The position numbers and the translations under genes were made by a program. This document shows positions 1 through 64,000 of a stretch of DNA of 64,000 nucleotides, in pieces. Location of the stretch: NCBI GenBank assembly GCA_023014365.1, contig JAEBUN010000052.1, positions 124,001-188,000 of the forward strand, in the 5' to 3' direction. Source of the DNA: Lepiota brunneoincarnata (taxonomy: Eukaryota > Basidiomycota > Agaricomycetes > Agaricales > Agaricaceae). The notes under the pieces are model-generated. The model saw nothing but the letters and a program-made list of their open reading frames with translations, was not told where the DNA came from and ran no database searches. Numbering within the stretch: position 1 is the first letter of the stretch; every line of letters starts with the position of its first letter.

Positions 1-2032
1 TTCTGTCCCTTGTGACCAGACAGATCTTCGCATCGATGGACATAACGTTGGTCAGAAAGAAGGATGGCAGCATCGATACCTCTGATCTCAAAATATTCAT
101 GAAAGACATAGGAGTGTCAACGTGAGTGTACACGAGTCTCAACAGTGTGCATTGCCCTCAATATGGCGACCCAATCCAGACGCACAAACCCTGTTGATGC
201 CATCTACGGCGCTTTCCCTGCCCTCCTTTACTTCAACTCGACGATTGCGCGAGCCCTACTTGAGCCACTTCTCGAGCTGCAGAGCAACTCTCCATATGCG
301 GCTCCTGATCTGGGTATGTTTGAGAAGCTTATTTTCCTCTCCAAGAATAACATTATCCCAAGGGAATACTTATCCCAACGTATCCGGCAATTCTGGCGAC
401 ACACACACACTTGCTGTAGAGAGTGCGTTTTCATTATACTCATGTTGCATTTGGTGATGCTGAATTGGCGATAGGCTCTGGAAGCATGCTGATCATGGCC
501 TATGCTCATGCAGTCAAGTCAGGTGATGGGTCTCTCATATCTCGCTACGTGAGTGTCTTCCTGGACTTGTTCAACACATACGACTCAAGTCAAGTGTGTA
601 GTACTCCACCCTACAGCGATGGGCGGATTATCTGGTTTTGACATCACTCGATCCTCCATCCGATACTGCGACCATCGACGACCTTTCCGGCGTTAAAGCA
701 GCTAATCTGGCTAATCTGGCGCTCAAGGGTATTTTGGGTGTTTACTCGATGGCGAAAATCAATGAGGCTATGGGATCATCGAATACTTCTTACATGGTCG
801 GTCATATATCAAGCTTTGTCGACCGTGAACAGTGCTCTAAGCAGTTATTACCGTAGGGTCATGCCATGACACTCGCACAAAACTGGACACAGCTTGCCAT
901 GGCGGACACGCACATCAAGTCCGTCTTCGACCAGCCGAACTCGTGGGGCATGATGTACAACATATTCCCCGACATTTGGTTAGATTTCAATATAATTGAT
1001 GGTGCCGTATGTTTCAAGTCTCTCTTGCCTGTGCTATGCCCCCTATGAACACTCTCAACAGACCTTGACACGTCAAGCGCAGTTTTACGGGAATCAGAGC
1101 GGTCAGTCTCGAGCTTTGGAGAAGTGTACCTCCCCCAGCTAATGGCGCGATACACAGGCGTGAAATCAGTTCTTGGCTTAGGAAGCTTTAAAGAAGATAC
1201 TGTATACCCTTGTGAGCGGAACCATAAGAATCCCAAGCTACTCGTCGACTCATTTCCGGTTGAAGACTGGACACTTTTGACTGCAGCCACTATTCCCGAC
1301 AATCAGACCAATATTCGAAACCAGCTAATTGCCTCAATCCAGCAGCGCACATCCAAAAGTGGTGGGGGCATTTCTCTGCCCATGAGATATTCCGGTTCTA
1401 CTGGTGCTGCATCATTCGGAACTGCTGGAAGGTAAGCCGCCCCCAGCGTCCGGGGTTGTAAAAGTGCTGACGTCGATGCAAGCGCTATATTTGGTGCTGC
1501 GTATGGCTTGTTAGCCCTGAAGTGAGTGCGTTCCCTCAATACTACTTTGGCATCTCTGACAAAAATGCTTAGTCTACCAAATGTGGAAATCAGAGTCGAG
1601 ACCTTTTCGTTCTCGAACCCCAGCAAGGCGAAGAAAAACGTTGGCGCCATCGTAGGTGGTGTGATCGGTGGTCTTGCTGGCATCCTCATTGTAGCCTTTG
1701 GTTTTCTTTTCTGGAATCGGCGCAGAAGGGCAATGCAAGCGAAGGTACCCAGGGGTAGCATTCACACTCAGCCAAATCCCTTTGTTCTTCTTCCGTCTAC
1801 ACCAGAAGAAGTATCTTGGGCTGACGTATCCCCAATGCTAAACAAGCAGAGAGAAGCTCTTGGTCGCTTCGAGCAGTATCCAATGACCAACATGTCCGGA
1901 ATGCCGAGCTCCGGGAGCAGGAATTCCACTTCTGTCTCTGGAACCGAAGACCTTCGAGCTGAAGTCGCACAATTGAGGCGGGACCTGGAAGTTGTGCGTG
2001 ACCATGCGGACCCACCCCCTGGATACACTTGA
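1..2032 (+). CDS. Glutaminase-A-like secreted/membrane-anchored enzyme, copy A (5' end outside window)
   Basis: This is the 3' two thirds of a gene of the fungal glutaminase A (GtaA) family, extracellular enzymes associated with hydrolysis of glutamine to glutamate. Exons deduced by splice phase and by comparison with copy B (17,146-20,537) are 3-121, 180-313, 363-422, 475-548, 602-796, 857-1006, 1062-1101, 1158-1431, 1483-1521 and 1573-2032. All junctions keep frame. Family landmarks include VTRQIF, FPALLYFN, SSGSMLIM, STLQRWADYL, NLALKGILGV and WGMMYNIFPDIW of the six-hairpin region. After the enzyme domain come a Gly-rich transmembrane helix (NVGAIVGGVIGGLAGILIVA), an RRRR stop-transfer cluster and a tail of about 100 residues. 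Window base 1 matches about base 18,508 of copy B. No disabling change is visible, so it is probably functional. The exact boundary after 1101 is the least certain. Confidence 0.8.
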
Positions 2033-2122
2033 TACACCTTGTTAATTTCATTACTGTATCACTATTGCTATTGTCACCCTCTTGCACTGGGGGATCTAGA
2101 GAACATAACATACCAATTATAA

Positions 2123-2224
2123 CTAACTGACATCCCCAAGGGATGGGTGTACATAACAGGTATATCCTTATATATCACAATTTGTTACTAACTATTATTA
2201 CGTGTTCTGTCACTTTGTCTAACA
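2123..2224. repeat. Fragment of the LTR-B retroelement terminus
   Basis: About 100 bases match, in reverse orientation, the left part of the solo LTR at 56,797-57,837. They share the segment gacatccccaagggatgggt, the following gtacataaca, a TATATATCA stretch, and end in taaca like that LTR. Only one end of the LTR remains; the rest is missing or diverged. It lies directly downstream of glutaminase copy A. Confidence 0.6.
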
Positions 2225-2779
2225 CTTTGACCATAATCAGGAAGCACAAACAAAAATCCAATGTCTGTAATGTGATATGATTTACGGCACAGATCATGCA
2301 ACCAACTGTCACATGGATGCAATATTAGGTTGAATGCCATTGTGTTACCTGGCCTGGGGATCAAAATCCCCCCCCCATAGCGGCCATAGTTCGGCTCCAT
2401 CTGTGGCTTCCTGATTCTTTTCATTCATGCCCCAGTCCAATTCACACAGACCACTTACCCTGCTGATGTCCCAGCCTCATGCCAGTGAAGCCGTCGAGCC
2501 GGAATGGGTCCAAAATGATGTAGTGTGTCAAAGTGAACAACTTGCTGTTATCAAAGCTGTGTTGAGTTGGCGCTTGGTTAGTTCAATTCGTGATGCCGAG
2601 GGTGACGAACCACTGTGAGGGCGTTGATCCGCCACACTACAACTAGTACAACTTAACAGCATTGAACGATAAGGACTTCTTTAAAAATGCTTGGGTTTCC
2701 CGGGCAAGTGCTACCACGTCAGAGGATTTACCCCAACCCATAGCTTTATTCGACTTCATTCAGAGATTCGACGGACTCC
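2225..2779. other. Intergenic, no gene recognised
   Basis: No convincing coding sequence or repeat is seen here. The stretch separates glutaminase copy A and the LTR-B fragment from the FunK1 kinase, and its last part presumably holds the kinase promoter. A short C tract lies near 2,371-2,379. Confidence 0.4.
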
Positions 2780-5041
2780 ATGATTCTCTATGACCGCATA
2801 TACGACTGGGAAGAGCCATCTTCATCGCAAATGGAGGTTGATCCTGATCTCCATTGGGTTGGCCCCTTTCCAGTTCACAGGTTCATGGACGAATTTCTTC
2901 CTTTGCCCCAAGGCCAAGGGGAGAGTCTGCCTTCAGGGCCACCAGAGGACTACCTTTCCGATGTCCCTGATGCAGACTCGGGGGCGAAGATGTATGACGT
3001 ACTCGTAAGCCGACGACACGAGACACTTTGATACACCTAGTACCTAACTCCTTGAAGGTACAGCTCTTGAACGATCCTGAAAATGGTCCATTCCATGCCC
3101 ACCCGACTAATAAACATCTTATCCTTGTCAATACATCTCAAGATACCGATCCTGGATCCCCCAACCCCAAATCGGAGACGCAGGGACCCGATATCTCTAC
3201 CATCGAGCAAGGCGAAGTACCTTCTTTCTATAACCAGCTACTTCCCTTTGAGCTCAAGCCCGGGGACCTCGATCCCTTCCGTGACCCGGCACCAGGTCTC
3301 ACTAAAGAAGCGCATCGCGACCACGAATTTCAGCGCGTGACGCGTGGAGCAGTGGAAATCCAGCGACGGATTGCAGCAGTTTTTACCGAGATGTTTACAC
3401 GTCGGTTTAGGACACACGCTTTTTCGGTGTTTATGAACGACAGCAAGGCACGTTTTTTCCGTGCTGACCACTGTGCCATTCTCGTTAGCGAGGCTTTCGA
3501 ATATCGCGCCCGGCCGGATGTGTTGTGGAATTTTCTCGCTCGCTTTGCTCGCCTTGGGGAAGCTCAGCGAGGTATCGATATCACTGTTCGCGAAGCTACC
3601 CCAGACGAGCATCAGTGTGGCTTGAAAGGGTTTGAAAAGCTCCCAACCAAACTTGAACACCGGGAAGGGATGCATTGGTTGGCCATTCAAATACCCGACG
3701 ATATCGGCCAAGGCGTGACACGCACGGTTATCGCAAGAGAACCAACAAGGAACCCTGGAGAATTAATTGGCCGTTTCGCACGTACTTTGCCCGTCTATGA
3801 CCCGAGCGAGGACAAACTCTTCTTCTTGAAGGATGGTTGGCGAGACGAATCATTGGGGATGGTGAACGAACCCGACCTTCTTAGAGAATTAGAGGCCGCA
3901 GGAGTGCCCCATATCCCCCATTTCGAGGCTGGGGGGGATCTGTCGGGGGAAAACGAAGCAACAAGATCGTATGAATTCAGGGACGAGTTCGGGGCAACAG
4001 GTCATCTATCCGATTTGATACCTCGTCAACACTATCGTTTTATGGAAGATCTGGTGAACGAACGCCTTGAAGCTTTCAAAACGCCCAGACACCTTATCCA
4101 GCTTTTGAGAGATGCTTTCGAAGGCACGCCTGACCTGCTCTTTCCACTTTCCACCCTAGCCACACGCTAACCTTTATCTTAGCTCATGATCAGGCTTATA
4201 AGAAGTGTGGAGTGCTCCATCGCGATATAAGCGACACGAATATCATGATCGGACAGGATGGACGTGGGGTTCTTGTCGATTGGGAAGTCTCCTGGAGGGT
4301 TGGCAAACCTGGCGAGCGACGGCCCGAGATCCCTCCAGGGGTCCCAGTCAAGAGATATTTAAACCACACGGTAAGTCGTAGCCCTTGGTGACAGGGACCA
4401 TGGCTTGATCAGTTTTGTAGGGGACGTGGTTTTTCATGTCAACTCACCTTCTCCAGCAGCATTACAAGCAACATACAATCCAGGATGACATGGAGTCATT
4501 CTTCTGGGTCCTGCTTTACGTTGGCTTATACGACCTCCGCCACAACCAAGAGGAAGAAACAAACCACATTATAAAGGAGGTCCTCACTGAAGTACGCCCT
4601 GTCGATAGTGGATACCTCGGAGGATATCGGAAGTGGTTCTTAATCAAAGGGGTCGGCTTTCTCAGGAGAGGGTTCGCTTTCATCGATAACAAGCCCCTCT
4701 CAACTCTTTTTGAAAATCTCCGGAAGGCGCTCCTCCAGTATCATCAGTGGATTGATGCTCAATATGATGAATTACCCCCTGCGACCTTCTCGGATACTAT
4801 TCTGTATCATATGCCGCCAGATCTTGCAATTCGCACACACGACCATATCCGCCAACTCCTTGATAACGCCCTCGAAGCCAGTGACTGGCCAGACAACCGC
4901 AAACGTGTAAAGGGAGCCAAGAAATCCAAGTCACATCCTACTCCTGCATCCGCTCGGAAACGTCCGGGATGTGAAGACGATAATCGAGAAGGAAAGCGTC
5001 GAAAGACTTCCGATGCTGCTGAATGTCAGATAGGAGATTAA
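2780..5041 (+). CDS. FunK1-type fungal protein kinase
   Basis: This is a FunK1-family kinase, a group expanded in mushrooms and their relatives; the substrate is unknown. The four-exon model is 2780-3004, 3058-4123, 4183-4370 and 4421-5041, giving 699 residues with all phases consistent. The N-terminal WVGPFPV...FLP motif precedes the FunK1 module. The family block THAFSV...ARFFRADHCAILVSEAF starts near residue 194. The catalytic loop is HRDISDTNI (Asp445, Asn450), and the metal-binding motif is DWE (463-465) where ordinary kinases have DFG, as is usual in this family. GTW.FMS and DDMESFFWVLLY follow. The C-terminus is basic (ARKRPG, GKRRK), suggesting nuclear entry. Intron 2 uses a GC donor at 4124; reading on without splicing would hit a stop at 4168-4170. 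The start at 2780 is the first Met of an open frame and is somewhat uncertain. Confidence 0.85.
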
Positions 5042-6597
5042 ATCGTTTCTAGTCCAAAACATAATAATAGATTGGTTGGTCACTCTAGGATGTAGTTAAC
5101 CTAAGGGTGTCCGTGATGTGCTATCCAGAATCAAAAAAATACACGAAACCACCTGTATCACCCTGATTCTCGACCCAGTTCTAATACTTCCTCCGGGCGC
5201 TCCTCATACACATGAGTTTAACCATGCATTGGAAATTCTGCTTGCCGAAACGGTCCTGACAAACCCTGCATGGTATTACTGGGAAAGCGAGCCTTGCGGG
5301 AAAGGCTGGGATAGATAGGCAGTGGCCTAGCCCGACGAGCCCCCTCGCGTGGTGCTGGGAAAACGAGCCTTTAGACGTTGGAAGAAATGACAAAAGCAGG
5401 CATTTAGGGGGTCGGGAAGATCGAGTGTGGTAGCAGCAGGATGGGGGAGACACTGAAGCTTCGTCTGATGCAGAGCATAGGCAACAATGTTTGCATGGAA
5501 GTCAAGGGATTTTGGGACCTCCGGGGGACAGGGGTGGTGGGAACAAGGCGGTGCATGCCGAATTGCGAGCAGCTGCTGTTGTCGTTGTGTAGCAAAATTG
5601 GTCGTCCATGAAGCAAGCCACTGGTCGAGGGGGGTCCCGGGACGTACACGTACAGCAGCAGAGTCTTCCTTGGAGGCTAGGGATCCTAGCAAGAGAAAAA
5701 GAGCGAGGAATGGGGGCGGCAACGATTTTTTATCCATCATCATTGGCGGTGGTGACGTGGCGACAGCTGCGGAACGTGCAGTGCAGTTTTAGGAGCAACA
5801 GGGAGAGCGCGCACGCATGCATGAAAGAGCTCCGGGGCGCAGGTTTCGAGTTGAGAGGGGGGGGGGGGGGGCGTTGCAACTGTACGGCACCTGCAGGACG
5901 TTCCCCATTAGAATACAACCCCGGGCTGGCGTATGAGTGCGATGGCGGAACGACTGGGTAGGGTAGGAGCAAGGGCTTGTGTCGTCATCGAATTTGCGAG
6001 ACCCCCCAGCGAGAGTGCAGGAAGGTAGAGGGCAGCAGCGAGCGCAGCAGAGGGACAAGGAGAAGGGGATCGTTGCATGGGAGTACGCGGTGGGGCCACA
6101 GCATGTGAATCATCGGGACTAACCAACTAACCAGAGGGAGGAGAGAAAATATTGAGAGTCTGCTAACCGGCCAGAATGGGCCGAGCAAGCAGAGTTAGGT
6201 CATAGCCACTGCGCTTGTTTGTCCCTGCACCACCACCACCACCGCAGTGGCGACTGACCATCACTCCCCGCTCCCTCGTTTTCTCGCCCACCCGCCGCAC
6301 CCCGAGCTGCACAGTGTGTCTGCGTAGACCCGCGTTTGGCAGCCGAGAGAGCCGCGACCCACCCATCCGCGGTCCCTCTCGGGCCTGTGAAGCACGCTGC
6401 CAGGCAGGAAAGCCCCTACTAGACTTTCGCCCATCACGCCGACATCTTTGAGCTGCCGCGCACTCGGTCTCATGTACCTTAATGATAGCCCACAAATTGT
6501 ATATATGCTCATTAGCGGTGACGACGCGACAAGCAAAGACCAGGAACAGTGTTATGGCCCACAACAATATCATCTAAATACGGCAGGATATCACGTC
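5042..6597. other. Gene-free stretch, GC-richer, with a G15 tract
   Basis: Open frames here overlap on both strands and show no family signature or convincing splice structure. A run of 15 G lies at 5,857-5,871, and short CAC/ACC repeats occur near 6,228-6,245. I see no RNA gene or recognisable element. Confidence 0.4.
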
Positions 6598-6858
6598 CTA
6601 ATCCTTGCGACCTGTTGTCTGTTTGGCCTGAGAGCCAGCTTGTGCCTGTTTGGCCCGAGAGCGAGCTCTTGTCTGTTTGGCCGGAGAGCCAGCTTGTGTG
6701 CCCTTCGGTGCCGCCTTACGTCGTTCCGCTCTGTGATACTTAGCCAACTGTAGTGCACGTTGGTTCTGTTCCGCTGACAGCTTTATCTTCGTCTGTCTTT
6801 CTCTACGTTTCTCCTGCTCCGCCATCTTTCGACGTTGCCACTCCGTCACATCCTGCAT
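6598..6858 (-). CDS. Hypothetical 86-residue Lys/Arg/Gln/Ala-rich protein
   Basis: A single open frame begins with ATG and encodes a highly charged helix (WQRRKMAEQEKRRERQTK) that should form a coiled coil. It is followed by three tandem units of the type AKQTRARSR / AKQAQAGSQ / AKQT, which come from a roughly 30-bp minisatellite (CTGTTTGGCC core) at about 6,618-6,695. I recognise no family. The biased composition could be coding or could simply reflect the minisatellite. No intron or neighbouring partner supports it, so it may be a decayed transposon ORF. Confidence 0.3.
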   Translation of the reverse strand: MQDVTEWQRRKMAEQEKRRERQTKIKLSAEQNQRALQLAKYHRAERRKAAPKGTQAGSPAKQTRARSRAKQAQAGSQAKQTTGRKD

Positions 6859-9696
6859 ATTGCTGCCTGCGTACCATCACGCTGTTATTGGAGGTAGCTG
6901 GAAGTAGAGTTCCTCTGCGCGCACCACTATCCATTGCCCTGCTGTTGGTGTCCAATCAATAAATGAGAGGGAACATGATTTAGTCATATACACAAATGCC
7001 TTGATGCCGAATCACGTACAAACAGGGTGTAGATTGCTAGAATACGAGTATCCGTTCTACAGGCATTGTAAGTGACAATCATATGAGAAAAGGTAACATA
7101 GGCTACTCACAGCCTCAGAGACTCGTATGTGCGAGAACTGAGGCTGCAGGTACTTCGAGCTACGTTATTTAAGGTAAAATATTAATGAGCGAGTAATTGT
7201 CCTGGTATTCTAGCTACCGTTTACATGGAGATCGAGAAGAAAAAAAATCGGGAGCCGAAACACCGGGAGGTGGGTCCAAGTAGTCAACCCTTATCCCCCC
7301 CGGCATTCCGTGAAACTCGTGACGGGTTTGCATTTCTAATATAGATGGTCTTTAAATCGTTTCAGAAGCGAAGGGAGCGGTGGATACGAACTTCGTATGA
7401 TACTAGGCAGCTGCTTCTGTGTCGGGCTCGCAAACGCGTGCCGAGTTCCGATCTCCGTTTCGCTGGCGTTCCTTTCGCGCCCTCCGCTTTTGCCCTCTAT
7501 CCCGCGCTCCATTCCTTTTGCACGGTCTCTACCGTTTTTGTATCTTTTATGCTATGCCCTTACCGTTCTCCTCTGCCCGTACACTATTGCTATTGTGCTT
7601 ATTGTCTACGTACAAGCGCGTGTATCGTAGTATTAGATAAATAGTCTCTCGCTTGTAGTCGCACTTCAGCTCTCGCGTCGAGACTGAAGTGAGTATTCTA
7701 CCAATACCTTTAATTACTGTACTGACTACTTTGTAGTATATCTTATATTGTTCTACAGGTAAATAGTCAGCTCTCGCGTCGAGACTGAATATATCTTATA
7801 TTGTTCTACATTCTGATGGACTACTTATATAGACATCATCTATCGGTGGGTCCGAGGGAATTATGACTGACAATACCCTCCAGCCTGAAAATGATATCCT
7901 ACCCCATTGGTTTGTCCGGCATTGTTCATCTCGACCGCTATCAGATTCTGATGATCCTTAAGTCAGAGACCCTGTGTCTCAATTGGGCTATAATTCTGAA
8001 GAGCACCCAGATCCTGGGCAACATCCTCCCCCCCTCCATCTTCCCAACCATGACGTGGCTTCTTGCCCCCTTTTCGACGCGCAATGACTCATTTACTCTG
8101 TATCCAACCATTTGGAACTGAATAGCATACTGCTTATTTTGCGCTCCAAAGCCTTCATTCGGTTCTATGAATCCCCTCTCCCAGGGACATCAACACTCAC
8201 GTCAACAAATTTCCAAAGACGCCCACCCTTTAGCCTTGCTTTAAACTCTGATGCATACGTTCAGTTTACATGTTGCCCCCAAATCCGCTATAGCCGCTCA
8301 CTTCAACTTTTGTTTGAGAGGCTTCGGACCCGGGGCATCGCCAAAAAAGTCTTCTTGCATAGCTTGGTCTTTATTCACTCGAGAGTCGAATCATGATGTA
8401 CTTGGGAAAGGGTTGGGAGATTCGCCCAGATGGTGCCATCTAGCTCAATTGTGGGATGCCCCTCAAATTTGAAATTCGCCTTTGGCATCTTGCCATTGCC
8501 CCTTCTGGGATCAATCGGGACTTCAGATTTTCTCAAACTGTCTGTGACTGCCTGTTACTAATGTCCGCCTCATCGCTCGATTTCACATTTAATTAATTCG
8601 TGAATCAAACCATCCTGCTGGCATGGCTGGGAAACAATATTGCTACCAAATGATAGGGAACCGAAGACGTCATCCAGGGTATAGATCACACGCTGCCCAG
8701 ACGATACTACGAAGCTGCTTTGTGACCAGAAACTCCATCATTAGAAATTTTCTTACTCTGCCCAACGCCCAAAATGGAGAGAGTCAAATAGGTCCTGTTG
8801 TGTATCCTTCACTCATTCTCGCTAATGAAGGGAAAACTCCGAAGGCTTTCGGTGGGTCTCTTGCATATCGCCACATTTCGCCTGACTAGTACACTCGGGG
8901 CCCCGTGTCCGTTTGAGCTAATTCTCTGAACCTCCCTCACGACACAGCTCCCATCATCTTGTGACCTTAATTGATGGGCATCTAATCCATATCTTTTTCC
9001 ATCCCTCTATCAGCCTTTATCTTTAGAAATGGCGGATCGAAAATCACCTATAAGGAAGCTAGTCTATTCGGGTCATACACAACCGGAATCTAGAAGGCAG
9101 GTCTTCCCACCCGGCCTCTCAAATACCTACAGGCCAACCAATGTATAACCAGGAGAACATTGTCCCAGGGCAGTAAGCCAAACCGATGCAGGTTGAACAT
9201 CCAAGCTAACCGGATTCTGATAGGACTGGGTTGGTGGGGGGCATATCATGGCCCCCAGCACAAAAAATTACTCTTATTCGAGTACCTTCCCACCGACACC
9301 ATCTTTCAACAGTCCTCAGATACTCTTGCAACCCAAACCAAGCCATTGATCTACCTATGCAGAAAGGAGCGTATCTGCAAGTCTGCAATTATCTGCTTGA
9401 ATCCTTTGGTAGCTCATGAATGCGGCTAGGCTGCAACCATGTAGCCATGACACTAGTTGTTCTTGCAACCCAACAGGTTAGCATGAATATTAATATTCAA
9501 TTGCAAAATGGCACCCCTTATATCTCAAGGTTGAGGGCACTCATGCCCGACCTAGAGCCTTTCAGCCTGCATCCTTGCTGGGTAACACCAAAGACTGTTT
9601 ATGGGCAGCAGTTCTCATTTGCTCTGGTGGGAGGCTGTCAGTGAATTGAGATCAATTATCCACAAGCACAGCTTTTATGATCATTCTCCTAATCTG
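6859..9696. other. Gene-free stretch left of the KH LTR element
   Basis: Only short unrelated open frames are seen. The stretch includes a small internal duplication (7,666-7,810) and a pyrimidine-rich segment near 7,470-7,620. It is probably decayed repeat DNA; no coding family could be identified on either strand. Confidence 0.4.
7666..7810. repeat. Short imperfect direct duplication
   Basis: Two exact words recur in the same order. tcagctctcgcgtcgagact starts at 7,666 and at 7,767. tatatcttatattgttctac starts at 7,737 and at 7,790. The second unit lacks the spacer of about 50 bases found in the first, so this is a local duplication followed by a deletion. Confidence 0.7.
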
Positions 9697-9701
9697 CCAA
9701 A

Positions 9702-10040
9702 TGTTAGGGGAAGTAAGGCACCGGAACCAAGTTGATATTCAGGTGGCGATTACAATCGCCACCCACGCTATATATGTACATAGTGGTCTGCGCACAGACC
9801 GGGTAACCAGACACTACGATAGCTACCAGTAATAACGTACGCAAACAATAGACAAGCAACTAATAATAGAAGTCGCCCGCAGATCGGGTTCGGGGATGGG
9901 GGTGGCCGAAGGCCGAGACCGGGCTCGGGCATCGGGCATCGGCTAAGAAGGCCGAGCCCAGACGTCCAACCACAGGTCCCTAGAAGTACCTTGCGTAAGG
10001 GGGGGCGCAATGCAAAGCACACGACGCCAGTCCCCTTACA
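9702..10040 (-). repeat. 3' LTR of the KH element (left copy)
   Basis: This 339-bp repeat matches 11,320-11,658 with no difference found by eye. On the minus strand this is the downstream LTR, immediately preceded by the polypurine tract. It carries the same TATATA box, hairpin (9,742-9,763) and ten-base PBS-complementary word (9,735-9,744) as the other copy. Confidence 0.9.
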
Positions 10041-10053
10041 CCAGCCCCCTCTT
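10041..10053 (-). promoter_or_regulatory. Putative polypurine tract (plus-strand primer)
   Basis: On the minus strand AAGAGGGGGCTGG ends exactly at the start of the 3' LTR. This is where an LTR element keeps the purine tract that primes second-strand synthesis. It sets the orientation of the element as minus, in agreement with the ORF. Confidence 0.6.
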
Positions 10054-10088
10054 AAGAGTCGACGACCCGGCGACTTGGTTCCTTTGTC

Positions 10089-11240
10089 CTAAAAAGCGCG
10101 AGCCCAGCGGCCATCCGCTAGCCGAATGATAGACCCATCCACCACAAGGGAACGGGCCATATCAAGACGGTCGGCAGGGGCAGTAGGCATAACCCCCCGG
10201 CCCCAGGTCGAGAGGACACTGTTGACCTCCATCGGGGTCAAGGCCGGGGTAGGGGTGGCGCTTCCCATTCGGACTGATGGGACTCCGGGAGTAGACATGC
10301 CGGAGGGGGTAGAGATGGGCATAGGGGAGCCGCGCGACGGTTGCCGAGAAACCGCGGGCGAACGGGTAGGGGTAGGAGTAGATGCGGCCGTACGCATAGT
10401 TGTCGACGGGACGCCGGCCGGGGTAGCGATGTGAGGGGGAGTGGGTGCGACTGAAGAGGCCTGCGAGGAGGACCGCGCACCCGGATGCGCCCAGTCTGGG
10501 ACTGGGGTGGCAGAGCCGGGGGCAACGGGGTCCGTACGGGCCGGAGCAGGAGCCTGGGCTGCTCCAGGAGCAGACGGTCCGGGGGCCGCCAAGGCGGGGC
10601 CGGAAACCGCTGTGGTCTTCTCCTTCTTTGTCTTGGGAAGATGGACGCGCTTGCGCGCAATCCGCTTACCTAATACCACAAGGGCATCACCGAGTTGCTG
10701 CTCGGTCCCCCTAATAGAGACATGGCGCTCGTCGGCACCATCCGTGGCCACTGAATAGACACGGAGGTGAGCGCCGCTAATGTCTGCGACCTGTTTAAGG
10801 CCGCGGCCGCCGCGACCAATCACGTGACCACTCAAGCCGTCGGCGATGACGAGAGTGGTCTGATAGCGATCGGCCTGGTCTTCCTGCGGGTAGTAGGCCG
10901 AGAGCGGGAGGGCGGTAGATGTGCCTTTTACCGAGGGGCGAGTGGGGCCCGGGCAGTTAGGAGTGCGTGGGGCGCCGGCAGAAACCTGCGAGCGACCCTT
11001 TCGGGTAGTGGCCGTTTGAATGACGGCTGGAGAAGGACCGGCGGCAGCCATCGAGGGACGTTCCTCGAGGGTGCGCAGGCGGGACGAGAGCGAACCGATC
11101 GAGCGGTTAAGCTCGCCGATCCGGGCCAATAAGGCCTGAGTGTCCTCACCTGAACGCGAGGGTCCTGCCGAGGCAGGGGCTGTGGTCGGTAGTGTGGGCG
11201 CAGTTGCTTTCTGCTTGCCTGAGGACTTTCGGCGAGGCAT
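10089..11240 (-). CDS. KH-domain, coiled-coil protein of the LTR element (gag-like by position)
   Basis: The ORF has 383 residues and starts 79 nt inside the 5' LTR. Residues about 34-62 form a short coiled coil (QALLARIGELNRS). Residues about 126-195 match a KH RNA-binding fold, with the GxxG loop as VIGRGG (G142-G145) followed by a helix and the strand HLRVYSV, and then a basic segment (KRIARKRVHLPKTKKEK). The rest, about 200-360, is Pro/Ala/Thr/Ser-rich and probably disordered. Position, oligomerisation segment and nucleic-acid-binding module are those expected of a gag, but I see no CCHC knuckle and no known gag domain. I infer that the protein packages the element RNA. A captured host KH gene is the alternative. 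I do not know a named family with this layout. Confidence 0.75.
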   Translation of the reverse strand: MPRRKSSGKQKATAPTLPTTAPASAGPSRSGEDTQALLARIGELNRSIGSLSSRLRTLEERPSMAAAGPSPAVIQTATTRKGRSQVSAGAPRTPNCPGPTRPSVKGTSTALPLSAYYPQEDQADRYQTTLVIADGLSGHVIGRGGRGLKQVADISGAHLRVYSVATDGADERHVSIRGTEQQLGDALVVLGKRIARKRVHLPKTKKEKTTAVSGPALAAPGPSAPGAAQAPAPARTDPVAPGSATPVPDWAHPGARSSSQASSVAPTPPHIATPAGVPSTTMRTAASTPTPTRSPAVSRQPSRGSPMPISTPSGMSTPGVPSVRMGSATPTPALTPMEVNSVLSTWGRGVMPTAPADRLDMARSLVVDGSIIRLADGRWARAF

Positions 11241-11307
11241 ACTGGCGATAGGGCTGGGGACAGGGTAGATGGGGTGCAGAGAGCTAGGGTGGCAAGTCCG
11301 CGTAGAG

Positions 11308-11317
11308 ACCTGAATAT
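11308..11317 (-). promoter_or_regulatory. Primer-binding site, self-priming type
   Basis: Ten bases (minus strand ATATTCAGGT) begin 2 nt after the 5' LTR. They are exactly complementary to ACCTGAATAT inside the LTR (11,353-11,362 on the plus map), which begins about 30 nt after the TATA box. In Tf1/sushi retrotransposons the transcript 5' end folds back on such a site and primes reverse transcription. No TGG, the usual start of a tRNA-primed site, is present. Confidence 0.7.
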
Positions 11318-11359
11318 TCTGTTAGGGGAAGTAAGGCACCGGAACCAAGTTGATATTCA

Positions 11360-11381
11360 GGTGGCGATTACAATCGCCACC
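11360..11381. promoter_or_regulatory. Perfect 10-bp hairpin at the predicted transcript start
   Basis: ggtggcgatt is followed by a two-base spacer and aatcgccacc, a perfect inverted repeat. It sits between TATATA and the predicted start and overlaps the first bases of the PBS-complementary word. It could be a protein-binding palindrome or an RNA stem at the 5' end. The role is unknown. Confidence 0.6.
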
Positions 11382-11386
11382 CACGC

Positions 11387-11392
11387 TATATA
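11387..11392 (-). promoter_or_regulatory. TATA box of the KH element LTR
   Basis: TATATA on the minus strand lies 30 nt upstream of the A that begins ACCTGAATAT. The same box occurs in the left LTR. Confidence 0.55.
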
Positions 11393-12007
11393 TGTACATA
11401 GTGGTCTGCGCACAGACCGGGTAACCAGACACTACGATAGCTACCAGTAATAACGTACGCAAACAATAGACAAGCAACTAATAATAGAAGTCGCCCGCAG
11501 ATCGGGTTCGGGGATGGGGGTGGCCGAAGGCCGAGACCGGGCTCGGGCATCGGGCATCGGCTAAGAAGGCCGAGCCCAGACGTCCAACCACAGGTCCCTA
11601 GAAGTACCTTGCGTAAGGGGGGGCGCAATGCAAAGCACACGACGCCAGTCCCCTTACACCAAAGAGATACCCTCTCCAATCCATGAACACTCTTATCAAG
11701 CATTCAACACTTATAATACACTCAACCAAGTCACATGTGACTCCCACCCCTCATCTACAACAAACAAAACCCTCAAATATTTATGGATAAATATCCTTTA
11801 CGTCTCCTATCCAACAATTTATGAACTAGCAGATGGCTCCTCGACCAAGTAAATCCAGTTCTAATTCTTCCTCCAGCTGCTTCTCAGGCACATGAGTTAT
11901 CTGGGCGTTGGAAGTCTGCTCTGTTATGAATAGTCCAGATTGAGAGGAACAGGAACAACTATTTGACTTTACAAGATGGGTACAAGAAACCACAGACCAG
12001 TTACGAG

Positions 12008-12705
12008 TGTTATGATCCGTGCTCCTTCTGTATCCGAGGATAACTGGAGATGGCCTTCAATCACTCTACAAGGTGTCCGAGACAGTTGGCCTTATAGAGC
12101 TTAGTGGATCGCGCTCAATGAGATAACGAGGGAAGACGCCAAGTTAAGGCAGAGAGGTAAACGACCGCTGTTAACAAGATTAAAGCTTAGGGCTTTAATC
12201 TCTACTTGTACAGGCCTTATATACCTATGAGGTGCTATATACTCGTTATAGGTTACTTGGCTGTTCTACTGGTCGTGCGCAGTCTTGACCATGATGCACA
12301 TCCTGGCTGATGGCATCCTAGTGTTATTTATATTACAATGAGTCAGTACTCTTGCTACTGCTGTGCGATGTTCCATCGCTTTCCTCTGACTCATAATCTT
12401 CTTCTCCCGATTGTATCTCCATGGAGTCCTCTCCATTCTCGCTCTCCATTCTCTCAGTGCTTCCATCCGTATTGGAGGTTGGGTCGGTTGATCCATGGTT
12501 ATCTTCCTTGTCCTCGGGGTATTCCAATATATCCTCCAAGGTTATCTCCATTCCTGCTTCTCTCGCCAGGTCCTGCATGGCGGTGTAATATTCCCCTTCC
12601 TCGTCTTCGTATTCTTGTGCCCGTAATTGGTCTGTAGTCTCCTGTACCCATCTTGTAAAGTCGAACAATAGTTCTTGTTCCTCCCGGTCTGGACTGTTCA
12701 TAACA
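12008..12705 (-). mobile_element. Younger solo LTR (LTR-C family) nested in the older one
   Basis: This 698-bp unit is TGTTATGA...TCATAACA with the duplicated target acgag (12,003-12,007 and 12,706-12,710), which lies inside the older LTR. It is nearly identical to the copy at 56,979-57,676. On the minus strand it has an intact 122-codon ORF in its first 400 bases. A TATATAAGG box (12,215-12,223) and a 9-bp stem-loop (12,178-12,200) follow, so the ORF lies in what would be U3. Confidence 0.9.
12333..12701 (-). CDS. Acidic 122-residue ORF inside the LTR-C U3
   Basis: The ATG lies five bases from the LTR edge, and the frame is intact here and in the copy at 57,304-57,672. The product is very acidic (EYEDEEGEYYTAMQDLARE, EDILEYPED) with a Ser/Glu-rich tail (SEESDGTSHSSSK); an amphipathic start (EEQELLFDFTRWVQETTDQL) could form a helix. 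I recognise no family. In a full-length element it would be the last gene, lying within the 3' LTR. Whether it is translated is unknown. Confidence 0.45.
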   Translation of the reverse strand: MNSPDREEQELLFDFTRWVQETTDQLRAQEYEDEEGEYYTAMQDLAREAGMEITLEDILEYPEDKEDNHGSTDPTSNTDGSTERMESENGEDSMEIQSGEEDYESEESDGTSHSSSKSTDSL

Positions 12706-13326
12706 ACGAGTGCAGGAGTATGAAGACAAAGAAGGGAAATATTATAATGCCATGCAGGACCTGGCAAGAGAAGCAGGAATGGAGATAACTCTGGAGGATA
12801 TTCTGGAATACCCTGAGGACAAAGAGGACAGCCATGGATCAACCGATCCAACCTCCAATGCAGATGGAAGTACCAAGAGAGTGGAGAGCAAGAATGGAGG
12901 AGATTCCATGGAGATAGAATTGGGAGAAGGAGATTATGAGTCAGAGGAAAGCAATGGAACATTGCACAGCAGTGAGAATGAGGACACTGACTCATTGTAA
13001 TATAAATAACAGTAGGATGCCATCAGCTAGGATACGCATCATGGTCAAGACTGCGGATGACAAGTAGAACAGCCCAACTACCTATAATGAGTATATAGTG
13101 TCTCATAGGTATATAAGGCCTGTACAAGTAGAGATTAAAGCCCTAAGCTTTAATCTTGTTAACAGCAGTCGTTAACCCTCTCTGCCTTAACTTGGTGTGT
13201 TCCCTTGTTATCTCATTGAGTGCAATCCACTAAGCTCTGCAAGGCCAACCATCTCGGACACCTTGTAGAGTGATTGAAGGCCATCTCCAGTTATCCTCGG
13301 ATACAGAAGGAGCACGGATCATAACA

Positions 13327-14518
13327 TGCTCTCCAGGATGGCCACCCTTTCTTTCATCTGCAGAATCAAGGAGCAATATCATGGCTTACACAATAGCTTG
13401 CTGTGGTTTCTGATATCTCTGGAACATCTTATTGGTGCCTATGATGTAAGAATTGCTCAACTATCAAAATACACTACATCCTGATTCCAGGCAATCAAAC
13501 ACCCCCAGCAGCCTGACACATTCTTAGGCAGATTCAAGAAAAGGCACAGAGTGATGATTTAGCGGATTAGCTAGATCCAACTTACTTCAGCTTTGAGTTC
13601 GGGGGGGGGGGGGGGGAAGAAATTATCTTGAACTTGAATCGCAACTGACAATGAACAGCCGAAATTCAGCCGCAAGCACACAGCTCTCCCCAACACAACT
13701 GAGGCTCTACTATATCAAGAGAGCATGCGTGATTGGGACTGCTGGCCGGCAGAAAAACTAAGGGACTAGGAGCGGACTGAACTATTATCAGGTTTTCATT
13801 TACTCTAAATAGTCTCACCCCACCGGGTAGGCTGATGGGGGTGAGGAAAAATCTTCTTAAGATCAGGTGCCAACGTTTGCTTTTGTCCATAGGGGCCCTA
13901 AACCCGCGGCCCAGGACTTGAAAAGCTTTTGAGCCAGCGGGCACTCGGCAGTCGGGGATTCAAAAAGGGAGCTTGAGAAATTGTTCCTAAATGGGGGTCC
14001 TGCTGCTCCGAGTCCATTGAATGTTTGACTTCCTTCTAGGTAGCCCGGCCGCCGCTGCCACCCCCTTGTCTTAGTGCTCATATCTTACTCATTGATACTC
14101 ATGGACCTACCCAACCCCCGATGACAAGGCTTCAAAAAAATCCAGAAAGAAAATGGTATCTTCCTTTCCCTTCAAGAGGGATAGAACCAACCGTACGGTA
14201 AAACAACCCCAAGGCCATGTATACCCGTTATCGGATGATCAACCACAAATCCAGCAAACAGCCAACACCGCCTGTCACTCAGATAGCCGTATGTGGTTCA
14301 TACGGGGGAAAGGAGAAGGAAGAAGGGAGGGAGGGGGGGAGGGAAAGCGGGGGAAAACAAAACCCAGCTCTGCACCGTATAAATACCCTCCCTCGCTGAT
14401 GTTTTGGGATTCTGGATCATAGTGGTCACCTTTAACTTGTCCGGTCGCGCATGCCAGGAATCTAATCCAAAACGCACATGATCAGGATGACTGTGGCTGT
14501 GCGGTTGAGAAAGATTAC
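13327..14518. other. Gene-free stretch with a G16 tract
   Basis: A run of 16 G occupies 13,601-13,616, and an A/G-rich segment lies near 14,305-14,365. Open frames here are short and show no family features. It borders the decayed membrane-protein gene to the right. Confidence 0.4.
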
Positions 14519-14874
14519 TCACACAACGAGGAAGTAAATAAAACCATCGTTGAAGATTAGTTCCATCAGATGGGAGTGTCCGGTTTGTGGATAGAGGAGC
14601 TTGTAGGAAGTGAGGACAATAAAGTCGAAGGTCATGGAGTAGATAAAGCTGATGGCCAGGATTGGGTTGCTGGTACTGGTGATTACACACCCCATACCGT
14701 CCACCCATGTTGGCCTTGAGTAGAACACCTACTTAAATGAGCATATATGCGCTGGGGATATAACGGTGACATACCATGTAGGAGGATGGACCAGCGTCCA
14801 AGAATGATAAGGACAAGGAAGCCGACGAGGTACCTGTTCTGCGACCAGACAGCTAAGGTAGACTTCAAGCACAA
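14519..14874 (-). pseudogene. Fragment of a DUF6533-type seven-helix membrane protein
   Basis: Two minus-strand pieces resemble the basidiomycete DUF6533-associated membrane family. The first is VWSQNRYLVGFLVLIILGRW (near 14,850-14,780). After an apparent intron comes CVITSTSNPILAISFIYSMT followed by FDFIVLTSYKLLYP and LIFNDGFIYFLVV, ending at a GTGAGT donor near 14,522. I could not find the preceding helices or the next exon, so the gene is truncated at both ends. Its function is unknown in the family. Confidence 0.55.
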
Positions 14875-15007
14875 ACGGGGCCATCACATGACCTGTGACG
14901 GTTTGTGACACCACCGCGTCACGACCTGTATTAACGCATCATAATCTATTCACTCCAGATTAGAGGCTCCGATATGATAATAAACTATCAGAAACATAAC
15001 ATACCAA

Positions 15008-15290
15008 TTATAAATTACAAGCTATATAGAATATTAGAAATCGATATTGTGTAGGCTGGGGGAGGGGGACAGGGTTTTCTTCAAGCTCTGTTGACCTTGG
15101 GTGATGAGGCCGAGGAGCGGGCGCGGTCGGGTCACCCGGAACTGCGCACCTATCGACTGCACCTGTATCGAGTCCAGTAGTGGGAAAGTGAGGGAAGGAA
15201 GGACGCAAAAATAAAATAAAATAAAAGGGTATGGGTAGGTGGGTTTGGAAATGAACTAGATATTGCGCGGTATACACGCGAAATTGAAGG
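15008..15290 (-). repeat. Dispersed repeat shared with about 35,900-36,090
   Basis: Read on the minus strand this stretch resembles 35,900-36,090 on the plus strand. Both can be read as GDPT...PHH followed by LEE-PL-TQY-LL/FI-FYI-NL. Conservation at the reading level hints at a mobile-element remnant, but neither copy has an ORF long enough to name. Confidence 0.4.
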
Positions 15291-15343
15291 CCGACAAGCG
15301 AGGGAGGGTATGTGGTGACATCTGGCTCATGCCTCGCCCGCTT

Positions 15344-15630
15344 ACATGATCTGTCCTCATTTTTACTCTCTCTTAAGTTTTAGGATCAATGAGCATTTCC
15401 CCTTTGTCTTTTTTCTTGGTTTGAGGGTGCAACGGCCGACTGGCAGCAGCGAACTAAATAAGGTCCAACCGAACCCCAGCGTGCCCCCCGTCAAGGGCGA
15501 TGAGGAAGAAAATCATCCTAGGATATCCGGTTCGAATCCCGGCGGTTGAAGTTGGGTTTAACTTGTGTATGCATCAAAAAGGATATTGGCATTACTTGCT
15601 CAAAAAACGATGCCAAACTGAAAAGATGAC
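15344..15630 (+). repeat. SINE-like repeat, copy 1
   Basis: About 290 bp are shared with 20,588-20,865 and 22,797-23,260. Shared landmarks are catgatctgtcctc at the start (copies 1 and 2), a GAGGGTGCAAC block, and ggttcgaatcccgg (15,528-15,541), which is a perfect pol III B box. The tail is gttgggttTAACTTGTGTATG and a TTACTTGCTCAAAAA segment. A second B-box-like ggttcggatcctag lies at about 15,830, in what looks like an insertion into this copy. No clear A box at tRNA spacing was found, so a complete tRNA gene is not supported. Confidence 0.5.
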
Positions 15631-17145
15631 TACAACCCTATATCGAATATCGAGTGTACAGCTCAAACTATTCATATTTTTTATGGACACCGTAGGTAGA
15701 CGATTGAGCTCTCATAATGATTTAGGTAGCTACTACAATCGGTGTAGATTCCTCCGTAAACAGTGGTACATAATCCTCACCGTGCTTAGTCTTGGTGATG
15801 GGTAGCCTTGCTAGGGTCCAACTTTCCGGTTCGGATCCTAGCGATATTACACATATCCTTGTCTCGATGTGCCGCTCTGCATAAATATTCTCATTACCTG
15901 ACTATAGATCAACGACTTTAAAACTTGACTTCATGTGACCCCAGCAATGTAGTCCTCTCAGGGTAGCTAATTAGTATTTAATGAATTGGTAACATAAATA
16001 ATGAGCAAGTCGGCTGGGCTGACCGACCACTAACAACTCTCTTGTACTGAGGCCCACTGACTCTAGCTCTCATGATTGATTCATTGCCGCCGGTCCGGAT
16101 GTACATTACCAATAACTCGGTTCTATCCTCCGGATCTCTCATGCTCAGAAGCGGCGCCTTCCTCAGGCTATTTAGCGACGCTTGTGGGCTGTCTAGTGTG
16201 GGGACTCTGCACCACATGCTGCTGTCCCACACCCCGACTCGCTTGATGTTCAACCCGCGATTACCGAAGTTATGGCCCGAGTGCAAATTGTCCCAAAACC
16301 CTTATCTACATCTCTCGATATCGTCGTCTGGGACAATGGTTGCTGTGCCTCGAATAGTCCTGGCCAGCGTTCCGCGGACACCTCAACCTCCCGTTTTATT
16401 AACCCTCCCGTTGTTGTCAGGACTTGGTACACGCTTGACAAAACGTACATAGACGACTTCTCGAGTCGACCCTGCACGGTCTTTAGCGTGATGTTTTCAA
16501 GGTCCATCATATGATGGTCACGTGATGCACATTGCACACGTTGATAGGAATTAGTGATTCCGGCAAACTGATGGAATGCCGATTCCTGTGGTTCACCCTC
16601 TTGAGCTGAATTCAACACCTTGGCCAAGTGCACATTGTATCTACGTGTGTGTTAACATTATCCAGTCGTAGCACTATCGCTAGGATGTTCTGTTGGTGCT
16701 CCGGGGTTGAAGTCTCGCGTGGATTATGGGAAACCGCCTGAAATTTCCTGTTGCTCAATATATTATGTAATCCATTTTTCACCGTTTTTAACAGTGTCAA
16801 AATTTCATCACACGGGCTTGGACGAAAACCCACATTTCTCACACGAACGAAATAAACTTCAACCGAGGGCTACTGCCTCTTTGTTTATGGTTGGGGTTGC
16901 AAAGGTTACATTTCTACCTCAAATACCAAGCACGCCGTGACCTCAACGTTGGTGCAGACAGCGTGTGTCTCCGACATCTCCCCTCATGCACGACGAAGGA
17001 TGCCGCATCGGGCTCCGCGGCAGCTGCCCCCTGTCCTGTCAAAATATCCTGATCCTTCGATGTTGCTTGGCACAGATCTTGGTAACCGGTGCGTGAGGGC
17101 GCTGACAAATGCATTGGAAAAAGACATTTCGCGGGGAACTTAAAG
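15631..17145. other. Intergenic, unrecognised open frames
   Basis: The longest frame is 127 codons (minus, 16,250-16,633) and shows no family feature. The final 200 bases form the upstream region of glutaminase copy B. The homologous region of copy A lies outside the window, so promoter conservation cannot be judged. Confidence 0.35.
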
Positions 17146-20100
17146 ATGGCTCAGTGGGGTTGCCCTCTGGCGATGATTTTCCCCTTCCTCCTCCATGTCG
17201 CCCTGTTCTATGGGCTATTGGCGCATGCTCAAACGATACTGCCAATGCCGCTCATTCCGGTCGCCGTGAAGACGCCGTATCTGAATGCATGGCTTCACAA
17301 TGGCGATGGTGCGGTGTCCCCCGCACATGATGCGCCCGCACACTTCGCCAACAATAGGGTGAGCACCTTAAGACACTTTACACTAATACAATCATCTGAC
17401 CTCTGATAGTTGATGGGATGGACCGGCTTGGTTCGGGTCGACCAACAAGTCTATCAATGGATGGGAACGATGTTCAATATCACACGGACGGTGATGAGCA
17501 CAATCACGCCGACGAAAACTGTCTTCAGGATCGAAGCGGGCCCGATCCAGTTCAATGCTACTTTCTTCACGCCGATTGAAGTGCGCAAAGTTTTCCTCTG
17601 TTGAAGCTCCCAAAGCCTCCTGACCGATTGATAGCCTAGTGACTACATTCGCCAATCGATACCGTTCTCCTACCTGTACATTGATGGGTTTTCTTCCAAC
17701 GACAGTCTACCGCATCTCGTGCAGATGTACTCTGATATTACAGCAGGTGGGTTATCAGACGTTTACAGAGGGACACACCTAACCGGTGGCTGTAAAGAAT
17801 GGGTATCAAGGGACGGCGGCGTTGTGGTCCAGTGGGATACTGTTGAAGGAGAAACAGCAGTTTATCACCATGTCGGCCCCACAAGCCCTAAATCTCTACA
17901 GGAGGACAGTGACTTTGCTCAGGATGCCGTTGTGTATTTTGCAGCGCCGAAGGTTGAGCTGCAAGTCTTTTGTCTCAATTCATTGACTCTGATGATGTAC
18001 GAACAGCGTTCACAACTTACTTGGCGGACGGGACACGCTACTGTAGATCGTACGGCGTTCGCAACGAATGGATTTTTGAACAACACGAAGGATGATAATT
18101 TCCGGGCGGTGAATGAGTGAGTTTCAAGATCCTACGACTCGTGTTTCCCTATCGAGACTGAGGCCGATTAGCGCATTGCCGGCATTTGCTTATGCTATCG
18201 ATCTCGGCAACATATCGCCCGGTTCATCGCCAGACCCACTCATCTGGGCGATTGGTATTGTTCGCGATCCTATAATTTCGTATTCGAGCCCCGCTCAAAA
18301 CCGTGTGGGGTATTACCAGTCCAGGTACTCGGATATCGACTCGGTGGTATGTTGCTATTTCATTACAACCACCTCAGCTTGACATATTTCTGGTCCAGAT
18401 CTCTGACTTTCTCGGTGGCTTCGATGACCTTCGCAATCGGAGTATGGTCTTCGACGCCGAGATAATTTCTGCTGCGAGCCAGATATCACCCGAATACGTG
18501 GACATTCTGTCCCTTGTGACCAGACAGATCTTTGCATCTATGGATATAACGTTGGTCAGAAAGGAGGATGGCCGCATCGATACCTCTGATCTCAAAGTAT
18601 TCATGAAAGACATAGGAGTGTCAACGTGAGTGCACACAAGTCTCAACAGTATGCGTTGCCTTCAATGCGGTGACCCAATCCAGACGCACAAACCCTGTTG
18701 ATGCCATCTATGGCGCCTTCCCTGCACTCCTTTACTTCAACTCGACGATTGCGCGAGCCCTACTTGAGCCACTTCTCGAGCTACAGATAGCTTCTTCATA
18801 TGCGGCTCCTGATCTGGGTATGTTTGAGAAGCTTATTTTCCTCTCCAAGAATAACATTATTTCAAGGGAACACTTATCCCAACGTATTCGGCAATTCTGG
18901 TGACACATACAGACTTGCTGTAGAGAGTGCGATTTCGTTATACTCGTCTTATATTTGGTGGTGCTGAATTGGCGACAGGCTCTGGAAGTATGCTGATCAT
19001 GGCCTGTGCTCATGCAGTCAAGTCAGGTGATGGATCTCTCATATCTCGCTACGTGAGTGTCTTACCGGACTTGTTCAACACATACGACTCAAGTCAAGTG
19101 TATAGCACTCCACCCTACAGCGATGGGCGGATTACCTGGTTTTGACGTCACTCAATCCTCCACCTGATTCTACGACCATCGACGACGTCTCCGGTGTTAA
19201 AGCGGCTAATCTAGCTAATCTGGCCCTCAAGGGTATTTTGGGTGTTTACTCGATGGCAAAAATCAATGAGGCTATAGGATTGTCGAATACTTCTTACGTG
19301 GTCGGTCATATATCATGCTTGTCGACCTTAAACAGTTCTCTGAACAGTTGTTACTGTAGGATCACGCCGTGGCACTCACACAACAATGGACGCAGCTTGC
19401 CATGACAGACACTCATATCAAGTCCGTCTTCGACCAGCCGGACTCGTGGGGTCTGATGTACAACATATTCCCAGACATTTGGTTAGATTTCAATATAATT
19501 GATGGTGGTGTATGTTTCAAGTCTATCTTGTCTGTACTTTGCCCCTTATAAACACTTTCCACAGGCCTTGACGCGCCAAGCACAGTTTTACGAGAATCAG
19601 AGTGGTCAGTCTCGAGCTTTGGAGAAGCGTATTTCCCCCAGCTAATGGCGCAATACATAGGCGTGAAATCGGTCCTGGGCTTAGGAAGTTTTCAAGAAGA
19701 TATCGTATATCCCTGTGAGCAGAGCCATAAGAATTCCAAGTTACTCGTCGACTCATTTCCGGTTGAAGACTGGACACTTTTAACTGCAGCCACTATTCCA
19801 GATAATCAGACCAATATTCGGAACCAGTTAATTGCCTCAATCCACCAGCGCACATCCAACGTTAATGGGGACATTTCTCTGCCGATGAGATATTCCGGTT
19901 CTACTAGTGTTGCATCATTTGGAACCGTTGGAAGGTACCGTCGTCCCAGCGTCCGAGTTGTAAAAGTGCTGACGTCAATGCAAGCGCTATCTTCGGTGCT
20001 GCGTATGGCTTGTTAGCCCTGAAGTAAGTGCGTTCCCCCAATACTACTTTGGTGTTTCTGACGAAAACATTCAGTCTACCAAATGTGGACATCAGAACTG

Positions 20101-20537
20101 ACACGCTTTCGTTCTCAAACTCTGGCAAGGGCAAGAAAAACGTTGGGGCCACCGTAGGTGGTGTGATCGGCGGTCTTGCCGGCATCCTCGTCGTAGCCTT
20201 TGGGTTTCTTTTCTGGAATCGACGCAGAAGGGCAATCGAAGCGAAGGCACACAGGGAGAGCCTTTACACTCAGCCAAATCCCTTTGCACCTATCCCGTCT
20301 TTTGCACCTGAGCAAGGATCTCGGACTGACGTATCTCCAAGGATAAACAAGCAGAGAGAAGCCCTTGGTCGCGTCGGGCACTATCCAATGACCAATGTGT
20401 CCGGAACGTCGGACTCCGGGAACAGGAATTCAACTTCTGTCTCTGGAACAGAAGACATTCGAGCTGAAGTCGCACAGCTGAGGCGGGATCTGCAAGCTGT
20501 GCGTGACCATGCGGACTTGCCTCCTGGATACACTTGA
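17146..20537 (+). CDS. Glutaminase-A-like secreted/membrane-anchored enzyme, copy B (complete, 16 exons)
   Basis: This complete GtaA-family gene encodes 863 residues. The exon model is 17146-17358, 17410-17580, 17635-17746, 17798-17952, 18007-18116, 18172-18346, 18399-18625, 18684-18817, 18867-18926, 18979-19052, 19106-19300, 19360-19509, 19565-19604, 19661-19934, 19985-20023 and 20075-20537; all phases close. A signal peptide (MIFPFLLHVALFYGLLAHAQ) is followed by the family N-terminal block (VAVKTPYLNAWL, WTGLVRVD, DYIRQSIPFSYL). Then come VVQWDTVEGETAVYHH, ALPAFAYAIDLG, YVDILSLVTRQIF and the six-hairpin helices, and finally a single membrane helix, RRRR and a cytoplasmic tail. It should act outside the cell, tethered to the membrane, releasing glutamate from glutamine; family assignment is by remembered motifs. 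The exon ending at 17,952 and the junction before 19,661 are the least certain. Confidence 0.85.
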
Positions 20538-20587
20538 TACATCTTGTTGATCTCGTTATTGTATCATCATCGCTAGTGTCAACCTTT

Positions 20588-20865
20588 CATGATCTGTCCT
20601 CGTTTGTAATCTCTCAAGTTTATATTTGGATATCACTGGGCATTTGTGCTTTGTCGTCCTATTTTTGTCTGAGGGTGCAACCGCTGATCGGCAGAGAACT
20701 AAATTAAGCCCAACCAGACCCCAACGTGTCCCCCTTCAAAGGATATCGAGGAAGAGTATCTTTATTGTCATCCTAAGGTTTCTGGCTCGAATCTCGACCG
20801 GCTCATTGTTGAGGTTGGGTTGAACTTGTGCATGGCCACCGGAAAGGGTCTTAGCATTACCGAAA
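20588..20865 (+). repeat. SINE-like repeat, copy 2
   Basis: This copy is collinear with 15,344-15,630, starting catgatctgtcctcg 50 bases after the glutaminase copy B stop codon. The B box is degenerate here (ggctcgaatctcg). It is followed by the same gttgggttgaacttgtg tail. A further tRNA-like word (ggacctagtcctagaggt) occurs near 20,918. Confidence 0.5.
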
Positions 20866-21149
20866 AACTATTTAGACCCAGTGAGTATGCCTGAAAAGGT
20901 GAACCTCACACTCTCGGGACCTAGTCCTAGAGGTTAGCTGGTAAGTCAGCTTTCTCACTGACCGAAGGAAAAAAAAAACTATTCAGATCCCATTTTATTC
21001 ATTCAGAAATCATGCAAAGATGCATATCAAATTAATTAATTAAAATACAATACTCCATCCACACATTAATCCCCTTCGTCTTCCTCATCAGTGTCTTGGA
21101 TATTCTCTTTTGCACTCCGATTGCGAAACCAAATTGTTTTTGACAAGTT

Positions 21150-22526
21150 CTACTGTCGCATCCCGGTGTCTCTTGCACCCTTGTTGTGGTCGTCCGAGGG
21201 ATTGACCCTATTCTTGGCGAGCTTCGTAAGCAGCAGCATTTTTTCGTGGGGTTCACGTGTTTTGACAAGTCGAACTTGGGCACGCATCAGCTCCTTGATC
21301 TCCTTCAGTTCATGCCGGACTTGTTCCTGCGCCTCATACATCTGGTTCACGATTGTGGCAATCTGAGCGAGTGCGGTGCTGTCGTCCGATTTGCCTTGTC
21401 CTGTATTCTGTCGCTTACTGGGGGGCAGAGGATGGGAGTGGTCGTCGAGGTCAGTGTCATTGTCCCTGGACCTTTTTTTCCCTGTTGACATCCCCTGGTT
21501 GTCTGGAACGAGTGGGCAGGGCCGTTTGTGAGAGCTACACTCATAGCAAGGGTGATGTTCGGGGACCCAACAGGCCGAGCAATTACCACATTTGACAGGG
21601 GCGGGAATCCAGCGGAGTCGGTCGCAGTAAACGCGCCCGTCGGGAGCTGGCTCTGGCTGATAATATATGTTGAGAATCAGAGAGTGATGCCTAGAATGTA
21701 AAACCTTACATTTTTCTGCGATTTTGCTGAATAAAACGCAAGGCCGTGTCGAAGCGGGAGAGGTGAGGTAGTGGTTACCAGCGGGGCGGAATAAGGGGCA
21801 GGACCTTGAGCTGATGTTAGTCCATGTAGGTCAAGTAGATACCTGTGTGTGGGACGTACCTTGGGTTTCCTTCTCAACCGTCTTCACCTCTGCAGATTGG
21901 GGGTCTATGGCCTTGTACTTGGCTCGTCGATTTGAGCGAGGGGGAGGGCGTATGACGTGGGGTATTGACTTTGTGGCCCTGCCTCTGCGCAAGGGTTGTG
22001 CATGCACTGGTTCCTCATCCGGCATCGTTGCTTTCTCGTGTCGTGCTACATTGCTTTCGCGTTGCTCCTGCTCCTTTCTGACTTCTTCGTCGTCATCAAA
22101 TAAACTTTTTATCCCCCATGACCGACGGGTATCATTCACATCCCCTTCGTCGGATTGCTCGGAGCTGCGGTAGTAATCAACCTGCCTAATCTTTCGCCCC
22201 CTCTTTGATACGGTAAAAGTAGGTTTGTTCTGGAGCCTCTCGCTCGCACTGTCCTCGGACCCTGAAGGGCCTAAGCTGTCGTGGAAATCAACCTGCCTAA
22301 TCTTTCGCCCCCTCTGTGATACAGTAAAGGTAGGTTTGTTTCTCCTGTTCCAACTCCATCTTGCACTATCCTCGGACCCCGAGAGGCCTAAGCTGTGTGA
22401 CTTGGTCCTGTTTTGCGTCAGGACGGGCATGATCTTGACGGTGGGATGTGTTGTGTGAGCACGCTCGTGATTGACCGGTGACGGACGAGAGGTTTCCAAT
22501 TGCGTCAAGTGGGGACCCGGCATCAA
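21150..22526 (-). CDS. Cys-rich, coiled-coil basidiomycete protein of unknown function
   Basis: The three-exon minus-strand model is 22526-21860, 21810-21710 and 21656-21150, giving 424 residues with consistent phases. The N-terminal half is charged and disordered. It contains two copies of a 40-residue unit (SGSEDSA...KPTFTV.KRGRKIRQVD) with a basic KRGRK patch. The third exon holds a Cys cluster: CDRLRWIPAPVKCGNCSAC, then CYEC and KRPC, a putative zinc module typical of basidiomycete orphan proteins. A bipartite basic stretch (GKKRSRD, PSKRQ) and a coiled coil (IVNQMYEAQEQVRHELKEIK) follow. Nuclear, DNA- or chromatin-related function is a guess. The upstream stretch 22,545-22,730 might contain a further 5' exon. 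Confidence 0.6.
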
Positions 22527-22796
22527 TGAGTGACGCCGTCACCACTAGAAGAGAGCGTTGTATATGCGGAGTGTGTGCGCGCGCCAAGTAGAATCTAGCT
22601 CGTCGTCGCTGTCGGCAAAGGGGAGGGGCACAACGGGCTTATTATGTTCACTTGGACAAAGCAAAGAGGGACGAGTCCAAGATGGTGGTCCATATTTGTG
22701 CATGTTTGGTGATTTTAATCTCGCTCTCAAGTCCCAGCCTCCTCCCCAAAAGCGCGGCGAGGTTGGCTGGGGAGGAGCCGGCTCAAGTCCCAGAAT

Positions 22797-23260
22797 TAAA
22801 TATCAATGAGCGTTTGCGCTTTGTGTTTTTTTTTTTTTTGGTTTGAGGGCGCGACAGCCGACCGGCAACGAAACGGTGGGGAAGAGAACGATTATCGATG
22901 AAAGGTTACGGTGAGTAACCCCACTGAGAAAGGATATGGGGAACAATTCCTGAGAGGACACGAAGATACAAGGGACTCGAGATACTATTCGTAAGAGGTA
23001 AAGAAGTGATAAAATAATTACTGTTCTTCGTGTCCTGTTCTTCTATCTACACAGCTTTGGTTACTTCCCAAATAAGCCGTTGGCTCACAATCGACATCTT
23101 AAGTTATCTGGTTCGAATCCCGGTCGGCCCCGTCGTCGGAGTTGGGTTGAACTTGTGTATGAGCATCGGAAAGGAACTTAGTACTACTTACTCAAAAAGT
23201 AATGCCAAAGCGAAATGATGACCTCGACTTCACGTGTAACCCCGGCAATGCAGTCCTCGC
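22797..23260 (+). repeat. SINE-like repeat, copy 3, interrupted
   Basis: The left part (about 22,800-22,880, including a T14 run at 22,826-22,839 and GTTTGAGGGCGCGACAGCC) and the right part (about 23,085-23,260) match copy 1. The right part has a perfect B box, ggttcgaatcccggt, near 23,111-23,125. About 200 unrelated bases separate the parts, so something inserted here. Confidence 0.5.
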
Positions 23261-25232
23261 ACCCCCTTCAGGATCGAGACAATGCAAGGCTAGATGTGCA
23301 AGTCGAAATAAGGATGGACAAGAGCTTTTCGCCTACAAACCCATGATATATACGAGAGTGAAGAAAGAGAAAGAAGAGCAGACATACCGCCTGTAGTAAC
23401 CAAGTCGAACCGATCTGGCATCAACTCATTCGCCAGATCAAATTTCTGCCATCTCTTGTGTATAAGCATCACAGTTCACTATCCCGAATAAGATTGCTAC
23501 CCAGCCGTCCTCCACCTCAATCGAGATAAAAGAAATCCGAAGCCCTGTAAGTGAGTCGGAATCCTTTTCATGTAACAGTACGTGCTCGGAGATATAGACT
23601 GCTGAAGAGTTTTGAAGGCGTGCCAGGCTATGGTCTCAATCCACCCAGGATAAAAGGTCAACGCTAAATGACAACCTTGGCTCCCAAGGTTTAGAGGCTC
23701 AGCTAGGCTGCCTGCTCCGTTGACCTTTTTTATTTCGGATTGTCTTGGCCTACCAGCTCCCTCTTATCCTGACCTCGTGCCGCCGGAAGCGCACCAGAAA
23801 CACTTCCAGAACATCAGGCTGTCCTGCTTCCCGCAGCACATCAGGGTCGCGCCCCCCCCCTTATTCAAGCAAAAACAGGCGGCAGCCTCCTCCGCCAAGC
23901 CCAAACGCATCCGCGACGCGGGGCGGGGCTACTCAGGCACAGAATAGGTGTATTGCAAGGAACCCATTGTATGTACATGATAAGATGCCAGGCGAAGCCA
24001 GGTGTGTGAGCGCCAAGGTTAAGGCAGAACCAGGAGGCATGTGTGGAGGTGAACTGTGAGGTTATTGGCCATCGATTCCAAAGCGGGACAGCGAGGAATG
24101 CCCGGGAGTTCGTGGTCGCCCCGCTGATGGGGCCGGCGCTTTCGCTGTGAGTCGGGTGAGTCGATGTTGTAACAAAACCCAACCAGGTCAGATACCGTAT
24201 TGTTGAGAGCTATCGGTGAAAAGCGCTTGAGTGATAAGCCAAGTATGCCACTTCGGGACTTGAACATGTCACCGGATGTCGTTTTACTCACTCCGGAATT
24301 GTGTGTTAACAATGAAGTGGTGCATTGTTTGCATACTATACTACCTCCACAATTCACCAAACATATCTACCGCCTATTCCCAGACGCGGAACGAAGGACA
24401 CGAGCCTTCGTATCAACGCGTTCATTTTCGGGTTTTACTGAACGCAATCGTGTTTCCGTCTGTTCATGGATGTGTCCTTTGCCTTCAAGCCAACGTTATC
24501 GCTCACTTCACAGTCCCCTCCTCCGTTAGGAATCCCTCCAAATGCGGCCTGGTCCACCCATGGCCCTATCGACTACGTGGATGCGCAGCCTGAGTTTCAA
24601 GTCCTCTTTGCCTGCTATACCATCGGTTGATGTTGTCCCGAATATACTTCTCCACTCGCTTTTCTGGACTTGGGTGCGTTCCGACCAGTGAACCCCAGAT
24701 CACTGGTGTCTGGTGATACAACCCACTCCAACTATAGTCGCAATCTGAACAACCCAAGGAGGCGCTCTGTGTTCCTTGTCTTAGAGTTCCATGACGGTGC
24801 CTTGATCCAGCCCCTTTGCTTACCCGACCTAGGATCACGAACACTGATCGGCTGGTATAGCTCACCTAAGTGGGCTGCGAATGGGGAACGGGCGTCACCA
24901 ACGTCAGGGACAGTGATGGATGGACTCTGTGATGAGCTAGGGGCCGAGAGTTCTAAAAAACACAACAAGCACTATAATGAAGTGGTAAGCTTGTGCCCAG
25001 ATGTATAACACTCTATCTTCGAGCTCTACCAACATTAACTTGCTCTTTCACGTACAGTCCGTCACCCCTTGATAGGCCTACCTGTTGTGTTTCAGGAGCG
25101 CTCACCTCTAGGAGAACGCTTGAGACAAAGTCATCGATATGTAGGAACAAACGGTAATACAGCGGTGGTGTTTTACATGAAGAGTATCGGAGATATACAA
25201 GGAAGACTGTAGCAATGCGGTCGTTGGATATA
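23261..25232. other. Intergenic, unrecognised; short conserved word near 24,880-24,930
   Basis: Open frames up to about 110 codons exist on both strands without family features. The segment tcaccaacgtcagggacagt (24,896-24,915) and its surroundings resemble 45,555-45,600 and 49,740-49,790. On the minus strand this reads TVPDVGDARSPF here and TVPDIGDVYAPF near 45.6 kb. A conserved short exon or a repeat is possible; I cannot name it. Confidence 0.3.
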
Positions 25233-28200
25233 TCATACACCATAGTGCACAAATGGTACCCAGGAATTAAACGAATCATGGTTCATCTTCCGCAGCGCCT
25301 TCACGGCTTCATGCAGCGCTAACGCTGCTCGTTCGCTGTTTGGCTCTCCCCCAGAAAGAAGATTCTCATAAACCTTTTCAGCAACCATTGGAGCCGCTTC
25401 ATCGGGTATTGCCCACATCGTTCCAATCACACCTCGATATCCTGCCCCCAACATCGCACCGGTAATATGCACTGCCTCGTCCAATGTTTTCTCGTCTCCG
25501 GTCGCCGTTTGGCAAGCCGACAAAAACGCAAGGTTGGCATTGGCAAAAGGTTCCGCAATGATGTCAGTAATTGACAAACGCCTGTCGTAGAGACGGAAGC
25601 CACTCTGCGTGGGTTCTCGCTTGTCCTGAATAGCATGACACGCGAGGTGAATCCAGCTACTGGTCGCCATGTGGGTCAGCACTCGCTCCGCCATTACCTC
25701 CTCATTCTGGAGTACTTCGAACCTCCATTTAGTATCATCATCAGAAAAAAGCTTTCTTATCTTTGTTATTTCTGTCCTGGCACCCGGAAGTGAGCTCTGG
25801 CCCGGTGTGTCGGTCATAGCGATACCGACAAGTTGGTTGAATGGCTGGCGCTTCACTGCTCTTGCCTCGAGCAAGGAATTGATTGTCGGTGTGTATGACG
25901 AGACGACGTAGTGAAATGTCCCATCTATTTCAGTGCCAGTTCTGCGACAGGCGGCATGGAGCGGGAGGAAGGTGAGGGGTCCTGTCGGACACCACCAAAT
26001 GTGAGGAAGGTTCGAGGGGTCTCGTTCAGATCCACCTGTCTGCAGCCGATATCAGTAAGTGCATTCCACTATAGTAAGGGGTGCCTACTGTCAATCCCAA
26101 GCCTTGAAGAATAGGGCATACGATATTCGAATAAATCCTCTCAAGGATCCCCACCATGCGCGAACCACCCATTGGGAGTGGTCCACCAGCGCGGTCCGCC
26201 CGTCTTTGAGCACGATGAGGGTTCGCAAGATATTGTCCCAGTGATTTCTGCATGCTTTCCACATCTTCATAGCGAAGCTTCTCCAACGGGATATGCAGGA
26301 CTTTATCTCTGCTTCGTTCGAGCACCAACGCATCGCACCTGCGCTGGTGGATGTTGATAACCACGACAGGACCTGAGCTGGCAGCCTCCTTCAGCACAAA
26401 GACTGTTTTGGGGAGAAGGAAGTCTCCAAAATCAGGAAGAGATCGGATCTTCGCTACAAGCAAATCCCACTTCTCCGCGAGGCGGTGATGACGCTGGGTT
26501 TCTTCCTCAAGTGAGATGTTGGCATTGTCAGATGTGCTTCTAGTGCGCCCTCGGGTGGCTGCACGGTGAAGCTCATGTGAGACTTGTGTGAACTCGGCGC
26601 AGATATTTGGGTGAGCCTGATGGAGGCCGTGGACCGAAGTACGGAGGTTGAATAATTGATTCCAGACAACCGAACGACCCTGTTCGAGCCACTCGAGCGC
26701 GGTGTCTGGATGGCCAGCATCAAGGGCAAATGCGGCAGCCTCTCTTGGAATATCACCAAGGTCGTTCAGTTGGAAATGGCGTGTAGCAATGGGATCTCCG
26801 ATCCAAGCCACTTGTGGAAGGAGATTGATAGCTTGACGGTATGCGGCCAAGGCGGAAGGTTGATCTCGTGGGGCTTCTAAGCGAGCCCATCGTCGGGATG
26901 CACGGGACCGGAGTAGAGGTGAGCCGATGCTGGAAGTTGCAGCTGATTGAAGATATGAGATAGCCTCATTCAGGTCACCCAGTGATCCAGTATGCTCGAA
27001 CCGACTGCTAAAGGAAACACCCAGGTTCTCGAAGTACATTGGTTTATTGGCATGACCATCTGGGGTGAGCAATAGCGCATGCTGTTGATACCTGATCGCG
27101 TCCTCAAGGTCGCTCAGTGCCCCCGTGTATCCAAATCGACAATGGAAGGAATGCCCAAGATTGTCGAGGTACATTGGTTTGCTAGCGTGGCTATCTTGGG
27201 TGAGTGACACCGCCTGCTGTTGATACCTGATTGCATCCTCAAGGTCACTTAGTGTCTTCGTGTGCCCAAAGCGACCTTCAAGGGAAATCCCGAGGTTGTT
27301 GAGGTACCCTGGTTTGTCGGGATGACCATCGGGGGTGAGTGAAACTGCCTGTCGTTGATGTTTGAGTCCCTCCTCGAGGTGACTCGGTGTCCCCATGCGT
27401 CCAAACCAACTCTGGAAGGAAATACCGAGATTGTTGAGATACAAGGGTTTGTTAGGATGACTTTCTGGGGTAAGTGACACAGCGTGCTGTTGACACTTTA
27501 TTGCCTCCCCGAGGTCACTCAGTGTCCCTGTACGCCCAAACCGGTTCTCGAAGGAGTTCCCGAGGTTGTTGAGATATAGTGGTTTGTCAGGATGATCGTT
27601 TGGGGTGAGTAACACCACCTGTTGTTGGTATTTGATTGCCTCCTCGAGGTCGCTCAGTGTCCCTGTGTGCTCGAACCGACTCTTGAAGGAAACCCCAAGG
27701 TTATTGAGGTGCCCTGGTTTACTGGCACGATCATCTGGGATGAGCGAAACCGCTTGTTGTTGATACTTGATTGCATTCTCGAGGTCATTCAATGTCCCCA
27801 CGCGTCCAAACCGACCCTGGAATGAACTCCCGAGGTTGTTGAGATATACTGGCTTGTCAGGATGGCCATCTGGGGTCAGTGATAACGCCTGCTGCTGATA
27901 CTTGATCGCCTCCCCGAGGTCGCTCAGTGTCCCCGTGCGCTCAAACCGACTCTCAAATGAAGTTGCGAGGCTGTCGAGATACATTGGTTTCTTGGGATGT
28001 TCATCTGAGGTGAGTGATACCGCCTGCTGTTGATATTTGAGTGCCTCCTCGAGGTCGCTCTCTGTCCCCATGTGTCCAAACCGCCTCTCAAAGGAACTCC
28101 CGAGGTTGTTGAGGTACCCTGGGGTATTTGGATGACCATCCGGGGCGAGTGACAGTGCTTGCTGTTGGTACTTGATCGCGTCCTCGAGATCACTCGGTGT

Positions 28201-29259
28201 CCCTGTGCGATCAAAACGACTCCGGAAGGAACTCCCGAGGTTGTTGAGGTACCCTGGTTTGTCGGGATGACCATCTGGAATGAGTGACAATGCTTGCTTT
28301 TGGTGCCTGATTGCCCCCTCGAGGTCACTCAGTATCCCTGTGCATCCGAACCGACTCTCAAGGGAAATCCCGAGGTTGTTCAGGTATCTCGGTTCGTTGG
28401 GGTGATCACTTGGGGTGAGCGACACGGCCCGCCGTTGGTACTTGATCGCATCCTCGAGGTCGCTCAGTGCCCCTGTGCGCTCAAAACGACTCTCGAGGGA
28501 AATACCAAGGCTATTGAGATATCCTGGTTTGTCGGCATCGTCATCTGAGGTGAGTGCCACCGCCTGTTGTCGGCACTTAATTGTATCCTCGAGGTCGCTT
28601 AGTGTTCCCGTGCGCTCGAAACGGCTCTCGAAAGATGTCCCAAGATTGTTGAGGTACATTGGTTTGTCTGCATGATCATCTGGGACGAGCAACCCTGCCT
28701 GGCGTTGATACTGGATAGCCTCCTCGAGGTCACTCAGTGTTCCCGAGCAACCAAAGCGACTCTCCAGGGCACTCCCAAGGTTGTCGAGGTACATCGGCCT
28801 GTCGGGGTGACCATCTGGGGTGAGTGATAATGCTTGCCGTTGATACTTGATTGCTTCCTCGAGGTCGGTCGGTGTGCCCGAGTGCTCAAACCGACTCTGG
28901 AAGGAATTCCCAAGGTTGGTGAGGTACGACGGTTTGTCGGGATGATCATTTGGGGTGAGCGACACCGCCTGCGTTTGATACTTCATCGCCTCCTCAAGGT
29001 CTCTCAGCATTTCCGTGTGCTCAAACCGGCCCAGAAAGAAGTTCCCGAGGCTGTCGAGGTACCCTGGTTTGTCGGGGTGGCCGTCCGGCGTTAATGACAC
29101 TGCCTGTTGTTGATTCGTGATCGCCTTCTCCAGGTCACTAAGCTTTCCTGTCTCCTCAAACCGATCATAGAGGGTATCCCCGGTGACAGAAAATCTCCTT
29201 GCTCTGGCAGGGCCTATACCATGCCGATCTCCCTCGGGCACAGCGATACTGTGAGCCAT
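25233..29259 (-). CDS. TPR-CHAT protein (caspase-like peptidase fold), apparently intact
   Basis: The two-exon gene (29259-26089, 26039-25233) encodes 1,325 residues. Residues about 30-760 are some 17 tandem TPR-like units of 45 residues, each of the form LNNLG-S-ESRF-TG-LSDLEEAIKYQQQA-SLTPD-HPDKP. A linker with two or three helices follows (AATSSIGSPLL to LEWLEQGRSVVWNQ), then a C-terminal CHAT domain with the His-Cys dyad HLACHA (His1192) and LSACQTATG (Cys1233). CHAT domains belong to the caspase/separase clan and act as peptidases in bacteria and fungi; TPRs sense or bind partners. The 49-bp intron just before PHIWWCPTGPLTFLPLHAAC is shared by all three CHAT genes here. I start at Met 29,259 (MAHSIAVPEG); an in-frame Met 38 codons upstream precedes no conserved sequence. 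Confidence 0.85.
26950..29220. repeat. 135-bp coding tandem array (TPR units)
   Basis: Roughly 17 units of 135 bp in frame encode the TPRs of the CHAT gene. Units share long DNA words such as cgaggttgttgaggtaccct and gaggtcgctcagtgtccc, so homogenisation acts at DNA level and not only on protein. Confidence 0.85.
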
Positions 29260-31304
29260 TATGTATGCCAAGTTAGGCGACGCTAGGAAGAGACAGACAT
29301 GACAATTAGTTGGGCGGAGAGCGGGCCTAAAAAAAATATTATGGTACCCACTACAAGTTAGAAAACACAACACAGCTGGCAGGAGATCAAAGTAAGAGAG
29401 AGCGTTGGCGGTTGCAACAAGTTGATCTGATTGGGATGGGCGCTACCGATGGTGTGGCTGTGCGACATGCGACAGCATTAGCAGAGGAAAAGTAGATTAA
29501 ATTTTAGTAAGACATTCTAAGTCGCTACTGAGTGTTGCAGAGAGCTAACGTCATCACATTGCGAAGTAGCTGTACCACTCCTGCTTACCAAGATAGACAG
29601 TGATCGGGACGTCAAAAGGAGTCGTATCTGAGGGCTATTTAGAGAGGCGCTGTGTGAGTTGTGGGCGACCAGAGCCGGACTGCAGAAATGGCTTCGAGTT
29701 CAGTCACCGCTCGGAAAGATGCCCGGCGAGCGACCCACAGGATAACAGACCACAAGCGAGTCCTGTAACTCAAATTTTCATTTGACTTGAGTGAGGAAGA
29801 TGGGTGCCTGGAATCGTGAGGTCCTCAGAGAGGAAGTTCTTGAGTGTTTATTATCACGTGACCCCAACCCCTGCGAGGCGTTCAAGGCCAAATTCCAGTA
29901 CCCGTCTAGACTCACTCCTGCGTTGCTGCTTTCCTAAGGGACACGGAAGGCCATGTATCTAGTTGCACATCTTCCTCCTCGACTCCCATTCTACTCTCAG
30001 TGTCCTCATCCCGATCCCCCCCCCCCCCCCCCCCCCCCAATGTAGATATAAGGCTAATTCCCAAGCCCAAATGCATTATTTTGCTCGTATCTTTTTGCAG
30101 GTATACCCTCTCCCTCTTCTGTGCCAGCCATTCATTTCCGTTTGGGGTACACCGTATTTGCCATCTACCCGCAACCGCCGCTGCCCGACTCGCTACCACA
30201 CTACCGGCACCAGGCTCTGCTTGGCTACTATCGCTAGGTCCTACCAGGCCTCCACCGCCGCTTAATTTCGGCCAGGCACAGGTGCCATCAAGGCATCTTC
30301 CGCATTTTTATACCAGAACACATGCATGACAATGGGGAACAGAAAAAGCGCTGAAGTGTTCCTGTGGTTGGCACCAGCTACCGCGCCCGCTCCTTCGCTA
30401 GCACCCCCCATTCTAATTGCACCCAGTCCTACTGCGGTCTCTTCTCCAGCTCTCTCACATAGTCCAGCTCCCACTCCCGCACTTGCGCCGGCCCTCCCTC
30501 CACTCTCCTGTCACCCCGGTTCTTGTCACCGAATGTCGACATTAGCATCCTACCACCGTAACGCTAGTCTGCACAAAGAATCCACGCATCCCCCGCGTAG
30601 CAATGTTGATATGTCCACCCCGGTTAAATCGTGTCGCTGCCAGAACTTTGACAAGGTTTTTTTTTGCGAGGACCGATACGACTTCTGGGAAAGTCCATTT
30701 TCACGCTGTTACTGTAATTATCAAAGCCAAACTGGGGGTAATTGCTAGGAACACCCCCCAGATCCATAAGCCCTTCCCGATCTGACTGCCTTGCATACAA
30801 CACCGACACCCCGCAACTATCAACAGCGATTGTCCCTGTCCTCCCTCCTATTCCGTGTGCCGTCCAGCCCTCATCTTTTTTCTCTTGCGTTTAACCCTCA
30901 TCTAGGCCCATCACAATGAGATCAAACCTACCATCAGAGAAGTGAGGTACTTACGAACTTTAAGCTAATCTTGCCGGCCGGCATATCAGTGCTTCAATTT
31001 CTTGTCTATTGATCTCACACCACCCCAAGATTTTGACCCGTTCAGTGCACCAAGTTAATCCCTTTCACCACTCTCCTCTATCTCTTCTTGTTCATTTCCC
31101 TCGGTCTCGTTAACAAATTATTTGCCGATATTGTATATGTGTTGATTTTCGTTTGAGAGTAGAGATTTTGTTTATTGCAACGAAACAAATGAGAATGAGA
31201 TCCTTCTCGAAGATTTACATACCCAACTACCAACAACGAAGTCGAACCACTGGAGACGATTGAAAATGAGAACATGAGATAATGCATAAAGTACCGAAAA
31301 TGTC
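29260..31304. other. Intergenic between TPR-CHAT and NLR genes
   Basis: This contains the upstream region of the CHAT gene (right of 29,259) and the 3' flank of the NLR gene. A run of 23 C lies at 30,016-30,038. The final 250 bases (31,078-31,304) resemble the 3' flank of the NLR pseudogene at 55,850-56,050, which shows that the duplication extended past the stop codon. No other gene is recognised. Confidence 0.4.
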
Positions 31305-34300
31305 CTATGCTGCAGGCGGTACCTTCCTGTGCTTCTGAACACATTCAAGGAGATTTAAATCCGTAGTTTCATCTCGAGGTGACTGGCACTGACGGTGAAG
31401 GAGAAGAGCTTGGTTCAAATATTGCTCAGCTTCGTGCAGCCTATCCTGTCGCAAATACACTTGTCCCAGCAACTGGACATCAGTGGCCTCACCAAGCACA
31501 GAAAACGACCGCTGATGAAGCTCAATCGCTTGTTTGAAGGCCAATTCGGCATCGTCTAGCCTATCCCGCCGCAAATGCACTTCTCCTAGGTTCCGGACAT
31601 CAGCAGCCTCACCAAGCACAGAGTGCGACTGGTGGTGAAGCTCCATTGCTTTGTTGAAGGACGACTCAGCTTCATCTAGCTTATTGCGTCGCAAATATAC
31701 TTCTCCCAGCTTCTGGACATCATTGGCCTCACCAAGCACAGAATGCGACTGCTGATGAAGTTTCACCGCTTTTACAAAAGAGGACTCAGCTTTGTCTAGT
31801 TTATCTTGTCGCAAATATACTTCTCCCAGCTTCCGGACATCCGTGGCCTCATCAAGCACGGAATGCGACTGCTGGTGGAGCTCCATCGCTTTCTTGAAGG
31901 ATAACTCGGCTTCATCTAGCCTATCCCGTCACAAATACACCTCTCCCAGGCCCTGGACATCATTGGCCTCACCAAGCACGTCGCGCGACTGTTGGTGAAG
32001 CTCCATTGCTTTCGTGAAGGATAACTCGGCTTCATCTAGCTTATCCCGTCGCAAATACACGTCTCCCAGGCTCTGGATGTCGTTAGCCTCACCAAGCACG
32101 GAATGCGACTGCTGATAGAGCTCCATCGCTTTCTTGAAAGATGACTCGGCTTCGTCTAGCTTATCCTGTCGCAAATACAGCTCTCCCAAGCTCTGGACGT
32201 CGTTGGCCTCACCAAGCACATCATGTGATTGCTGGTAAAGCTCAATCGCTTTCTTGAAAGACAACTCGGCCCCGTCTGGCTCATTCTGTCGCAAATACAC
32301 ACGCGATGAGGCAGAAATACATCGTGCATGTAAATTTGATGACCCGACCATTGTCTGTTGCAGTGCTAGGTTGATGACTTCCGAAGTGGGATTGCCCATA
32401 TAAAGGCACCAGAGGGTATAATAAATGGAAGCATGGAAAATCTCCTCATCCACTCGGTCCTTCTTCAGCACTTTCGTGAATACCGAGTGTATATTGAGAA
32501 GTTCCGGCGGAATTATGTTATGGCCAGCGGGATCTGCATAATCCGCAAAATGTTTCATCATCTTGGCGTAGAAGGTGCCTAAGCAGTCATCGAGAGAATG
32601 ATCCAGCTCCATCTTCATGCCAAACTCCCGGATCGGCACAAGCATTCGATATCTGAGGGTTCCCTCAGTTCCATCGACGTAGACGAGTGATACCCGCTGT
32701 AGGGACACCAATGCCTCCCTAAGGTGGATGTTTTCTGGTAAGTGGCTTTGGAAGTCATCAATGGCCTCCTGTCGGCACGGGAACCCATCCGGGAGGCTTG
32801 ATAGCATGGTAAAAATGGGGATGGCGTTTGGGTCTGCCTGCATACGTGGGCTATGTACCGACAGATGAATGGAGGCATCGAGATTGAACAAGCGGTCCTT
32901 GGTACCCGTCCCTATAGCCTTCGTCTGCGTTTGCTGCCACCGCGCCCACAACCCTTCAGGGCTCTCGTTGCCTTCCTGTAAATGGGCAGCAATGAGCTTC
33001 ATGGCCAGAGGTATCCCATTGGCAATTTGAACCAGTTTTTCGATGAACTCGTCCACCGGCACTTGGGACTTTTCGAGTATCAGTTTTGAGTCAACATCAC
33101 TCAACTTCTTTAAGGGTGGGAGTAATGGCTTGGACCAGGTGACCCCCGAAGGGCGCTGTGTACCCCGCATGGTCATAATAATCGCGAGGTTGGGTAGACG
33201 ATCAAGGTGAGATAAGAAGTCGTCTATATCCCGTCGGATCTTCTCATCCTCCCAAACGGTCTCAAAGTTATCCAAGCATAGGATGGTGTTATCATTGAAC
33301 CGGGATAGAACAGTGTCAATCAAGTGTTCATTGCGTTCGGAAGGCGGGATACACAGCGCATTGGCCATTTCCCAAATCAAACCAGATAACGATGTGATCG
33401 CCTTGCAAGAGACAAAGTACCGTGAAGAGTATCGCTCAACTACTGCACGGTCGTGTATGGCAGTAAGAGCGAGCGTCGTTTTCCCCATCCCACCGGTGCC
33501 CAGGATTGTGACCCGTGGCGATGGGCCATTGAGTAATGTCCCAATAACTGTGGATTTCTCCTCGTCTCTCCCGATCATCTGATCGGGGCGGGGAATGGGC
33601 TTGTAGAGAGTACTGAATAGAAGGGGCGAGGATTAGGACTTTGGTTACGGATAGGATAAGGTTTGTTGTACCTGGCCGGTCCTGAGGATACCTGAGTAGC
33701 TTGAGGTGGATTGATGAGCTTGAGCAGGAGTCCGGTCTGTAGAGGTCGAATGAGAGCAAGTGATATGAATACGGATTCCGAACATACATTGAGATTCGCG
33801 TGGACGCTATCGATGAGATGGTCGTACTTGGCCAGAGTCTCGATCCTCGAATTCCGATTCACGAGCTTGTCAAATTTCCCCCGCACCCCTTTTTGGGCTT
33901 TTGTCATGAGCGTGCGGTGGATTTGTTCAAGGAGACTGAGCGGTGAATGAGCTGATCCGCAAAGGGGGAAAGGGATCGAGTGTTGTTACCGGTTGTACTC
34001 TCCTAATTCCTCCTCGGTATCCCTCAGCTGGGTCCTGTTCGGTGATGCAGCGACTTGGCACAGGCCATAGAGAATGACCTTTGATCTGCCCAGTATCTTC
34101 TCGATCAGTTCCTGAGACCGATCCTTTTCGGTTTGTATTTCCTGTTATGCGGTCAGACAAACCTTTGATTCCCAGTAAGCTCGTGTACCTCTCTGATCTT
34201 GATAATTTGGATTAAAACCCCTGCAAATGCCTTGACATATGGGAACTCCTTGAACAGCTCGCCGACTTCCTTCGCAACATTTGATACGGTAACAGTCAAG

Positions 34301-34443
34301 TTAGTGGTGGAAGAGGCAGTGTATTCGGAGTTTGATGTCGATGGAATGGCCGAGGGTCCGCTAATGCCAGGGATGACAGGTAATCCGTGAGCGGAAATGG
34401 CCGTTGCTGAGGCTTGTAAGACAGTGGGTCGAGTGGAGGTCAT
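31305..34443 (-). CDS. NLR-like protein: helical-bundle N-terminus, NB-ARC, TPR repeats (internal TGA)
   Basis: The five-exon model is 34443-34189, 34141-33990, 33935-33788, 33736-33692 and 33599 onward. Residues 1-200 are helical and resemble MLKL-N/HeLo-like bundles (VAKEVGELFKEFPYVKAFAG; KFDKLVNRNSRIETLAKYDH). NB-ARC follows PRPDQMIGRDEE: Walker A is GTGGMGKT (234-241), Walker B is ILCLDNF (306-312), the sensor region is LAIIMTMRG and GLPL is NGIPLAMKL. Then come 40-residue TPRs (KKAIELYQQSHDVLGEANDV). The frame meets TGA at 31,929-31,931, where every other unit has CGA; beyond it the same frame continues to 31,305. The product is therefore 756 residues, or 964 if read through. Proteins with this layout act as intracellular sensors in fungi; the death-inducing role of the N-terminus is inference. 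Confidence 0.75.
31929..31931 (-). other. In-frame TGA in the NLR TPR array (CGA to TGA at a CpG)
   Basis: The repeat unit reads GAGGTGTATTTGTGACGG where sister units have CGA. On the plus strand this is ca in place of cg at 31,930-31,931, a single transition at a CpG. About 200 further in-frame codons of good TPR sequence follow. Confidence 0.8.
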
Positions 34444-35560
34444 GGCTTGAGTCTTTGGGCGCCATTAATGCTGTATCGTTGTGTAGCAGCAATTCTCTCA
34501 CGAGGTCTTGATCGCGGGAACAATTCGGCGGCATCATTAACAAGGACCGACTTGTATGTTCTGCCATTGCATGCGACCAGCCACTGAGCTCATTTGGACG
34601 GGCTGCAATCTCGGGCATTTTGTTCCTCACTTTCGTACAGACGTTAGGGCAACCACCCCAGGTACAAAAGCATTGAGGCGGGAGGTGCTTGTCATTGGAC
34701 AGGCATAAATAGAGATGGCGTAGTCATCATTAACGTCTCTAGGTCCAACAGAAGTGTTGATTAGCAAAAAACTAGGCCGTCTAGAACCAGATCTAATTTT
34801 CAGAGCACGCAAACGCGTCCCTGAGACCATAGGACGCAACGCGAGAGTCAAGACAGCGAGTCTGGACCTGCTGCATGCCACATAGGCATGCAGCAAGTAC
34901 ACTTTTCCTTCTCGGACAATGATCATTTCACTACGCTGACTTATATATAACCTAGACCTTCCCTTGAGACCGCTTTCCTCAGTTCTCGTCGTAAACAAGT
35001 GCTGAGGTGAGTTTCTATATTTATCTTACATGCATCCTGTAGATACTCATGTCTCGTAGCTTAGTGGTGTTTCTTACACTAATGCTGAGGACCTGTGACA
35101 AGGTCACACCACTCGTACGTAGCATTTCCTCCCTCGCTTGCCAGCCTTCAATTTCGTGTATATACCACGCAATATCTAGCATCCTTTTCAACTACTGGCC
35201 ATACCTGATACCTCTAACTTGACGAACCCGTCACCAACTATGAGACCACCTTACAACGCGCCAACCTTGGCACTATCACATCTGGCACTCCCAATATGCC
35301 CAGCCAGCAAGGGAACGAGATGTCTCGCATGGAACAGTATCCCAACCATCACCGACACCGGTACCAACGCTAACACCACCACTACTTGCCACCAACCCCT
35401 GGCCTCAACCCTCGGAGCTTGACGAACCTTTTTCCAAATTTGCTACCACTGTTGAACACACCCCAAACACCAAGACTTCCCTAGTACTAGGGGCTCGTGC
35501 ACCTCTAGGCTCTATTTGTTACTGGTCTACCCATCCCCGATTCGCTATGAGGTCGCACCA
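34444..35560. other. Upstream region of the NLR gene and unrecognised sequence
   Basis: The first 100 bases resemble the region upstream of the NLR pseudogene (60,971-61,040), so the promoter was part of the duplication. An ORF of 123 codons (minus, 34,627-34,998) has no family feature. The rest holds nothing I can identify. Confidence 0.35.
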
Positions 35561-35569
35561 CCACTGTCC

Positions 35570-35880
35570 ACTATGGGTGTATGTACCCTCTAGACACTTT
35601 TGATCTACTATGGGTGAGTGCATTCCTTCCCATTTGCTACGGGTGTACGCTCCCTCTATTTGCTACAAGGGTACACACCCTCTATTTGTTATGGGTTTAC
35701 GCACCCTCCCTTTTGCTATGGGTTTATGCATCTGCTAATCGCTATGGGTGTATGCACCCTCTATTCACACCTTCTATTCGCTATGGGTGTACACACCCTC
35801 TATTTACCATGGGTGGTATGAACCTCTCTACCCGCTACATGGGTATACACTCTTTATTCAGTATGGGAGCCATACTCCCC
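35570..35880. repeat. Degenerate minisatellite
   Basis: About nine irregular units of roughly 25-36 bp share the core ctatttgctatgggtgtac followed by gcaccct or acaccct. Units vary in length and are mutated, so the array is old. Confidence 0.75.
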
Positions 35881-36059
35881 CTTGCCGTTTTTGAACCGCC
35901 TGTTGGGGGTTAGCTCGCCTCGTCAGCGCTGTCTCGGCTGTGGCGGTAATCTGGGTGACCCGACTGTGCTTCCTACTTGGCCTCACCACACAGGGTCAAT
36001 GGGGCTTGAAGAAAGCCCCATCCCTCTCTTCCAGCTTACCCAGTATCAAGTTCTGTTAT

Positions 36060-39000
36060 TCTACATCACTGGTAATTTATGATTTATATTTTATGTTGCC
36101 TGGATGCCTCACAGTGCAAGGCTGAAGTGCCTGAGGCCATGATTGAAGTGGGTATTGGGTGCAGCCATCTGAACTGATGGAATATGCAAAGGCAAGTGAT
36201 TGGACACCTGAAGCCCAGAACCATTGGGCAACTCCAGTATATGAGAGATAGGTGAAGTGTGGAAAGTACCTGTGTGACCCACTTGTAAGTTATTGATGTA
36301 GAATATGAATGCTGGTGAAAAACTCACATGTCAGCTTTGTCAAACTTGACACTCTCCCATCCCAGGATGAAGATGCCTGCAACAAGCATATAGAGACCAA
36401 ACAACAGGTGCAAGCAGCCAAGAATTTGTGGTGATATCAAGTCAGAGGTCACAAATTTGAACCTACCATCAAATATCAGCTTGACTGAGGTGATGGATGT
36501 AGTGAACAGGGGTAGGCAGGGGTACAAGAGAAATGGTGTATGGTTGTGCCTGGTTGCCTACAGCATGCAGGGGTCCTCCTTGCATGTACAGGTAGGCCCC
36601 TGGAAAATCTCAATGTGGATGTGAGGATGAACATGGGCAAATCTGACCCTCAGATCAGATCTGTGCCCCAGGCTTTTGAGTGACAGGAAGGCCAAATGTT
36701 GGAGGCTCCAGCTTGAATAAGGTCCCAGTAACCAGTGAAGATCAGAGCTGCTGTGGGGACAAATACTACACTGGTAGCCAACCAAGTGTGTCCTAGTCAC
36801 CAGGCAATTGACTGTTCTGCTTTGTTATTTTTTTGGATTCCAATAGCCTGGCCAAATGTTTAAGTACCACCAATAAAAATTACACTCCTCTATGGGACAT
36901 TCCAGGGGTCTGTCCGGAACTGTGCCTTTCCTGACATGTGGGAATCATGGGCCCCCTCACCACCTGTTTGTGCCAGTGATGGGCAAACCAGTTGAGAGTA
37001 TGTCAGTCACCAATCTGAAGTCAATAGCTTTTGATGCCTAGCTATCAAAGCCAAATAGCTCATGGCTAGCATGATACTAGTAATTGATATCATCATCACC
37101 AATGTGTGGGCTCCTCAGCTTTGTGCAAATTTCCCTGTTCTAAGCCATCAGAAGTGATATGGCTAGCAAGATCTGAAGGTGATATCTCACAACCTCAGGA
37201 GGCAGAGCTTGTGAATTATTATTGAGTGCCAATGCTGCCAGTGACAATGGGGATGATATCAAGATGGATGCAACTGTGGAACAAGTTCTCTTTGGTGTTT
37301 AACTTCAGATATATATGAATGAATGCTACTATGTAGTTTTATCTTGATGATTTTCAAGCCAGTAAACATTTGCATAGGTTTTTCAAGGCATGGGTAAGAT
37401 CAAGCTTAGCTTCCTGTGCAGGTGCTACCTTTGCCACTGCTACTAGTACTTTAGCTAGCTTCAAACTAGCTGGCTAGATCAGTGGCCATCAACAGCTTGC
37501 TAGCAGCTCATCCATCACTGGTTTGCACACAGGACACCTCTGTCAGTATATGGACAATTCCCCCAATGTTCCACCTCCACACAGGCAACTTTTATGATGC
37601 ATCTGGGTTTGTGTTGTTGGTGAGTATGGTATTTCAAAGTGCAGTCATGCTAAACCAGTTCACCCACCTACCTGCCATGGAGAGGATCCAACAGACACTA
37701 CTTTCACCCACTTCTACATCATCTGCTTCCCAGGGCCCCACAACAACCTCCCCAGTTCATTCACCTTCAGCCTTTCTCAACATCTAGCACAATTTGGATC
37801 CTATCAAGAAGTAGTTCTGTGCAGGATTCATCAGTGATCCCCCCCTCCAACAATTCTTTGGATCAATACCCAGATACACTAGCCTAGATATCATTCATGA
37901 TGAAAGTAGAGAGCATCTTTCAGCAAAGCACTCTGGCAATCAACTTTCCTCCAGCGTCAATAGCATCATCCCTGAGCAAAACCAGGCTTCATGCAAGAGA
38001 AGTCCAGGGTGCTGGTCAATAAGAGAGCTGCAGCATCAATTCAGTCACCTTACAATGGTAATTCCAGTCTCCATCTTCTGGCAGCAATACCCTGGCTGCT
38101 TGAAGATGACCTCTCATGCTCATAGGAACTGTACAGCTTTAAGAAAGAAATATTACCCATGCACCATCCTGTCTATTCATCTGGAAAATCATTTTATCAA
38201 AATACATTTATAATCACTTGGTTTATCCAACTAATCTCTCTAGTTGTGCTGATTCCTTATTTTAGGAAGGGCTCTAAAAAAACAGAACAGATCTGCATTT
38301 TGTGATGAACAATTGATGTGTTGTTGAGGTGCTGGCAGCACAACATGCCAAATTTACTCCACTCTTATATAGGTAAGAATGTATTTAAGTGTACAAGCAG
38401 CAACTTTCCAATCTTAAATAAATCCCATATCACAACTCTTGTCCAACCAGCAAGCACTACACCCCTAACAAGTGAATTTTGCTGGACAATCACTATGGTG
38501 GTGCTTGGCTCCACCCATAGCATGTTGTTCATTGGCCTCATTCTCTCAACATGGTAAGAGGCAATGGCTATCCTGTACAAGCCGATCATGACAACTTGAA
38601 TTTTATTATGATCCAATAGCCTATATGGAGTGAATGTGAGTTGATGTCAGATGTTCCCACCACTAATTCACCTTACAATGCACATGTGCAGCTGTTACAG
38701 ATGTACAACTACTACAGAAAATTCCCTCATGACCACATAATTCCAAATATAACCATGAGTTCAATATCTCTTGTTGTGCTTCTTGTAGCTGAGATATGAT
38801 TTGTGTATGGTATGTAGGTTGTCCTGGCCATGTACACCCAAGTGATTGGTGAGCATGATGCATCTTAATCAAATTGCTCTCAGGCTTTTGGATACTATTG
38901 GCACTGGGGACACTGCTCAAGGGGTATACTGGTATCTCATAACACACTATGGTGATCCCTTAACACTGGTGATCATTGACAAGTATGTCCATTCAGCCAG

Positions 39001-39780
39001 GTACATACAGCTTGCTAATGGTGTGCTTGACTTTTAGGGGACTTGAGGTACATACTAACATATACTTGACTGTAGAATCTCTCACCAATGATCATGTGAG
39101 AACAGTTTGAGTGCTTGAGCATGGTGAGATGCAGAGCATACTTTATTTGCTGATCATTATGGCTACTGGTATTGCAGGTCTTGGTGACCTTCATTGTGCA
39201 ATGGTAGGAATCCTTGTAACCAAGAATATGCTTGTGGCTGAAAGCATTAACCTATAGCTTCTTCAGTTATAGTGTTTGGAGTGGTGCATACAATTCATCA
39301 TTTGGGCAAGGATTGTCTCAAAATAATTTCATACATCATCAGTCTCAAACAAGAATTTAATGGTCACTGGATTCATAGTAAGTAGCATTACTTCAGGTCA
39401 ACCAGTTTGTGAACTGATTCTATATCAGTACATCCTTGCAATCACTACCTTTGGTACATTGAGCATTTGTCCTGAAACCAGCTCTGTAAATACTTTGGCT
39501 GATTATGGTAACCTCCAGCTCTGGGACTTGGTATGTGCTTTTTATAGCTGGTACAGCTTCCAGTAGCATTGAAGACCATGAAAGTGGTAGCACAGAGCAT
39601 TTTTGTTCATGTTTATTTTGCTGGACTGGGGGTTTATAGGCAGTGGGTGAATCACAAGTGCCAACAACATGTTCCTGCTGTTTACCTCACTGATGCCTGT
39701 CCTGGGTTCTATTCAGGCTTCAATTTGGTTTGGCTGCACTCTGTGATATCTCAATCACAATTTCCCTGTGCTATTATTTT
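36060..39780. other. Strongly CpG-depleted stretch
   Basis: Almost no CG dinucleotide is seen across about 3.7 kb, while TG and CA are abundant; flanks on both sides have CG at ordinary density. Stops occur in all frames. The pattern fits old deamination of methylated CpG, as seen in silenced repeats. Much of the stretch has no recognisable content; a membrane-protein remnant occupies its right end. Confidence 0.75.
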
Positions 39781-40170
39781 CGCTTCCACAAGGGAGACTT
39801 CAAGGAGTAGGCCTCTATATACTCCTCCACCCATTTATTTAGTCCCATTGATTCTTGCTGCACAGGACTGACATGCTTCTGGATAAACTAGTGATTTACA
39901 CTGTCAATCGTGGAATTGCAACAGCGTAAGCACCAGCTTTTCCTCTACCTGTTATCTTCAGGATGGCTGAGTGAATATTTGTGCAGGACCATCCAAATAC
40001 TCATTATGACTCTGGTGTGTGCATACACCATTACCGGGTGATTTCCCTCTCATTCATAAGCATTTGGTTCATCATCATGCCACAGAACTTCATATGGGCT
40101 CCCTTCTTTGCAGTTCTAAGCAAAGGTTTGTCGGTCACCTGCAAGCTCTCTTTCGAAGATGAAGATTAAT
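38840..40170 (+). pseudogene. Decayed DUF6534-type multi-helix membrane protein
   Basis: Pieces in order resemble the basidiomycete DUF6534-associated membrane family. They are LLDTIGTGDTAQGVYWYLIT HYGDPLTL (near 38,890-38,975), a helix IVSSITSG...YQYILAITTF (39,365-39,450), TDMLLDKLVIYTVNRGIATA (39,868-39,928) ending at a GTAAGC donor, and MPQNFIWAPFFAVLSK (40,078-40,125). The first two lie in the CpG-depleted tract, with frame breaks and stops between them; the last two lie in normal-CpG sequence and look less damaged. Function in the family is unknown. Confidence 0.5.
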
Positions 40171-41002
40171 GTGTTCTGTCATGCCTAGTTCACATCATCT
40201 CGTTATTGGTGACGTGAGTCGTTTACACAGCTCCGCATGCGAAAATACCCACCCAAACGGAGCATGCACCTAGGCTAAATCGCTGCAAGTCACATAACGA
40301 TAATATCATGCAGGTAAATTCCGTGCAGCTCGAGTCGGGCGTTGGAGGTATATCAGTGTATGCAGACCCATCTATGCAAGTCAACTCCTTTGCGGTGAGG
40401 ACCCTCAGCTTCACCAAATCCCTTGATGAATCTGATGAATAACAGATGCATAGGATTGATGGGGTGCCTACCAGAGACATTGTCAGAGAGAATACCGTAA
40501 CAGTGAATAAAGCATAGGGTGGCAATTACTCAATTCAATGCAATGGCTGCATACATTTGTCTGTGTGGTATTGTAGGGGTGGACGAGTGGCTGCAGGTCT
40601 AACGGCCACCACTCATCACCTCTAGTAGTTGTGTGATGAACCCGGAACGAACCCTGATGGACCCCCTGGCGTACCCAGATCAGGAACCTCGTAGCGCCCA
40701 CATCTAAGGCAGCTGCGATCATTCTGACAAACCTCCCCGTTCCACTTCCGTCGTCACCCATTCAAAAGTTTTCTCGCTGTTTCCATTCTTTTCCCTGAGT
40801 TCCCGAGCAGAGTATAATTCCTCGCTGTTTCTATACCTCGCAGACTACTCCCCTCCTCACGTAGCTACAAAATTTTCCCATTTTTCTCTCCTGTTTCACA
40901 TTCCCTGTCTCTCAAGTAGCTTAGTTCCATTTGTCTTACATCCTCCTATTGCTTTCGGGAGTACGAAAAAATTGATCTATTGTACCAATGCTCGTATGTA
41001 AG
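40171..41002. other. Intergenic, no gene recognised
   Basis: A 92-codon minus-strand frame (40,483-40,761) shows no known motif. Nothing else is identified before the NLR fragment. Confidence 0.35.
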
Positions 41003-41190
41003 CCGATTCACGAGCTTGTCAAGTTTCCCCGCACACCCTTTTGGGTTTTTGTTCCGAGCGTGCTGTGGATTTGTTCAAGGAGACTGAGCAGTGAATGAGC
41101 TGATCCGCAAAGGGGGAAAGGGATCGAATGTCGTTACCGGTTGTACTCTCCTAATTCCTCCTCGGTATCCCTCAGCTGAGCCCTAGTTTG
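41003..41190 (-). pseudogene. Isolated NLR fragment (exon 3, intron, exon 2 region)
   Basis: About 185 bp match 33,855-34,033 of the NLR gene at high identity. The match covers part of exon 3, the intron with GTAACGAC/CTCAG ends, and part of exon 2. Nothing of the rest of the gene is present. This is the third NLR-derived locus in the window. Confidence 0.75.
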
Positions 41191-41526
41191 CTTGTTGCGG
41201 TATATAAACGCTGAATCCAAAAAAGGACCACAAGCACGGTGCCGGGTACCCAAAGTCAAATCACATGTTCCAACCGCAGTTCAAAGCGCAACCAATCTCA
41301 CTAGGCCAGTACAGGTAGTTTCCAGCCTGTGCTCAGCGACACCACGTTACCACTTAGGTCTGCCTGCTGAAGGTTGAACGTTGAACCGTGATCTTTGTGC
41401 CCTCTTTGCACAGCCACATCACCGGCACTGTTTATTATAGATCTGCTTTATGTCCGACTGATTGTCTTCTCTGCTTTATCTTAACATCACCCACATAACC
41501 CACTGACTCACAGCACATCGAATCTT
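41191..41526. other. Region upstream of the second TPR-CHAT gene
   Basis: No coding family is recognised. It presumably held the promoter of the TPR-CHAT gene that begins at 41,527. Confidence 0.35.
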
Positions 41527-42292
41527 ATGGGTAATGTCGCTTCTAGAGAAGATGGGGATGATAAGGACCCGGATAGAGCACATCGGAGTTTTTCTGCAGC
41601 TGGGGCTACTTCCGACGACCAGCCCGAGCGCATGGGGGCGCTTAACGATAGAATCGAGGAGGTGATCAAGAATCTGCAGCAACCTGTGCGACTCACTCCT
41701 GATGGTCACCCCAACAAACCAGCAGATCTCAGCAACATCGGAGAATCCTTCATGGATCAGTTTCAGCGTACAGGAGGACTTAGTCACTTCGAGTAGGCGA
41801 TCAGGAACGCACAGCAAAAAGTATTGCTCACTCGTGATGACCACCCTGACAAACCAGCACATCTCAGCAACCTCGGAAAATGCTTTGGGATTTGATTTAG
41901 GCGTACAAGAGTGCTTAGCGACATCGGGGAGGCGATCAAAAATCTGCAGCAGGCCGTGCTGCTCACTCCTGATGACCATCCTGACAAACCAGCACGTCTT
42001 GGCAACCTCGGATTATTCCTTGAGCATCGGTTTCGGTGTACAGGGGCGCTTAGCGACATCGAAGAGGCGACCAAAAATCTACAGCAGGCCGTGCGGCTCA
42101 TCCCTGATGACCACCCTGACAGACCAGCATGTCTCAGCAACCTCGGAAGATCCTTCGTAATTCAATTTGAGCGTGCAGGGGTGCTCAGCGACCTCGATGA
42201 GGCGATCAAGAACGGGCAGCAGGCAGTATTGCTCACTCCCGATGATCATCCTGACAAAGCCGCACGTCTCAGCAGCCTTCCACAGTCAGTTT
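41527..42292 (+). pseudogene. Disabled 5' part of the second TPR-CHAT gene
   Basis: The original start appears to be ATG 41,527 (MGNVASREDGDDKD), followed by 45-residue TPR units (IKNLQQ-VRLTPDGHPNKPADLSNIG). Three lesions follow: GAG to TAG at 41,794-41,796, CGA to TGA at 41,893-41,895, and a small deletion near 42,276-42,285 that shifts frame (ORFs at 41,911-42,300 and 42,167 onward). Both stops fall at the same place in their repeat unit as sense codons in sister units. The downstream part is undamaged. Confidence 0.8.
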
Positions 42293-44705
42293 ATGCGTAA
42301 AGGGGTGCTTAGCGACATCGATGAGGTGATCAAAAATCTGCAGCAGACCGTGCGGCTCACTCCTGAATACTACCCTGACAAACAAGCAGATCTCAGCAAC
42401 CTCGGAATCTCCTTTACGGCTCGGTTTCGGCGTACCGGAGTGCTCAGCGATCTCGAGGAGGCGATCAAAAATCTGCGGCAGGCTGTGCTGCTCACTCCTG
42501 ATAACCACTCCGACAAACCAACATATCTCAGCAACCTCGGAATGTGCCTCGACAGTCAGTTTCGGCGCACAGGGGCGCTTGGTGCCATCGAGGAGGCGAT
42601 CAAAAATCAGCAGCAGGCCGTGCTGCTCACTCCTGACGACCACCCTGACAGACCTACACGTCTCACCAACCTCGGAACACACTTTGGGGTTCGGTTTCAG
42701 CATACAGGGGTGCTTAGCGACATCGAGGAGGCGGTTAAAAACCTGCAGCAGGCAGTATTGCTCACTCCTGATGACCATCCTGACAAGGCAAAACATCTCA
42801 GCAGCCTCGGAGCATCCTTCGACGTTCAGTCCGAACATACAGGGGTGCTTAGTGACCTTGAGGAAGCGATCCAAAATCATCAGCAGGCCCTGTTGCTCAC
42901 CCCTGATGACCATCCTAACAAACCACAATGGTTCAGAAATCTCGCTATTTCCTTCCAGAGTCAGTTCCACCACACTGGGTCATCCAGTGACTTGGATAAC
43001 GCGATTTCACATTTTCGGTCAGCCGCGACCTCCAACATTGGCTTACCTTCACTCAGATCCAGTGCATCCCGAGAATGGGCTCGCTTGGAAGCTAGCCGGG
43101 ATTCACTTTCCGCCTTGGATGCTTATCGTCGAGCCATCGATCTCATCCCACAGGTCGCTTGGATTGGAGATCCCATTTCTACGCGACATTCTCAACTCAA
43201 CGACCTTGGCGACGTTTCCAGAGAAGCCGCTGCATTCGCCCCTGATGTTGGCCAACCAGATCTTGCACTTGAGTGGCTTGAACAAGGCCATGCAGTCGTT
43301 TGGAATCAGCTATTCAACCTCCGACCTTCATTACACGACCTTCAGCAAGCTTACCCAGATATCTGCGCTGAGTTTGACCAAGTCTCAAATCAGCTCCGGC
43401 ATGCAACTACCCGAGGACATGCCATGATGTCCGATGATCCGATGAGCTCCCTCGAGGAAGAAACTCAGCACCATCATCGCCTTGCTGAAAAGTGGTACTC
43501 GCTTATCGAGACAATCCAATCGCTTCCGGAGTTTGGAGACTTTCTACTTCCAAAGAAGGTCACCGTTCTGAAGGACGCTGCCAGTTCAGGTCCTGTGGTT
43601 ATTGTTAATGTTCATGAGCGCCGGCGCGATGCCTTGATTCTAGAACGAGGCAGAGATCAGGTGCTCCATATTCCACTGGACAGGCTCCGCTACGAGGATG
43701 TGGATAAGATGTGGAAATCCCTCGGGCATGATCTTTCCGATCGCGGGTATCACCGCCGAAGCAGTGGATCAGTGGGGGGAAATTCACGTCTAGTCGGGAT
43801 TCTCTCGAAACTTTATTCAAGTATCGTGAATCCAATTCTTCATGCCTTGGGTTTGAAGGTAATGGTCACTCGCTATCATAGAATGCACTCACTGACAATA
43901 GTTTCAGACAGGTGGGCGTAATCCCTTAACCCTTCCCCGCATTTGGTGGTGTCCAACCGGCCCCCTCACCTTCCTTCCACTTCATGCCGCCTGTCGTCCC
44001 TTGGGAGCTAAGATAGATGGGACATTCAATTATGTGATCTCGTCATACACACCAACAATCAATGCTTTGTTGGAGGCGCGAGCGATGAAACAACAGCCAT
44101 TCAACCAACTTGTCGGTATCTCCATGAGCGACACCCCGGGTCAAGGCTTGCTACCATGTGCAGAGACAGAGATGACTAAGATAGGAGAGCTTTTCTCAGC
44201 GGACTCTGGGTGGAAATTCCAAGGACTTCGAAATGAGCAGGCGACGGGAAAGCAGGTGCTGACTCACATGGCGAACAGCAGCTGGATCCATCTCGCATGT
44301 CATGCTGTTCAGGATGAAGAAGAACCCACGCAGAGTGGTTTTTACCTCCATGACGGCCGTTTGGCAATCACAGATATCATTGCCAGTCCACTTGCCAATG
44401 CCGACTTTGCGTACTTGTCAGCTTGCGAAACGGCGACTGGAGACTTGGAGGCGTCGGATGAAGCAGTGCACATTACTGGTGCGATGTTGGGAGCAGGATA
44501 TCGGAGTGTAATTGGGACGATGTGGGCAATACCCGATGAAGCGGCTCTGATAATAGCTGAAAATGTTTATTCCTATCTTCTTTCCGAGGACCAACCAAAC
44601 AGCGAACGGGCAGCACGAGCGCTGCATGAAGCCGTCAAGAAGCTGCGAGAGTCGGGTCATGAATCGTTTGATTCTTGGGTATCTTTTGTACACTATGGTA
44701 TATGA
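42293..44705 (+). CDS. TPR-CHAT protein, 5'-truncated reading frame
   Basis: From the first in-frame Met after the frameshift, exons 42293-43858 and 43908-44705 encode 787 residues. They cover about five 45-residue TPR units, the linker (LEWLEQGHAVVWNQLFNLRP) and a complete CHAT domain with HLACHA and LSACETATG. The intron has the same position and phase as in the 25-29 kb gene. The CHAT part is close to that gene (FNQLVGISMSDTPGQ, SSWIHLACHA, GAMLGAGYRSVIGTMWAIPDE). If transcribed from an internal start it could give a short TPR-CHAT protease; if only the upstream start is used the gene is dead. Confidence 0.65.
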
Positions 44706-45329
44706 TGTATACAACAACCACATTGGTAAATTTACTGCCTCTGTACCTTGTATGTCGTCGATACTACAACCAAGTTCATGTACGGTATCATTCCTCTAAC
44801 GGCCTATTGGCTCTGTATCAATCCTGAACACTCCCGCTATCAATAGCTCTTTTGAAGACTGCGGTTGGGGCGCGGACATCGTCAGTATCTCAAGGACAAG
44901 CATATCAGCTCTGGGAAAGAGTGAAATCCACCCCAATGTCCATTCCAGCTATTCGATTGCCTTACTTGATGTGGTACCTTAAATACTGGGACTTCCACTG
45001 AGACGAGCAATGTAGGGCACAGGCATCCTTGGATCAGCATAATTCCAGATGGAATGGACGAATGGCAGGTGGGGGAGCTCTTGATATCTTCATGGCGGTT
45101 GCTGAAGAGAGGGAATGCTCGATTGTAGTACGAAGAAAGCAAAGGAGCTTCCACACGAACTTCCGGAGCTGGTTGATGTGATCAAATTGGCGGAAACAGA
45201 GTATAAGAACACCCGGAACCTGGGTTAGTATTCAGAGTGACTATAACTCAGGCTTTCATCTTTGATGCGTACATACCCAGTGATCTTGCGTCCTCGAGCC
45301 CGAACACAATGCATCGGTGGCCTCTCACG
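44706..45329. other. Intergenic, no gene recognised
   Basis: This is the 3' flank of the second TPR-CHAT gene. No coding or repeat family was identified before the segmental duplication begins. Confidence 0.35.
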
Positions 45330-45736
45330 TGCTCGTTGATCCTCTCATCTGATACGCACTGCTCGTAAGGATCCCCACCACAGGATCCTTACACTCAGTT
45401 GCTTCCTCTGGTATGTTGCCTCAGTCTCTGAATAAAGCGATTTGGGATTAGCCACACTTAAGCGCATGAATATCTTCACTCCCGCAATTTTCTGTACTGC
45501 CCGATAGCTTTCTGATCAGCATGTCCAGGAGACCAGCACCCACCACTGTGAATGGCGCATAGACGTCACCAATATCAGGGACAGTATTGGGCGCTTGACG
45601 AGCTGAGGTGAACTACTTGCCCATCCTGGGCGTAAGGCGCGATGCTCGGTCACTCCACTCACACATAATGTCATGAATATGTAATTCTCAGAATACCGAC
45701 TAGGTACACCTTCGCGGCAACACAGTGACGAATCTC

Positions 45737-45913
45737 TTAGGGCAACCAGATGCAGCAGACCGTGCGCACACCACATTGGTACTCAGGGTGTCTGATAACA
45801 GGAGGGCAATCGGTCTTCGGTATACATTCACCGCCAGCGCTCTGACAAGATTGTGCACTGGCGCCGACGGTAAACAATGCGAACAGAGCAACCCCAGCAA
45901 AGTTGTATTTCAT
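45737..45913 (-). CDS. Small secreted Cys-rich protein, copy 1 (58 residues)
   Basis: The start is MKYNFAGVALFALFTVGASA, a textbook signal peptide, followed by a mature peptide of about 37 residues. It has six cysteines in the pattern C-x6-C-x5-C-x11-C-x5-CC, beginning SCQSAGGECIPKTDC and ending TVCCIWLP. The paralogue at 49,915-50,091 keeps the length, signal peptide and all six cysteines while many other residues differ, which argues for real selection on protein. A TATAAAAGG box lies 247 nt upstream of the ATG, with a possible leader intron between. The mature peptide resembles small disulfide-rich effector or antimicrobial-type peptides in outline only; I do not recognise the family. Residue counts in the spacing come from the translated frame. 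Confidence 0.75.
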   Translation of the reverse strand: MKYNFAGVALFALFTVGASAQSCQSAGGECIPKTDCPPVIRHPEYQCGVRTVCCIWLP

Positions 45914-46151
45914 TGTCTAGTAACATATAGTTAGTCAGCTGACGTCTTCTTTTAGCTTGGGAAAGACACACTACAAAGTGAGGTATGGAAGAAGACGTTC
46001 GATGAGTCTTATATGTTCGATTGACAAACACTGAAACCTGAGCACGAGTGAAATTGGTCAGACCTATGCGAGGGAAGAGGGGAGGAGAGAAGCGCTTACT
46101 TTCGAGAAGACTCTGGACTGAGCACGAGCTCTCTCTGAACGAGATCGGTGT

Positions 46152-46160
46152 CCTTTTATA
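46152..46160 (-). promoter_or_regulatory. TATA box of secreted Cys-rich gene copy 1
   Basis: TATAAAAGG on the minus strand lies 247 nt before the ATG, conserved with copy 2. A GTAAGC word about 60 nt downstream in both copies suggests a 5'-leader intron. Confidence 0.6.
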
Positions 46161-46919
46161 CTATAGGTTGCGATACTTATCAGCCTGCTTGAAAGAGATC
46201 CAAAACAAGCTCACCCCCAGCGCCGACAATCTCGGGTCCACGGGTCTAGTATTTCGTGATGGATGACACAAGTCAAGGGCCTCCAGAGCCGCAGTATGTC
46301 CCAGTTCATTTCAATTAACGGGTGAAACACAAATGGAGGAGTAATCTGGACCACAGCTGACATGTGTAATGTACAAACGTTCGTGTTGGAATTGGCGATT
46401 CTGGAAACCGGTACACCTGACTGCCTTATGGAGGGCTAGGCTGTAGTTAGCTATATATATACACGTAGTTCACTGGTAGATACCCTGCCCGTTTACCTCC
46501 CACCCTTGTCGTTGTCTCTCCTTCGAATATACGCCGTTTCGTCGCTCGCCTTCTTGGCTGATTCCAATAGTTCGGAGTAGAGTGTATCTGCTGGAGGGTT
46601 TCAGCGAGCGCTGATGAAGGCCTTGGCAGATACCAATCTTGTTGCCAAGCAAGACGGCCAACCTGCCCCTGATCCCGGGAAGTAGGGTGGCTCCGTGAAG
46701 AGCTCAGGCTGTGTTTCTTTTTCTTCAAGTCTTTTCTTTTATTCCCATCTCTCAACCGTAGAATGCCCTTTTAACAAATAGGCCAAGTGGATAAAAGGGC
46801 CGCCGAGGCCCACTCGACTCTTTTCCTTAGACTTATCCGAAATGCGATTGTTGTCAACCGTTAGCTTTCGTTCGAGTTAGGTCCCTAGTGTGACGCGACC
46901 TCGACCATCTCGCGCTCTC

Positions 46920-47230
46920 AGTCACAGTGAGCCGGCTATGGCAAATTTACAATACCGGAACCTCCGAGTCCCCTCGTGCCTGCTCGGCTGACACTTCAAA
47001 CAATGTGCCGTTCTCCCGGCCACCTTCCTCTAATCTAATGATGAAGAATTCGAGGGCGACCTACAAACCGAGCTTCAGGAGCATTGTGCTCGAGAGTGAG
47101 GAGATTGTCTTCAACAACCTGAACCCAACAGCCGAGTGGATGGAGTTGGCCCCCACATACCTACCTCCGCCAAGAGCACTCCTCCAGCCTGTTTTCCTCC
47201 AGTGATTTTCGCGGCTGCACACTATTAGTA
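46920..47230. repeat. Duplicated block X, unit 1
   Basis: This aligns with 51,690-52,090. Shared words include ctatggcaaattt, cccctcgtgcctgctcggct and caatgtgccgttctcccggc. In unit 2 the plus-strand reading YNTDEKKISGFVKNKPSVRS lies in a segment lost from unit 1. Possibly an old gene remnant; no family recognised. Confidence 0.65.
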
Positions 47231-47419
47231 TTGAATACAGAAAGGTGTGCCTGAGGCTTTACTTCCTTCAGGGGGGGTCCGCGGGTTCAGTCATACTATG
47301 CCTTTGGATCAGAGGTGGCTGTTCACCCTCCCGTTCAATATTCGGCAGTCCCCAAAAAACAAAGCCCAGTTGAATTATCAGCTTCAGCATCGGACCGCCT
47401 CTCCCTTATAGCTATATTT

Positions 47420-48599
47420 CCTTAGGGTTTGTATATCCCTTACCCGACGACCCAGTGCGGAATCATCTCACCGAGCCTCGCATAGGGATAGTCCAAGCCT
47501 GACCATCAAAATGTCCAAGAGCAGACTGCTAGCATGACAGGGATATGTCAGGAAAGTTTCCAACAGGACAAAAAACGAGAGGACCCTGGAAGAGTTGTAG
47601 ACCGTTGTCACTGGCGACTCTTCTGGTATCGAAGACGCAGTAGAAGGACAAGCTACGGAGGTAGGGAAAGTGGATGTGATAGGTCGGGTTGGGCAAAGGA
47701 GACGAGGGAGCCGAGGGACCTGCAGAGACCGTGTTGTAGGGGACTCGCGACTATCATCAGAAAAGATCAAGGTGGTCGGTCGTCTGCGGTTCGTAGGGAA
47801 AACGAACACAAAAAGCATTGCAATGGGAAAAGCAGGAGGTTGGTCATGAGGTAAAGGAAAGCGGCTGCGGGGATCATAGGTTGGACTGGAAGAGACTCGA
47901 ACGTGGCTAGGATGAAGAGTGCAAGGTCATATACGTGGAGCTGTGGTGCATTGGGAAGGGCGTGTTAAATCTGCTCATCCAGGCAGAAACTCCCGTCCAA
48001 AGTGAGAAATTTGGGTGGTGCCACTGGCTACAAGCCTGCACATACCTTTGGAGCATCGAGTCAAAGGGATGTTGAGTGTGTATTGATCAAATACACTAGT
48101 GGAGGTGTCAGTCAACAAGGGCGGGCAAGGTGGACGGACCCCTTACAGTCAACGGTCAAATCCCAGAGAGAAAGTCGGCATTGCTACCAACCAGGGCCCT
48201 GTAGCGCCAAAGGAATGACTTGGGGGCCTGAGTGAGCATGCATGCAGGACAAATCACCAGGAGCAGCTACAAGTTCTGAAAAAGGTTTCCTGAATCGCGC
48301 GACGAGCCAGCGTGCCCCGTAGCCTGCAATGCTGCGAGTGATAAAGCGAACTCAGGCGCCTCGGTCTCAACCCTAACCCCACATTGTTCTGAATCTGGCT
48401 TGACCGCGAAGGCGCCTAGAGCGCCTTCTGGGACAATGCAACTATGCCCCCAGTCGCAATTTGGGAGAGACGAAGAAAGCCCACGAGCAATAGAACATCA
48501 TTCAAATACTACCACTAGTCATAACCTGGGAGGATCTACATGTGATGACGTGCATTATATATCGCACTCTAGACAATCACCAACCTAGAACTCTGACTG
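47420..48599. other. Intergenic, unrecognised open frames
   Basis: Frames of about 105-116 codons lie on both strands at 47,468-47,854, and neither shows a family motif. I cannot decide whether one is real. Confidence 0.3.
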
Positions 48600-49510
48600 G
48601 CTGCTCCACGAAAATCTTGCACGCGGCCGGCGAAAGGTGCACTTGATCTACCGATGTTTCGTCTCCTGGAACCACTTCGCTGCCGACTGTCACGCATTTG
48701 GTCAACCCGGGACGGTACTGGCCGCGAAGTTTCGGAGGTGCACGCAAATATAGTCACCAACCCTGTGTTTGCCCAACAGCACGCTCGCTCAACACACCCA
48801 GCAACTCAGTGCCAAATAGGACATAGGCGCCAGCGCCAGGTTGATGGTCGACGTGATGGACAATGGGCCGAGGGTGACAGTACCGCACATCCAGGGACTG
48901 GCGTGGCGAGCACATGTGACAAGTGCCACGATACCCCCTTTATTGTCTCGCGTCTCAGGTGAGTATTGTCTTCCTGGGGTTTCGTACTCATTCTCTCCGT
49001 TCGTTTTGTTGAACTCTTCTGCCGTCTCCCCTCCGCACATCGTCACAAACCCGGTACATCAACCCGGTTATCCATATTGCGTATTACATCCTTGCTAATT
49101 ATCTGCTGCGGGCCACCAGGTGCGCGCGTACATCCTGATTGTTGGCTTTCAAACAAGATGAAGGCTTGAAACCACCCATCCAGATATAAACGTGCTGCAT
49201 GTTCGAACCACACTCTAGCCATCCCGGATAAGTGTTCATTCCAAGTACAGGTGTTTAGTACAAACCTACCGTAGCTTCTGTTCACCTTGTACAGAGCTTC
49301 TGTAACCACCCGGGAGGCTTCTGATCACTGCCTCATCGTCCCTACTACCACCAAGTCTGGTGCAAATACCATATATACCATCATTACCGACTCTCGCTTT
49401 AACTTGGTCGGCCCAGAATCATACCGACCAGGAAAGTTGGGATAGGCCGCGATCCAGGTGCATGTGACTGTCGTCTCCAGGCAACTTCACACAAACTTCC
49501 GACAACTTAC
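48600..49510. repeat. Duplicated block Y, unit 1
   Basis: This is collinear with about 61,170-62,010. Shared words are gcgccagcgccagg, gtaccgcacatcca, atctgctgcgggccac, aagtgttc.ttccaagtac and ctgtcgtctccag. On the minus strand similar readings occur in both units (LFESQQSGC...GPQQI here; LFDNQKSRC...GPQQI there), with stops between, so a dead gene is likely. Confidence 0.65.
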
Positions 49511-49914
49511 ATGCCCGTTGATCCTCTCGTCCCCGTTCGTAAGGATCCCCATCACAGGATCACAACGCCCAGTTGCCTCCTGTGGTATGTTGCCTCAGTC
49601 TCTGAACAAGGCGATTGGGAATTAACCGCAGCTTAGGCGCATGAATATCATCATCAGGCAACTCACGCAATTTTCTGCGCTGCCTGATAGCTTTCTGGTC
49701 AGCACGTCCAGGAGACCTGCGCTCACCACTGTGAACAGCATATTAACGTCACCAGTATCAAGGACAGGATCGGGCGCTTAGCGAGCTGAGGTGAACTACT
49801 TGCTCCTGGGTGTAAGGCGCGATACTCAGTCGCTCCACGCACAAACTGTCGTGAATATGTAATTCTCCGAATAACGACTAGGTACACCTTGGCGACAACA
49901 CGGTGACGAATCCC

Positions 49915-50091
49915 TCAAGTCAACCAGATGCAGCAGACCTTGTACGCGCCACATTGGTACTCAGGGTGTGTGATAACACGAGGGCAATCGCTCCTCGCTA
50001 TACATTCGCCGCCAGCGTCCTGACAAGATTTCGCATTGGCGCCGATAGTAAGCAATGCGAACAGAGCAACCCCAGCAAAGTTGAACTTCAT
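49915..50091 (-). CDS. Small secreted Cys-rich protein, copy 2 (58 residues)
   Basis: This is the paralogue of the gene at 45,737-45,913. It has the same length, signal peptide MKFNFAGVALFALLTIGANA, six cysteines in register (SCQDAGGECIARSDC and VCCIWLT) and the conserved HPEYQCG. The changes cluster in the mature peptide outside the cysteines (PPVIR to PRVIT, GVRT to GAYK). Both stop codons are at the same column although their triplets differ (TAA, TGA). It should be exported and disulfide-bonded; its target is unknown. Confidence 0.75.
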   Translation of the reverse strand: MKFNFAGVALFALLTIGANAKSCQDAGGECIARSDCPRVITHPEYQCGAYKVCCIWLT

Positions 50092-50332
50092 TGTCTAGTA
50101 ACAATATAGTCAATCCGCTGACATTTTCTTTCAGCTCGGGAAAGGACATACTACAAAATGAGGTATGGAGGAGGGCGTCCGATAGGTGCTATATGGTCAA
50201 GTGGCAAATACTGAAACATGAATACGAGTGAGAGTGGTCAGACCTCTGCAAGGGTAAAGGGGGAGGGGAGAAGAGCTTACCTTCGAGAAGACTCGAGGCT
50301 GGGCACTAGATCTCTCTGGATGAGGTCGGTGT

Positions 50333-50341
50333 CCTTTTATA
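50333..50341 (-). promoter_or_regulatory. TATA box of secreted Cys-rich gene copy 2
   Basis: TATAAAAGG on the minus strand lies 250 nt before the ATG, in the same surroundings as in copy 1. Confidence 0.6.
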
Positions 50342-51059
50342 CTATAGGTTGTGGTGCTTATCAACCTGCTCGAAAGAGATCCGAAATAAGCTCACTTCTA
50401 GCGTCGATAATCTGGGCTCATGGGTCTTGTATTTCGTGATGGATGATGCAAGGGAAGGGACTCCAGAGCCGCAGTATGTCCTAGTTCATTTCAAATCAAC
50501 AGGTGAAACACAAATGGAAGAGTAATCTGAGCCACAGCTGACATGTGTAATGTACGTTCGTGTTGGAATTGGCGATTTCGGCAAACTGTCGGAATGCGGG
50601 TACTCGGTACCCCTCACCGCCTCATGGAGGCTAGGCTGTAGTTAGCTATATACACGCGTAGTTCTATGTAGATACCCTGTCCGCTGCGTTTCCATCAGAT
50701 ATCGCTGTTGTCATTCACCTTCTTGACTGATTTCAACAGTAAGTGGAGTGCATCCGCTGGGGGGGTTCAGCGAGAATTCAGCGAGTGAAAACCTACCTCA
50801 CCTTCAATGAAACCACCAGGCGCCTTATGCGACTAACGTAGCCGTTACCAGAATGGGATCTACCCATCGCTAACAATCTCCTCGACCATCCCAACATTTT
50901 TGCGACGAGTTCTTGAGTGACTTCCGATACCGCTGATTGAACACGATTCTATATCGTGCTGATCCACAGGTGACTGATATCATGCAAGCAAATAGCCCAG
51001 AGCTTCAATCTGGGTATGCTTTAATAACTACTAGCGAATTCTACTGTGTACACAACGAT

Positions 51060-51475
51060 CTCATCCTGTGTCGGTCCAGGATTGACACGAGCCCACGCAG
51101 AGTGGCTTTCGCCCCCATGACCGGCGCTTGACAATCAACAACATTGTTGCCGAGCCGTTTGTCAATGTTGATTTCGCATTTCTGTCAGCTTGTAAGACTG
51201 CAACTGGAGATGAGAAAGTGTCAGACGAGGCGGTGCACATTACCAGTGCGATGCTGGGGGCGGGATATGGGAGCGTCATTGGGATGATATGGGCAATACC
51301 CGATGAGGTAGCTTCGATCATTGCTGAAGGGTCAATCAGACCCTTCTTTCTGGAGGAGAAACCAAAACAAGTGAACGAGCAGCACAGGCGCTCTACGAAG
51401 CCGTGGAGGAGTTGCAGTAGTCCCGCTTTGCCTCGTTTGGCTAATGGGTGCCCTTTACACATTACGGTGTGTGAT
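51060..51475 (+). pseudogene. CHAT-domain remnant
   Basis: The stretch encodes the middle and end of a CHAT domain: a damaged start (THAEWL.. instead of TQSGF), then LTINNIVAEPFVNVDFAFLS ACKTATG with the Cys motif, and GAGYGSVIGMIWAIPDEVAS. A frame change follows near 51,340 and two stops near the end (ELQ-stop, FG-stop), finishing WVPFTHYGV-stop as in the intact genes. The His motif and all TPRs are missing. It lies between the duplicated Cys-rich gene and block X unit 2. Confidence 0.8.
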
Positions 51476-51689
51476 GTATATGACAGCCTTGTTGCGCCCT
51501 TTCTATGATATGAATAGCTCCTCATTCCTCCCTGCGTGGCTTTGATACCGTAGGTAGGTTCGTGTGTGCAAGCTCTAACATCACACCGTCGGACTGACCT
51601 GATATCCACCGACCTTTCCGAGTGCACGTAGACAAAGCCCCGTCCGAATTTGCGCTATTTTCCGGAGTAGACACCCCATAGGGGGGTTG

Positions 51690-52090
51690 GACTCGACAGG
51701 TGAGCCAGCTATGGCAAATTTGCAATATCGGAACCTCTGAGTCCCCTCGTGCCTGCTCGGCTGACATTTCAAACAATGTGCCGTTCTCCCGGCCACCTTC
51801 CTCTCATCTAATGATAAAGAATTGGGGGGTGGCCTACACCTCCTTGTCGATGAGCTCATCCCGTTTCGCCAATATAACACTGACGAGAAAAAAATATCAG
51901 GCTTTGTCAAGAACAAACCGAGTGTCAGGAGCATTGCGCTCGAGAGTGGGAAGATCGTCTCCAACAACCTGGACCCAACAGCCGCGCGTCAGGAGTTGGC
52001 CTGCATACCTCCGCTAAGGGCACTCATCGGCGCCTGTTTTCCCCCAGTGATCTGTGGGGCTGCATACTATTAGTACTGAATCCGGAAAGG
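51690..52090. repeat. Duplicated block X, unit 2
   Basis: This aligns with 46,920-47,230 and retains about 90 extra bases in the middle (51,830-51,920). It ends with the shared segment gaggctttacttccctc and the words aggtggctgt near 52,160. Confidence 0.65.
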
Positions 52091-52169
52091 TGGACCTGAG
52101 GCTTTACTTCCCTCGGTGGGCCCAGCCGGCGGGCTCAGCCATAGGTGCCTTTGGATCAGAGGTGGCTGT

Positions 52170-53611
52170 GGCGGCGATCATGATATCTTCAGTTAACATG
52201 TTTATTACCGCCCGCCAAGTATACTCATCTTTTTTCGATAATATATTCATCTCATTGCGATAGTTGGGTACGTTCCGTCACGATAAGCTGGGGGAAGCAC
52301 ATATAAAATACTAATGATCGAATCGGAAAAAGGGGAGGAAAGGTGCATCTCCCTGTGTCAAAGTTAATTAGGTACATAGCTGGTCGAGGCCATAGGACGT
52401 GGGAAGAATGTCAGAGTGGGGAAAATGAGCAGATGAGGGTTGGTATGAGTCGCGTTTGGAGAGTATCAGCTGCAGAGATGAAGGGTCTTAACTAAGAACG
52501 GGAGACAGTGCAGGCGCACGTATAGAGGGCGAGGAGGATAAGCAAGCACTCAGTCGAAGGAAAGCATCCCTTGCCAATGAGACCACCATAACACCGTAAT
52601 CATCGTAGATCTGGCTATTGGCTAGATTCGAGGAGGGACAGCCGCCATACATATCTTGGCATACTGGAAAGCAACAATTTAAGCGCATCCTGCCTGCCAT
52701 TATCCGCGATAGGGTGGAATGCTGTCCCAGGAATCTAGCGTGGGAGGTAGCGGGAGTTGAAAAGACATTGAGGGCGGCTACGGAGGTCCTTGCGCCATTT
52801 CGTTAACCTGCGGATTGCGCGTTCAACCACATGGCGTTGTGGTTATCCCGGCGGCTTGGTGGCTGTATCGAAAGCCTTCAAACAGGTTATTGGTTGAGGC
52901 TCAGCATACCTAGTCCCCATTTGTAGCAAGGGAAGGATGTTCTTGGCACAGCGTGGCTTTCTCCTCATCGCAATCAGATAGGTGTCATCTCGAAAAAGGT
53001 GTCAGTTAGGCACGCGACCCTATCAATTCAATCTCCGCATTTTACGACCCCGCCTCGAGGCAAGTCAAGTCTGACACTTGAGGCAGAGCAGTAGGCTATG
53101 TTTCTTTTAAATTATGCTGTGAAGCCACTCTCAACTCCACTGTTAGACCGACGCCATTTCATTCCACAGCTCCTACAACGGGACGGAACCCTTGGGAGTG
53201 CAGAAGAGCTCAGGTGACGTTCTTCAATTGCACAAGCGAGCAATAGATCCACGTTTCTCAGGCTTGACGATCTGACTGGTGATGACTGCAGGTTATAGCT
53301 TATACGCCTGGTTTTTGAGCGACCATCTTTGGAATTCTTCCACAAAACGAGTTGTCGGCTCAAGTTGCATCATTAACCTCTCGAACGAACTTGCCGGGGA
53401 AAAACCTGTGCAAGGGTTCTAGGCGCCATTAAAATCCGTAACCGGAGCAACACATGGCAGTGACGAAAGAACCCTCGGTGACAGTGTGGGTGGTTTCTGG
53501 CGTTCATATTAGTGCCCTTTATATACTATGGGTTGGTGGCTTTCCTTCGCTTGCCACCCCCGCTCACTACCGACGAGGGCACTTTGAAGCTCTAACTTTT
53601 ATACACTCGAG
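52170..53611. other. Intergenic, possibly transposase-derived
   Basis: No intact gene was found. Readings near 52,620-53,000 on both strands vaguely recall DDE transposase pieces, but they are too broken to assign. The last 150 bases are the upstream region of the GNAT gene. Confidence 0.3.
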
Positions 53612-54284
53612 ATGGCGTCCGTTTCAGAGGTCTTCTTTGACTTTGTAACCTCAAACGAAGTTCAGGCAGCTATAGACCTCGAACATCAAGGCAAGTATTT
53701 CAAACCCGCATTCATTTGTAGGGTTAGCTCACTTGTTTCTAGCATTTCCACCTGATGAGGCTGACAGCCCCGAACAATTCAGGTACGACACATACCTATC
53801 CCCTAGAATAATGGGTAAAATTAAGCTGTTATTTTTTAGATATCGGTACAAATACGCACGGCATTTATTTATAGGGGCTTTCGTGCCCTCCTATTCTGCC
53901 TCAGGAGAGCCCAACGGTCGAAAGCTGATTGGACATATATGTGCAACACAGTCGCCCCTCACCCATTACACAAGAGAGTCCATGTTTGTGCACATACCAT
54001 TATCACCCTCCATCTGTGTACACTCCGTCTGCTTCCACGACTCCTATCGCGGAAAGGGCATTGGTTCGAAGCTCATTCGAGAGTTTCTTTCCAGAATCAA
54101 AAATCGCCCTGCAGCAGACGAGATCACCACGACAGGCAAACCCGAACGCGTACTACTCATCTCCCACGGAGATGTGAGGCCATTTTACGAAAAAGTGGGA
54201 TTTACTTGTGGGGGAAAGAGTAACGTTGTGCTCGGAACTGGAGTTTGGTACGAGATGGTGTTTGATTTAAAACCTACTCCGTAA
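53612..54284 (+). CDS. GNAT N-acetyltransferase, AANAT/polyamine-acetyltransferase-like
   Basis: The three-exon model 53612-53690, 53743-53782 and 53840-54284 encodes 187 residues. It matches the arylalkylamine/polyamine acetyltransferase branch of GNAT enzymes (yeast Paa1-like). The start is AIDLEHQAFPPDEADSPEQF, then RLFIGAF-like strands (ARHLFIGAFVP), LIGHICATQS, and the acetyl-CoA motif SVCFHDSYRGKGIGSKLI (R/Q-x-x-G-x-G/A). The final strands are VLLISHGDVRPFYEKVGF. It should transfer acetyl from acetyl-CoA to an amine in the cytosol. The first intron uses GC-AG (AG then GCAAGT at 53,691), the second GT-AG; phases close exactly. No operon-like partner. The exact amine cannot be told from sequence. 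Confidence 0.85.
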
Positions 54285-56061
54285 TAAGTCTGTATCCGTG
54301 TTAATATCCCCCCCCCCCTCCCCCGAATACTCCCTAAATGTAATAGGCAGTCATAGTCATGGCGAAGATACGTCCCAGGTGTTTCGAGCAGAATACATCT
54401 AGGAGTGTATAGCGCTTCTGGGATAAAACATGACCGTTCGAGACAAGGGTCGAAAACTTCAGGGCGGAAGGGAGGTGAGAGACCATTCGATTATTTCAAT
54501 GAGGTGCCTGCAGTGTGTGGGTTGTAGACTGAGTCCGTGAGGGGTATTTCATACAAGCGGGCGCCGAGAATATGCGGTGGTTACCCGATCGTATGTTGTT
54601 TCAACATTTGATACCACTTGAACCGGTGGAGGGAGGTTCGGAATCGAGAACGCAGAGAATTCTCTAATCCATGATTGGGCTCTGATTTCCTAATGCATTG
54701 GTGTGGAGGCATCAACCGGCAGGAGGCATGGTGTTGATGAGCGGGTTTATAACGGGAGTTATTGCAACAGACGAAGTGTTCCTATTACTTTATTTATAAG
54801 GTAACTTAGCCCTGTGAGAGGCAGCGTTGAAGGTCAACCATCTACCAGAGCAATTTAAACGACGTACCCGCAATACCGAGAACAGTTCTCGACCCGGCTG
54901 CGATTTGCGTCCTTCCATTGACCCATTGTTCCTGAGACTAGACGTAAAGCATAGAGTGAAAGGAATTATTCGTCTTGAATGGAACCCGCGCGCAGGTTAA
55001 GGCCTGTCGCTTGGTCCTGGAGCGGCAATAATTCGTCTTGGAGGAACATCGGAGGGCGATTTAGGTCGCCTGCGAATGAAGGTTATAACCCAACGCGAGC
55101 AAAGTGTGACTATGAGCAGTTGACAAACCCTGCATGTTCCCATTGTCGTAGGAGCTGCGATAGAATCGGATATTGATAATTGGTAATTGGCGCGGACCGA
55201 TGAACATACCACTGGATTTGTTGTGTGTAACGCCTTGTAGCACACCAATGTCGCGTGTCTAAGCTTAACACTATGGGTTGGATTTGGGATGAAGACAAAG
55301 ATAGTACATTGCGAGCATCTAACTGGCACTTTGAGCATTAGCTGTCCCATTCCACAGAAATAGGTCGACTCACTGGGCAGCAATCTTTCTGGTCGTTATT
55401 CCAAGGTGAAAACCTAGTTCTCTTGTTAGCACAGCGAACACAGAATCAAGTTGCATATCATCTCGCAATCATTCCCCTCAGGGACCATATGCAAGCTAGC
55501 GCTCTCTGAGGAACGTTCTACTGTTGGGGTATGATTTGACCGAGACTTTGTTCCAGGAAAGTATCCAGCCCCAATTGACACCAGTACAATAGTTATATCA
55601 CACCAAAACTATGTTTCAAAGCGATATTTCGGTTACTGCACGAGGTTCTGAGCTGTTTCCATACCGTCGGACGATTCACCCATCATGGCCGGAAAAAGGA
55701 CTTGCTATGGAAAATTCTGGGTCACCTCTCTTTGGACGCTTAGATAGTCCCTTGCTCAGCCCTCATTCCGTCGCGATCCTATCAATCTCCATCGTGCAGA
55801 CCCATTTGAAAGTCGACGCGTAAGCGATATACGCGACGACCAAACTTAGTTTAGATGAAGGAGCAGGAACGGGACATTGCATGTGTATTGATTTTTGTGA
55901 CCTAGAGATCTTATGCCACTCCACTGAAACAAACAAGCATGGAGATCTTTCCAGAGATGCCCAACTACCTGCAACAAAGTCAAACCACTGGAAATAACTG
56001 AAGATGAGAAACATGAGGTAATGCATAAAGTACCAAAAATGCCTTATGCCATGGATAGCAT
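54285..56061. other. Intergenic, no gene recognised
   Basis: A C-rich run lies at 54,308-54,325. Frames are short and featureless. The last 200 bases resemble the NLR 3' flank at 31,078-31,304, marking the end of the duplicated NLR unit. Confidence 0.4.
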
Positions 56062-56978
56062 CTACCTATGCTTCCGAACCTGTTCAAGTAGCAGTAAGGC
56101 CACGGCCTCAGCTTGTGGTGACTGACATTGATGGTAAAGAAGAAGAGCTTGGTTCAAATAGTGCTCAGCTTTGTCCAATTTATTCCATCGCAAATAACCA
56201 TATCCCAGCAGCTGAGCATCACTGGCCTCACCGAGCACAGAATGTGACTGCTGATGAAGCTCTATTGCTTTCTTGAAAGACAACTCAGCCTCGTCCAGTT
56301 GCTCCTGCCGCATATATACTTTTCCCAGCTTCTGAACATCATTGGCCTCGCCAAGCACATCATGCGACTGCTTATGAAGCTCCATCGCTTTCGTGAAAGA
56401 TGACCCAGCTTTGTCCAGCTTATTCTGTCGAAAATACACTTCTCCCAGCCCCTGGACATCATGGGCCTCACCAAGCACGGAATGTGACTGCTGGTGAAGC
56501 TCCATTGCTTTCTTGAAAGCCAACTTGGCTTCATCTAGCCCAGCCCGCCACAAATAAACTTCTCCCAGATTCTGGATATCATTGGCCTCGCCACGCATGT
56601 CATGTGACTGCTGATGAAGCTCCATCGCTTTCTTGAGAGACGACTCAGCTTTGTGTAGCTTGTTCCGTCGCAAATACACTTTCCCCAGCTTCTGGACACC
56701 GGTGGCCTCACCAATTGTAGAATGTGACCGCTGGTAAAGCTCTATCACTTTCGTGAACGACGACTCAGCTTCGGCTAGTTTATCCCATCGCAAATATGTT
56801 AAATAAAGTGACAGATCACTTATTAGTTAGTAACGAATTATGATATATAAGTAATTAGTTGTTATGTACACCCATCCCTTGGGGATGTCAATTAGTGGAC
56901 ACCGAGTTTCACGCCTCGTGTCCATTTTGACAGGATGGGACCTTAGACTAGCCAAATCCTATTATGTGAAGGGGAGTT

Positions 56979-57676
56979 TGTTATGATCCGTGCTCCTTCT
57001 GTATCCGAGGATAACTGGAGACGGCCTTCAATCACTCTACAAGGTGTCCGAGACGGTTGGCCTTATAGAGCTTAGTGGATCGCGCTCAATGAGATAACGA
57101 GGGAAGACGCCAAGTTAAGGCAGAGAGGTAAACGACCGCTGTTAACAAGATTAAAGCTTAGGGCTTTAATCTCTACTTGTACAGGCCTTATATACCTATG
57201 AGGTGCTATATACTCGTTATAGGTTACTTGGCTGTTCTACTGGTCGTCCGCAGTCCTGACCATGATGCACATCCTGGCTGATGGCATCCTAGTGTTATTT
57301 ATATTACAATGAGTCAGTACTCTTGCTACTGCTGTGCGATGTTCCATCGTTTTCCTCTGACTCATAATCTTCTTCTCCCAATTGTATCTCCATGGAGTCC
57401 TCTCCGTTCTCGCTCTCCATTCTCTCAGTGCTTCCATCCGTATCGGAGGTCGGGTCGGTTGATCCATGGTTATCTTCCTCGTCCTCGGGGTATTCCAATA
57501 TATCCTCCAAGGTTATCTCCATTCCTGCTTCTCTCGCCAGGTCCTGCATGGCGGTGTAATATTCCCCTTCCTCGTCTTCGTATTCTTGTGCCCATAGTTG
57601 GTCTGTAGTCTCCTGTACCCATCTTGTAAAGTCGAACAGTAGTTCTTGTTCCTCCCAGTCTGGACTGTTCATAACA
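56979..57676 (-). mobile_element. Solo LTR (LTR-C family) nested in LTR-B
   Basis: This 698-bp unit is TGTTATGA...TCATAACA with target duplication gagtt (56,974-56,978 and 57,677-57,681). It is nearly identical to 12,008-12,705. It carries TATATAAGG at 57,186-57,194 on the minus strand and the same stem-loop after it. Confidence 0.9.
57304..57672 (-). CDS. Acidic 122-residue ORF inside the LTR-C U3, second intact copy
   Basis: Same length and frame as 12,333-12,701, differing at a handful of residues (for example DWEE for DREE, LWAQ for LRAQ, QLGEED for QSGEED). Both copies keep the frame fully open from an ATG five bases into the LTR. This may reflect recent common ancestry more than selection. 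No known domain. Confidence 0.45.
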   Translation of the reverse strand: MNSPDWEEQELLFDFTRWVQETTDQLWAQEYEDEEGEYYTAMQDLAREAGMEITLEDILEYPEDEEDNHGSTDPTSDTDGSTERMESENGEDSMEIQLGEEDYESEENDGTSHSSSKSTDSL

Positions 57677-60600
57677 GAGTTACATACGAAGAACCTTTAC
57701 ACTTGACCAAATCAGTGGGCTTATCAAATCACACTATTATTAACAACGTGTGAATACATCAGTGATTGTTGATCAACTCGAGCTAGTGACTAGTGATCAG
57801 TGTGTCACTGATACTATTGACTCTACTCAGTTCAACAAAATACACTTCTCTTAGCTTCTGGACATTGTTGGCCTCACCAAGCACAGAATGTGACTGCTGA
57901 TGAAGCTCCATCGCTTTCTGAAAAGACGACTTGGCTTTGTCTAGCCGAGACTGTCGCAAATTTACCTCTCCCAGCTTCTGGACACTGTTGGCCTCACCAA
58001 TCACAGAATGTGACTGCTGACAAAGTTCTACCACTTTCCTGAAGGACGACCCAGCCCTGGCTAGATTATCCCGTTGCATATACACTTCCCCCAGCTTCTG
58101 GACATCATTGGCCTCACCAAGCACAGAATGTGACTGTTGATGAAGCTCCATCGCTTTCTTGATAGACGACTCGGCTTCGTCTATCCTTTCCTGTCGCAAA
58201 TATACTTGGCCCAGCTTCTGGAGATTGTTGGCCTCCCCATGCACGTCATGCGACTGCTGATGAAGCTCCATCGCTTTCTTGAAGGACGATTCGGCTTTGT
58301 CTAGTTTATCACATTGCAAATACACTTCTCCAAGGTTCTGGATGTCGTTGGCCTCACCAAGCACAGAATGCGACTGCTGATGAAGCTCCATCACCCTTTT
58401 GAAAGATGACTCGGCTTCGGCTAGCCTATCCCATCGCAAGTGTACCTCTCCTGGCTTCTGGACATTGTTGGCCTCGCCGAGCATGGAATTCAACTGCTGA
58501 TAAAGCTCCATCGCTTTCTCGAAAGATGACTTGGCCTCGTCCAGCTTATTCCGTCGCATATACACTTCTCCCATGTTCTGGACAACATTAGGCCTCACCA
58601 TGCGGGTCGTGCAACTGCCGGTGAAGCTCCATTGCTTTCTTGAAAGATGACTTGGTCTCTTCTAGCTTATCCTGTCGCAAATACATTTCTCCTAGCTTCT
58701 GGGCATCGTAGGCCTAACCAAGCATGTCATGTGACTGTCGATGGAGCTCCATCGCTTTCTTGAAAGACACCTCGGCCTCGTCGAGCTCATTCCATCCCAA
58801 ATACACACGCAACAAGGCTGAAATGCATCGCGCATGTAAGTATGATGACCTAACCACCTCCTGTCGCAATGCCAGGTTGATGATCTCCGAAGTGGGATTG
58901 CCCATATAAAGGCACCAGAGGGTATAATTAATGGCAGCGTGGATAATCTTCTCATCCACACAGTCTGTCTTCAGTGCCCCCGTGAACACCAAGTGTACAT
59001 TGAGGAGTTTAGGTGGGATTATATTGTGACCAGCAGGATCTGAATAATTCGCAAAATGATTCATCATCTCGGCATAGAAGGGGCTTAAGCAGCTATTGAG
59101 AGAACAATTCATCCCCATCTTCATGCCAAACTCCCAGATTGGCACAAGCATTCGATATCTGAGGTTTCCCCCAATTTCATTGACATAGATGAGTGATACA
59201 TGTTGCAGGGACACCAGTGTCTCCTGAAGACAGACTGTTGCCGGTAAGTGGGTTTAGAGTTCATCAATAGCCTCCCGCCAACACAGGAACCCATCTGGAA
59301 GGCCTGATAGCATGGTAAAGATCAGGATAGCATTTGGATCTGCCTGCATACGTGGACTGTGCACTGACAGATGGATAGATATGTTGAGATTGGATAGGTG
59401 GTTCTTGGTGCCCATCGCTATGGCCCTTGTCTGCATCTGCTCCCACTGGACCCACAGGGATTCAGAGCTCTTATTCCCTTCTTGTAGTTGAGCAATGATA
59501 AGTTTGATGGCCAGCGGTATCCCATTGGCAACTTGGACCAACTTTTTGGTGAACTTGTCCACTAGCACTTGACAATTTTCAAGTATGAATCAACAGTGCT
59601 TAGTTTCTTCAGGGGTGGGAGCAAAGGCTTGGACTGGGCAACTCCAGAAAGATGCTGGGTACCCTGCATGGTCATAATGATCACAAGGTTTGGTACATGA
59701 TCAAGGTGAGATAAGGAGTCCTCTATGTCCCATTGGATCGCCTTGTCCTCCCAAATGGTCTTGAAATTGTCCAAGCATAGGATGGTACTTGCATGAAACC
59801 AAGATAGAACAATGTTGATCAAGCGTTTATTATGTTTGGAAGGTGGGATACACAGCACATTAGCAATTTCCTGAATCAGGCCAGATAATGATGTGATTGC
59901 CCTGCAGGAGACAAAGTACTGCAAAAGGTATTGCTCAATCACTGCATGGTCATGTATAGTAGTGAGACTGAGTGTCGTTTTACCCATCCCAACAGCCCCT
60001 AAGATTGTGACCTGCAGTGATGGGTCATTGAGCAGTGTTCCAATGACCATGGATTTCTCTTCATCTCTCCCAATCATCTGATCAGGACAAGTAAAGGGCT
60101 TGTAGAGAGTACTGGATGGGGCAGGGGGGGGAGGGTGGGGAGGGGAAGTGTGAGGGCACTGGATACAGATAGAATGAGGTTTGTTGTACCTGGCTGGACC
60201 TGAAGATGCTCAAGTAGATTGAGATGGATTGACAAGCTTGAGTAGGAGTCTGGTCTGTAGAGGTTGAATGTAGACAAGCAATATGAATAGGATCCCAGAC
60301 ATACATTGAAATTTGCATGGATGCTATCAATGAGACAGTCATACTTGGCCAGAGTCTCAATCCTTGAATTCCAATTTATCCACTTGCTAAATTTCCCCTG
60401 CACACCTTTTGATACCTCCGTCATGAGTGTGCAGTAGATTTTTTCAAGGAGACTGAGTGGTGGATCAGCCAATCCACAAAGAGGAAAAAGAGATTGGGTG
60501 GTGTTACCAGTTATACTCTCCTAATTTCTCCTCTGTGTCCTTCAGCTGGTTCCTGTTTGGTGATGCAGCAACTTGGCACAGGCCATTGAGAATGACCTTT

Positions 60601-60970
60601 GACCTGCCCAGTATCTTCTCGATGAGTTCCTGAGACCAATCCTTTTTGGTTTGTATTTCCTGTTATGTCACTGCTGTTAGATGAACCTTCGGGTTCAAGT
60701 AAGTTTGTGCATCTCTCTGATCTTGATAATTTGAAGCAAAATTCCTGGAAAGGCTTTCACATATGGCACATCCTTGAACAGTTCTCCAACCTCCTTTGCA
60801 ATCTTTGATACAGTATCGGTTAGATTAACGGTGGTGGAGATGATGAGCTCAGAGTTCAATGTCGGTGGATTGGCCAAGGGTAGAAAGGGATCAGGCGTCG
60901 CAGGTGATCCGTCAACGGCCATGGCTGCTGCTGAGGCGTGCCCGACAACAGCACGCTGGGTGGAGGTCAT

Positions 60971-61169
60971 GGCTTGAGTTCTCAGGCACCATTAATATCA
61001 CTTCATAGTGTTCTACAGCAACCATCTTCCCACGGGATCTGGGGCATGCGTGGAAAATGACTTGGGAGGTGGTGTCGGTGGTTGTCAAATGACGGCTGTG
61101 GGAACGGAAACCGCGAATCCAGTGGTTGTTCGCCATCAGCGAGAATTCGAGGCGCGTGACGTCACACCG
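60971..61169. other. Upstream region of the NLR pseudogene
   Basis: The first bases resemble the upstream region of the intact NLR (34,444 onward: ctcaagccatg context and ccattaat). No gene seen. Confidence 0.35.
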
Positions 61170-62010
61170 GCACGTGGCTTGACCATCCTCTCGAGCGGTA
61201 TTGTTGAGATCTGAGAGGCGCAATGCAAATATCATCGCCAACTCGAAGAAACTCCACACGACTCCCTGTGTTTGTCAAACAGCATGCCTGTTCAACCACA
61301 TCCAGCAACTCGATGCTGAACAGGATATGGGCGCCAGCGCCAGGGTTGATGGGTCGACGCGCTTGACGATGAGCTGAGGGTGAAAGTACCGCACATCCAT
61401 CCAGTGACTGAGTTGGCGAGCACATGCTGCAAGTGTCACGATAGCCCCCCCTCCTATTCCCCCGCGTCTCGGGTGAGTATTTCCTTCCTGAACGGTAGCT
61501 GTCCCGTGCTAATTCGCCCCCCCTTGTTGGTTTTGTTGAAGCCGTCTCCCACGATGCTGACCACGACTGTACCATGCACATCATCAGCGACCTCGGTACA
61601 TCGACTCTGCTATCCATGTTGGGATGTTACGCCCTCACTATTTATCTGCTGCGGGCCACTGGCTGCGAAGGCGCACCTTGATTTTTGGTTGTCAAACAGG
61701 ACTTGAAGCCACCAATCTAGACAAAGGTGTTGCATGTCGAAACCACACTCTAGCCACCCCAGATAAGTGTTCGTTCCAAGTACAAGTGTTTCTTACTAAC
61801 CTGCTCTTCCGTTCACCTTGTAAAGAGCCTCTACAACCACCCGGGCTTCTGACCACCGCCTCATCGTCCCCGCATATACCATCATTACCAACTCTCGCTT
61901 AAACTCGGTCAACCGAAAATCATATGGACCAGGGAGTTTGGATAGACTGCGATCGGGGTACATATGACTGTCGTCTCCAGACAACTCCACAAGAGGTTCC
62001 GATGACATAC
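61170..62010. repeat. Duplicated block Y, unit 2
   Basis: This is the counterpart of 48,600-49,510. On the minus strand a longer frame survives here (61,796-62,041) with MSSEPLVELSGDDSHMYPDR and ELVMMVYAGTMRRW. The matching frame of unit 1 is broken, which suggests a gene that decayed faster in unit 1. The product is unknown. Confidence 0.6.
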
Positions 62011-62352
62011 TGGATCCTCCTTCACTACACATCCATAGCATCGGAATGAGACCGCCACTTGCTTTACACTCGGGGCCGCGGTGTCTTCCTTGGTTCTATT
62101 TCCCACCATCAGCTAGGAAACTCGCATCTGCCATTTATTCCATAATTCGATACATCAATCAAGGCTCTTTGGCGTGTGTTCCCCTACCCAGTGATTTATG
62201 GAGCGTTCGGCATTATGAGGGTATTTGTGACAAACCAATTGATACATGAGGCATTGCAATGTACGCGAACATATCTGCGGCATCACCAAAATACAAGGAA
62301 GAGCTACTCGACTCGTAGAAAAGGTCGCAATGTGGTATGTAAACTCATGCTA

Positions 62353-64000
62353 TCACACACCGTAGTGTACAAAGGGTACCCAGGAATCAAATGAATTATG
62401 GCTCGACTTTCGCAACTTGTCTATAGCTTCATGCAGCGCCAGTGCTGCTCGTTCACTGTTTGGCTCTCCCCCAAAAAGAAGGCTCTCGTAGACCCTCTCA
62501 GCGATTACCGGGGCCGCTTCATCAGGGATTGACCACATCGTCCCAATGATACTACGATATCCTGCTCCTAGCATCGCGCCAGTAATATGCACGGCCTCGT
62601 CCAATGCTTTCTCGTCTCCAGTCGCTGTTTCGCAAGCCGACAAGAACGCAAGGTCAGCATTGGCAAACGGCTTCGCAATGATGTCAGTGATTGCCAAACG
62701 CCGGTCATGGAGGCAAAAACCACTCCGTGTGGGCTCTTGCACGTCCTGGATGGCATGGCATGCGAGGTGGATCCAGCTGCTGCTCGCCATGCGAGTCAGC
62801 ACCCTCTCTCCCGTTGCCTGCTCGTTCCGAAGCACTTCAAACTTCCATCCCCTGTCACTAGAGAAAAGCCCCGTTATCTTCGCTATTTCCGTATCAGCGC
62901 CCGGAAGAGCGCTTTGACCTGGTGTGTCGGTCATGGCAATACCGACAAGTTGATTGAACGGCCGTGGTTTCACTGCTCTTGCCTCGAGCAGGGCGTTGAC
63001 TGTCGGTGTGTATGAAGAGACAGCAAAGTTGAAAATTCCATCCATTCTGGTTCCGACCTTGCGGCAGGCGGCGTGAAGTGGAAGGAAGGTGAGGGGGCCT
63101 GTCGGACACCACCAAATATGAGGAAGGTTCATGGCGTCGGATCCGGTTACCTGCGAACCGATGTCAGCGAGTGTATTCATAATTAGGAGCGAGCAACTCT
63201 TACCGCCAAACCCAAGCCTCGAAGAATGGGATCTACGATAACCGAATAGATCCTCTCGAGAACCCCCGCCATACGCGGTCCACTTACTGGGACTGGGGCA
63301 CCAGCACGGTCTGTCCATCTCTGAGCATGACGAGGGTTTGCGAGATACTGTCTCATTGATTTCCGCATATTCTCCACGTCCTCGTAACGAAGGTTATTTA
63401 ACGGGATATGGAGTACTTTGTCTCTGCCTTGCTCGAGCACCAGTGCGTCGCAGCGGAGCTGATGGGCGTTGATGACAACGATAGGACCGGAACTTGCGGC
63501 TTTCTTCAATACCGAGACTTTCTTGGGGAGAAGGAAGTCTTCAAAATCTGGAAGAGATCTGATCTTCTCCACGAGCGAATCCCACTTCTCCGCAAGGCGA
63601 TGGTGGCGTCGAGTTTCTTCCTCGAGTGAGATGTTGGCATTATCAGATAGGCTCATGGCGCGCCCTCGTGTGACAGCACTCTGGAGCTCTTGTGAGACTT
63701 GTGTGAACTCGATGCAGATGTCGGGGTGCGCTTGATGGAGGTCATGGATTGAGGCTCGGAGGCTGAGCAACTGGTTCCAGACAACCGAGCGTCCTTGTTC
63801 AAGCCACTCGAGCGCAAGATCTGAATGGCCGAAATCAAGAGCAAATGCAGCAGCCTCTCTCGGGATGTCACCAAGCTCTTTGAGCTGGGAGTGGCGTGTA
63901 TCGATGGGATCTCCAATCCAAGCAACTTGTGCGATGAGATCGATCGCTCGGCGATATGCGAATAATGCAGAAGGGGGATCCCGCTTTGCTTCTAAACGAG
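62353..64000 (-). CDS. TPR-CHAT protein, third gene (5' part beyond the window)
   Basis: The C-terminal exon 63150-62353 and the preceding exon from 63,204 to the window end are open in frame. The linker (RRAIDLIAQVAWIGDP, LEWLEQGRSVVWNQL) precedes the intron, which has the position and phase of the other two CHAT genes. The CHAT domain has PHIWWCPTGPLTFLPLHAAC, SSWIHLACHAIQD (catalytic His) and FLSACETATG (catalytic Cys). The end SFDSWVPFVHYGV is almost that of the 25 kb gene. The TPR array must lie beyond base 64,000. No damage is visible. Confidence 0.85.

What the first reader, a model, noticed from the sequence alone, without database searches (positions are those of the whole stretch)
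9702..11658. A recent LTR element whose only gene is a KH-domain protein and which carries a Tf1-type self-priming signature
Seen: matching 339-bp LTRs, a 5-bp target duplication (ccaaa) and a single intact ORF with a KH GxxG loop and a coiled coil. Ten bases starting 2 nt inside the 5' LTR are exactly complementary to ten bases in the LTR that begin about 30 nt after TATATA, where transcription should start. Known: Tf1/sushi elements prime reverse transcription with their own transcript 5' end annealed to such a site. Inference: this is a non-autonomous element trans-mobilised by a self-priming Ty3/Gypsy-type partner, with a KH protein in place of a zinc-knuckle gag. I know of no described family with this combination.
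Basis: partly seen in the sequence, partly recalled or inferred. Interest (0 to 1): 0.9.

Follow-up and report, generated by a model that had tools for sequence, protein, structure and literature searches.

The report
Jumping gene encoding RNA-binding KH protein
In this genome, probably a mushroom-type fungus, a short jumping gene present in many copies carries only one gene, for an RNA-binding protein, and seems to start its own copying with the tip of its own RNA while borrowing the copying enzymes of a larger jumping gene.

Summary
Window 9702-11658 (minus strand) is an intact 1,957-bp LTR element: 339-bp LTRs with 0 mismatches, 5-bp target duplication, one 383-aa ORF with a type I KH domain. 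It is one of many: 33 hits in the same genome cover at least 370 of 383 residues, 27 without a stop. Of 30 loci examined, 27 have both LTRs readable, and all 27 have exact 5-bp duplications. The ORF evolves under purifying selection between subfamilies, strongest around the KH domain. The self-priming signature is real: in 29 of 29 loci with a readable primer site, the ten bases 2 nt after the 5' LTR exactly complement ten LTR bases, which lie 28-38 nt after a TATA in 28 of 29. A blind scan finds the layout once in each of four reverse-transcriptase families (three other ten-mers), against 1 hit in 102 control segments. One family, a chromodomain Ty3/gypsy element ('F1396'), also shares the KH element's LTR edges and is the likely helper. 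'KH replaces Gag' is only partly supported: no capsid domain or zinc knuckle, but a coiled-coil helix and a Gag-like short motif. Transcript start, helper dependence and RNA binding were not tested.

The parts
9702..11658 (-). KH LTR element, whole (1,957 bp)
9697..9701 (.). target-site duplication ccaaa, left copy
   Evidence: L009
11659..11663 (.). target-site duplication ccaaa, right copy
   Evidence: L009
11320..11658 (-). 5' LTR in sense orientation (TGTAAGGGGAC...CCCTAACA)
9702..10040 (-). 3' LTR in sense orientation, identical to the 5' LTR (0 of 339 mismatches)
11387..11392 (-). TATATA of the LTR promoter
11353..11362 (-). putative self-primer ACCTGAATAT, the inferred first ten bases of the RNA
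11318..11319 (-). 2-nt spacer GA between LTR and primer-binding site; GA in 57 of 59 KH-type junction matches and 34 of 36 F1396-type matches, counted from the lists
11308..11317 (-). primer-binding site ATATTCAGGT, exact reverse complement of 11353-11362
10089..11240 (-). single ORF with stop codon, 383-aa KH protein
11061..11153 (-). residues 30-60, long confident helix (probable coiled coil)
   Evidence: helix pLDDT 85-92
10680..10856 (-). residues 129-187, KH type I domain with GRGG loop; nearest solved folds hnRNP K KH3 and PCBP KH3
10224..10235 (-). residues 336-339 PMEV, motif also found in Gag proteins of the helper's family
10045..10053 (-). AAGAGGGGG, probable polypurine tract 4 nt before the 3' LTR, same in 27 of 27 delimited copies

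Best explanation
This is a recently inserted, non-autonomous LTR retrotransposon of a KH-protein family. Its RNA starts about 30 nt after TATATA; its first ten bases fold back onto the primer-binding site 2 nt after the 5' LTR, are cut off by RNase H and prime minus-strand DNA, as shown experimentally for Tf1 (inferred here from sequence). Reverse transcriptase, RNase H and integrase, and the capsid, come from a chromodomain Ty3/gypsy helper, most likely the F1396 family, whose integrase would recognise the shared ends TGTAAGGGGAC...CCCTAACA|GA (inferred). The KH protein is kept by selection (shown) and most likely binds the element's own RNA and brings it into the helper's particles or helps it fold for priming, with its helix and PM[DE][IV] tail as possible contacts to Gag (inferred, the weakest step).
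For: Copies: 33 hits of at least 370 aa, 27 stop-free (counted from the table); 27 of 27 delimited copies with exact 5-bp duplications and 0-36 LTR mismatches. Selection: dN/dS 0.36 between subfamilies A and B (112 pairs), 0.22 and 0.15 in the alignment blocks that hold the KH domain and its basic tail, 0.57-0.69 within subfamilies. Self-priming: 29 of 29 readable loci match their 5' LTR exactly, TATA 28-38 nt upstream in 28 of 29, the exception L020 having an incomplete LTR; minimum-energy folds pair bases 1-10 with the primer site in A, B and F1396; the blind scan finds exactly one such layout in each of 6 element starts, 1 in 102 control segments. Helper: F1396 shares 11 bases at the 5' LTR edge, 8 at the 3' edge, the GA spacer and 5-bp duplication; it has capsid, zinc knuckle, PR, RT, RNase H, integrase, chromodomain. 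KH fold. 45 related proteins elsewhere.
Against: No RNA, cDNA or mobility data. The LTRs of KH element and helper are alike only at their edges, the 11-base match alone having E 0.22. The A/B change in both ten-mers (TG versus CA) could be two decays of one ancestral CpG; a copy with ACCCGAATAT exists (L036), so it is not two independent compensations. In 3 of 28 loci (L036-L038) the 3' LTR ten-mer no longer matches. A pattern search for a further matched pair (ACTCAAATAT/ATATTTGAGT) found 0 places. Fold energies are only 0.6-1.8 standard deviations below shuffles. 21 of 4000 shuffled F1396 LTRs also give a 10-nt complement. Subfamily B has TGG at offset 7. No profile homology between KH protein and Gag. 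An unsampled RT family could be the helper instead.
Confidence: 0.7

Rival explanations
1. The element is a passive carrier: a host KH gene was captured into an LTR element and has no role in its mobility.
For: The domain resembles ordinary hnRNP K/PCBP KH domains; gene capture by LTR elements is known (recalled).
Against: dN/dS 0.36 between subfamilies and lower around the KH domain; the KH core with its basic tail recurs in the 28 homologs aligned out of 45 and the PM motif in 30 of 45. No obvious host parent stood out among the 105 matches, but the two weakest long matches (37-38%) were not traced: C53:21450 lies beside a primer-site junction, C59:129454 was not examined.
Confidence: 0.12
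2. The KH protein acts on the host or on the element's mRNA (stability, export, translation, escape from silencing) and not in particle packaging or priming.
For: KH proteins of the hnRNP K/PCBP type do such things in other organisms (recalled); nothing here shows contact with Gag.
Against: The Gag-like PM[DE][IV] motif in 30 of 45 homologs, 1.0 expected by shuffling (motif chosen after looking, homologs not independent), and the N-terminal helix hint at particle contact; neither is proof.
Confidence: 0.3
3. The helper is another self-priming chromovirus with similar ends, for example the older family with 45% Gag identity (L077) or an unsampled one.
For: L077 ends in CCCTTACA|GA and has a 9-of-10 matched ten-mer (216 of 200,000 shuffles reach 9 of 10); only 150 of 1371 RT candidates were scored and LTR edges of only four RT families were read.
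Against: All 21 Gag matches of 42-47% identity that cover 300 or more residues hold at least one stop (counted from the list); F1396 has recent copies with open gag and pol frames (0 and 1 LTR differences of 453 in L069 and L070).
Confidence: 0.2
4. Reverse transcription is primed by a tRNA or a tRNA fragment and the ten-base match is coincidence.
For: Most LTR elements use tRNAs (established); genomic tRNAs could not be compared here; subfamily B has a TGG at offset 7.
Against: Same layout with four different ten-mers counting KH, control 1 in 102; no TGG in the first 16 nt after the LTR in A and F1396, nor in F1286, F1203 and F1222 at their corrected LTR ends (read).
Confidence: 0.04

Closest known systems
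Tf1/sushi group of chromoviruses (Tf1, Tf2 of fission yeast; Tj1 of S. japonicus)
   Same: Primer site just after the 5' LTR complementary to the inferred RNA 5' end; 5' end and primer site pair in the predicted fold; the helper's Pol has SH3_Tf2-1 and chromodomain. Definition from passages of PMC10085805 and PMC4600332.
   Different: The KH element has no Gag or Pol. The match is 10 nt in the families here (11 in Tf1, recalled). The three-duplex 'pretzel' of Tf1 was not tested.
TR-GAG, LARD and TRIM non-autonomous LTR elements
   Same: LTRs, primer site, polypurine tract, no RT or integrase; moved in trans (recalled).
   Different: TRIM and LARD have no kept ORF, TR-GAG keeps a real Gag (recalled definitions); this family keeps a KH RNA-binding protein instead.
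Helenus and Ajax non-autonomous LTR retrotransposons (PMC10886601, listing and start of abstract seen)
   Same: A recently described group of non-autonomous LTR retrotransposons.
   Different: Derived from small-RNA genes by its title; no KH protein is mentioned in what I saw.
hnRNP K / poly(C)-binding KH domains
   Same: Type I KH fold, GxxG loop.
   Different: One KH domain in an element-encoded protein with a long N-terminal helix, basic tail and low-complexity region.

Membership tests
Non-autonomous LTR retrotransposon | Paired LTRs TG...CA, target duplication, polypurine tract, multi-copy | tested here: met
Non-autonomous LTR retrotransposon | No RT, RNase H or integrase of its own | tested here: met
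   Internal region of 1,279 bp; longest ORF 383 aa with only KH families in Pfam; the shorter overlapping ORFs were not scanned
Non-autonomous LTR retrotransposon | Mobilised in trans by a helper with matching ends | tested here: inconclusive
   Candidate helper with matching ends found; mobilisation itself not tested
Tf1/sushi-type self-priming | Primer site complementary to the 5' end of the RNA | tested here: inconclusive
   Complementarity exact and recurrent; RNA 5' end inferred from TATA only
Tf1/sushi-type self-priming | Three-duplex 'pretzel' RNA structure | not tested
   Only minimum-energy folds made; the central duplex forms
Tf1/sushi-type self-priming | RNase H cleavage that releases the primer | not testable with these tools
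   Needs biochemistry
Tf1/sushi clade (the helper F1396) | Ty3/gypsy order of domains with chromodomain | tested here: met
   PR, RT, RNase H, integrase, SH3_Tf2-1, Chromo in that order
Tf1/sushi clade (the helper F1396) | Placement in the clade by RT phylogeny | not tested
   No named reference elements at hand; best solved relative is Ty3
Gag protein / TR-GAG | Capsid domain | tested here: not met
   No Gag family hit; model shows a helix, a KH fold and a small C-terminal unit, the rest low-confidence
Gag protein / TR-GAG | CCHC zinc knuckle | tested here: not met
   One cysteine in the window protein; 0 of 45 KH homologs with CCHC versus 115 of the 120 Gags listed
KH type I domain | Beta-alpha-alpha-beta-beta-alpha fold with GxxG loop | tested here: met
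   GxxG-LKQ in 38 of 45 homologs

The most novel reading that the evidence does not exclude
A family of LTR retroelements, spread through mushroom-forming fungi, whose only gene is a KH RNA-binding adapter with a Gag-like docking tail: because each RNA carries its own primer, the element needs neither tRNA nor the helper's primer site, and the KH adapter lets it choose its own RNA for packaging into a chromovirus particle. That would be a parasite of a retrotransposon that keeps a specific RNA-selection protein instead of any Gag or Pol part.
Probability: 0.35. Interest if true: 0.8.

Novelty: new variant of a known kind. Interest (0 to 1): 0.62.

Why it matters
Non-autonomous LTR elements normally keep no gene or keep a Gag (recalled). 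A family that keeps only a KH RNA-binding protein under selection suggests that choosing or shaping the RNA is the one job the helper does not do well enough. Self-priming also removes the need to share a primer site with the helper, so only the LTR edges must match; this makes helper-parasite pairs findable by sequence, as done here. It also gives several families in one genome in which to test self-priming outside yeast.

Tried and rejected
First helper guess rejected: the primer-site junction at C26:37882 is a truncated KH relic next to an unrelated F1396 insertion.

First reading of other RT families rejected: searches compared the wrong bases because the LTR 3' ends of F1286, F1222 and F1203 lay beyond the stretch assumed; my notebook entry 2 states that they lack a self-complement, which is wrong. 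The blind scan, confirmed for F1286 by its duplication AGTAT, corrects this.

Compensatory change A versus B as independent proof: weakened, since both forms can come from one CpG.

A further matched ten-mer pair sought by pattern: 0 places.

KH protein as a diverged Gag: not supported by profile comparison, only by motif and architecture.

Literature: the searches (0 papers) listed no paper whose title or abstract start describes a KH domain in an LTR element. The lists are capped (20 of 95, 15 of 347, 10 of 46, 12 of 49) and cover openly licensed PMC papers only. In one search four listed papers hold the words 'KH domain'; the passages concern host genes or reference titles. Two (PMC12582503, PMC11703154) also hold them and were not opened; by title they are about mammalian antiviral proteins.

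Full report
What is there. The window belongs to an unnamed eukaryotic genome of 55.6 Mb in 95 contigs. Its long frames match fungal-type kinase, CHAT, TPR and NB-ARC families and two relatives of the KH protein bear the name Termitomyces, so a mushroom-type basidiomycete is likely; I did not establish the species. The reported element is exact: LTRs 9702-10040 and 11320-11658 with 0 of 339 mismatches, duplication ccaaa on both sides, one ORF on the minus strand of 383 aa. In sense orientation the element starts at 11658.

Copies. A protein search of the same genome gives 105 matches (107 of 112 candidates scored, so a lower bound). Counted from that table, 33 cover at least 370 of 383 residues and 27 of these have no internal stop. 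I worked on the 30 best loci (L009-L038). Two young subfamilies dominate: A (the window's, element 1,957 bp, LTR 339 bp) and B (83-87% identical protein, element 1,903 bp, LTR 311 bp). In 27 of 30 loci both LTRs could be delimited; all 27 have identical 5-bp duplications, with 0 to 36 LTR mismatches (L035 also has 41 gapped columns); L014, L020 and L027 were set aside as incomplete.

Selection on the ORF. 26 of the 30 loci have an ORF of at least 1,100 nt from an ATG near the expected start. Between 7 A copies and 16 B copies (112 pairs) dS is 0.306 and dN 0.110, ratio 0.36. Blocks of 50 alignment columns give 0.22 (columns 151-200) and 0.15 (columns 201-250), where the KH domain and its basic tail lie, rising to 0.60-0.77 at the C-terminus. 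Within subfamilies the ratio is 0.69 (A) and 0.57 (B), as expected for drift after insertion (L027, L033 and L037 were reported apart, with ratios of 0.37-0.47). The protein is thus kept by selection while the lineage moves. The method is a simple Nei-Gojobori count without a tree.

The protein. Pfam KH_1 at residues 129-187; nearest solved chains are hnRNP K, Nova-1, FUBP, KHSRP and PCBP KH domains. An AlphaFold2 model from 29 sequences (window protein and 28 of the 45 homologs; mean pLDDT 62.6, pTM 0.35) shows a helix at 30-60, a KH fold at about 114-199 and a small C-terminal unit at 336-381; much of the rest is below pLDDT 50. Foldseek ranks hnRNP K KH3 first (E 1.0e-3, TM 0.79 by target; it counts no match at or below 0.001). 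No capsid domain appears. Of 45 homologs, 38 have GxxG followed by LKQ and none has a zinc knuckle. A motif [PAS]M[DEQ][IV] near the C-terminus occurs in 30 of 45 KH homologs (1.0 expected by shuffling) and in 101 of the 120 Gag homologs listed (3.6 expected), at a median of 16 residues before the zinc knuckle in the 98 Gags with both. The motif was chosen after looking, and related sequences are not independent. A profile comparison (29 KH sequences against the F1396 Gag and 25 of its 120 listed homologs) finds only a 26-column stretch of the helix, probability 5.3%, E 0.0074. So the motif and the N-terminal helix are shared features, not shown homology.

The self-priming signature. After the 5' LTR come GA and then ATATTCAGGT; ACCTGAATAT begins 30 nt after the first T of TATATA. 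In 29 of 30 loci the primer site was readable (not in L027), and in 29 of 29 it is the exact complement of the 5' LTR ten-mer: ATATTCAGGT/ACCTGAATAT, ATATTTGGGT/ACCCAAATAT, and in L033 ATATTCAGAT/ATCTGAATAT. In the 3' LTR, 25 of 28 match; L036, L037 and L038, all old copies, do not. A TATA lies 28-38 nt before the 5' ten-mer in 28 of 29; L020, with an incomplete LTR, has none. A caution: L036 holds ACCCGAATAT in its 3' LTR, so the TG and CA forms may both be decay products of one CpG, and the A/B difference should not be counted as two independent compensations. Genome-wide, 59 junctions match CCCCTAACANNATATTYRGGT with up to 2 mismatches (7 for the pattern read backwards); 42 match exactly, 23 of type B and 19 of type A; 55 of the 59 lie beside a KH match, one (C25:73440) is a KH copy split by an F1286 insertion, and three (C26:37882, C28:347870, C75:67093) are not beside one (counted from the lists). 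RNA folds of the predicted 5' ends pair bases 1-10 with the primer site in A, B and F1396, though the total energies are only 1.6-1.8 standard deviations below shuffles for the 100- and 150-nt pieces, and 0.6 for the 70-nt piece.

The same layout elsewhere in the genome. I scanned six element starts (900 to 1,777 nt) for any 10-nt inverted pair whose second arm lies 2 nt after a CA and whose first arm lies 25-50 nt after a TATA. Each of the six (KH A, KH B, F1396, F1286, F1203, F1222) gives exactly one. Among 102 control segments of 1,200 nt from the rest of the window (51 stretches, both strands) there was 1. F1286 and F1203 share a ten-mer and LTR edges, A and B are related; so this is four unrelated ten-mers, KH included. 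One sequence per RT family was scanned. A further group, 45% identical in Gag (L077), has CCCTTACA|GA|AGAATCGAGT and ACTCAATTCT 33 nt after TATA: 9 of 10 matched, the difference being a CpG-type transition; 216 of 200,000 shuffles do as well. Self-priming therefore looks general among the chromoviruses sampled here, in line with its description for the Tf1/sushi group (passages of PMC10085805, and PMC4600332; passages of PMC3601003 on sushi LTRs were also seen).

The helper. Of the RT families read, only F1396 also shares the KH element's edges: TGTAAGGGGAC at the 5' end (11 bases; the others share TGT), CCCTAACA at the 3' end and the GA spacer; F1286/F1203 end CTCTAACA|GT and F1222 CATAACA|TT. 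Beyond the edges the LTRs are not alike. F1396 has 453-bp LTRs, a Gag with capsid and CCHC domains and a Pol with PR, RT, RNase H, integrase, SH3_Tf2-1 and chromodomain. Its junction GCCCTAACANNAGAATAGGATC is found exactly at 25 places and with up to three mismatches at 36 (1 for the pattern read backwards); the one with three mismatches looks like chance. No RT element was seen with the KH ten-mer at its own LTR, but only 150 of 1371 RT candidates were scored. Under self-priming none is needed.

Mechanism. Shown: anatomy, copy number, recent insertion, selection on the KH ORF, recurrent self-complementary layout, edges shared with F1396. Inferred: transcript start, primer cleavage, use of F1396 enzymes and particles. 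Guessed with some support: the KH protein selects or shapes its own RNA for packaging or priming. Self-priming would also explain why primer site and LTR ten-mer stay matched, since the new primer site can be copied from the primer itself (inference).

Novelty. The kinds of part are known (non-autonomous LTR element, Tf1-type priming, KH domain); the combination I did not find in print by the searches, which cover only openly licensed PMC papers in capped lists; four papers with the words 'KH domain' were checked by passage and concern other matters. I rate it a new variant of a known kind.

Changes after the self-check: TATA spacing is now counted over all 29 loci, the TGG statement for three RT families rests on the corrected LTR ends, the literature and homolog counts give their denominators, and the statement about a host parent was narrowed.

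Noticed in passing
L069, L071, L073, L074 (RT elements of the same genome): All four RT families examined carry the self-priming layout with the primer site 2 nt after ...TAACA; implied distances from ten-mer to LTR end range from 43 nt (KH A) to about 390 nt (F1286).
   Followed up: partly
L037 and L038: Old KH copies whose two LTRs carry different ten-mers; decay of one CpG or recombination between subfamilies could both explain it.
   Followed up: no
L033: An old KH copy whose protein has lost many arginines to Gln, Cys, His or Trp, suggestive of methylation-linked or RIP-like C-to-T change; the spectrum was not counted.
   Followed up: no
G000:C36:2745857-2749012 (L012): A KH element lies at the end of an F1396 Gag match, so it may have inserted into a copy of its presumed helper.
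   Followed up: no
window 25233-63393: Several TPR-repeat and CHAT-domain frames and an NB-ARC/TPR frame, some adjacent in different frames; a type of gene linked to immune-like roles in fungi (recalled).
   Followed up: partly
L076 (G000:C28:346000-349500): Two diverged KH-type LTRs about 1 kb apart without a match to the KH internal region between them, probably two solo LTRs.
   Followed up: partly
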